A stretch of 34,125 nt of DNA from a virus: IMG/VR virus record IMGVR_UViG_3300012923_000010, positions 1 through 34,125 of that record; one strand, given 5' to 3'. Under the pieces are notes generated by a model. The model searched no databases and was not told the DNA's origin. It worked only from the letters and a program-made list of their open reading frames with translations. Of this stretch, positions 1-34,125 are shown in pieces. The position numbers and the translations under genes were made by a program. Within the stretch, counting starts at the first letter, position 1; the number at the start of each line of letters is the position of its first letter.

Positions 1-364
1 CATTCAGGTTCGCAGTCTGGACACCACGGGCCTGGTTCGCCTGCGTCGGGTCGAGCATCGTCGGTGCGATGGTCTGGGCAACCCCACCGGGGCGGCCTGA
101 TTGCTTCTGGTAGAAGTCCGCAAGAGCACGAGCCCGTTGCGCATCGGCGCTGTTCGCCGGGTTGGGCAGTGAGTTGGGGTCTGTCGTCAGCCCGAGCGTG
201 TTCGTGACGTCTTGTCGGGTTTTTGAAAGGTTTCCGCCAGTCACCGCCGGGATGACAGACGCGCCACCGGGGACAGCAACATCCTCGGCCGCACCCTTCC
301 AGTCACCCTGGAGGGCTCGCTTCGCTGCGCCGACACCTGGAATGAAATCCCAACCGCTTGCCAT
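1..364 (-). CDS. Virion-module protein of unknown function, N-terminal part (runs off left edge)
   Basis: The first 121 codons of a gene whose 3' end lies outside the window. It starts at ATG 364 with a good ribosome-binding site (AAGGAG about 6 nt upstream) and opens MASGWDFIPG. The visible part is rich in Gly, Ala, Gln and Asn. It contains a segment around residues 60-110 with ADFYQKQSGRPGG and APTMLDPTQ, a low-complexity style often seen in internal virion or ejection proteins. I do not recognise a domain. It follows the large tail protein by 35 nt, so it is most likely a structural or ejected protein. The assignment rests on position only. Confidence 0.6.
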   Translation of the reverse strand, partial: MASGWDFIPGVGAAKRALQGDWKGAAEDVAVPGGASVIPAVTGGNLSKTRQDVTNTLGLTTDPNSLPNPANSADAQRARALADFYQKQSGRPGGVAQTIAPTMLDPTQANQARGVQTANLN

Positions 365-399
365 CGGTTCTCCTTACATACCCGTCGCGTAAAAGTTGG

Positions 400-3300
400 T
401 CACAGCGTCGACCTACCGTAAAACAGCGACGCCGGGTAATCGACGCTCGGCACCGTTGCCCCAATCGGCGGCGCCAGCGTTCCGTCCCACGGTCTGATCG
501 ACTCTCCGATGATGATGTACTTGCCACCCGCGATGGTGTCGCCGTCGTTGAATCCCGAGGTCGTCCACCACTGGTCCTGCAGGTAGCCGCAAAAACCTTG
601 CGTTGGGCTGCCGCCGTTGAACGCGAGCATCCCCAGTGGCGACGTCCACAGATGGCGCGTCGACCATGGATGTCCGAGGTCTGGCGGATAGAACGCCACA
701 CTCGAATCGTCCTTCACCAACTCTTGAGAGCCGTGGAGCAGAGTCTGCCCTTGCGGATTGCCGGGAGAGGGAATCCACGCGAGCTTCGTAAAGTCGCCGA
801 AGCCTACGCCACTGAAGGCAAACTTATTTTGTGAGAGCACGGCGAAATCGGTGGTTGGATCTGAAATGCCGTTGCGCGCCGCCGCCATGAACGGCGTGGT
901 CCATTCCGCCGTATTGACCACGCCGGCCGTATAGAGGACATCGAACTGCCACAGGCTCAGCCACTTACCCGCGAAGAACCAATCGATTCGCGTTCCACTT
1001 CCATCGGAGGCCACTGAGGTGAGCGCATAGTATTGGTCGTCCGCAGTACGGCGCCCAATCCACGAGGTCACGCTATTGCTGAGCCCATCGACCGCCGTCG
1101 GGGTGACGGTCGTCGTGCCGCCAACGAATGCACCGCTCGCCGAGTAACTCAGGTCAATCTCAGTGTCCGCGATATTCTGGGTCACGTTGATCATGATTTC
1201 AAAACCGAACGCGACATTCTTGAGGATGATGAACGAAAACACACCATCCGGAAAGCCCTTGAGCTTCGTCCAGTTCGTCCAGAGGTCGGAGGCTGAGACG
1301 GTCACGCCATCACACGATGAGACGACGATCCATTGCCCCGACGCCTTGAGTGCGTCCTTGACCTTTACGAGTAGGTCGAACTTGTTGGGAGCCCCGCCGC
1401 CCAGCAAGGCGTTCTGCTGCTTCGAGGTGATCCACGTCTTGAGCACGAGCGGAACCGGGCTCGGCGCCGGGATAGCCGGGCAGTCTGGGCACGGCTTCGC
1501 GGCGGCCGTCACTCCCGCCAGCCAGTTGTCCGCTCCCGTCAGCCCTTGCATCTCGGGCTCGATGGCCACGAGCGCCGACCACGAGTCGAAGCGAATGGTG
1601 GCGTCCCCCGCCGGCAGGGTGAGCTGCGCGGAGAATGCCGTGCAAAGTTGCTTGCGCGGCTTGCAGTCGGCGCGCATCGGGCCTACTTGCGCCGCGATCT
1701 GAACACGGGGCTGGAACGTCTCGATGATGGTGTCGTCGTTGTCGAAGAAGATCGAGATTGTGGGCTGCGCGACTGTCCCGGCCGTCGTGCATTCCCCGAG
1801 TGCCCGAAGATGGCGGAGGTTGATCCACCCCTCCATGTTCGCGGGGCGCATCCAGGGACTTCTGACCTTGCCCGCGAATGCCACCCCGGCATCGGCGGGA
1901 GTGTTCGAGTCGTTGGCCTCGACCCACATCTGACCATTGGCGAGGAACAGCGCCTGCTTGCCGTTCAGCATTCGCGTAAAGGCGATCCCTGAGGACATCC
2001 CGCCCGTGTCGCGCTCCCACACGTTGAAGATCCGATCGTGAACGAATCGGTAGTTTGTGGTCTGGACGCGGACCTCGTTCTTCGACGCCGAGAGGACCAT
2101 GCCGATGACGGTCTCCTCTGACTTGAGAAGAGGCATCGAAAGGAAGAGGTCGATGGCCGCGCCCACGAAGTCGAATTCTTGCGACCGACGGGCACGGAAG
2201 ACGCCACCCGACGAGACGACGTACAACTCCGAGCCCGTCGAGAGCACCGGGGCGCCGACGATGGAGCCGGTCTCCGACGAGAAGCGGTTGAACACCGGGG
2301 AGGCCCCACTCCCGTCGTTGCCAGGCCCGTCACCGCCGGCCGCATAAGCCGCCTGAGCCTTGAGCGCTGTGATCTTGTCGTCGAGGGCCGCGAGACCCGT
2401 CACCGACCCGAATTCGTCGGAGATGTCGACCACGAAGTCAGCGGGGAAGATGGGCGAGAAGCCCGACGCGATTGGCTTGCTGAACCGAATGAGCGACGGG
2501 AAGTCCCGGTCCACTCCCCAGAGGCGCTGATTCCAGAACACGACGTGCGAGAGGGCCGACAGGACGGTCCCCTGAAGCTCGGCGCTGATGGCTTCCGCCA
2601 GTGCCGTGTCCGCGATGGTATCGAGCCACGAAATCGAGACGGTGTTGGCGATGGTGTCGGTGACTTCATGGACGAGGAAGAACGCGGCGCCGTTTCCCTT
2701 CGTGCGCCAGAACTTCACCGTGCGAAGTCGCGCGCCATTCTCGAAAGGCGTGTTCTGTGCGACGACAGTGATCTGATTGTTCCCCGCCATGGCTGCCGTG
2801 CTCACCTTGGCGCTCACAAGGCACGGGTCGGAGCTCCAAACGTTCCCTTCCTCGTCGTAGAGGTCGGTCGTGATGACGTGCTGGTAAGCGGCCCCGGGCG
2901 TCAGGTTGCCCGCACCGTTGGATGGGGTTGCCGTCGGCGAGAATGGCAACGCACTGGCGCCGAGAGAGCACAGGAGTTGCCCCGTGGCCGTCTGGAGGAG
3001 AGAGCCGGCTGGCAGGTACGCGCACTGCTGCGTTTTCGTACCCTGCCCGTGGTTCTGGTTCGTGTATGTGGTCGCGTTGAGGTACTGGACCGACCACGCG
3101 TCGATGGCATACCGATAGGCGTTCGTCCCGGCGATGTCGTCGAAGCTGGCAATGCGAGCCAGCGGGAGCACGAATCTGTCGGTCCCCGTGCGCTGCACTT
3201 GCGCCATGGAGGCAAACTCTTCGAACCCCGCCCCAGCGTTCAGCGGAAGGATCCGCGCCTGTGGCTCGGTCCACTTGTTCGAGACGGTCGCGACGCCGTT

Positions 3301-4587
3301 TTCGAACTCGAGTGCCATCTCATAGAAGCTCGACTGGACGAAGTTCGGCCCCACGGCCTCGGCGATGTACATCACGTACCTCATCGCGTCCGTGCCGGGC
3401 TCCCTCCAGGCGTTCGTCGCGAGAGAGTGGTTCACCGTGAAGGCCGCGGGCGAGATGTTGGCGACGGCACTCGTCGCCCCGTTGCGGCGCTTCACGGCGC
3501 GCAACCTGGGATTTGCGGTGGTCGAATAGACGAGCATCCACCCGGGCGTTCCCGTGGTCGATTGGTAGGCGCAGCCGGCGAAGTTGCGCGCCAGGACCGC
3601 CTCGGCAAGCTCGTTCGTCTGGATGACCCCAACGGCATTGAGCCTGACTACCCGGACCTCGGGGACGGCGCTGCACACCGCCACGTAGCGGGTCCCACTC
3701 GCGTCAGGGTCGGGGAGCAGCGCGAGGCAGTTGCTCGCGTCCTGCCCCGGCGTGTACTCGGTGGACGTGACGGCGGTCGGGTTGTACTCGATGATGCGGA
3801 GACCGCCCGTGGCGACGTTATCGCGGAAGGCGATCGTGATGGTCGCGCCGCCGTAGTAGAACGCGTCGAGGAAAAGGTCGGAGCCGACGTGGCCATTCGT
3901 CGAGAGCGCCGTCACTCCGCCGACTTGCAACCCCGTCGTGGTGTCCCACTGCGCGGTGTTGATGACTCCGCCGGCACTGGTGGCCCACACGAGGATCAGC
4001 CTGTTCGCGGCCGACGAGTAGACACACTTCGGCCGAACCGCAGTCGTGAAGTTCCCGAAGAGCGACGAGGCGAGAATGGTCATGCCCGCCGTCGTGGTGA
4101 GCGAGACTTGGATGCCCGCCCCAGCGACATTCGACCACCAGGCCGTCAGGCGGTACCCACCGCCCTCGGCCATCGACGATTGCGACGGCATTCCACCCAT
4201 CGGCGAGATAGGCAAGCGACCCCACTGCCCCGGGGACGTCTGCGAGCACTGCTGAGCGCTGCCGCTCACGTTGAACGTGACGAGGGGCGAGTTCCAGCGG
4301 GGCAACGCCGAAGGCGTGTAAACCCGCCCAGCAGTCGCGCTGTCAGCCTGGCGGCAGAGGCCCACGAAGCCGCCCCAAGGAGCCTCGGTGCAGAGCACCG
4401 GGACGTTCCCACCGGGCAGATCGTCGTTCGCGTCGTGGTTGGTCCCCGGACGGGTTCGCCACTCGTTGAGCCGCTCCTGGCGGACGTCGTCGAGCAGGAG
4501 CGCCGAGCCCGGCTGCACCATGAGGGGCGCCTGCTTGGTGGATATTCCACCATCGGCCCTCCAGTTGACGATCGTCCCGTTGCTCAT
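400..4587 (-). CDS. Very large tail protein, possibly T7 gp12 / P22 gp10-like tail hub or nozzle
   Basis: A 1395-residue protein. The start is ATG 4587 (MSNGTIVNWR), which overlaps the upstream stop as ATGA; the open frame continues upstream but there overlaps another gene. Residues about 1-650 are Gly/Thr/Ser-rich and beta-rich with repeated blade-like segments. Around residues 700-800 there is a pattern I associate with podoviral tail hub proteins: FWNQRLWGVD, then SLIRFSKPI, then DEFGSVTGLAALDDKITAL, followed by YVVSSGGVFRARRSQEFDFVG. Cysteines recur (for example CKPRKQLC and CPDCP), which is unusual in a tail protein. It lies directly downstream of the connector and a small membrane protein. 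The virion role is well supported by context. The gp12/gp10 equivalence is inference from order and motifs. Confidence 0.7.
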   Translation of the reverse strand: MSNGTIVNWRADGGISTKQAPLMVQPGSALLLDDVRQERLNEWRTRPGTNHDANDDLPGGNVPVLCTEAPWGGFVGLCRQADSATAGRVYTPSALPRWNSPLVTFNVSGSAQQCSQTSPGQWGRLPISPMGGMPSQSSMAEGGGYRLTAWWSNVAGAGIQVSLTTTAGMTILASSLFGNFTTAVRPKCVYSSAANRLILVWATSAGGVINTAQWDTTTGLQVGGVTALSTNGHVGSDLFLDAFYYGGATITIAFRDNVATGGLRIIEYNPTAVTSTEYTPGQDASNCLALLPDPDASGTRYVAVCSAVPEVRVVRLNAVGVIQTNELAEAVLARNFAGCAYQSTTGTPGWMLVYSTTANPRLRAVKRRNGATSAVANISPAAFTVNHSLATNAWREPGTDAMRYVMYIAEAVGPNFVQSSFYEMALEFENGVATVSNKWTEPQARILPLNAGAGFEEFASMAQVQRTGTDRFVLPLARIASFDDIAGTNAYRYAIDAWSVQYLNATTYTNQNHGQGTKTQQCAYLPAGSLLQTATGQLLCSLGASALPFSPTATPSNGAGNLTPGAAYQHVITTDLYDEEGNVWSSDPCLVSAKVSTAAMAGNNQITVVAQNTPFENGARLRTVKFWRTKGNGAAFFLVHEVTDTIANTVSISWLDTIADTALAEAISAELQGTVLSALSHVVFWNQRLWGVDRDFPSLIRFSKPIASGFSPIFPADFVVDISDEFGSVTGLAALDDKITALKAQAAYAAGGDGPGNDGSGASPVFNRFSSETGSIVGAPVLSTGSELYVVSSGGVFRARRSQEFDFVGAAIDLFLSMPLLKSEETVIGMVLSASKNEVRVQTTNYRFVHDRIFNVWERDTGGMSSGIAFTRMLNGKQALFLANGQMWVEANDSNTPADAGVAFAGKVRSPWMRPANMEGWINLRHLRALGECTTAGTVAQPTISIFFDNDDTIIETFQPRVQIAAQVGPMRADCKPRKQLCTAFSAQLTLPAGDATIRFDSWSALVAIEPEMQGLTGADNWLAGVTAAAKPCPDCPAIPAPSPVPLVLKTWITSKQQNALLGGGAPNKFDLLVKVKDALKASGQWIVVSSCDGVTVSASDLWTNWTKLKGFPDGVFSFIILKNVAFGFEIMINVTQNIADTEIDLSYSASGAFVGGTTTVTPTAVDGLSNSVTSWIGRRTADDQYYALTSVASDGSGTRIDWFFAGKWLSLWQFDVLYTAGVVNTAEWTTPFMAAARNGISDPTTDFAVLSQNKFAFSGVGFGDFTKLAWIPSPGNPQGQTLLHGSQELVKDDSSVAFYPPDLGHPWSTRHLWTSPLGMLAFNGGSPTQGFCGYLQDQWWTTSGFNDGDTIAGGKYIIIGESIRPWDGTLAPPIGATVPSVDYPASLFYGRSTL

Positions 4588-4898
4588 GACGGCGCCACCG
4601 ACGAGTAGAGCTTCACGAGCCAATCGAGTAAGCGTCCCTGATCCGCCAGGGTATACGACGTCGGGCGGGGCAAACCCTTTGCACCGAGGATGAAGGCCCC
4701 GCCGTAGAACTTCATGAGCAGGACGAGCAAGCCTTCTCGATCGGCCTTCTCTCCCGGCCAGTACGCCACCGTCTGCGCCGTTGGCTTGTTGAGCGAGACC
4801 CCCGACGGCTGCAAGAGCGAGTAGAGCCCGAGCAAGAGCACCAAGAACGAGGCGGGCGTGGAGAGCGCCGCGCTGTCTGGTTTGCGGGTATTCACCAT
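4584..4898 (-). CDS. Small membrane-associated protein within the tail module
   Basis: A 104-residue protein starting at ATG 4898 (MVNTRKPDSA). It overlaps the end of the connector gene by 7 nt and the start of the large tail gene as ATGA. Two hydrophobic stretches are visible: residues about 16-32 (SFLVLLLGLYSLL) and about 55-72 (LLVLLMKFYGGAFILG). They could be one or two membrane segments. No catalytic motif is seen. A holin-like or membrane-penetration role would fit its size and segments, but no endolysin is visible nearby, so no function is assigned. Confidence 0.6.
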   Translation of the reverse strand: MVNTRKPDSAALSTPASFLVLLLGLYSLLQPSGVSLNKPTAQTVAYWPGEKADREGLLVLLMKFYGGAFILGAKGLPRPTSYTLADQGRLLDWLVKLYSSVAPS

Positions 4899-5998
4899 CC
4901 ACCGTTTCCATACCAGCCACCCGTGAGCGACTGACTCTCGCGCATGCGCTCGGGACCGGGCTGGCGCGTGGTCGCAAAGTACTGCTTCATGTCGCCCTCG
5001 ATGCCGCTCTTGCCGTCGGGCCCGTCGAGGCGCTTCATGAACCCCGAGGCGGTCTCTTGGCGGTTGTCTCGCAGGATGGCCGGGATCGCTGTCTTGAGGT
5101 AGAGCACCTCCAGCCACTTCTCCAGCACGTAGTCCACGGCTGCGCCTTCGGTCCAGGCTTGCGCCGCTTCGATGGCCGTGAGGGTCGTGAGCGTGAAGAA
5201 CTTCCCCTCCTGCGTCCCGACTGCTTGGGCCGCGTCCGTCTGCCCCACGGCCACTATGTCACCGAGCATCATCCCGCCTGCGTAGGTGGCGGTCGTGTCG
5301 TAACCGGGGGTGCGAATGAGGATGAACGGCGTTCCCGCCGTGCCGGGCTGGACGACGGTGTAGACGCCATCGTTGCCGGTCGTGACTTGGTCTTTGACGA
5401 GCAGCTTGTCGCCAGCCGCCACGGCCGCGCCATCGACCGAGAGGGCGCCGTTCCCCGAGGCCGTGAGCGTCTTGCCCACGCCTGACCCAGCGGCCACACA
5501 GGCGGGAAGCGGAGCCACGGTGGCGAGCCTGACGATTTGACGGGGGACGTGGACGCGAGGGCAGTACCAGAGGCGATACGTGCCACCGGCCCGGATGCCG
5601 GGCTCGAGGAAGATGTTGGGGCTCATGAGGCGCGCGTTGGTGGCGCCAACGACTCCACCGAAGGGGCTCACCGCCTGCCAAAGCCAGCCACCAGGAGACC
5701 TTCGGTTGAACCAGTTGAACGGCCCCAGCGAGTACTCCTGCTGAGTGTCGGGGGAGCAAACCACGTCGATGATGTCGTGAAAGTCGGGGGGGATGACGAT
5801 GGACGCCGAGTAAGACGACGCGACGGTGTAGTCGGCGAAGAGCACCTGGAAGTCGGGGCGAGCGGCAGAGCACAAGGCCCATGCGGACTCGGCGGCGTCG
5901 CGGTAAAGCTGCGCCCACTCGCCCTGCAGAACGCGGTGGCTGTCCTGTAGGTCCGCCCTGAATTTCGCGGCGGCGATCACGTCGCTGATACTCGACAC
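4892..5998 (-). CDS. Head-tail connector (adaptor) with an inserted tail-fibre-type domain
   Basis: A 368-residue protein starting with ATG-type MSSISDVIAAAKFRADLQDS. The N-terminal helices (residues about 1-50) and the later segments LGPFNWFNRR (91-100) and TYRLWYCPRV (140-149) match the general pattern of podoviral or siphoviral head-tail adaptors. In those proteins a LWYxP strand precedes the C-terminal helix. Between that strand and the helix (WLEVLYLKTAIPAIL, about 295-310) lies an insertion at residues about 158-275. It has GVGKTLTASGNGALSVDG and AAGDKLLVKDQ followed by NDGVYTV, the hallmark of a beta domain usually found in tail fibres. The context (after capsid genes, before tail genes) supports the connector role. 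A GTG/ATG alternative start is not needed. Confidence 0.65.
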   Translation of the reverse strand: MSSISDVIAAAKFRADLQDSHRVLQGEWAQLYRDAAESAWALCSAARPDFQVLFADYTVASSYSASIVIPPDFHDIIDVVCSPDTQQEYSLGPFNWFNRRSPGGWLWQAVSPFGGVVGATNARLMSPNIFLEPGIRAGGTYRLWYCPRVHVPRQIVRLATVAPLPACVAAGSGVGKTLTASGNGALSVDGAAVAAGDKLLVKDQVTTGNDGVYTVVQPGTAGTPFILIRTPGYDTTATYAGGMMLGDIVAVGQTDAAQAVGTQEGKFFTLTTLTAIEAAQAWTEGAAVDYVLEKWLEVLYLKTAIPAILRDNRQETASGFMKRLDGPDGKSGIEGDMKQYFATTRQPGPERMRESQSLTGGWYGNGGW

Positions 5999-6019
5999 GC
6001 GCTCTCCCCTCCTCGAATC

Positions 6020-6055
6020 AACCGCGCCGTGGGCTCACCACCGACGGCGCGGGTT
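6020..6055 (-). other. Hairpin in the connector gene leader
   Basis: Arms 6020-6030 and 6044-6055 pair over 11 bp (AACCGCGCCGT with its complement, one bulged C). There is no U-tract after it on the minus strand, so it is not a classical terminator. It lies between the 79-residue gene and the connector gene and may stabilise or segment the late message. Confidence 0.4.
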
Positions 6056-6066
6056 GGAGTTGCTAG

Positions 6067-6306
6067 TTAGGCCACCTTGCAGAAGGCCGCGAGGGCCTCC
6101 GCAAAGCGATCCATGTCGGGCGGGTTGAATCCGCCGGCCTTCGCGACGTGCTTGGCAGCGAGGACCATGTCCTCCTTCTGCGCGTCGTCGGCCGGGGGCT
6201 CTTCGTCGTCCTCCATGTCGGCGCCATATGCCTGGTCGCCGCCCTTGTCCATCTCGTCGTCGACTTCGTCCATGAAGTCGGGTTTGGGTGCGGTGTTGGT
6301 TCTCAT
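6067..6306 (-). CDS. Small acidic virion-module protein
   Basis: A 79-residue protein starting at ATG 6306 in an ATGA overlap with the upstream gene. The first 45 residues are strongly acidic (DEVDDEMDKG, then DMEDDEEPPADDAQKED). The last 30 look helical (DRFAEALAAFCKV). No known domain was recognised. Small acidic proteins between capsid and connector genes can be head accessory or DNA-mimicking proteins. That is only a possibility here. Confidence 0.6.
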   Translation of the reverse strand: MRTNTAPKPDFMDEVDDEMDKGGDQAYGADMEDDEEPPADDAQKEDMVLAAKHVAKAGGFNPPDMDRFAEALAAFCKVA

Positions 6307-6701
6307 GACGCTGCCTCCGGGGAAAGTCCGATCGTGACCTTGGTGAGCACCAGGATGTCCGCCGAAGCGAACGCCTGGTTTTGGGTGGTGATGTCGAACC
6401 GGCCGGCGGTGACGACCGAGTTGTCCGACAGGAACCAGGGACCCGATCCGCCGTCCGTGCTCGCGGGAGACAAGAACGTCAGGGAGACGCTCTTGAGATG
6501 CAGGTTCTTGACCGCGTTTCCCTGCTTGTCCACGAGCTGAAAGCGGTAGACGCCTTCTCCCGTGCGCGTGACGACGACGTTCCCCTTGAACTTGACCCCG
6601 GTCGGGTTCGCGTTGTTCGCCCCGGTGAACTCGCCATCGATGAACGCGCGATCGCGATTCGAGGCGAAGAGGGTGCCGTAGAAAGTGCTGGTGAGGACCA
6701 T
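6303..6701 (-). CDS. Beta-rich head accessory protein, possible capsid decoration protein
   Basis: A 132-residue protein starting at ATG 6701 behind a good ribosome-binding site (AAAGGAG, 8 nt upstream). It has alternating beta-type segments such as FKGNVVVTRTGEGVYRFQLV and lacks cysteines and membrane segments. It immediately follows the major capsid gene. Position, size and predicted all-beta character fit a decoration or cement protein, but I see no diagnostic motif, so the call is inference from context. Confidence 0.6.
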   Translation of the reverse strand: MVLTSTFYGTLFASNRDRAFIDGEFTGANNANPTGVKFKGNVVVTRTGEGVYRFQLVDKQGNAVKNLHLKSVSLTFLSPASTDGGSGPWFLSDNSVVTAGRFDITTQNQAFASADILVLTKVTIGLSPEAAS

Positions 6702-6728
6702 GGTGTTCTCCTTTCGAGAGAAACAAGC

Positions 6729-6771
6729 CGCGAGAAGCGGCGGCCTTTGCTAGCGCCGCCGCATCCTCGCG
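6729..6771 (-). terminator. Strong hairpin after the major capsid gene (terminator or processing/stability element)
   Basis: Inner arms 6737-6744 and 6755-6762 (GCGGCGGC and complement, 10-nt loop) sit inside outer arms 6729-6734 and 6766-6771 (CGCGAG/CTCGCG). The structure begins 7 nt after the capsid stop codon. In the minus strand it is followed by GCTTGTTTC, a poor U-tract, so termination may be partial. Such a hairpin would raise capsid message relative to downstream genes. Confidence 0.5.
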
Positions 6772-6777
6772 AGCCAG

Positions 6778-8049
6778 TTAGCTGAGCGTCACCACGGTGT
6801 TGAAGCCGGGCGCGTTCGTCTCGAGCTGCGGGAACCCGCCGACGGCGCACTGGATCTCGCCCGTCTTCGGGTCCATGAAGATCGACGGACCGACCCCGGT
6901 GAGCGGGTCGGCGATGACCGTCGGGAACTTCATCCCCCATCCGACCAGGGACCAAGTCGTCATGTTGAGCATGAAGATCTTGTTCTTCGGGCAGAACTTC
7001 GGGGTGAACACGTCGACCGTCCCGTTGGGCGTCGACACGGTGTAGCCCGAGTACAAGATGGAGCCTTCGCGGCCCTTCTTGGTCATGGGCTGCGCGGTCA
7101 TGATGTTGACCGTGCGGGACTGCATGGCCTTGGCGAGGTTCGCCCACATCCTCGGGTGCATGAAGGCCGTGAGATCCTTCGTGCCGTTCGTGGAGGTGGT
7201 GAGGGTCTGCGCCAGCGCGTCGATGAACGCGCCTTCCATGTCGGCGTTGGCGCCGGTCGACTGCATGCCGATGAGGCGCGCGTCGATCGTGCGGTCCACG
7301 GAGAACAGGGTGTCCGCCGTCGCCGGCAGCCATCCCGCCACGCCCGTGATTCCGATCTTCGTCGGGCCAGCGCCTACGCCGCGCTGGTTCTTGACGAAGA
7401 TCTGATCAGCGTCGTTGAACACCGTGTTGGCGTTGACGTCGAGCTGCACTGTGCCCGAGGTCGACGTCATGGTCAGGATCTTCAGGACCGTCGCGAACAC
7501 GCCGGGGAAGCTCTGCGCGCTCGTGCTGAGGTCGGGCGCCCCGAAGATGACGTCACCCACGGACAGTTTCACGACGTCGTCCGGATCGAGGAGCGTCAGC
7601 GTCGTCGTCCCGCCGGGCGTCTTGGCCTGACCGAGGGACGGGAAGCCATTGCCCCACAACTGGATCGAGGCGTGCTTGGACACCTTGCGGATGGCCTGAT
7701 CCACCTCGTGCTTGAGCGGCTTGACGAGCCTGGCGAAGTCGACCTGACCCGCGGCAGCCGCGAGCACGTCGAGGGACGCCAAGTTCGTCATGCGCGCGGG
7801 GAGCACCTGGAACTGAACGCCCTGGGAAGGGGCGGCAGTGCCGATGACACCCGCGGCGTTGGACGGAACACCGGAGCCGTCGAATCCGACGGTGACGATG
7901 TCCGACTGACCGCCCGTGAGCTTGAGGCCACGCTTTTCGAGCTGCCCCATGAACTCGTCGGGGCCGAACGACAGATCTGCGATGTAGTTGCGATTGCGGT
8001 ACGCCCGCATGAATTGATATGCGAGGTCCGTGAATGATGCTGAGGCCAT
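6778..8049 (-). CDS. Major capsid protein (HK97-fold type)
   Basis: A 423-residue protein starting at ATG 8049 (MASASFTDLAYQFMRAYRNR). It has an N-terminal helical stretch, a long middle region with PLKHEVDQAIRKVSKHASIQLWG (about 107-130), and a beta-rich C-terminal half with FMHPRMWANLAKAMQSRTVN (about 290-310) typical of capsid P/A-domain regions. It sits directly after a scaffold-type gene and before a likely decoration gene, the canonical order. The length matches podoviral and siphoviral capsid proteins that need a separate scaffold. No protease is visible in the window. The ribosome-binding site lies inside a hairpin (see 8051-8075). Confidence 0.85.
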   Translation of the reverse strand: MASASFTDLAYQFMRAYRNRNYIADLSFGPDEFMGQLEKRGLKLTGGQSDIVTVGFDGSGVPSNAAGVIGTAAPSQGVQFQVLPARMTNLASLDVLAAAAGQVDFARLVKPLKHEVDQAIRKVSKHASIQLWGNGFPSLGQAKTPGGTTTLTLLDPDDVVKLSVGDVIFGAPDLSTSAQSFPGVFATVLKILTMTSTSGTVQLDVNANTVFNDADQIFVKNQRGVGAGPTKIGITGVAGWLPATADTLFSVDRTIDARLIGMQSTGANADMEGAFIDALAQTLTTSTNGTKDLTAFMHPRMWANLAKAMQSRTVNIMTAQPMTKKGREGSILYSGYTVSTPNGTVDVFTPKFCPKNKIFMLNMTTWSLVGWGMKFPTVIADPLTGVGPSIFMDPKTGEIQCAVGGFPQLETNAPGFNTVVTLS

Positions 8050-8050
8050 G

Positions 8051-8075
8051 AGCCCCTCCTATCGGGGAGGCGGCT
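8051..8075 (-). promoter_or_regulatory. Hairpin sequestering the ribosome-binding site of the capsid gene
   Basis: In the minus-strand RNA the Shine-Dalgarno run GGAGGGGCT, which ends 1 nt before the capsid ATG, pairs with AGCC(G)CCTCC just upstream. This gives 9 bp with one bulge and a 6-nt loop (8060-8065). The scaffold stop codon at 8080-8082 lies beside the hairpin, so ribosomes finishing scaffold synthesis could open it and couple the two genes. Confidence 0.5.
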
Positions 8076-8079
8076 CCTG

Positions 8080-9153
8080 TCAGTCTTCGGTGTAGTCGTT
8101 TGCCTTCAGACCCATGGCAGCGAAGAGATCCTTTTCGACCTCATCCCTGCTTCGGGCGTCAGGTCCACGCCGAGCGGCTGGCGGAGTCGCCGAGTTTCGA
8201 GAGACGGTTTTGGAATCTTTGACCTTCGGTGTTGGCGTCTGTCTCTCGCCCGTGGGGGCGTCCTCGTGGCTTTCGCCGGCTGCGCGCCGGGCAAGCACCC
8301 GCTCCATCGTCTCGGCGACGAACTTGAGCGAGGGTGCTTTCCCGGTCTTCTGATAGTGGTGATCTGCGCGGTCGTAGATGAGCGCTACCGCATTTCGCTT
8401 CTTGGAAAGCTCGGGGAACTTTCCGTCATTGGCGTCCAGCACCGCGTCGATCTTGTCGAACACGATCTGCCGAGACGCCTGGTAGGTGATCTTCTCGTCG
8501 AGCTCGGTCAGCTTCGCCGTCAAGGCGTCGTTATCGCCGAGGGACTTGGACAGCTTCTCGTACTTCTCGCGGAGGGCCGTCAGCTCCTCGGCGCGCTTGT
8601 CGGCGCCAGGCTGGGGCTTGCCCGAAGCGGCGGCGGCGGCGTCCGCCTCGGTCATGGCGGCGATCTGAGTCAGCACGTCTCTCACGGCCGCGGCGGCTTC
8701 CCGCTCGGCGGGCGTCAGCTTTGTCGCCGGCTCCTCGGTCTTCTTGGCAGGCTCCGCCGGCTTTGCTTCGACGACAGGGGCACCCGTGGCGCGGGCGCGC
8801 TGGGTCTCCTCGTGCTTGCGCTTGCGGGCGGAAGCTCGCTTGCGGATCTCAGCCAGCTCGGCGGCGTCGGCGGCGAGGAGTGCCTTCTGCTCGTCGGTCT
8901 CCTCGGTTTCGGGCTTGTCTTTGTCCTTGCCCTCGTCGGCCTCTTCGACCATGCGATCGACGGTCTTCGCCTCGGCCTCCGACAGACCACTGGCGCGCTT
9001 CGCGATGATCTCCTTCACCTTGGGCGGTGGAGCATCGGGGCTCTTGTCGTTCAGGTAGGCGCCAAGGCCGGCGTCGTCGAAAGCCTCCGCGAGGTCGGCG
9101 TGCATTCCCGGCGCGGTGGCGGCTGAGGCTGGGGCTGCGTCTTCGGGTGGCAT
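8080..9153 (-). CDS. Capsid scaffolding protein
   Basis: A 357-residue, highly charged, Ala/Glu/Lys-rich protein with long predicted coiled-coil or helical regions (about 85-125, 150-245). The C-terminal tail is basic and ends near DLFAAMGLKANDYTED. No cysteines and few aromatic residues are present, as expected for a scaffold. It lies between the RyR-domain gene and the major capsid gene. The start is ATG 9153, overlapping the upstream stop by one base (TGATG). A fused protease is not apparent: I see no Ser/His/Asp motif region before the coil. Confidence 0.8.
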   Translation of the reverse strand: MPPEDAAPASAATAPGMHADLAEAFDDAGLGAYLNDKSPDAPPPKVKEIIAKRASGLSEAEAKTVDRMVEEADEGKDKDKPETEETDEQKALLAADAAELAEIRKRASARKRKHEETQRARATGAPVVEAKPAEPAKKTEEPATKLTPAEREAAAAVRDVLTQIAAMTEADAAAAASGKPQPGADKRAEELTALREKYEKLSKSLGDNDALTAKLTELDEKITYQASRQIVFDKIDAVLDANDGKFPELSKKRNAVALIYDRADHHYQKTGKAPSLKFVAETMERVLARRAAGESHEDAPTGERQTPTPKVKDSKTVSRNSATPPAARRGPDARSRDEVEKDLFAAMGLKANDYTED

Positions 9154-9491
9154 CAGGAAAGGGCTCCGACGATGGCCTTGAACACTGCGTCCTTGCGCTT
9201 CTGGTCCTCGGGCAACTCCTCATAGGGCACGAAGCAGGGGTGCTCCTTCTTGTCGGCGTCCTTCACTGGGCCGTACTTCCAGCCGTCGGCGCGCTTCACC
9301 GCGAGCCACGAGTCATGCGACGAGGAGGCGGGGGCGGTCGGGTTGGCGATGTTGAACTCGACTCCCTTGACGGCGCTCAAACGCTGCCACTCGGGGGCGT
9401 CCTCCCATGCGGCTTGCGAGTTGTCACCGAGGCCGGCGCAATAGGCGCGGTTCGCCTCGTGACAGACCTTTGCGATTGCTTCGTTGTCCAT
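9153..9491 (-). CDS. RyR-domain protein
   Basis: A 112-residue protein made of a single RyR (ryanodine-receptor repeat) domain. The visible signature is the N-terminal helix with CHEANRAYCAGLGDNSQ (10-26), then WEDAPEWQR (29-37), SHDSWLAVK, and DGWKYGPVKD followed by KKEHPCFVPYEELPEDQKRKD at 70-100. These match the bacterial and phage RyR domain family closely. The role in phages is not established to my knowledge. Here it sits between portal and scaffold genes, so it may be a virion or assembly protein, or a nucleotide- or ligand-binding host-interaction factor expressed late. Confidence 0.85.
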   Translation of the reverse strand: MDNEAIAKVCHEANRAYCAGLGDNSQAAWEDAPEWQRLSAVKGVEFNIANPTAPASSSHDSWLAVKRADGWKYGPVKDADKKEHPCFVPYEELPEDQKRKDAVFKAIVGALS

Positions 9492-9521
9492 GTGTTCGTC
9501 TCCCTTGATTTCCGTTTGTGT

Positions 9522-11468
9522 CTACGCGACTCCAGCGAGTTGCTGGCCAAGTTGAGCGGGAACAGGCGCCGCCAGCGGCGCGGGCGGCAGGGGCGCAATC
9601 GAGGTCCCTTGGACTCCCGGCGCCGGGGCGGCCGGCGGAGCGGCCTTCGCCTGCATGGCCACGACCTGGTTGATCCAGTCGTTCAAAAGGCCAAGCTGGT
9701 CATCGGGCATCTCGTCGGCGATGCCGTTCAGCCACTGGGCCGTGGCGTATTCGAGGGCATAGCCGAGGTTCATGCGCGGGCTCGGGCCCTCGAACTGCCG
9801 GTCCCGCAGCATTCGCCCCACGATTTTCTCGACGGCACGGCGAGACGCGAGGTGAATGTCGAGCTTGCTCTTGAGGTCGGGCAGCTTGACGATCTCCATG
9901 AACTGGTCGCGGTCGATGGCCTGCATTTGCAGGAGGTCGGCAGCCGCCGCCAGCTTGCCCGTGGGCGTCGATGGCAATGCGCTGATCGGGTAGGCCTGAA
10001 TGACGTAGTCGTCGTCTTCGAGGTTGAAATCCTCGGCCTTGACTTTGCGCAGAAAGCGCCCGTTCGGGTCCTTGATGGTGATTTCGTACTCGGGGAGGTC
10101 TTTCACTTCCTCGAGCAAGAGCGTGGCGCCGTCGACATGGCCCTGCTGGTACTGGAGGGCCACGAGCGAGAGCCGGTCCTGTCTGATTTCGTTCCACTCA
10201 CGCTGAGCGGGGGCGCTGTTCAGGCCAGCGGGGCGATTTCCCTGCGCGCTCTGCTCGCTGATTCCCGCCTGCTGGAATCCCCGCGTCCACACGCGGTCCT
10301 CGTGCTGGAAAAGCTCGTTGCCGACCTTGTTCCCCGCCGAGACTTCATGAAGCTCTTTGCCAACGGGGACCTGGATGAGATCGCCGAGTGCATCTTCGCC
10401 GCTGCGGATCTGAGTGACGGCGGTCGAACCGGCGGTGTTGCCCGTCTCGATGTACCTCGGGATGGCGTACTGGCGAAGGATCTGGGAGATGCGCCGACCC
10501 ACGCCATCGAGCTCGTCCTGGTTCGCCGAGTTGATGGCCGCGATGGAGACCGGGTAGCAGCCAATCGGGTCGTCGGCCCACCCGAAGAACACGAATGGGA
10601 AATGGTCGAGTTTCCACTCCTCGTCGAGCAATAGCGCGTGGTCGGTGCAGATGACGTGACGGCCCGGCTGTCCCCCGATGGGCAGGCGCCAAAGCTCGTA
10701 GCCTGTGCAGTGCTGCTCCGACATCGTGTGGTCCGACGTCGTCATGCCCTCGGGTGTCGAGGTTCGGATCTCCTCGGCGAGGTCGCGCTTCGACCACTGC
10801 GTCTCCGCGTCGTCGCCGTCCTTCACGGTCGCGAAGTCGAAGATCAGCTCGTCTTTGTCGGCCGTGAACCGCTCGACGAGGATGGTGCGGCCCCTGCGAC
10901 CGTCCACCGGGTCAAACATCAACTCCCAGGAGAACCGGTGCTCGCAGATGGGCTTGCCGTTCCGCCGCAGAATCTTCACCGACCCGAGGTCGAAGACCGT
11001 CGCCGAGAGGGCCGCCTTGCGCATCTCCCGCTCGAACCCGGTTTGCAGCATGAGCGCGTTGGCGGCGTCGGTTCGCCCCTCGCTCACCTCCTGCTGCACC
11101 GTCGTCCCACCGGTCGTGAGGTACTGGGCTCGCGTCTCGGTCTTCGCGAACTGGGACATGGCCGTGTCGACCAGCGTCCGCGTCAGGTTGCGGGGACTTC
11201 TCCCCACGTTCACAGGCGACGGGATGGCGTTCGGGACAGCCTCGAAGTCAGTCAGCGCCGTGATGGGGCGGCCGATGTACTGCGAGGCGTAGACAAGATG
11301 ACGCGAGCGGCGATCTACCTCGAGCGCGCTGTTCCAAAGGCCATCGGCAAATGACCAAGCCGCAGCGCGCGCGTCTTCACCCTGGACGTCTTGGCGGAAC
11401 CAAGCGGCGCTGGGGAATTTCGTCGAGTCGGGATAGAGGTTGGCGATTGGAGGTCTGCGCAGTTGCAG
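9522..11468 (-). CDS. Portal protein (N-terminal frame uncertain)
   Basis: The portal is the dodecameric ring at the packaging vertex. The open frame encodes about 648 residues from 11468 down. The recognisable portal start region (WFRQDVQGEDARAAA, then HLVYASQYIGRPI, then LTRTLVDTAMSQFAKTETRA) lies upstream of the first in-frame GTG (11213), so that GTG is not the real start. The only well-placed start is ATG 11472, with AGGAG 8 nt upstream, but it is one base out of phase and closes at 11377. Either the protein starts at a CTG (11468) or the sequence or gene carries a one-base shift within the first about 20 codons. The C-terminus is a Pro/Ala-rich tail. Confidence 0.85.
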   Translation of the reverse strand: MQLRRPPIANLYPDSTKFPSAAWFRQDVQGEDARAAAWSFADGLWNSALEVDRRSRHLVYASQYIGRPITALTDFEAVPNAIPSPVNVGRSPRNLTRTLVDTAMSQFAKTETRAQYLTTGGTTVQQEVSEGRTDAANALMLQTGFEREMRKAALSATVFDLGSVKILRRNGKPICEHRFSWELMFDPVDGRRGRTILVERFTADKDELIFDFATVKDGDDAETQWSKRDLAEEIRTSTPEGMTTSDHTMSEQHCTGYELWRLPIGGQPGRHVICTDHALLLDEEWKLDHFPFVFFGWADDPIGCYPVSIAAINSANQDELDGVGRRISQILRQYAIPRYIETGNTAGSTAVTQIRSGEDALGDLIQVPVGKELHEVSAGNKVGNELFQHEDRVWTRGFQQAGISEQSAQGNRPAGLNSAPAQREWNEIRQDRLSLVALQYQQGHVDGATLLLEEVKDLPEYEITIKDPNGRFLRKVKAEDFNLEDDDYVIQAYPISALPSTPTGKLAAAADLLQMQAIDRDQFMEIVKLPDLKSKLDIHLASRRAVEKIVGRMLRDRQFEGPSPRMNLGYALEYATAQWLNGIADEMPDDQLGLLNDWINQVVAMQAKAAPPAAPAPGVQGTSIAPLPPAPLAAPVPAQLGQQLAGVA

Positions 11469-11540
11469 TCATTTCGCAGTCTCCTCGTGCGCGCCGACTT
11501 CGCGTCTTTGCGGCGTGCTCACGTATAAGGCACCACACAA

Positions 11541-11777
11541 TTACGTGGGCGTCAAGTCGTAGTCGCCGAAACGGTCGCGGGCGCGCTGGAAGTCGATGAA
11601 GTCTTGGGTGTCCGGGACAGACTGCAGCCGCATCGCTTCCTCGTTCGTGATGAGGCCCTCGTTGAACCACTCGGCGATGGTGTCCGCGCGGTGGATGTCG
11701 ATGGCCGGCACGACCTTGAGCGCCTTCGGCGATGCTACAACAGCCCCAAGGAGGCCAAAGAACCCTCGCCGGTTCAT
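11541..11777 (-). CDS. Small late protein with an RR-hydrophobic N-terminus
   Basis: A 78-residue protein whose start ATG 11777 overlaps the preceding stop (ATGA). It opens MNRRGFFGLLGAVVASP, two arginines followed by a hydrophobic stretch that resembles a twin-arginine signal or a short membrane anchor. The rest (IAEWFNEGLITNEEAMRL, then DFIDFQRARDRFGD) is helical and acidic. Small proteins of this style occur before portal genes in other phages. Their function is unknown to me. Confidence 0.6.
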   Translation of the reverse strand: MNRRGFFGLLGAVVASPKALKVVPAIDIHRADTIAEWFNEGLITNEEAMRLQSVPDTQDFIDFQRARDRFGDYDLTPT

Positions 11778-12087
11778 GTCATCGGCACCGCGAAGGCTTC
11801 GCGGAACGCCTTCGGGAGCTTGGCGAGGCGGTGCGGCTTCGGGGAGAACCCCAGCCGGCGCGCCGCCAGCATGGAAAGGACCCGCTCGCGGATGCGCCTG
11901 TTCCGCTTCTCCTTCGACTTCGCCCGCCGTACCTGCCGCGCCGTACCTGCCGCGTGTTGTGCTCTCGCTTCGGGATGGGTGTGCCCTTGGAGAACGTGGC
12001 CATGACGGCTCGCCACGCGGCTCCCTGCTTTCCCACTGCTGCCTCACCCATCGGACGGTGGGCGAGCATGGACATGAAGGCGCCCAT
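11774..12087 (-). pseudogene. Basic late protein gene broken by a 14-bp tandem duplication
   Basis: The gene starts at ATG 12087 in a TAATG overlap and encodes MGAFMSMLAHRPMGEAAVG..., reaching NTRQVRR before the frame is lost. Removing one copy of the 14-bp repeat at 11926-11953 restores a 99-residue frame. It continues AKSKEKRNRRIRERVLSML and ends ...FREAFAVPMT at a stop that overlaps the next start as ATGA. As sequenced, the first frame runs on to 11779. The second frame can be entered only at a GTG (12016) giving an odd N-terminus. The restored protein is very basic in its middle. Its function is unknown. The break may be real, phase-variable or an assembly error. Confidence 0.65.
11926..11953. 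repeat. Perfect 14-bp tandem duplication
   Basis: The unit GCCGTACCTGCCGC is present twice in direct tandem (11926-11939 and 11940-11953). Because 14 is not a multiple of three it shifts the reading frame of the gene at 11774-12087. Confidence 0.95.
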
Positions 12088-12263
12088 TAACCTGTCCGCC
12101 CCTTGATTTGCTCGGCTGCCGCGATGGCGTAGGGCTTGCGCTTCTTGGGGGCGACTTTCTCGGGGAGCTTCGCGCCCTTCGGGGTTGCGGCCGCAAATTC
12201 CTTGGCCACGGCGGGCTTGTTGATGGCGAGGTAGGCGCGCTGAGCCGTCGACTTGAACGGCAT
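12087..12263 (-). CDS. Small basic phage protein
   Basis: A 58-residue, Lys/Ala-rich protein starting at ATG 12263, overlapping the upstream stop as TGATG. It opens MPFKSTAQRAYLAINKP and continues TPKGAKLPEKVAPKKRKPYA. The MPFKS-AQR start with a following KLPEKV-type segment recurs in small phage proteins near packaging genes. The function is unknown; the positive charge would suit DNA or capsid-vertex binding. Confidence 0.65.
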   Translation of the reverse strand: MPFKSTAQRAYLAINKPAVAKEFAAATPKGAKLPEKVAPKKRKPYAIAAAEQIKGRTG

Positions 12264-12484
12264 CAGCCAGCGACCTTGGCGCCGACGTCGGGGTCGCCCG
12301 CGAGCGCAGCGCGCACGGCCGCGTCCTTCGACTCCAGCAACTTGCGAAGCGCGACGGTGCGCTCCGGGTTCCGCGGCAGGCCCATGATTCGGTCGGCCTG
12401 CTCCGCGAACGGCTGCGAGATCGCCTGCAAATGAGCAGGGAGGTGCGCATACGCGAAGAACTGCATGATGTGCTCGGTGTTCAT
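12263..12484 (-). CDS. Conserved small phage protein (FFAYAHLP family)
   Basis: A 73-residue protein starting at ATG 12484. It contains FFAYAHLPAHLQAISQPFAE (9-28) followed by LPRNPERTVALRKLLESKDAAVRA (36-59). I recognise this as a recurrent small phage protein family, always helical and without assigned function. Next to TerL and portal genes it is expressed late. Gene coupling on both sides is by overlap or 3-nt spacing. Confidence 0.75.
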   Translation of the reverse strand: MNTEHIMQFFAYAHLPAHLQAISQPFAEQADRIMGLPRNPERTVALRKLLESKDAAVRAALAGDPDVGAKVAG

Positions 12485-12487
12485 GGC

Positions 12488-12721
12488 TCACCCCACCTTG
12501 TAGACGTTCGCGAACTCGATGAGTGGGATGTACTTCGCCGAAACGCCCTCGGTGGACGCATCGGGCAAGCCAGGGAGGCCATCGAAGTTCCGCCCCGCCA
12601 GCTTGGCTACCCGGCAAAGGGCGGCGAAGAGGGCCTCGTGGTCCGTCACCGCCTGCGTGAACGGGCTCGGATCTTCGGCGTCGGCCGTCGGGTGCTCAGA
12701 TTCGGAGGCGTCGTTTTCCAT
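12488..12721 (-). CDS. Hypothetical late protein
   Basis: A 77-residue protein starting at ATG 12721 (MENDASESEHPTADAEDPSP). The acidic disordered N-terminus is followed by a helical part with DHEALFAALCRVAKLAGRNF and a C-terminal segment SAKYIPLIEFANVYKVG. The ribosome-binding site is weak. Upstream extension in the same frame would run over the next gene and is rejected. Function unknown. Confidence 0.55.
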   Translation of the reverse strand: MENDASESEHPTADAEDPSPFTQAVTDHEALFAALCRVAKLAGRNFDGLPGLPDASTEGVSAKYIPLIEFANVYKVG

Positions 12722-12753
12722 GGCGTTGATGCTTGTCCTGTTCGTGGTGGATG

Positions 12754-12921
12754 TCAAGCGAACGCTGAGAGCAAGTCCGCTTCGACCTCGGCCGCAGAGC
12801 GCGGATCGACATCCACCGTGTATTCCGTGGGCGTCCTGATTGGGATGCCCGGGGGAAAATGCTTCGCGATCCACGCCTCTGTCGTGCCTCCGAGGTCCGT
12901 CTTGAGGTCGGTCCACGTCAT
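12754..12921 (-). CDS. Hypothetical late protein, 55 residues
   Basis: A short gene starting at ATG 12921 behind one of the strongest ribosome-binding sites in the window (AGGAGGTGAAAC-ATG). It encodes MTWTDLKTDLGGTTEAWIAK, then HFPPGIPIRTPTEYTV and a C-terminal helix SAAEVEADLLSAFA. It lies between two other small genes in the TerL-portal interval. No family was recognised. Confidence 0.65.
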   Translation of the reverse strand: MTWTDLKTDLGGTTEAWIAKHFPPGIPIRTPTEYTVDVDPRSAAEVEADLLSAFA

Positions 12922-12936
12922 GTTTCACCTCCTCGC

Positions 12937-13191
12937 TCAGCCGCCGTAGTTGTACACGCGATAGGCCTCTCCTCGATTCTCGGCGATGATTTCGCTGCCA
13001 CCCGTGCGTACCTCGATTGCCTGGCGGCGCACAACGAGGCCATCGACGTCGATGAGGGCGAGGTAGCTTCGCGCCTCCATTTCGTCGAAGAACAGCGCAC
13101 GGGCGGCGCCGAATTCCCAGGGCAGGTCCCACTCGTGCTGAACGACGTAGGCGATCAGGAGATGCGGCACGCCGATATCGGATGGTTCCAT
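12937..13191 (-). CDS. Hypothetical late protein, 84 residues
   Basis: Starts at ATG 13191 with GGAGGA 4 nt upstream, 9 nt after the TerL stop. The sequence MEPSDIGVPHLLIAYVVQHE, then ALFFDEMEARSYLALIDVDGLVVRRQ, and the end ENRGEAYRVYNYGG suggest a compact mixed alpha/beta fold without cysteines. I do not recognise it. It could be a small head-assembly protein. Confidence 0.6.
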   Translation of the reverse strand: MEPSDIGVPHLLIAYVVQHEWDLPWEFGAARALFFDEMEARSYLALIDVDGLVVRRQAIEVRTGGSEIIAENRGEAYRVYNYGG

Positions 13192-13200
13192 GGTGTCCTC

Positions 13201-14823
13201 CTACGTGTAGTCCGGCCTATCGTCCCCGCCGCCCCCAGGCATTCTGAGTTGCCCGGCCTTGAGCATGCCCTGCAGGAGGGGGTCGTCCAGGATTGTGACC
13301 TCTTTGGGCGCGACGTACGCGTCAAAATAGTTCTGCAGCGCGTACCGGGCGGCCTCACTTGCGTCCGGGTGCCAGGTCGCCGCCCACTTGTGCTGCTGTC
13401 GCTCGAGCGCGGCCTTGTCCCAACGGGCGCGCTGGTAGTCCTGCTCAAGCGCCGAGCCGATCATGACCTTCGCCCGGCCCTGCGATAGGAGATCGTTGTT
13501 GCGGTCGACCTGGCCCTTGAGGTCGGTCTTCTTCGCCGCAAGGATGAGCGGCAAACCGTAGTCGGTGAGTAGATTGTCGATGGTGTTCTGAGAACTCCCG
13601 GCGTCGTAGCGCCACGAGATGATCGCCCCCGCGAACATCCGGTTTGCGAGCCCGGCCATGGCACAAATCTGGCCCGTCGTGAGCTGGGCTCCGCGCGGCG
13701 TCGTCCAGTCGAAGACGTGCTTTACCTCGCGGTCTCCCTGCCCCCAGCCCCAGCCCTGAATCGACACGCGATCCGAATTGGCGCCTGGGTCGATGGCGAA
13801 GCTGAAAATCGTGGTCCCCACCGGCCTGCAGGCCATGAGCCCGTATCGCGCGCCGTCGGTATCAGCGGAACGCATTGGGTGCGCATAGAGCAGCGGCCGG
13901 TCGTGGGCCGAGTCTTTCCCCGTCGAGTACACCTGATGCAGCCATTCGGGCTCGGTGGCGGTATAGCCGTTGCGCTCGCGAAGGTAGCGGTACGTCGTCG
14001 CCGTCGGGTCGAAGACCGGCACCCCGAACCAATCACGCTGCACCTGTGGATCGTCTTCGGTGAGCCCCGTGTTTTCGAGGTAGCGGGCGAGCACGGCCCG
14101 GGCGTCTGGCGTGTGGGTGTTCGCGAGGCGGCCCCAGTTGTGATGCGACCAGCCCCGGAAGCCTTTCGACTGGACGTATCGCCCGGTCTTCTCGTCAAGG
14201 ATCCACCCCGACTCGCGCCAGAATCGCCCCGCCGGGACCTCGGGGAAGACGCCCGACAGAACTATCCGCGCGTTGAGTCCGAGCATGGGCGGCAAAATCG
14301 AGTCCAGCAACTCGTCGAGCACGGGCTGATTTTGGCTCTCGTCCACGATGACGACGCCATCCTCGATGCGCCCGCCGAGCAGATTCTTGATGTGCTTCGT
14401 GTCGTCGGTCCCCCCGAAGAGCACCCGCGCCCCATTCGGAAAGCGCGTGACCATCGTCGTTTCATGGTGCCAGTCGCTATCGAGCCCGCCGAACCGGTCC
14501 CAAAGGCGCTTCCATATTGGCTCCCAGTTGTTGTTGCGGATGTGAGGACCATTGAAGCCGAGTATCAGGTTCGTGCTGTTCGGCCGAGTCAGCCCCGAGT
14601 CGAGCAGGATGCCGTCGTCGCCCTGGCTCTTGCCGCTCTGCCGCGCCGTCATGACGTGGATGCGGTGCGAGCGGTCCTCACAGAATGCCCGTTGCTTCTC
14701 GTGGTCGCCGCAGAAGGCTGCGATTGAGAATGGAGCGATTTCGGCCTTCGCGGCGGCCGTGCGCATGCCCTGTTTCACCCGGGCTCGGGCGATCGCCTTG
14801 CGCAGGAGGGCAGGCGTCACCAT
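13201..14823 (-). CDS. terL: Terminase large subunit
   Basis: A 540-residue DNA-packaging motor. The ATPase half has a Walker A-like TARQSGKS (59-66) and a Walker B VVIVDE (157-162). The nuclease half carries the expected acidic positions: AIDPGANSD around D345, RYDAGS around D407, and HPDASEAARYAL around D487. The length is normal. The start is ATG 14823, two bases after the upstream stop. It would dock on the portal encoded at 9522-11468 and cut the concatemer with the small subunit encoded just upstream. Confidence 0.93.
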   Translation of the reverse strand: MVTPALLRKAIARARVKQGMRTAAAKAEIAPFSIAAFCGDHEKQRAFCEDRSHRIHVMTARQSGKSQGDDGILLDSGLTRPNSTNLILGFNGPHIRNNNWEPIWKRLWDRFGGLDSDWHHETTMVTRFPNGARVLFGGTDDTKHIKNLLGGRIEDGVVIVDESQNQPVLDELLDSILPPMLGLNARIVLSGVFPEVPAGRFWRESGWILDEKTGRYVQSKGFRGWSHHNWGRLANTHTPDARAVLARYLENTGLTEDDPQVQRDWFGVPVFDPTATTYRYLRERNGYTATEPEWLHQVYSTGKDSAHDRPLLYAHPMRSADTDGARYGLMACRPVGTTIFSFAIDPGANSDRVSIQGWGWGQGDREVKHVFDWTTPRGAQLTTGQICAMAGLANRMFAGAIISWRYDAGSSQNTIDNLLTDYGLPLILAAKKTDLKGQVDRNNDLLSQGRAKVMIGSALEQDYQRARWDKAALERQQHKWAATWHPDASEAARYALQNYFDAYVAPKEVTILDDPLLQGMLKAGQLRMPGGGGDDRPDYT

Positions 14824-14824
14824 G

Positions 14825-15175
14825 TCAGTTCAGGACCTTCTCGAGGTAGTCGAGCACCTCAGGCGGGGCGTCGCTCAAGTCCGGGAGCGCCTTGTCGTCC
14901 AGTGGCACGATGTGCTCGAGCCAGAGCTTCGACGCGATGTTGTCGCCCTTGAGTCCCCGCCGAAACAGCGCCCGCAGCATGCGCTTGACCTTCACTGGAT
15001 CGCGCGCCGCCTCGATCGCCTCGCGGCAGGCCCGCAAGCGCGGCAGGTTCCCCTTGGGGTTGCCCGACATGCCTGGAGCCCAGCGCCCAGCGGCGTCGCG
15101 TATGGGCTCGCTGGGTGTCTCCTGCGGTGGCGTGCTTGCAGGACCCTCATTCTTCGATTCCGGTGTGTCTGCCAT
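14825..15175 (-). CDS. Probable terminase small subunit-like protein (DUF5681-like N-terminus)
   Basis: A 116-residue protein starting at ATG 15175 (MADTPESKNEGP). After a disordered N-terminus it has GRWAPGMSGNPKGNLPRLR (31-49), the GxxSGNPxG motif of DUF5681-type phage proteins. A helical part follows (VKRMLRALFRRGLKGDNIASKLW). Position directly before TerL supports a DNA-recognition small terminase role. Translation could also begin further upstream, but that would read through the palindrome at 15237-15252 and the candidate promoter, so the shorter form is preferred. Confidence 0.65.
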   Translation of the reverse strand: MADTPESKNEGPASTPPQETPSEPIRDAAGRWAPGMSGNPKGNLPRLRACREAIEAARDPVKVKRMLRALFRRGLKGDNIASKLWLEHIVPLDDKALPDLSDAPPEVLDYLEKVLN

Positions 15176-15185
15176 CTCACATTCC

Positions 15186-15215
15186 AGGCTACCAGAAAGT
15201 CGCATGTAGGTGCAA
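15186..15215 (-). promoter_or_regulatory. Candidate late promoter before the terminase genes
   Basis: Minus strand: TTGCAC (15215-15210), an 18-nt spacer, then TAGCCT (15191-15186), about 11 nt before the small-terminase ATG. The match to sigma-70 consensus is partial (-10 weak). The location between the early/accessory block and the packaging genes is suitable. Confidence 0.3.
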
Positions 15216-15236
15216 GCCCTCAGCGCCCGCGAGCCA

Positions 15237-15252
15237 TGTTCCACGTGGAACA
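15237..15252. promoter_or_regulatory. parS-like centromere palindrome
   Basis: A perfect 16-bp palindrome, TGTTCCACGTGGAACA, in the 85-nt gap between the glycosyltransferase stop (15261) and the small-terminase start (15175). It fits the widely conserved bacterial chromosomal parS consensus TGTTNCACGTGNAACA, to which ParB clamps load. It is the only copy I find in the window, and no ParA or ParB gene is visible here. It could recruit the host ParB, or be an operator for the downstream late promoter. Confidence 0.75.
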
Positions 15253-15260
15253 CCCCGGCC

Positions 15261-16232
15261 TCACGTGGCGTAGACCTTCGCACCACGCAGTCGTAACCTG
15301 AGCCGCTCTCCTACTCCCACCGGGCCTCTGAGCGCTGCCGCCGCAGGCATCAAGAGCATCGGCGCGTAGTACCACCAGCAGAGTGGCGCAAGCGCCACGG
15401 CGGCCACCAGAACCAGCGCTCCGGCAAGCTCACGTGGTAGCCGACGCGTTGCGAGGATGACCGCTGGCACACCCATGAGCGGCAGGGCGGTCAGAAATCC
15501 CCGCGCGGCACCATGGTAGCCAAAGAGGCCGGCCACCCGCAGAAGGTCGATCCCGAGTCCAACGTTGCCATGGATACGCACGCCAGGGCCCAGGACGCGC
15601 AGGGCGGCGCCCCACTGCTGGAAGGCCCCAGGACCCACCGCGAGCGCCGAAAGGCCCAGGACCGCGGCTCCGGCGGCCATGCCTACCAGCGTGGAGCGAT
15701 CCCGGCGCGCGAGGACTGCCCAGCAGGGGTAGACCTTCAAGGCCGCCCCTATCCCGGCCCATGTGGCGCTACCGCTCAGGGAGAGGGCGCAGAGCGCCCA
15801 CACGAGCATATTGGCGTTGCCGAAGGACATCGAGATTGACGTGCCGGGGGCGAGCTCCACGAGCGCACCGGCAGCCAGCACGTTCACCAAGCTCATCTCG
15901 CGGCCAGAGAGCCGGACCAGCGCGAAGGCGTAGACCCAGAAGGCCACGAGGAGAAGCGCGTACCAGCCGGCCTGGAAGGCGGTACTCCCTAAGGCGGCGA
16001 GAGGAGCCAAGGCGACGGCCAGCGGGGGCGGGTACAAGTAGCAGGATGGCGGGCGATCGGGGTCAGGCCGGCAGTCGGCGTAGAGCGGGCGCCCCGCCAG
16101 GACATTCTCCGCAGCATCCCGATAGACTACCCAGTCCATGTTTGTCTCGGTGCGGCGAGCGTGGAGCGGCAACCACACTGCTACCTGGACGACCAGGATG
16201 ACGGCCCCGACAATGGCGAGGGCGCGAGTCAC
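15261..16232 (-). CDS. GT87 (DUF2029) type membrane glycosyltransferase
   Basis: A 323-residue integral membrane protein. It starts at GTG 16232 in a GTGA overlap. Family hallmarks are visible: DWVVYRDAAENVLAGRPLY (33-51, with the catalytic-type Asp33), YLYPPPLAVALAPLA (65-79) and LKVYPCWAVL near residue 160. About 8-9 hydrophobic segments follow, including VILVVQVAVW near the N-terminus and LVLVAAVALAPLCWWYYAP near the C-terminus. GT87 enzymes use polyprenyl-phosphate sugars to mannosylate lipids or polymers on the outer face of the membrane. In a phage it may alter the host surface and block re-infection. The catalytic role is inferred from family; the phage role is speculation. Confidence 0.8.
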   Translation of the reverse strand: MTRALAIVGAVILVVQVAVWLPLHARRTETNMDWVVYRDAAENVLAGRPLYADCRPDPDRPPSCYLYPPPLAVALAPLAALGSTAFQAGWYALLLVAFWVYAFALVRLSGREMSLVNVLAAGALVELAPGTSISMSFGNANMLVWALCALSLSGSATWAGIGAALKVYPCWAVLARRDRSTLVGMAAGAAVLGLSALAVGPGAFQQWGAALRVLGPGVRIHGNVGLGIDLLRVAGLFGYHGAARGFLTALPLMGVPAVILATRRLPRELAGALVLVAAVALAPLCWWYYAPMLLMPAAAALRGPVGVGERLRLRLRGAKVYAT

Positions 16233-16624
16233 GCAGCCACCCTGCCGTAACGCCAGCCGTTCGCGACCCGCTTGGCGGCGAACTTCGGCGCCGGACCGAA
16301 GCGCGGCTTGCGGTTGAACCTGAACCAGTTGAGCTTGAAGAACGTGAGCAACCATCGCCAGTTGACGCGGCCAGGATCGAGGAACAGACGCTCATCCAGG
16401 TCAATGGCATCCACGAAGAACCCAGGCGCTGGCCCACCATGCCAAGTCTCGGCGCCCCGGCTCGGAACTGGGATCGCCTGATGGGAGCAATAGGCCACGA
16501 GTCGCCGAGCCGCAATGTGCTCATTCGGGTACTCGCGTATGACCTCGGGCCGCCGACCGCACGTCCCGCAGCGCACGGCGCGGCGGAACTGGTCCATCCA
16601 ATCGGAGATCGTTGGACCGTTCAT
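16229..16624 (-). CDS. Hypothetical protein upstream of the glycosyltransferase
   Basis: A 131-residue protein starting at ATG 16624 (ATGA overlap) and ending in a GTGA overlap with the glycosyltransferase. It has an N-terminal CGTCGRRPEVI segment (one CxxC pair) and an aromatic, basic C-terminal half (FFKLNWFRFNRKPRFGP, then ANGWRYGRV). The FVDAIDLDERLFLDPGRVNW stretch is suggestive of a folded domain, but I do not recognise it. Tight coupling suggests it works with, or is at least co-expressed with, the glycosyltransferase. Confidence 0.6.
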   Translation of the reverse strand: MNGPTISDWMDQFRRAVRCGTCGRRPEVIREYPNEHIAARRLVAYCSHQAIPVPSRGAETWHGGPAPGFFVDAIDLDERLFLDPGRVNWRWLLTFFKLNWFRFNRKPRFGPAPKFAAKRVANGWRYGRVAA

Positions 16625-17121
16625 ACCGACCTCGGCCTGACCACGATCTCCGCCCCGTAACCCACGATGGCTGCAGTCACCACCGGGCTCGGCTGCCGCC
16701 TCATGACGATCTGGGTGGCTCCGTTGAGTAGTTCCTTCATCACGGCGCCGCTCAAGGCAGTTCCGTTCATCTGCTGGAACGGCCGGCGTAGGTGGGCGAA
16801 CTCGATGCTTTGATCCCGTGGGTCCTGCACCACGAATCCCTGGATCTCCTTGCGCCCGACGTCGTCCGCCATGCCTTCTATGAAAGCCACCCGAGACTCA
16901 CAGTTCGACACGAGGTGGTCCACAAGCTCGCGGGTGTATCGGGCGTCGAGTAGCCGATGCTTGGGACAGGGGGGCTCGTTCACCTCGGCCTTCATGCACA
17001 CCTCGCAGCTCCGAATTGACTTGTCTTGCAGCCCCACCAGGACGGTGCGCCAGCAAGAGGCGTAGACGAAACGTCGGTCGACGAAGGCACAGGGTTGGAC
17101 GTTCACGAGGGGGGCGGTCAT
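16621..17121 (-). CDS. Hypothetical protein with a Cys/His cluster
   Basis: A 166-residue protein starting at ATG 17121 (ATGA overlap with the 43-residue gene). Residues about 40-57 contain SCEVCMKAEVNEPPCPKHR, a C-x2-C-x8-C-x2-H pattern that could bind zinc. It also has LVDHLVSNCESRVAFIEGMADD and a C-terminal PVVTAAIVGYGAEIVVRPRS. No family was recognised. It lies in the accessory block between the methyltransferases and the glycosyltransferase. Confidence 0.6.
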   Translation of the reverse strand: MTAPLVNVQPCAFVDRRFVYASCWRTVLVGLQDKSIRSCEVCMKAEVNEPPCPKHRLLDARYTRELVDHLVSNCESRVAFIEGMADDVGRKEIQGFVVQDPRDQSIEFAHLRRPFQQMNGTALSGAVMKELLNGATQIVMRRQPSPVVTAAIVGYGAEIVVRPRSV

Positions 17122-17249
17122 TTTGTGCCTTTCAACCAATATTCTGCACCGTTTCTCAGCCGGAGACACCAGTGGCATTTCTGGCACTGCTTCGGGCAGA
17201 CCGGATCCGGCATCTCGGGGACTGCCGGCGCGAACCCTGGACGCGTCAT
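17118..17249 (-). CDS. Small Cys-rich protein, 43 residues
   Basis: Starts at ATG 17249 (MTRPGFAPAVPEMPDP) and ends in an ATGA overlap. It carries CPKQCQKCHWC, four cysteines within 11 residues, suggesting a structural zinc or redox cluster, followed by LRNGAEYWLKG. Translation could begin further upstream, but the extension is charged and poorly supported. Function unknown. Confidence 0.55.
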   Translation of the reverse strand: MTRPGFAPAVPEMPDPVCPKQCQKCHWCLRLRNGAEYWLKGTK

Positions 17250-17263
17250 CTTGCGCCGGGCCT

Positions 17264-17452
17264 TCACTTCCTCCCGCCCGTCTTCGGCCGGGCCTTGACC
17301 CCCGCCAGCCACGCCTCAGCTTCCGCTACCCGCTTGGCCTTCCGGGCTGCTGACTGAGCCATGGCGAGCCTGTATCCGGCCTCCCACGTCGGAGTTTTCT
17401 TGGCCCGCGCGTCGGCGACGTTGGCTTCGATCTTGGAGCGGAAGGCGGTCAC
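17264..17452 (-). CDS. Small basic helical protein, 62 residues
   Basis: Starts at GTG 17452 in a GTGA overlap with the preceding stop. The sequence FRSKIEANVADARAKKTP, then AMAQSAARKAKRVAEAEAWL, then KARPKTGGRK is Ala/Lys/Arg-rich and mostly helical, without cysteines. It may bind nucleic acid through its charge. No family was recognised. Its longer upstream open frame belongs to the neighbour's coding region. Confidence 0.55.
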   Translation of the reverse strand: MTAFRSKIEANVADARAKKTPTWEAGYRLAMAQSAARKAKRVAEAEAWLAGVKARPKTGGRK

Positions 17453-17739
17453 TTCACCCGCTCCAGCGTCTTCGGGCGCGCCGTCTCGCGTGTCTCGGCG
17501 GCGGGAGGGATGAGGACGCGATGGAGATGCCCCGAGGCTACCGTGTGAGCGCAGACCCAAAGGTCCCGGTCGTCGCAGTTGGTTGACCGCGGGAAGCCGG
17601 GGCCGCACTGGGCGACGGCCTTTCGCATGAGCATGAATCGGCAGCCTCGGCGCCTGCAGACACCGCACGGGCGCATCTCGACCAAGTCCCCCGCACGCAG
17701 CGACTCGAACGAGGTGACCAACTCAAGCTCCTCAGCCAT
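17449..17739 (-). CDS. Cys-rich hypothetical protein, 96 residues
   Basis: Starts at ATG 17739 with CGGGAG about 8 nt upstream. It has DLVEMRPCGVCRRRGCRFMLMRK (19-41, C-x2-C-x4-C), then CGPGFPRSTNC and LWVCAHTVASGHLH: in all six Cys and two His that could form two zinc sites. The N-terminal half suggests a small beta barrel (LRAGDLVEMRP). Function unknown; one of many small Cys-rich early proteins here. Confidence 0.65.
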   Translation of the reverse strand: MAEELELVTSFESLRAGDLVEMRPCGVCRRRGCRFMLMRKAVAQCGPGFPRSTNCDDRDLWVCAHTVASGHLHRVLIPPAAETRETARPKTLERVK

Positions 17740-17820
17740 CTACCGGTCTCCCGTAGCAAAGAGAGCGACAACGAGAATGAAGGCAAGGGGAAGCTTGAGG
17801 GGGGAGATTGCGAAGGTCAG
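17740..17820 (-). CDS. Possible 26-residue membrane peptide with a CTG start
   Basis: In the gap after the cytosine methyltransferase an open frame begins at CTG 17820, overlapping the methyltransferase stop as CTGA, with GGAG 8 nt upstream. It ends with a TAG abutting the next ATG. The predicted peptide is one hydrophobic helix with a Pro/Lys start and charged end (ISPLKLPLAFILVVALFATG). No ATG or GTG is available in this frame. The overlap logic and hydrophobicity argue for it, the non-standard start against. Confidence 0.35.
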   Translation of the reverse strand: MTFAISPLKLPLAFILVVALFATGDR

Positions 17821-18920
17821 GCGGCACGCTCCGCCGACGCGCGCCGGGCCCGAGCCGTCAGGGTTTCGAGGGCGAACGCCGCTTGTTGCCAGACGACGGC
17901 GTTGCCGAGGCATCGGAGACGGTTCGCGCGGTCTCGGCCGCCCGCAATTCCGCCTGAACCCCGGCCGATTCCCGTTCCACGACCGTCCACTCCAACGGGA
18001 AACCTTGGAGCCACTCGACCCATGTCGGGTTCAAGCTCCCAACCGGGGTGCCCTGCGCCGCGATGGCGTCCTCCAGGTTCCGCTTCCCCTTGTCGAGCCT
18101 GCGCTGTCCCGCGACCTGCGACGGCATCCCGCGACGCGGGTCCCCGTTCCGCGCCATTGGTGTCGGCCACAGTGTTTGCAGCGGCGGCGGATTCGGATGG
18201 TGACTGTGATAGACGTGCCGCACTCGCACTATCGCGTCGGTCAGCGATGTTCCCGCGTGCGTCTTCGAGCCCTCCTTCAGCGTCCCGCCCGCCCTCGCCT
18301 TCGTCGGCGTCACCAGTCCCCCGTGCGTCCCCAGGCTGGCCGAAGGCGTGGGCCAGAGTCCACGACTCGCCATGCTCTCCAGGCTGAGCCTCTCCAGGCC
18401 CACCCGCCCCGCCGAGCCGCCCTTGTTGCTCCCGTAGGTCTGCGCGCTGGGCGTAGGCAAGAATGAAGATTCGAGCTCGGAGATGGGGAGCCCCGACGTC
18501 GGCCGCTCGAAGCACGTCCCATTCCGCATCGAACCCGAGCGAGGCCAAATCCCCGAGAACGCGATCGAGCCCTCGAACAGTGAGCGCTGCGACGTTTTCC
18601 ACGAAGACGAAACGGGGTCGAAGGACGCGAATGATCCGAGCGAACTCGGACCAGAGCCCGGACTTTTCTCCGTCGATACCGACACGCTTTCCAGCGTTGG
18701 AGATGTCCTGGCAGGGAAAGCCGCCGCAGATGATGTCGGGTCGCTTGGCTCGCTCATCAATCTCCCTCACGTCGTTGAAGCAGCGAACGCCTGGCCAGTG
18801 TTTCGCGAGCACTGCCCGCGCATACGGATCGCTCTCGGCCTGCCAGATGACCTCGTGCCCGAACGCTTCAAGCGCGAGGTCGAGCCCCCCAATCCCCGAG
18901 AAGAGAGAGCCAACCCTCAC
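17817..18920 (-). CDS. C5-cytosine DNA methyltransferase
   Basis: A 367-residue enzyme that transfers methyl groups from S-adenosylmethionine to C5 of cytosine. Motif I is FSGIGGLDLALE (7-18), motif IV GGFPCQDIS (66-74, catalytic Cys70), motif VI ENV (108-110), the motif VIII-type HLRARIFILA (147-156), and motif X LRCLGNAVV (335-343). The target-recognition region (about 160-310) is Gly/Ala/Glu-rich and low complexity, because the same DNA also encodes another long frame (17858-18760). The start is GTG 18920 (GTGA overlap). It probably protects phage DNA from host restriction together with the second methyltransferase. Confidence 0.88.
   Translation of the reverse strand: MRVGSLFSGIGGLDLALEAFGHEVIWQAESDPYARAVLAKHWPGVRCFNDVREIDERAKRPDIICGGFPCQDISNAGKRVGIDGEKSGLWSEFARIIRVLRPRFVFVENVAALTVRGLDRVLGDLASLGFDAEWDVLRAADVGAPHLRARIFILAYAQRADLREQQGRLGGAGGPGEAQPGEHGESWTLAHAFGQPGDARGTGDADEGEGGRDAEGGLEDARGNIADRRDSASAARLSQSPSESAAAANTVADTNGAERGPASRDAVAGRGTAQARQGEAEPGGRHRGAGHPGWELEPDMGRVAPRFPVGVDGRGTGIGRGSGGIAGGRDRANRLRCLGNAVVWQQAAFALETLTARARRASAERAA
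17858..18760 (-). CDS. Overlapping protein encoded inside the cytosine methyltransferase gene
   Basis: A 300-codon frame lying wholly inside the methyltransferase gene, same strand, shifted. It resembles a recurrent phage protein family with WPTPSA/WPTPMA repeats, here SFLPTPSAQTYGSNKGG, GLWPTPSASLGTHGG and LWPTPMARNGDP, and ends with LNPTWVEWLQGFPLEWT. The last segment is encoded by the same bases as EPDMGRVAPRFPV in the methyltransferase. Codon third positions favour this frame: in a 78-bp sample around 18380-18440, 24 of 26 codons end in G/C, against 15 of 25 in the methyltransferase frame. Start ATG 18760 (or the next ATG). Function unknown. Confidence 0.6.
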   Translation of the reverse strand: MMSEPSDPTSSAAAFPARTSPTLESVSVSTEKSPGSGPSSLGSFASFDPVSSSWKTSQRSLFEGSIAFSGIWPRSGSMRNGTCFERPTSGLPISELESSFLPTPSAQTYGSNKGGSAGRVGLERLSLESMASRGLWPTPSASLGTHGGLVTPTKARAGGTLKEGSKTHAGTSLTDAIVRVRHVYHSHHPNPPPLQTLWPTPMARNGDPRRGMPSQVAGQRRLDKGKRNLEDAIAAQGTPVGSLNPTWVEWLQGFPLEWTVVERESAGVQAELRAAETARTVSDASATPSSGNKRRSPSKP

Positions 18921-19309
18921 GCTGCCACCTCCCCTTCCCCCACACCCACAGGGAGCCGCGCGGCGGCCCTGACGCTGGCCCGATACCTGGCGTGGCTCTG
19001 CCGTCTGCATGCCTTGCAGAGCCGCGTCTCCCTGCGCTTGCCGCCCTCCACGACGACCTGCAGGCCGAGGTTGGCGCCCTCGTAGGGGTGTCCAACGGGG
19101 CAGCACGACTCCCGCCGGCGCCAGCCGATGCCCTTGCCGCTCTTCTTCTTGCGGATGCGAGCGCAGAAGACGCAGTAGCGCATGGTGTAGACCTTCCCCC
19201 GGCGGTCGTCCCGGGTGTTCTGACGGAGGCCGGTGAGCAGGTGGCCTCGCAGGCACAGACGGGTGAGGCGGCGCCATCCACGGCCGGCGCCGAGATACTG
19301 GCCCTTCAC
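18917..19309 (-). CDS. Zn-binding protein with two C-GH...CxxC repeats
   Basis: A 130-residue protein starting at GTG 19309 (GTGA overlap) and ending in another GTGA overlap with the cytosine methyltransferase. It holds two copies of a motif: CLRGHLLTG...YCVFCARIRKK and CPVGHPYEGAN...RLCKACRRQSHARY. Both have the order C-x2-G-H, about 20-30 residues, then C-x2-C followed by basic residues. The single-copy protein at 33636-33839 shares it. The motif resembles small HNH-nuclease or zinc-ribbon phage proteins. Enzyme activity cannot be claimed. Confidence 0.6.
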   Translation of the reverse strand: MKGQYLGAGRGWRRLTRLCLRGHLLTGLRQNTRDDRRGKVYTMRYCVFCARIRKKKSGKGIGWRRRESCCPVGHPYEGANLGLQVVVEGGKRRETRLCKACRRQSHARYRASVRAAARLPVGVGEGEVAA

Positions 19310-19476
19310 CGCGCCCTCCTCGGCAATCGCCACAGCAATTCTCCGACAGGGGTAAGCCGCCTCGCGCTTGCGAGGCTTACCGCAAGAATCGTGGGACCTA
19401 CCCAGCCGGCCGGGCCCATGGCGCGGAGGCAGAGCATTGCGGCGTGCTTGCGGGAACGGAAGACGATCCACGTCAC
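19306..19476 (-). CDS. Hypothetical 56-residue basic protein
   Basis: Starts at GTG 19476 and ends in a GTGA overlap, coupled on both sides. The sequence TWIVFRSRKHAAMLCLRAMG, then GWVGPTILAVSLASARRLTP, ends LLWRLPRRAR. It is basic with a mildly hydrophobic middle. No family was recognised. The bracketed stop/start overlaps are the main reason to accept it. Confidence 0.5.
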   Translation of the reverse strand: MTWIVFRSRKHAAMLCLRAMGPAGWVGPTILAVSLASARRLTPVGELLWRLPRRAR

Positions 19477-20252
19477 AGCGCGAGACTCCCCTGTGTGTCT
19501 TCGATGAACCCGTCGGGCAGTTGCTTCTCGCCCTGCAGGCGGCGCAGCGCCTTCGCGTGCTCCACGGGATCTTTCTCGTAGCCGATTGAGTGGCGGCCGA
19601 GGCGCGTCGCTGCGAGCAACGTCGTACCCGAGCCCGCGAAGGCGTCGAGGATCGTCTCCCCTGGATCGGTGAAGTCGCGGACCAGCGCCTCCATGAGCGC
19701 GACGGGCTTCTGCGTCGTGTGCATGCGCTCGTCGAGCCCGGAATGGTCCCGGTCGAGCGCAGTGGCAAATGAGTAGAGGCCGGCCTTTCCACCGCCGTTC
19801 CATCGTTTCCGCCCCTTAGGGTGAAACACGAGAATTGCCTCACCCCAGACGGCGGGCCGATCTCCCGTGAACTGGGGCGTCCCGCCGAGTTTCTCCCATG
19901 CGCATGTGCGGATGTATTCAAGGCCGCCCGTCGACACGCAGGCACCGCGCCACAGATGCGCGCTCTCAAGGTCGCAGAAGACAAGAACCCAGCGTCGCGC
20001 AAGTCTCGCGAACTGATCGGCCGCCGCTTCCATTTCGTCCGTCGTGATCGGGGCGAACCCAAGATCGGCTATTACCTTCACATCTCCTGACTTCCATGCG
20101 CGGCCGGCCGTCTTCGTCGCCGAGCGCCGCGACTTCGAGTGCACGTGCTCCGAGTACGGCGGATCAGAAATGACCACATCGACCGACCGCGCGAGCAGCG
20201 ACGGCATCCCATCGGGACCAAGACAATCGGCGTTGATGAGCTCGAAGCTCAC
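19473..20252 (-). CDS. Site-specific DNA methyltransferase (N4-cytosine/N6-adenine class, beta arrangement)
   Basis: A 259-residue enzyme with motif IV DPPY (30-33) before motif I FAGSGT (205-210), the order of the beta class. HTTQKPVALMEAL (178-190), typical of these enzymes, precedes motif I. The start is GTG 20252 in a GTGA overlap. DPPY is compatible with N6-adenine or N4-cytosine methylation; the sequence specificity cannot be read. Together with the C5 methyltransferase it suggests heavy modification of phage DNA. No cognate restriction enzyme gene is visible, so it is likely an orphan. Confidence 0.88.
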   Translation of the reverse strand: MSFELINADCLGPDGMPSLLARSVDVVISDPPYSEHVHSKSRRSATKTAGRAWKSGDVKVIADLGFAPITTDEMEAAADQFARLARRWVLVFCDLESAHLWRGACVSTGGLEYIRTCAWEKLGGTPQFTGDRPAVWGEAILVFHPKGRKRWNGGGKAGLYSFATALDRDHSGLDERMHTTQKPVALMEALVRDFTDPGETILDAFAGSGTTLLAATRLGRHSIGYEKDPVEHAKALRRLQGEKQLPDGFIEDTQGSLAL

Positions 20253-20467
20253 TCCCCTCCCGCCTCTCCATCGATCCTCTCCACCTCCGCCATCGCCGCA
20301 GCCATGAGGCTGATGAGGACGGGCCTACTGCGGCCTTCGACCTCGGGGAAGTGATCGAAGCTGGCGCTCCGTCGAGCCGCGCGCACGTCTCGCCAGATGA
20401 GAGCCTCTCGATTGGACGCGGCTATCTCCTCTCGGCTGGCGATCGTGCGGCGGTCGGCTTCGCGCAT
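20249..20467 (-). CDS. Hypothetical 72-residue protein
   Basis: Starts at ATG 20467 (TAATG overlap) and ends in a GTGA overlap with the methyltransferase. It is helical and charged (TIASREEIAASNREALIWRD, then VLISLMAAAMAEVERID). No cysteines or recognisable motif. Its role may relate to the downstream methyltransferase only through co-expression. Confidence 0.6.
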   Translation of the reverse strand: MREADRRTIASREEIAASNREALIWRDVRAARRSASFDHFPEVEGRSRPVLISLMAAAMAEVERIDGEAGGE

Positions 20468-20751
20468 TAGAACAGCGTCCTTTGCCCCTTGAGCACCGGC
20501 ACGGGCTCTGGCGTTTCATTCTGCTTGTCGAGCCGTCGCAAATCCGGGTCTGCCGCCATCGCTACATCGAGGACCGTTGGCTGTTGTGCGGCCCGACAGT
20601 CATCGCAGGGATCAAGGGTGTGGGCGTCCTTGGGCTTGCCGATGAACCGATAGCCGACGATGCGACGCCGCTCGACATGCACGTCGCATAGGTCGACCCA
20701 TGACGTAAGGCCAGTGGCGAAACGGCGGACTTCGTAGCGCTTAATTGGCAT
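20467..20751 (-). CDS. Hypothetical protein with possible zinc site, 94 residues
   Basis: Starts at ATG 20751. It begins MPIKRYEVRRFATGL, then has VDLCDVHVERRRIVGYRFIG and LDPCDDCRAAQQ. The C-x2-H plus C-x2-C pattern (C22, H25, C49, C52) could form a split zinc ribbon. The C-terminus ends KGQRTLF. Function unknown. It is coupled to its downstream neighbour by TAATG. Confidence 0.6.
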   Translation of the reverse strand: MPIKRYEVRRFATGLTSWVDLCDVHVERRRIVGYRFIGKPKDAHTLDPCDDCRAAQQPTVLDVAMAADPDLRRLDKQNETPEPVPVLKGQRTLF

Positions 20752-21044
20752 CAGTCGTCCGTCTCGGGCGGCAAGCGGCTATCTTGTGCCAGCGCGCCGC
20801 TCGCTTTCAACTCTTGATTGAGTAGATCGCCCCAATGCTCGACGTCCCCGCGTGCTCGCAGATAATTCGAGTAGACGTCGTCGGCCTTCTTGCCTTTAAC
20901 GAGCCAACCCTCGAACCCCTTCGGCGTTCTCCCCCACGCGATCATGTCGCGGGCCTTGTATTCGTCCGCCACGGTCCGAGCAATCGCCAATGCACGTTGC
21001 GCCTCGGCCAGGTTGGTTCGGTAGGACTCGATGATTCCGCTCAT
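20751..21044 (-). CDS. Hypothetical helical protein, 97 residues
   Basis: Starts at ATG 21044 in an overlap with the DUF1376 gene. The sequence is helical (SYRTNLAEAQRALAIARTVADEY, then DDVYSNYLRARGDVEHWGDLLNQEL) with an aromatic loop (WGRTPKGFEGWLVKG). Position directly after the DUF1376 protein may indicate a replication accessory role. This is not supported by any motif. Confidence 0.6.
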   Translation of the reverse strand: MSGIIESYRTNLAEAQRALAIARTVADEYKARDMIAWGRTPKGFEGWLVKGKKADDVYSNYLRARGDVEHWGDLLNQELKASGALAQDSRLPPETDD

Positions 21045-21994
21045 GTTGGACCTCCAGGCGTTGCGAGTCTCACCGCGACCGCCGCATCGGCCTCGCGGGT
21101 CTTGCGTTCGATATCTGCCAACTCGCGATTCCTCCGCTCACCCGACTCCTTACGGGCGCGGGCGTCGCGCTGCTCAAACGTCTCGGCGACCTTAGTGGGC
21201 GCGATGTCATCGGGCGCGGAATCGGGATCCTCCCATCGCCGCTCCGCCAGGAAAGTCTCGAACGTCGGGCGAAACCGCGCCTCGCCCGTATATGGGTGGC
21301 GCTTGAGCATTCCGTCGTCGAAGCGTGCGGCGATTGCCTGCTCCAGAGCAATCTCGCCACCTTCGACGGTTTCGGCGATCGCCTGCCAGAGGCACGCGGC
21401 CTTACCCTTCGCGTTCCCATTTGGGTAGCGCTCGAAGACCCGCAGGAAGGGGACCGTGGCATCCCAAGGCATAGGCATCCTGGCTGCCCGGAACGGGGCA
21501 ACCCCGGCACCGTTTATGCTATGCGCGTGCGCGCGATCCGGAACAGAGACAGATCCAAGAGGTGACGGGGGGGGATCCGGATCCTTTGAAGGTGAAGGTG
21601 ACGGTTCGCGTTTTGTTGGCCCGTCTGCATTCGTTCTGTTCGCGTTCTGTTCGTCCTTTGCACGCCTTCTGTTCGCCCCGCTCTTCGTTCCAGCGTCCGA
21701 CTTGCGGCGCTTTTTCTCAAGAGCTGCGTCTAGTTCCCGCATCAAACGCAGTTGCGTAACCATGCCCGCAGATACCTCGAAGAATCGCCCGATCGAGCCC
21801 CACACGGCTGCCCACCTGGCGGGGTCCACCTTCGCAACCCACGCGAGTCGGTCGAACAGAACGGGAACACGAGTCCTCCACATCGTGAACAGAATCAGGA
21901 GATATGCTCCGTGCTCCTCGGCCGTCAGGTCCTGCGTGTCGGCGAGGTAATCCCCGATGTAGATCGGGATGAAGATGTCGACCTTGCCCGCCAC
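21041..21994 (-). CDS. DUF1376-domain replication-type protein
   Basis: A 317-residue protein. Residues 1-90 match the DUF1376 domain found in phage replication regions: IPIYIGDYLADTQDLTAEEHGAYLLILFTM (10-39), then DRLAWVAKVDPARW. A disordered, charged linker (about 95-165) follows. A C-terminal helical region with KAACLWQAIAETVEGGEIALEQAI then resembles the second part of such replication proteins. The start is GTG 21994, abutting the stop of the DnaA-like gene. Proteins of this type often stand next to helicase loaders. No helicase is visible here. Confidence 0.75.
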   Translation of the reverse strand: MAGKVDIFIPIYIGDYLADTQDLTAEEHGAYLLILFTMWRTRVPVLFDRLAWVAKVDPARWAAVWGSIGRFFEVSAGMVTQLRLMRELDAALEKKRRKSDAGTKSGANRRRAKDEQNANRTNADGPTKREPSPSPSKDPDPPPSPLGSVSVPDRAHAHSINGAGVAPFRAARMPMPWDATVPFLRVFERYPNGNAKGKAACLWQAIAETVEGGEIALEQAIAARFDDGMLKRHPYTGEARFRPTFETFLAERRWEDPDSAPDDIAPTKVAETFEQRDARARKESGERRNRELADIERKTREADAAVAVRLATPGGPT

Positions 21995-22468
21995 CTACGC
22001 CGCCTCCCCTCTCACCTGAGGCACGATGGCGAGGAGGGTCTCGCCGTACGCCGGCCTCTCGTTTACGAGGGCCTGGACCTTACGACAGGCGACGAGGACC
22101 GTGGTGTGGTCGGCCCTGCCGATCGCCCAGCCGATGAGCGCGTAGGAGAGGCCGACGATCACGCGAATCAGCCAGCAGGCTTCGTGTCGGGCTCGAGTGA
22201 CGCGACGGTCGCGCGACGGGCTCTTGAGCTCCGCCACTGGAACGTCGCGGAGGCTCGCCACTGCGCCGATGATGGCCTCGACGCGCGGGTCTTCGTCGGG
22301 CGTCCAATGGTTCCGGCGGATGGAGCGGGGACCGACGCGAAACGTCGTCCCACGCTCCGCGCACGCCTCTACCTCGCGAGCCACGGCATCGACGGCGGAC
22401 GCGATATCACGCGTCTCAGCGAAACGGAGTTGGAAAACCTCGACCAGGCGGGAGCGGTCGACGCTCAT
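21995..22468 (-). CDS. Stand-alone DnaA domain IV-like DNA-binding protein
   Basis: A 157-residue protein starting at ATG 22468 (ATGA overlap). Residues about 62-135 match the DnaA C-terminal origin-binding domain: SPSRDRRVTRARHEACWLIR (83-102), GLSYALIGWAIG (106-117) and RADHTTVLVACRKVQAL (118-134), the latter the DnaA signature around DHTTVL. The AAA+ ATPase domain is absent. The N-terminal 60 residues are unrelated and helical. It may bind DnaA-box-like sites such as those at 23719-23739, to start phage replication or to compete with host DnaA. Confidence 0.8.
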   Translation of the reverse strand: MSVDRSRLVEVFQLRFAETRDIASAVDAVAREVEACAERGTTFRVGPRSIRRNHWTPDEDPRVEAIIGAVASLRDVPVAELKSPSRDRRVTRARHEACWLIRVIVGLSYALIGWAIGRADHTTVLVACRKVQALVNERPAYGETLLAIVPQVRGEAA

Positions 22469-22638
22469 GGTTTCTCACCTAGGGTGCGGAACTTGCGGAT
22501 CAGGCTGTCGATTTCACCCAGGGGACCCACGGCGTGACGCACGGCGGAGTCGCCAGACATAGACAACGGTCCCCGTGGAACCGGCTGCGCCCTAACCAGC
22601 GCCTTCTCGATCTCATCGATGCACTCGGCGGCGGTCAC
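22465..22638 (-). CDS. Small hypothetical protein, 57 residues
   Basis: Starts at GTG 22638 (GTGA overlap with the upstream gene) and ends in an ATGA overlap with the DnaA-like gene. It reads TAAECIDEIEKALVRAQPVP, then SGDSAVRHAVGPLGEIDSLI and KFRTLGEKP. Two helices are likely. No family was recognised; the coupled overlaps support it. Confidence 0.55.
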   Translation of the reverse strand: MTAAECIDEIEKALVRAQPVPRGPLSMSGDSAVRHAVGPLGEIDSLIRKFRTLGEKP

Positions 22639-22967
22639 TGCGCAAGGCTCCGCATTTCAAAAAGTCCCTTCAAGTCCGGATAGTTGTCCTCAATGAGCCG
22701 CGCCATTCTCGAGGTGTATGAGTTGTTGAGCAGCCACGGTTCTCGCTTACCGGTGGAGCGCCTGACGAGGTGACGGAAGCGCGCCACCTCAAACAGCATC
22801 TTCATCCCGATCCGATTCTCCCCGGCGTCGCGTAGTTCCCGGGCCATGGTGACGAGCAGTTTGATGACGTCGGGCCTCTCGGCGCAGAAGTAGGAGAATC
22901 GTTCGTCCAGGGTCTTCGCCCGCGGAGGGTGGCTGTAATCGGCGATCTCGACCTGGGCCGCGCTCAC
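22635..22967 (-). CDS. Conserved phage early protein
   Basis: A 110-residue protein starting at GTG 22967 (GTGA overlap). It contains LDERFSYFCAERPDVIKLL, GENRIGMKMLFEVARFR and LLNNSYTSRMARLIEDNYPDLKGLFEMR. The NNSYTSRMAR...P.L..LFE.R pattern recurs in small phage early proteins of unknown role that stand near replication or recombination genes. It is helical and has no catalytic signature. Confidence 0.65.
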   Translation of the reverse strand: MSAAQVEIADYSHPPRAKTLDERFSYFCAERPDVIKLLVTMARELRDAGENRIGMKMLFEVARFRHLVRRSTGKREPWLLNNSYTSRMARLIEDNYPDLKGLFEMRSLAQ

Positions 22968-23371
22968 GTCGTGAGCTCCGCCAGTTCGGCGGGAGCGGCG
23001 GCGCGGGTTCGGGCGATGACCGCGTCGCACCATACGCGCCTCTCTTCGCGAGTCCAGCCCTTGAAAACGCCGCAGTGCTGATCCAAGTCGATATGAAGAC
23101 CCAGACAGAGCGCGCCTGTCTCATTGTCGGGGCACTTCAATTTCATACCAGGCTTCACGCCTAGGTGGGCGACCTGAACGGGACCCATGCAGAAATGCTC
23201 GCGCCAGCCGCGCCCCGGCGACTCGATGCCGAATTCTCCCGCGCAGGACATCGAGGCCACATGCGCCAGATAGGGGCGAAACACCACCCGCTCAGCGATT
23301 CGCTTCGCGGGCTTCCGCTTCATGTAGCGGCGACGCATTGGCTCACCCGCAGTCAGCGGCGTGTAGCGCAT
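22964..23371 (-). CDS. HNH/DUF968-like putative nuclease
   Basis: A 135-residue protein; start ATG 23371 (MRYTPLTAGEPMRRRYM; a later Met is possible because the ribosome-binding site is weak). The basic N-terminus is followed by FRPYLAHVASMSC, then HFCMGPVQVAHLGVK and CLGLHIDLDQHCGVFKGWTREE. The order C...C...AH...CLGLH...H...GW matches the layout of DUF968/HNH-type phage nucleases, where the pattern is usually C..C...AHH...CxxxH..LH. Here the second His of the AHH is replaced by Leu, so activity is uncertain. Confidence 0.6.
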   Translation of the reverse strand: MRYTPLTAGEPMRRRYMKRKPAKRIAERVVFRPYLAHVASMSCAGEFGIESPGRGWREHFCMGPVQVAHLGVKPGMKLKCPDNETGALCLGLHIDLDQHCGVFKGWTREERRVWCDAVIARTRAAAPAELAELTT

Positions 23372-23388
23372 GAGGTAGCCGCCCCGCC

Positions 23389-23481
23389 TCACCGCGACCC
23401 CGCAGAGGCCAGGGCAACGACGGCCAGGATGCAGCCGACCACAATCACGACCTCGCGCCAGAAGACCTCGCGCTCGCTCAT
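23389..23481 (-). CDS. 30-residue membrane protein
   Basis: Starts at ATG 23481 with GGAG 7 nt upstream. A charged N-terminus (MSEREVFWRE) precedes one membrane helix (VVIVVGCILAVVALASAG). It is the first gene after the structured leader RNA at 23495-23619, so its translation is likely to be influenced by that structure. Single-span mini-proteins of this kind in phages can act as inner-membrane regulators. The function is unknown. Confidence 0.6.
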   Translation of the reverse strand: MSEREVFWREVVIVVGCILAVVALASAGSR

Positions 23482-23494
23482 GCCAGCACTCCAA

Positions 23495-23619
23495 GACGCA
23501 AAAATCCCCGAGGAACCGCTCCGAATCCGCTTGACGCCCTGATTTGCGAGATCGGGACTAGAAACGGAGACGGCTCCTCGGAGATTTTTGCGCCTAAGCA
23601 TCATGTTCCGATCTCGCAA
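23495..23619 (-). ncRNA. Structured leader RNA with two interleaved inverted repeats
   Basis: Arms 23571-23594 and 23495-23518 form a 24-bp helix in the minus-strand RNA with no mismatch, only three G-U pairs. On the plus strand those three positions would be A-C mismatches. A second perfect 12-bp pair joins 23608-23619 and 23544-23555. The arms alternate (second, first, second, first), giving a pseudoknot-type or mutually exclusive arrangement. The structure ends 3 nt before the Shine-Dalgarno site of the 30-residue gene and starts where a transcript from the promoter at 23626-23654 would begin. The interval 23482-23745 holds no gene I can support. Confidence 0.6.
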
Positions 23620-23625
23620 GCAGCA

Positions 23626-23654
23626 CACTTACGATTGCGGGACTTACCCGTCAA
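23626..23654 (-). promoter_or_regulatory. Candidate promoter for the replication gene block
   Basis: Minus strand: -35 TTGACG (23654-23649), 17-nt spacer, -10-like TAAGTG (23631-23626). The -35 is close to sigma-70 consensus, the -10 poor. A start 6-7 nt downstream would coincide with the first base of the leader RNA. The direct repeat TTACCCG (23644-23650, and again about 15 nt further) overlaps it and could be an operator. Confidence 0.4.
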
Positions 23655-23718
23655 GAAATTACCCGACAGCGATCGAAAATAGCGCGGGTGAAGACGCACG
23701 CACGCTTACATGACCCGC

Positions 23719-23739
23719 TGTTGATAACTCTGTGGAGAA
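23719..23739 (-). other. Pair of DnaA-box-like 9-mers (candidate origin element)
   Basis: Minus strand TTCTCCACA (23739-23731) and TTATCAACA (23727-23719), three bases apart. Each differs by one base from the DnaA box TTATNCACA. They lie in the only long intergenic stretch of the window, and the phage encodes a DnaA domain IV protein at 21995-22468. Confidence 0.35.
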
Positions 23740-23745
23740 AAGTTC

Positions 23746-23949
23746 TCAGCCGGCCGGCGTGGGCTCGTACTCCAGCCGCCCGCCGCGTCCCAAGTGGATC
23801 GCCCGCCAGCATGGCTTACAGGCTCCAGAGACGTCGAGCGGCGGCGGGTCTCCGCAGTGCGCGCACCTTGGCTCGTTCACCCAGTCCACCGTCTCGGTCT
23901 TCCCTTGGGTGATGGTGGGGATGGGGGCGGGCTGGAACTTCGGCGTCAC
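23746..23949 (-). CDS. Small zinc-ribbon protein, 67 residues
   Basis: Starts at GTG 23949 (GTGA overlap). After a Pro/Thr-rich N-terminus (FQPAPIPTITQGKTETVDWV) it has RCAHCGDPPPL and GACKPCWRAIHLG, a CxxC...CxxC zinc ribbon. It is the last gene before the intergenic region. The function is unknown; zinc ribbons of this type often mediate nucleic-acid or protein contacts. Confidence 0.65.
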   Translation of the reverse strand: MTPKFQPAPIPTITQGKTETVDWVNEPRCAHCGDPPPLDVSGACKPCWRAIHLGRGGRLEYEPTPAG

Positions 23950-24197
23950 AGTTTTACTTTCCGCGCCCGCTTCGCCTCTCGCTTCGTGTCGGCCATGGCC
24001 TTCATGAACAAGCGCCTGGCGCCCTGGTTGCGCCGCTTCGTCTCGCGCTTCTGCGCCCACTCGAGCAAACCACCGACGTCCTCAAGTTCGCCCGTCTTGA
24101 CGGTGGCCACCCACATCCCGCGCTCATAGAGGGCATACGTCCCGGGTTCCTGCTCCCCGCTGTCGTCCTCGAGGAGCCGCCAGGCACCGCGTCTCAC
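23946..24197 (-). CDS. Hypothetical basic protein, 83 residues
   Basis: Starts at GTG 24197 (GTGA overlap). The first half is beta-like (GTYALYERGMWVATVKTGEL), the second a very basic helix (RETKRRNQGARRLFMKAMAD, then TKREAKRARKVKL). The tail could bind nucleic acid. No family was recognised. Confidence 0.6.
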   Translation of the reverse strand: MRRGAWRLLEDDSGEQEPGTYALYERGMWVATVKTGELEDVGGLLEWAQKRETKRRNQGARRLFMKAMADTKREAKRARKVKL

Positions 24198-24424
24198 TTG
24201 CGCTCCTGTGTCTCGACCCGGCAGCGGTTGCCATCGAGGTGCTTTCCTGTGGCGTACCACGTGGTGACAGCGGCCCAAAATGGATGCGCCTCCGGTAGCG
24301 CGCGACCTAGTCCCGTCTTCGTCACCGGCATCGGCCCGCAGTAAACGTGGTCCTCGAAAAGCACCTCGCCGCGCGACGTGAAGATCGAAAGTGAGGGACC
24401 GCCGATGAGCAAGCAACCCGTCAC
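24194..24424 (-). CDS. Hypothetical early protein, 76 residues
   Basis: Starts at GTG 24424 with CGGGAG 6 nt upstream, overlapping the stop of a 12-codon mini-ORF (GTGA). It has TGCLLIGGPSLSIFTSRGEV, then GPMPVTKTGLGRALPEAHPFW and TTWYATGKHLDGNRCRVE. The PFW...WYxxGKxxxGxxC pattern recurs in small phage proteins I have seen without assigned function. Confidence 0.6.
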   Translation of the reverse strand: MTGCLLIGGPSLSIFTSRGEVLFEDHVYCGPMPVTKTGLGRALPEAHPFWAAVTTWYATGKHLDGNRCRVETQERK

Positions 24425-24459
24425 GCGCTCTCCCGTATGCAGTGGAGGCCGGCCCTCAT
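24421..24459 (-). CDS. 12-codon mini-ORF (possible coupling leader)
   Basis: Reads MRAGLHCIRESA. Its ATG overlaps the upstream stop (ATGA) and its TGA overlaps the next GTG (GTGA). It contains the Shine-Dalgarno of the next gene. It may only serve to carry ribosomes from one gene to the next. The peptide is probably not functional. Confidence 0.3.
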   Translation of the reverse strand: MRAGLHCIRESA

Positions 24460-24674
24460 CGGCGAGCCTTGGCGGCAAGCTCACGCAGGAGAGCATCAAC
24501 CCCGCGCGTTGTGTTCCCCGCGAAGCAGGCGAGCGTGTCGCACTCGTCTTCGCCTCCGCGAAGTGCGTCGCCCATGACGCCGAGGACGTCGATGTCGGCG
24601 CGAAGCTGCGCCAGCGTCGCCGTCACCTTCGCGTGGAGCCGCTCGAACTTCTCTCGGTCGTGAGATTTGGCCAT
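24456..24674 (-). CDS. Hypothetical helical protein, 72 residues
   Basis: Starts at ATG 24674 (TAATG overlap). It is mostly helix (FERLHAKVTATLAQLRADID, then VLGVMGDALRG), with an acidic Cys-containing loop GEDECDTLACF and a basic C-terminus (LLRELAAKARR). Coiled-coil-like heptads suggest oligomerisation. Function unknown. Confidence 0.6.
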   Translation of the reverse strand: MAKSHDREKFERLHAKVTATLAQLRADIDVLGVMGDALRGGEDECDTLACFAGNTTRGVDALLRELAAKARR

Positions 24675-24961
24675 TAGCCCCTCCCCTTCGTCCGGTCGTG
24701 CTCGCGGGCGTTCCACGGATTCTGCGGGCACCTGTTGCCGAAATGCTCCGTGCTCCGACAGTATCGGCAGCGGCGCGGTTCGAGCGCCGGGCCGGCGACG
24801 CGCTTGCCGGCACCGTCGATAACGATGTCCTCGCTCGTCGGGAGCAGTCGCGCGACATCCTTGCCCTGCTTGCATAACATGTACTCGGCGCCGTCTCGGA
24901 TGACGTTGAGTAGGTACTCGCCGGGTTGCGCGCGAAATTGGGTCATCGTGATTCGCGTCAT
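24674..24961 (-). CDS. Phd/YefM antitoxin-like domain fused to a CCHC zinc knuckle
   Basis: A 95-residue protein starting at ATG 24961 (TAATG overlap; MVMTRITMTQF). Residues 3-50 follow the Phd/YefM pattern: TRITMTQFRAQPGEYLLNVI, then YMLCKQGKDVARLLPT, including the 'xxGKxVARLxP' ending. Residues about 71-84 are CRYCRSTEHFGNRC, an exact C-x2-C-x4-H-x4-C zinc knuckle. No toxin gene is adjacent. The N-terminal part may bind operator DNA or neutralise a host toxin, and the knuckle could bind single-stranded nucleic acid. Both are inferred from families. Confidence 0.65.
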   Translation of the reverse strand: MTRITMTQFRAQPGEYLLNVIRDGAEYMLCKQGKDVARLLPTSEDIVIDGAGKRVAGPALEPRRCRYCRSTEHFGNRCPQNPWNAREHDRTKGRG

Positions 24962-25566
24962 TACCATCCCCTTCCTTCCTTGTGAGTACGCCATGCGATA
25001 AACTCGGGCAGCGCGAGTAACTCTCCGAGCCGTTGCTCCCATCGCGCGGCGTAGGCGCTCACCCGCTTTGGCAGATTCGGGCGTTCGAGCAGGAGAGTCA
25101 GCGCGGCATCCAGGAGCACGTCCCGTGGGTCTAGGGTGGGAGGGACGGGAGCGCCGCTGGCGTGGGCGGCCACAATCTCGGCGGCGCGCTTGGTCGGCCG
25201 GAACGCCTTGTCAGCGCCGACCGGCATCGACGTGTGTCCGCAGAAGGCGCACGACATCGCGGCGGGGGACCTTGGATCTGGCGACGGCCCGACGTAGATC
25301 ATGTGGTTCCCGCGCCCCTGTGCCGATTGGCAATCGCACTCGCGGCAGAAGCTACCAGCACCGATTCGACGGGCCTGCCATGTGGCGGCGTCGGCATCCC
25401 ACTCGCCATTCGATGGAGTGCGTTCATCGGTGGGCAACGTTTCGTAGGCGTGAAAGCACGGGCGACACCACAGGCTCGTCGCTCCCGCTTCCGTCGGCCT
25501 CTCCCCACACCGAAGGCACACACTCGGGGCTCCATCCTCTCGGGCGGCGGGGAGGGGGCGGGTCAT
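24961..25566 (-). CDS. Multi-zinc-ribbon protein, 201 residues
   Basis: Start taken at ATG 25566 (ATGA overlap with a 36-codon ORF); ATG 25572 is the alternative. It has CLRCGERPTEAG with LWCRPCFHAYE (first ribbon), SFCRECDCQSAQ, and SCAFCGHTSMPVG (further Cys pairs). The helical C-terminal half has LDPRDVLLDAALTLLLERPN and WEQRLGELLALPEFIAW. Eight or more Cys in CxxC pairs suggest two zinc sites. Function unknown. Confidence 0.65.
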   Translation of the reverse strand: MTRPLPAAREDGAPSVCLRCGERPTEAGATSLWCRPCFHAYETLPTDERTPSNGEWDADAATWQARRIGAGSFCRECDCQSAQGRGNHMIYVGPSPDPRSPAAMSCAFCGHTSMPVGADKAFRPTKRAAEIVAAHASGAPVPPTLDPRDVLLDAALTLLLERPNLPKRVSAYAARWEQRLGELLALPEFIAWRTHKEGRGW

Positions 25567-25673
25567 GGCCATTTCATCCCTCGCGACAGGCGAAGGTCGG
25601 CGAAGCGTGCCGACGCACTCCATGACACGCGCCAATGCCGCATGAACCACAATCGAACGAGCAAGCGCCTCAT
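25563..25673 (-). CDS. Basic 36-residue peptide
   Basis: Starts at ATG 25673 and ends at TGA 25563-25565, each in an ATGA overlap with its neighbour. The sequence is Arg/Trp-rich (MRRLLVRLWFMRHWRVSWSA, then RFADLRLSRGMKWP). The overlap at both ends is the main support. The composition is unusual and it may be only a coupling ORF. Confidence 0.4.
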   Translation of the reverse strand: MRRLLVRLWFMRHWRVSWSASARFADLRLSRGMKWP

Positions 25674-25954
25674 CTCCCTGCCCCCGTGCGCTCTCGTTCG
25701 ATAGCAGCGATGATTCGCCCGCGCACAACACAACAGGCGCCGTGGTCGCAAGTCTCGTGGTTGGCCATCGCGACGGGTGGCCCCTTTGCCAACTCCCCCG
25801 CCATCCTAAGCCCCTCATCACGTCCCTCGGTACGGCCAGCCTCCAGCACGCGCTGAAACTCGCGCACGAGATTCTCACGCCACTCGGCGGCGCTCCCCAG
25901 AAATCCCGTCTCGGCGAACTTCAGCGCCTCGGCTCTCGCGTCGAAGGTGCTCAC
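25670..25954 (-). CDS. Hypothetical early protein, 94 residues
   Basis: Start GTG 25954, with GGAGG 4 nt upstream, overlapping the stop of the 34-residue Cys-rich gene (GTGA). An upstream ATG (25975) has weaker support. It reads STFDARAEALKFAETGFLGS, then ENLVREFQRVLEAGRTEG, then a Cys/His segment NHETCDHGACCVVRGRI and a helix IIAAIERER. The Cys cluster may bind metal. Function unknown. Confidence 0.6.
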   Translation of the reverse strand: MSTFDARAEALKFAETGFLGSAAEWRENLVREFQRVLEAGRTEGRDEGLRMAGELAKGPPVAMANHETCDHGACCVVRGRIIAAIERERTGAGR

Positions 25955-26055
25955 TTGCCCTCCGGGGTTGGGCATTGGTTCCAGCTACAACCGCAGTGGT
26001 CGGTCTTGCAACGGCGGCAATAACGCCGTCGGCAATAGCAAGCGGGGCAGTTCAT
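25951..26055 (-). CDS. 34-residue microprotein with eight cysteines
   Basis: Starts at ATG 26055 (ATGA overlap) and ends in a GTGA overlap. Cysteines fall at 3, 6, 8, 13, 16, 21, 23 and 28, with His20. It begins MNCPACYCRRRYCRRC. The spacing could support two interleaved zinc sites, and the Arg-rich core suggests nucleic-acid contact. It is too short for routine gene calling, but the coupling on both sides supports translation. Confidence 0.55.
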   Translation of the reverse strand: MNCPACYCRRRYCRRCKTDHCGCSWNQCPTPEGK

Positions 26056-26264
26056 CGCTCGGTCTCCCTTCCAGGTACCGCCGTAGGGGTGGGGCTGGCG
26101 GCTTTGAGAATCACCTGCGCGGTCGGATGCTCAGCGCACCAGTAGGCCGGTTCGATGTCCGCGCCACACACGCCGCAAACGTGCGGCCCTTCGTCGGTCG
26201 CGAATCCATGGACCGCGCACGAACCGAACATGTGCTGAATCTGGCAGTCTCGGACCAGGGCCAT
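26052..26264 (-). CDS. Small Cys/His protein, 70 residues
   Basis: Starts at ATG 26264 with AAGG about 9 nt upstream. It has CQIQHMFGSCAVHGF, then HVCGVCGADIEPAYWCAEH, giving a CxxC with further Cys/His that fits a treble-clef or zinc-ribbon fold. A Thr/Pro tail follows. Function unknown; it stands next to a Lar-like zinc protein. Confidence 0.65.
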   Translation of the reverse strand: MALVRDCQIQHMFGSCAVHGFATDEGPHVCGVCGADIEPAYWCAEHPTAQVILKAASPTPTAVPGRETER

Positions 26265-26268
26265 GGCT

Positions 26269-26499
26269 CTACCTTCCCTTCATTGAGGTGGGCTGCGCGG
26301 CTCGCGTGTTCCAGCGCTTCTTGGCGAGTGTCCAAATCTTCGGCGTGACGTCACGCCCAAGAAGGCCGCCGTACTCGACCGGTCCCTCGGCGTCACAGAC
26401 TGAGCAAGCAACCTCAACACCAGCTCCCGTCGCGTCTAGGACTAGCCTGGCGTACGGGGTATTGATGCCACCGCAGAACGGGCACGGTTTGAGCTTCAC
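26269..26499 (-). CDS. Lar-like restriction-alleviation type zinc protein
   Basis: A 76-residue protein starting at ATG 26499 (ATGA overlap). MKLKPCPFCGG at the start and VACSVCDAEGPVE in the middle, followed by a helix ending KKRWNTRAAQP, match the Lar family layout (PCPFCGG...C..C...GP...A...WN.R). Lar proteins of lambdoid prophages modulate type I restriction. Whether this one does is inferred, but two methyltransferases in the same genome make an anti-restriction role plausible. An alternative is a generic zinc ribbon. Confidence 0.75.
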   Translation of the reverse strand: MKLKPCPFCGGINTPYARLVLDATGAGVEVACSVCDAEGPVEYGGLLGRDVTPKIWTLAKKRWNTRAAQPTSMKGR

Positions 26500-26750
26500 G
26501 GCGTTGTCCCCTTGTCTGTGGTGACAGTCTCGGTTTGTTCCACCCGTGCGATATTGACCGCCGACTGAGCCGCGTCGATTCGTCGCACAAGGTCGGCGAC
26601 CAACTCGCGCGCACGCTCAAGATCCATTGCAGCGTTCCTGAGCGAGACGGAGCGGATGGCATAGGCGGCGTCCTTCGTGGCGGACGCAACGTCATGAGCC
26701 CGACTCGCGGCCTCCGTAATGCGAATCTCGGCGTCGGTCCAGGCGCTCAT
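26496..26750 (-). CDS. Helical hypothetical protein, 84 residues
   Basis: Starts at ATG 26750 (ATGA overlap). Long amphipathic helices: RITEAASRAHDVASATKDAA, then LRNAAMDLERARELVADLVR and RIDAAQSAVNIARVE, ending in a Thr-rich tail. Likely an oligomeric coiled coil. No family was recognised. Confidence 0.6.
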   Translation of the reverse strand: MSAWTDAEIRITEAASRAHDVASATKDAAYAIRSVSLRNAAMDLERARELVADLVRRIDAAQSAVNIARVEQTETVTTDKGTTP

Positions 26751-28555
26751 TTGCTCTCTCCTTCGGTTGTAGCTGCACTGCGTTGCGAGCTGGGTAGAGG
26801 AGAGAGGGCCTCAATGTGGCGCTCGATTTCCTCGACGGCCCCATTCCAACCCTTGCTCCATTCATCCTGGCGATTGCGGTCCCGTCGCGCGGAACGAATA
26901 CGACCGAGGACCGCCAGAAGCGCCTCCGCCCTCGCCGCCTCCCAACCTCGGGAATACGCTGCTGAATCGTCTGCCGGTTGCGGTGTGAGCCGACCCGGGT
27001 AGTCGCGCTTTTCCGACACCCGATTCCACTTGGCCATGAGACAGGCTTCGAGCGTCGAGCCGAGCCGCTGGGCCATGAGATCGCAGTATGAAACGACGTC
27101 GGCCACTTCGTCGAGCACGTCCGCGAGCGTGAGTCCCTTCTTCGGGTTGTGGCCGATGGCATAGAGCGTATCCGCAATCTCGCCCGCCTCACCGCAGATG
27201 GCGAGGCCCCACGAGTCGATGTTGGTGGAGTCGAGGGCGCGACCGAAGCCAGACGGTGATTCGCAGCGCTCTCGGTTCGCCTTTCCGAACTCGCCGAACG
27301 TGAGCCCCTGGCGCCGGCCAAGCCTCAGCCCCTCAAGCAGCACGCCGCGAACCCGCTCGGCCTCCAGCGCCTCGGGTGATTGGGTGGGGGTGGGCTCGGG
27401 GCGCCGGTTGAAGTAGCAACCGGGCTGGTGGCCACCGGTCACCTCGTAGCAGGTACACTCGGGCTCGAATTGTGGACCGCCCGTGCAGGTACAGCGACCC
27501 TCGGTCTTCTTGCACTTGATGCACGTTTGCGGCTCGTCGGGGGTGGGCTCGAGGGCGGACTGCTTGTCCCGGTTGCCGGCGTCGATGAACAGCCCGACGG
27601 CATCGACAGCCACCGTCGCGCTGATTCCCGCACCGCTGCCGCCCGTGGCGGGATGAGGCGCCCAGGTCGCTAGGCCGGTCGCCACCCGCTCTCCATGCCA
27701 CGGGCATCCTCGTTGATTGCACGACTCGGCGGGGTAGAGTGGAGGGCCGGCGTTGTCGTGGGCGGCGTAGGTCTTCGCGTCCTCGCCCGGGGGCTCATGT
27801 ATCGGGCACTCGTTGTCACCGCCGCATTCACACGTCGTCGGAAGCGCGGGATTCTCTCGCTCACAGAGGAACGTCCACATCTGCGAGTCGGCCTCCCACA
27901 ACCACCAGCACTTGCCGGCGTCGGGCTTCTGCCAGCCTTCCCACGGCGCCGAGGGCTCGCCGCAACCGCCGCAGTGTTGCGTCTCCTCGGTGACGGGCGG
28001 CTTGCTGTCGGCCACACAGGTCGCCGGCCCCGCTCCCGGCCCCACGAGACCGACTGCCGCGACTGCATCCAGCGCTCCCTTCACGTCCATAGTCTCCGCA
28101 GTAGGAGCGGTTGGACCGGGAGACGAGAGGAAGGCGCGTCGGTCTTCGCACCAGAGGCACACGCAAGAGGTTCGATGCGCAAGCGGCGCCTCGCGAATCC
28201 AACGGGCGAGCCTCGCGTTCTCGACAGAGAGGGCATCGCGTTCGGCTGCCAGGGCATCACGAGAACCGAGCACGAGCAAGTGTTTCGCCCGCGCCTCGTC
28301 TCGTTCTACCTGTACGACGGCAAGGGCGGCGGTGGCCCTGGCCAGTTCGGCGTCCGGCCAGCCTACGTGGTCCTCCAGCAGCTTCGTGATATCACTGCAC
28401 GCCATCGAATGGAGGTTGGGCTGCGACCGCGCCGCCCCCGGGCACTTCGGGCCGCCGATGTTGAAGCGGTCCATGAGCAGATGCGCGATGTCCCTCGGCG
28501 ACATCTCCCGCCCCGCACGTAGCCGTGCCTCTGCTGCTCGGTCGTCGGTGGTCAC
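26747..28555 (-). CDS. Large modular protein with C-terminal MazG-like domain
   Basis: A 602-residue protein starting at GTG 28555 (GTGA overlap). The N-terminus is helical with a coil (ELARATAALAVVQVERDEAR, then ERDALSVENARLARW). The middle (about 115-370) is Pro/Gly-rich with many Cys (CLWCEDR, CGGCGEP, CECGGDNECPIH, CIKCKKTEGRCTC). From about 430 to 520 a MazG-like nucleotide pyrophosphohydrolase domain is seen: CGEAGEIADTLYAIG (E456, E459 as metal ligands) and DEVADVVSYCDLMAQRLG (482-499). MazG enzymes hydrolyse NTPs or (p)ppGpp-type signals. The N-terminal parts are unassigned. It may clear host alarm nucleotides during infection. Confidence 0.7.
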   Translation of the reverse strand: MTTDDRAAEARLRAGREMSPRDIAHLLMDRFNIGGPKCPGAARSQPNLHSMACSDITKLLEDHVGWPDAELARATAALAVVQVERDEARAKHLLVLGSRDALAAERDALSVENARLARWIREAPLAHRTSCVCLWCEDRRAFLSSPGPTAPTAETMDVKGALDAVAAVGLVGPGAGPATCVADSKPPVTEETQHCGGCGEPSAPWEGWQKPDAGKCWWLWEADSQMWTFLCERENPALPTTCECGGDNECPIHEPPGEDAKTYAAHDNAGPPLYPAESCNQRGCPWHGERVATGLATWAPHPATGGSGAGISATVAVDAVGLFIDAGNRDKQSALEPTPDEPQTCIKCKKTEGRCTCTGGPQFEPECTCYEVTGGHQPGCYFNRRPEPTPTQSPEALEAERVRGVLLEGLRLGRRQGLTFGEFGKANRERCESPSGFGRALDSTNIDSWGLAICGEAGEIADTLYAIGHNPKKGLTLADVLDEVADVVSYCDLMAQRLGSTLEACLMAKWNRVSEKRDYPGRLTPQPADDSAAYSRGWEAARAEALLAVLGRIRSARRDRNRQDEWSKGWNGAVEEIERHIEALSPLPSSQRSAATTEGESK

Positions 28556-28755
28556 TCGGGCCTCGCTTTCTCGATATCCCGCACCAACTCCCGCGCGAGG
28601 CGCTTCTGTCTCTGCGGCAGACGGTGCCAGAACGTCATCGAGCCGCCCGTCTGTCGCGTGTACTGGTCGGCGAAGAGCCACATTGCCGCGCGCGCTGCCT
28701 TATGAGGGTCGAAATCGGGGTTCGGCGCTGCGGGTGTCTCTGTGTTGGTGCTCAT
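28552..28755 (-). CDS. Hypothetical protein, 67 residues
   Basis: Starts at ATG 28755 (ATGA overlap) and ends in a GTGA overlap. A disordered N-terminus (NTETPAAPNPDFDPHKAAR) is followed by MWLFADQYTRQTGGSMTFWH and a basic helix RQKRLARELVRDIEKARPE. No family was recognised. Confidence 0.55.
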   Translation of the reverse strand: MSTNTETPAAPNPDFDPHKAARAAMWLFADQYTRQTGGSMTFWHRLPQRQKRLARELVRDIEKARPE

Positions 28756-28949
28756 GGTGCGGCCTCCTCGTCTCCATCATCTTCCCCCGGCTCCCGCTCT
28801 CTCACCTCCAGCGGACTCGGCCCCAGGCTTCTCCCCGGGTGAGCGCTGGCGGAGTGGTCGCGGAACTCTTGCATTGGCGAGTCCCCGACGTACCGCCAGC
28901 GGTGGCGGCAGGCCCCGCAGATGAGATCGACGGCGGCGGAGAGGCTCAT
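28752..28949 (-). CDS. Hypothetical protein with one CxxC, 65 residues
   Basis: Starts at ATG 28949, overlapping the ssb stop (ATGA). It has LICGACRHRWRYVGDSPMQE and FRDHSASAHPG, a CxxC plus two His that could bind zinc, then an acidic tail (EREPGEDDGDEEAAP). Function unknown. Confidence 0.55.
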   Translation of the reverse strand: MSLSAAVDLICGACRHRWRYVGDSPMQEFRDHSASAHPGRSLGPSPLEVREREPGEDDGDEEAAP

Positions 28950-29407
28950 TCGAGCACAATAAATGGAATGTCGGTATCGTTGCCCGGCGGTGCCGCAGGC
29001 TCCCGCTTCTGCCCTCCGCCGTCCTGTCGGCCACTGTCCCGTGGGCCTTCTTCGCCTTCGCCGGCCGCTCGCTCACCCTTCCCACCGCCGAGGAAGACGA
29101 CCTTGTGTGCGACGATTTGGGTCGAGTAGTGCTTCCGCCCTTCCTTGTCGTAACTCCGCGTCTCGAGCTTGCCCTCGAGATACACGCTCCGTCCCTTGGA
29201 GAGGTACTTGGAGCAGTTCTCGGCGAGGTCGCCCCAAACGCAGATACGGTGCCACTCGGTCTTTTCCTGCTTGGTGCCCGATTTGTCTTTCCAGACCTCG
29301 GTCGTTGCGACAGAGAAGTTGCAGACGGGCCGCGAGGCTGGCGTGTAACGAATCTCTGGATCGGCGCCGAGGTGGCCGACGCCGATCCACAAATTTACGG
29401 ATCCCAC
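28946..29407 (-). CDS. ssb: Single-stranded DNA-binding protein
   Basis: A 153-residue SSB. The OB fold spans about residues 1-105 with LWIGVGHLGADPEIRYTPAS (6-25), WHRICVWGDLAENCSKYLSKG and VYLEGKLETRSYDKEG, all standard. A Gly/Glu-rich linker follows. The C-terminus reads TDIPFIVLE, so the usual acidic DDDIPF tip is followed by four extra residues (IVLE after the PF). The start is GTG 29407 (TAGTG overlap). It would coat phage single strands and work with the recombination proteins encoded upstream. Confidence 0.9.
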   Translation of the reverse strand: MGSVNLWIGVGHLGADPEIRYTPASRPVCNFSVATTEVWKDKSGTKQEKTEWHRICVWGDLAENCSKYLSKGRSVYLEGKLETRSYDKEGRKHYSTQIVAHKVVFLGGGKGERAAGEGEEGPRDSGRQDGGGQKREPAAPPGNDTDIPFIVLE

Positions 29408-29967
29408 TAGGAACCTCCTCGCGCTTTGAAGTGAGCGGCCATGTTCTCCCCGGCCCTGATGCGCTCCATAATATGAAGCCTGGCGTGTTGAGACAGGGTC
29501 ATGATCTCAAGATTCTCGATCGCATTGTTGCTCCGATCGTGGTCTTTGTGGTGGACCACTTCACGTCTGCCTAGTCGCCGACCCAGAATCTTTTCCATTT
29601 CGACTCGATGTTGTCCTCGGTGCTTGTCTGGGCCCCTGGTTATTTCTAGATAGCCGCTTGGCTTCAGCGACAACCCGCGCGCAGGAAGTGCCTTGCGCGA
29701 CGCGCTAAGCTTCGCTCGGATCTCGGGTGTCCTTTCATATTTACCGCCCTCGTGACTGATTCCGCGACCCTCTCCCTTGTAAATTCTGGTGGCCTCTCCT
29801 CTTGTTCTGATGCGAACGCCGGCCGCCACAAGTCGTCGGCGAATTACCCAAGGTGCCCAGCCGATTTCGCTGCCGATTTCTGGTAGTCCGCGAAGATAGA
29901 CCGTATAGGCCCGGATCGCGTGTTCCAGGATTTCTGGCGGCATGTAGCGCGGATTGCCTCGACTCAC
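29407..29967 (-). CDS. HNH endonuclease with N-terminal helix-turn-helix-like region
   Basis: A 186-residue protein. The HNH core is VVHHKDHDRSNNAIENLEIM (137-156) with H161 downstream (LSQHARLH), matching the HNH_3-type pattern H-x-N-x-H. Residues about 28-54 (LPEIGSEIGWAPWVIRRRLV) resemble a DNA-binding helix-turn-helix. The gene looks less GC-rich than its neighbours and is wedged between ssb and the coiled-coil gene. This suggests a free-standing homing endonuclease acquired by transfer. Confidence 0.85.
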   Translation of the reverse strand: MSRGNPRYMPPEILEHAIRAYTVYLRGLPEIGSEIGWAPWVIRRRLVAAGVRIRTRGEATRIYKGEGRGISHEGGKYERTPEIRAKLSASRKALPARGLSLKPSGYLEITRGPDKHRGQHRVEMEKILGRRLGRREVVHHKDHDRSNNAIENLEIMTLSQHARLHIMERIRAGENMAAHFKARGGS

Positions 29968-30899
29968 GATTGGACTCCCGGTTGAAATGCTTCGAGGTGC
30001 TCGGCGATCTTCAGGATTCTACCGCGTCCCCACGTCGCAGCAGCGGCCACATCGGGCGACTCGAATCCTGGCGTCCCCTCCGCAATGAAGACGCGGATCC
30101 TACCGGCCCACTCATGGAGAAGCTGTACCTCTGGCTTCATGGCCTCGAACCGCGCCCTCTCCGCCACTACGGCGGCCGCTGCCTGCTCGGCCTCGATCCG
30201 CTCGCGCTCCTTCTTCGCGGCGATGTCCTTCTCGGCCTGAATGCCCGCGAGCCGTCGGTTTTCGGCCTCCTCGGCGAGACGGGCGGCGTCGGCGATGGCT
30301 TTCTGTTTGGCTTCGAGCTCCAGCCGGTCGGCGTCGAGTTTGGCTCGCTCATCGGCTTGGGCGGCGTCCGCGATGGCCCGCTCCTCGTCGGCCTTCCGCT
30401 GGGCCTCGGCGAAGGCGGCGCGCTCCGCGTCGAGTCGGGCGGTCTCGGCCGCGAGGGTCGCAGCGGCGGCCTCCTGCTCTGCTTTGATGCGGGCCTCTTC
30501 GGCGTCGCGGGCGGCTTTTAGCTCGGCGTCTCGGGCCAGAAGCTCCGCCATCTCGGCCTCGCGTTTGAGTCGGGCTTTCTCCGCGTCGGCGACGTCTCGC
30601 TTCTCTCGGAGCGGGCCTTCGATGTTCTCAATGAGGGCAGTGAGATGCTTGGCGGCGGCATCCACGCGGCGCCCGAAGTCGAGCGCCTCGGCTTTGAGCT
30701 CCATACGGCGCTTTTCGACGGCCGTCCGCGTGCCGCGAAGCTTGCCGATGGCGATGCGCGTCTCCTCATACCCTTCGGCGGTCGTGCATGTCATCGCAGC
30801 GCAACGCTCGCGAGCGCCAGCGATGTCCGCCTCGGTGACCTCGAAGACGATGGCACGGAGGGCGCCCTGGGGCTCGAGGGACTTGATATCGGTGCTCAT
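29964..30899 (-). CDS. Coiled-coil protein next to the recombination genes
   Basis: A 311-residue protein starting at ATG 30899 (ATGA overlap). The N-terminal 100 residues have GYEETRIAIGKLRGTRTAVE and RRVDAAAKHLTALIENIEGP, a pattern I associate with phage proteins beside RecT-like and RecE-like genes. Residues about 110-250 are an Ala/Glu/Lys/Arg coiled coil. A short C-terminal domain (LLHEWAGRIRVFIAEGTPGF) follows. It may organise the recombination complex; the function is not established. Confidence 0.65.
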   Translation of the reverse strand: MSTDIKSLEPQGALRAIVFEVTEADIAGARERCAAMTCTTAEGYEETRIAIGKLRGTRTAVEKRRMELKAEALDFGRRVDAAAKHLTALIENIEGPLREKRDVADAEKARLKREAEMAELLARDAELKAARDAEEARIKAEQEAAAATLAAETARLDAERAAFAEAQRKADEERAIADAAQADERAKLDADRLELEAKQKAIADAARLAEEAENRRLAGIQAEKDIAAKKERERIEAEQAAAAVVAERARFEAMKPEVQLLHEWAGRIRVFIAEGTPGFESPDVAAAATWGRGRILKIAEHLEAFQPGVQS

Positions 30900-32032
30900 T
30901 TGCGCCCCCACGGCGGCATCTCGTCGTCAGGCGGAGCCGCCGCGGCCCGATTCGCCGCCTCTTGCTCTTCATAGGTCAACTCGCGGGGCTCGGCTTTCGT
31001 GGGCGGCCCTGAAATGAGGCTGTCCACGTTCTGTGGCGGCTGGCGTCCTGGCGGCTTGCGGGCGGCGACTCCTGCGAGGGATTCTTGTTTGGGTTTCTCA
31101 CCGCGCGCCGCCGTGGAGGGCGCGGACGTCTCCGCTGCAGGTTCTCGCCTGCCCTCCACGGCGGGAGATTCGCTCGGTGCTTCCGGCTTGACGGCGGCTG
31201 CTGGTTTGGGTGAATCGGTTGCCTGTGCGGGCTCTGGCGCCGGCGCGGTCGGCTGCGTCGCCAGCGCGGGGAAGACCTCGTCGACGGTCTTCTCCCCATC
31301 CTTGATGGCGGTCCCGAAGCCGATCAGGATCTCGACGTCGTCGATCGTGACCTCTTCGATGGCGACCCGGTGAAGCACGGCCAGAATCCTCTCGACGGTC
31401 GCGCCCATCTTGGCGAGGCGCTGAAAGACCTTCGCCCGCCGGGAGCTTGCCCCCTCGCCCTCGCCCACGGCGCACGCCTTCGCGGCCCGATAGACCTCGT
31501 CAGTGAACGCGGACGGGATGACGCGAAGGATCGCGTTGCGCAGGGCGATGGACGCGGCGGCCATCTGGGTCGTGGCGATCATGTCGTCGCCGTAGCGGGA
31601 GCCGTTGCGCGTCGTGATCCGGCGCTTGGTCTCCATGGTGATTCTGACATTGCGCTCGACGTCCCAGCAGACGCCCTGGCTCGTGACGTCGCGGGCGCCC
31701 ACTTCGATCGGTCGCGCGCCGGCGTGGCAATTCCCCCAGGCGGAGAGGCAGATTTCCGCGAGGCGCACGCTCTTGCCGGCGATGTTTTCCCCGCCGCGGC
31801 TCATGGAGTAGATGCAGCTCCCGGCGATCTCCTCGGTGAGCGTCACCATCGCGACCGCGTCCTTGAGGAACTTTTTCGTGTCGCGCGGGAACTTGTGCGC
31901 GATTTCGATCTGCGCCTCGATCTCGTGCTTCGCCACGCTCGATGGCGGAGGCGCTCCGAGCAACTCCACCGTGCCCTCGTCGGGAGTCGCTACCTTGACG
32001 ACTTTCGGTCCCTGTCCATTCGTCTCGCTCAT
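30896..32032 (-). CDS. Single-strand annealing protein-like recombinase
   Basis: A 378-residue protein starting at ATG 32032 with GGGG 3 nt upstream. The core (about 35-230) has FPRDTKKFLKDAVAMVTLTE, then YSMSRGGENIAGKSVRLAEI and AWGNCHAGARPIEVGARD, then WDVERNVRITMETKRRI and ASIALRNAILRVIP. This is the layout of phage annealing proteins of the type usually paired with a YqaJ/RecE-like exonuclease, as here. A Pro/Ala-rich linker and an acidic C-terminus (PPDDEMPPWG) may bind SSB or other partners. Confidence 0.75.
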   Translation of the reverse strand: MSETNGQGPKVVKVATPDEGTVELLGAPPPSSVAKHEIEAQIEIAHKFPRDTKKFLKDAVAMVTLTEEIAGSCIYSMSRGGENIAGKSVRLAEICLSAWGNCHAGARPIEVGARDVTSQGVCWDVERNVRITMETKRRITTRNGSRYGDDMIATTQMAAASIALRNAILRVIPSAFTDEVYRAAKACAVGEGEGASSRRAKVFQRLAKMGATVERILAVLHRVAIEEVTIDDVEILIGFGTAIKDGEKTVDEVFPALATQPTAPAPEPAQATDSPKPAAAVKPEAPSESPAVEGRREPAAETSAPSTAARGEKPKQESLAGVAARKPPGRQPPQNVDSLISGPPTKAEPRELTYEEQEAANRAAAAPPDDEMPPWGRK

Positions 32033-32080
32033 GATCCCCTGACCTTTCTTGACTTGCCCTACTGGGCGCAACGTTTCGTA

Positions 32081-33022
32081 TTACGGGAGAGAGGAGCCTC
32101 CTACCTGACGGAGGGTCCGGAAGGTGGCTGCTGCAACGTTCGAAGTGTAGGCGATTCGCTCGATCGTTTTCAACGAGAATTTGCGCCCATCGGGAAGTTC
32201 TCCGAAGGTCGCGGATCCTATTGCGGATCGGAGTTCGGCCTCGGCCTTTCGCTTCGCTGCCTCCGCTGTTTTCACGTTGGCGGTCGCATTCGCGAGGAGA
32301 TCCGCCCACGCGACGGCCTCTTCGGGGAGGCGCACGGTCTCGCCATTGTCGTGCGGGTGCAGGCGCTTGATCGCTTCCAGGGTGGACTTGTCGCCGTCCA
32401 TCCCGGGCGGCGTCCGTGACTGCACGAGGTCCCAGAACCAGCGCACGCGGTCCTCGAGCTCGAGGATGAAAGCGGGGTCTCGCTCCACGTCGGACGTCTC
32501 GAAGCTCACAAGATCGTAGATCCGCGGTACCGAATCCCAGTCGTACCCCGTGACGGCCATTTCCGCCTGTGTCTGGATCTGAATCGCCAATGGCACGCCG
32601 TCGTCCCATTGGTACCGGACGAAGCGATTGCTCTTCTTGATCTGGACGAGCCCTCTCCCCATGCGGTCGGGAGCTGCCGTGACCCAGCGGTCGGGCGTGG
32701 CGCGGAAGTACGGGATCGTCTCGTGCTGGGCGACGCAATATTGGCCGTACTGCTTGATCTGGCGGCCCGTGCGTTCGGCATACATCTCGGCGATCACGGG
32801 CTCGAACTTGTTGCCGAGGTCGAGGAGATCGTCGTTGAGGCTCTCGGGCGGGATCTGGTTCGTCTTTTCGAGCCAGAGTTTCATCGGGCTCGAATATCCC
32901 AGCGGCAGGCCGTCGGGACCGGTGAAGAGGGAGGCGACGTCGGAAGCCCCGAGGCCACTAGACCTCGAAGTCAGCCAGGCTTCGCGCGTCGAATGGTCGG
33001 TAAGGGTTAGTTCGCGACTCAC
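32081..33022 (-). CDS. YqaJ-like viral recombinase (5'-3' exonuclease)
   Basis: A 313-residue nuclease starting at GTG 33022 (GTGA overlap). Family marks are visible: SSGLGASDVASL (21-32), GNKFEPVIAEMY (70-81, acidic metal ligand), FRATPDRWV (106-114, catalytic-type Asp) and VQIKKS (126-131, the E/Q-x-K motif, here with Gln in place of the usual Glu), then QIQTQAEMAV (148-157). The C-terminal third is helical. The enzyme would resect double-strand ends for the annealing protein encoded next. The unusual Gln of the QIK motif should be noted. Confidence 0.82.
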   Translation of the reverse strand: MSRELTLTDHSTREAWLTSRSSGLGASDVASLFTGPDGLPLGYSSPMKLWLEKTNQIPPESLNDDLLDLGNKFEPVIAEMYAERTGRQIKQYGQYCVAQHETIPYFRATPDRWVTAAPDRMGRGLVQIKKSNRFVRYQWDDGVPLAIQIQTQAEMAVTGYDWDSVPRIYDLVSFETSDVERDPAFILELEDRVRWFWDLVQSRTPPGMDGDKSTLEAIKRLHPHDNGETVRLPEEAVAWADLLANATANVKTAEAAKRKAEAELRSAIGSATFGELPDGRKFSLKTIERIAYTSNVAAATFRTLRQVGGSSLP

Positions 33023-33363
33023 ACGCCGACCTTTATCTTTGAGCCAGCGCGGTCGCTTACCATGTTGAAGGTTCTTCCGAGGAGCGATTCCAGGTCCATC
33101 TCCCCGACGTTGCTGGCGATGAGGGACAGATAGGTCATCGCGTCGGCCACGGCATCAAGGACGTCCTCCTTCGTCAGGTGGGCCTTGCGCTTCTTCTCGC
33201 CGGTGACCCCAAGGACGGCGGCGGCGAGTTCTCCGATCTCCTCCTGAACGCACACGACGAGGGCTGTGAGATTGTGCGGGGGCGCGAATGCCTCACGCTG
33301 GCGCTCATAGTTGGCGCGGTGAAAGTCGTTGAGGTGAAACTCTTTCTGACATCCGTATCCCAT
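33019..33363 (-). CDS. MazG-like nucleotide pyrophosphohydrolase
   Basis: A 114-residue protein; start ATG 33363, with GGGAGG 5 nt upstream (an earlier ATG at 33393 has no such site). QEEIGELAAAVLG (40-52, EExxE) and DVLDAVADAMTYLSLIASNV (67-86, the second metal-binding helix) define an all-alpha MazG-like fold. It would cleave NTPs or related nucleotides. It is a second MazG-like domain besides that at 26747-28555. Ends in a GTGA overlap. Confidence 0.75.
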   Translation of the reverse strand: MGYGCQKEFHLNDFHRANYERQREAFAPPHNLTALVVCVQEEIGELAAAVLGVTGEKKRKAHLTKEDVLDAVADAMTYLSLIASNVGEMDLESLLGRTFNMVSDRAGSKIKVGV

Positions 33364-33393
33364 TTTTGCCTCCCTATTTGAGTCGCTCTCCAT

Positions 33394-33636
33394 TTATCGC
33401 CCCACCGCCATCCTCTTCAGAGATTCCACGGCGGCGGCAACCTGGAGGCCCTTGCCGATGCCCATGGCGTATCGCTCGGCCTCCGCTGCAATCCGCAGAG
33501 CATCCTCCAGTACGGCTGGATCCTCGCCGCGGTACTCGCGCAGACGGACCCACAATCGAATCAGGATTCCCGCCATCGGGTCGCGCCCGAGCAGCGGGAA
33601 CACGGGCTCGTCGGGGCGTTCCTGGGGCCTTGGCAT
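33394..33636 (-). CDS. Hypothetical helical protein, 80 residues
   Basis: Starts at ATG 33636 (TAATG overlap). It reads MPRPQERPDEPVFPLLGRDP, then GILIRLWVRLREYRGEDPAV, LEDALRIAAEAERYAMGIG and LQVAAAVESLKRMAV. Helical bundle likely; no family was recognised. Confidence 0.6.
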   Translation of the reverse strand: MPRPQERPDEPVFPLLGRDPMAGILIRLWVRLREYRGEDPAVLEDALRIAAEAERYAMGIGKGLQVAAAVESLKRMAVGR

Positions 33637-33839
33637 TACCTCGCGCCCTTCCGCAAGTCCTTGATCGGCTTCCCCGCCCTCGCCCTCGCAGCCCTGAGCC
33701 GGGAGCAGGCTACGCAAACCTTGGTCTTGTAGCGCCGGGGCTTGCCTCCACGGACCGGATGGTAGGTGTTCGTCTGGGCTCGGACGTTGGATCCGGTCAA
33801 GGGATGGTTGCGCCTGCAGGTGGTCGGGGTCTTCGGCAT
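33636..33839 (-). CDS. Small zinc-type protein with a CxxxHP...CxxC motif
   Basis: A 67-residue basic protein starting at ATG 33839 with GGGAG 6 nt upstream. TCRRNHPLTGSNV is followed by KVCVACSRLRAARAR. This shares the C-x3-H-P-x2-G-x-N...C-x2-C-x-R plan with the two-repeat protein at 18917-19309, so the two are probable paralogues. It resembles HNH-like or zinc-ribbon phage proteins. No activity is assigned. Confidence 0.6.
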   Translation of the reverse strand: MPKTPTTCRRNHPLTGSNVRAQTNTYHPVRGGKPRRYKTKVCVACSRLRAARARAGKPIKDLRKGAR

Positions 33840-33849
33840 CGTGATCTCC

Positions 33850-34125
<276 letters not shown>

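Follow-up and report, generated by a model that had tools for sequence, protein, structure and literature searches.

A candidate two-helix leader RNA ahead of the early genes of a metagenomic phage and six other phages

On the minus strand of a 34,125-base phage sequence (the window, meaning the whole stretch of DNA analysed), four segments lying ahead of the early/replication genes pair in the interleaved order b-a-b'-a', and the leader RNA that they would form is probably a built-in switch controlling the early genes. The same layout was found in four metagenomic relatives and in two isolate-derived phages, Leptolyngbya phage Lbo-JY16 and Pseudomonas phage AH02; of these seven members, only the last two are aligned homologues, and position and wiring recur among the others with unrelated sequences. 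Compensatory changes were observed in the longer helix (a:a'), and in a nested folding model the shorter helix (b:b') was formed before it. As parts of a working model, we infer a transcript, termination or attenuation by a:a', antagonism by b:b' and a signal that tips the balance. The reading that we prefer, a two-state co-transcriptional leader of the early/replication operon with a:a' as terminator or pause and b:b' as its antagonist, is given about an even chance of being right.

The element in the window

The features of the region were as follows.

23605..23619, minus strand: arm b, at which the RNA is predicted to begin
23571..23595, minus strand: arm a, containing A5 (plus-strand T run 23585-23589)
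23544..23558, minus strand: arm b', partner of b
23494..23518, minus strand: arm a', partner of a, with U5 (plus-strand A run 23500-23504) after the GC-rich half-helix
23649..23654, minus strand: -35-like hexamer TTGACG, the best sigma70 match, by which transcription would begin exactly with the first base of b
23626..23631, minus strand: weak -10-like hexamer TAAGTG, 17-nt spacer, 2 of 6 consensus positions matched
23489..23493, minus strand: Shine-Dalgarno TGGAG, immediately following a'
23389..23481, minus strand: 30-codon ORF MSEREVFWREVVIVVGCILAVVALASAGSR, the nearest gene downstream of the leader, which includes a hydrophobic stretch
23653-23644 and 23668-23659, minus strand: two exact direct repeats TGNCGGGTAA, 15 bp apart, overlapping the -35 of the leader

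The element covers about 126 nt of an intergenic stretch (about 23482-23745) and reads, on the minus strand, b, 9 nt, a, 12 nt, b', 25 nt, a', TGGAG and the ATG at 23481. The long arms are 25 nt each and 88% complementary on the plus strand, and in minus-strand RNA they form 22 Watson-Crick and 3 G-U pairs. This agrees with an earlier sequence-only reading, in which the three differences in the long helix were all G-U pairs on this strand; the pair spans 25 nt (23494-23518/23571-23595). The short arms (23544-23558/23605-23619) are 15 nt each, 93% complementary and interleaved with the long pair. They had been described as a second, perfect 12-bp pair; the interleaving and 12 consecutive Watson-Crick pairs were found, but the full pair is 15 nt long, with 14 pairs and one A-C mismatch. 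In sequence, a' with its U5 after the GC-rich half-helix resembles an intrinsic terminator. An ORF kept across the element was considered and rejected, as the frame is open in the window but G001, one of the relatives, has a stop ahead of the next ORF.

All recognised phage genes of the window lie on the minus strand and include those for a RecE/YqaJ-like exonuclease, SSB, HNH proteins, a methyltransferase, a terminase-like protein, a DnaA C-terminal-type HTH protein and a DUF1376 primosomal-type protein; a tyrosine integrase is absent from the window fragment itself. The 30-codon ORF was not conserved in the relatives. In this single sequence, the TGNCGGGTAA repeats (23644-23668) are a candidate operator for a DNA-binding regulator. 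Upstream of the leader, positions 23719-23741 carry GTTGATAACTCTGTGGAGAA, which is similar to a DnaA-box-type sequence, with one mismatch to TGTGGATAA; it lies near the gene for the DnaA C-terminal HTH protein and may mark an origin region. The contig ends in approximately 200 bp of near-perfect CGG/TCG triplet repeats (33924-34122), possibly the point at which assembly stopped.

Folding of the window element gave z = -6.2 on the minus strand, with none of 200 shuffles as good, and z = -2.9 on the plus strand. Ranking by duplex energy with long loops gave no discrimination in this GC-rich genome and was replaced by ungapped arms, the detector being two ungapped helices in the order b-a-b'-a' with their scores summed. 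The interleaved pair scored 62.7, against a best of 51.5 in 100 dinucleotide-preserving shuffles of the whole 34-kb minus strand.

Recurrence in relatives and isolate-derived phages

A terminase search yielded three distinct relatives with terminases 66-71% identical, namely G001 (L010/L012), G003 (L015/L017) and G004 (L021/L023); G002 was a near-identical fragment of G003 without the element region. G005 (L034) was found by a DUF1376 search. The b-a-b'-a' layout was present in all four, with arm sequences unrelated to the window and to each other, and in each it lay directly after a tyrosine integrase gene (PF00589) and ahead of replication genes; the integrases of the group are only about 25% identical. 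Arms of the window and the four relatives measure 25-36 nt (a) and 10-15 nt (b), and the connectors L1/L2/L3 are 9/12/25 in the window, 1/7/13 in G001, 5/6/12 in G003, 6/5/8 in G004 and 5/8/13 in G005. Close homologues of the window's downstream protein or DnaA-like protein were not found, and terminase scans of genome contigs gave no match. Eight viral-contig matches to a 17-mer of one arm were dismissed as chance, being in unrelated sequence and having no partner arm.

The placement of the element between a promoter and a Shine-Dalgarno sequence at the head of the early/replication block, as the sequence-only reading had it, was found again in the four relatives and the two isolate-derived phages. 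From promoter matches, the RNA would begin with the first base of b in the window and G005, and no more than 3 nt away from it in G001 and G003; G004 had no clear match, and several -10 boxes were weak. A Shine-Dalgarno-like sequence closely follows a' in the window, G001, G003 and G004. Since each phage has a different gene directly behind the leader, control would be exerted at the level of the operon and not of one protein.

When 1.37 Mb of phage DNA was scanned (both strands, tight connector limits, some loci overlapping), the window element was the top match, and the four best loci were those of the window, G004, G001 and G005, with scores of 53-63. The best unrelated locus, a tandem-palindrome array, scored 47; G003, whose b helix is shorter, fell below this value.

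Eight annotated phages, chosen by DUF1376 or integrase similarity, were examined, and the layout was found in one, Lbo-JY16 (L113 10552-10645), 18 nt ahead of an annotated gene and behind TTGACT-16-TATTCT. A blastn search with this leader led to AH02 (71.5% identity), in which the element lies at L120 527-623, just ahead of gene 51. Both elements head an early operon and have no adjoining integrase; their presence in isolate-derived phages makes laboratory testing possible. Six phages sharing the gene after the Lbo-JY16 leader (D3, PAJU2, phi1, CF57a, EV13 and PP9W2) lacked the element, as did Microcystis phage Mae-JY30. Lbo-JY16 and AH02 may share a common ancestor with the window group or may have converged on the same layout.

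Between Lbo-JY16 and AH02, 7 of the 19 a:a' pairs differ, and all seven differences are double-sided changes from one Watson-Crick pair to another, with no pair broken. These compensatory changes are the strongest single evidence, at the level of sequence comparison, that a:a' is selected as a helix. Arms changing without compensation, which would have spoken against the sequence-only reading, did not occur in the relatives. A five-base L1:L2 pairing, UCAGU/ACUGA in Lbo-JY16, becomes UCAGC/GCUGA in AH02, and in each of the two phages L3 folds into a small hairpin. The arms b and b' are nearly identical in the two phages; together with the flanking AATCAG and CTGA.CTGTCCGCCAA they are kept between L120 527-590 and L113 10552-10614, and a/a' vary. 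In view of this conservation, b may be bound by some factor common to the Pseudomonas and the cyanobacterial phage. In AH02, a' runs into eight T, which in sequence is the signature of an intrinsic terminator.

The three G-U differences had also been taken to point to selection on an RNA. The compensatory changes in a:a' support selection on the RNA, and the G-U argument alone is weak: with strand-neutral arm limits, six members gave 14 G-U against 6 A-C (one-sided p = 0.058), marginal evidence for the RNA strand by itself, and in G001 and AH02 the sense strand had no advantage in the z-score of the whole-element fold. The strand was assigned mainly from the promoter, the Shine-Dalgarno sequence and gene orientation in the relatives.

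In G005, a tRNA 3'-half (L034 4434-4485; score 29.8 bits, gathering score 29; E = 0.00026 for a short-stretch search) lies about 50 nt beyond a' and, from its sequence, is probably the attP core; no tRNA-half match was found beside the elements of G001, G003 and G004. The G005 leader would thus lie between integrase and attP, so that integration would part it from the replication genes. This location, the DnaA-like genes nearby and the marginal wobble evidence are consistent with an element acting as DNA and not RNA, that is, attP arm sites, a replication origin or a cruciform. We regard that explanation as very improbable: in nearly every member the element is flanked by a promoter-like and a Shine-Dalgarno-like sequence, both in the same orientation, the 5' helix is without exception the weaker one, the U-tracts are on the RNA strand, and no integrase is beside it in AH02 and Lbo-JY16.

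A second stretch complementary to arm a was observed in G005 directly after a' (L034 4386-4414), with a duplex energy of -31.7 kcal/mol and none of 200 shuffles as good; arm a may therefore have two partners there.

Folding order and proposed mechanism

Nested minimum-energy folding of the growing transcript completed b:b' first in all seven members, and a full switch to a:a' followed in all seven once a third to four-fifths of a' had been made. The weaker pair comes earlier and the stronger later in every member, which for six independent cases has a probability of 1/64 by chance.

In the two-state leader that we prefer, the RNA would begin at arm b or a few bases before it, and once b' is made a local b:b' hairpin would form, keeping arm a in its loop. 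As a' emerges, the longer a:a' helix would become the more stable; since the pairs interleave, it could be completed only if b:b' opens. The outcome of this race would set how much transcription enters the operon: a:a' would be an intrinsic terminator or pause with long-range pairing and a wide loop, and b:b' the antagonist built into the leader.

U-tracts of at least five are located within a' or after it in the window (U5), G003 (U7) and Lbo-JY16 (U6), such tracts being found in 0.1-0.2% of equal-length stretches of each phage's own genome (0.18% in the window); with the U8 of AH02, four of the seven members have a U-tract after or in the a:a' helix. Because these rare tracts meet or lie in a:a', transcription attenuation is probably the output. 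G001, G004 and G005 have no U-tract at a', so intrinsic termination is not uniform; their output may be a pause, Rho-dependent or different. Complementarity between an arm and the ribosome site common to the members was not found when b, a, L2, b' and L3 were checked for a hidden anti-Shine-Dalgarno sequence.

If both helices formed at once, the 5' end of the RNA would instead be a large H-type pseudoknot, a fixed cis structure that could, for example, bind RNA polymerase as put RNA does in antitermination or shield the 5' end from decay. The element does stand at the head of an operon and begin close to the transcript start or at it, as HK022 putL stands immediately after PL (PMC9378689). On a rough estimate of backbone reach, the window connectors (9, 12 and 25 nt) may also be long enough for the helices, so that full formation of both is possible there. 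By the same kind of estimate, the G001 connectors of about 1 and 7 nt are too short to bridge a helix of 29 positions, and those of G004, at 6 and 5 nt, leave little slack for one of 36; as the pairs interleave, both helices in full are unlikely in these two phages. No loop or arm sequence is conserved between groups, which argues against polymerase contact, and putRNA consists of two separate stem-loops in about 70 nt, not interleaved. The pseudoknot is considered unlikely. The suggestion of the sequence-only reading that the two helices may be alternatives is favoured over it by the G001 connectors and by the order of folding.

Near-perfect helices of 19-36 positions at the 5' end of an mRNA are good substrates for RNase III, and the a:a' helices are of this kind and length, at the mRNA 5' end and with arm sequences free to vary. 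A double-stranded processing or stability site, with a:a' as a target of RNase III or a protection for the mRNA end and b:b' in an accessory role, would account for these properties, but it leaves unexplained the second interleaved helix of 10-15 pairs in all members and the U-tracts in 4 of 7; we hold it to be decidedly unlikely.

Comparison with known regulatory RNAs

No element matched a family in Rfam 15, and no description of the layout was found in the non-subscription literature searched. The element recurs as a candidate phage leader RNA that would escape homology searches, because its wiring is kept and its sequence is not. Should it work as proposed, early phage operons carry a two-helix competition switch without a visible sensor domain.

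The C4 antisense RNA of P1/P7-like phages (RF01695) is, like the element, a leader RNA in which two pairs of segments are complementary. Its covariance model gave no match at the gathering score in the window or relatives.

Closest in mechanism are attenuators with mutually exclusive helices. Like the element, trp-type and riboswitch attenuators are 5' leaders that precede the first gene and set a helix formed early against one formed later that resembles a terminator. The element differs in having no conserved leader peptide and no aptamer or sensor domain that could be found, in helices that interleave as b-a-b'-a' rather than share one arm, and in a wide terminator-like loop of about 40-55 nt. 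Interleaved helices between promoter and first gene, one replacing the other in nested folds as the RNA lengthens, were seen in all seven phages, strict exclusivity by connector length only in G001 and G004, and a GC-rich helix with U-tract in the window, G003, Lbo-JY16 and AH02 and not in G001, G004 and G005.

Closest in role are put RNA and the P4 CI/seqA pairing. HK022 put RNA is likewise a promoter-proximal structured phage RNA heading an early operon; putRNAs are about 70 nt, with two separate stem-loops and sequence similarity to one another (PMC9378689), whereas the elements are 94-126 nt with interleaved helices. The P4 immunity leader (seqA, CI RNA, seqC) likewise has leader pairing at the head of the replication genes of a temperate element, and acts by premature termination (PMC4825925), the mode only proposed for the present element. 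In P4 the antisense RNA is processed and its targets are separate sites, whereas complementarity in the element is within the leader only; no arm recurred over at least 12 nt elsewhere in the window genome as a trans target.

The P4 case suggests a form of RNA immunity, in which a short leader from the lysogen would act in trans against an incoming phage of the same kind, its b' pairing with b of that phage's nascent leader to favour a:a' and termination, as P4 CI RNA does with its own leader. Several observations fit: the context is temperate (integrase in 4 of 5, the window and four relatives), none of these five has an HTH_3-type repressor above the family cut-off (HTH_3 family only), the arms differ wholly between phages with pairing kept, as expected of a specificity element, and P4 does stop its replication genes by antisense pairing in the leader that leads to premature termination (PMC4825925). 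Against this, the interleaved order bars one continuous trans duplex of two leaders, the P4 genome itself has no such interleaved pair, b/b' are nearly conserved and a/a' vary between Lbo-JY16 and AH02, which argues against b as the specificity part, and the direct repeats over the window -35 suggest a DNA-binding regulator. RNA immunity is thus thought quite improbable. A self-contained immunity and lysis-lysogeny switch, in which a leader of approximately 100-125 nt would be sensor, terminator and trans-acting product through competition between interleaved helices that keep their wiring as their sequences diverge between phages, would be a long shot. Where no HTH_3 repressor gene was found, the two-state leader may help to keep early genes off.

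Other structured sequences were observed in these genomes. Lbo-JY16 has a match to int-alpA RNA (RF02996; 51 bits) among its tail genes (L113 29298-29361), G001 carries a cluster of 17 tRNA genes (L012 14205-18042), and G004 has a palindrome array with a period of about 33 nt downstream of its DnaA-like gene (L023 1667-1816).
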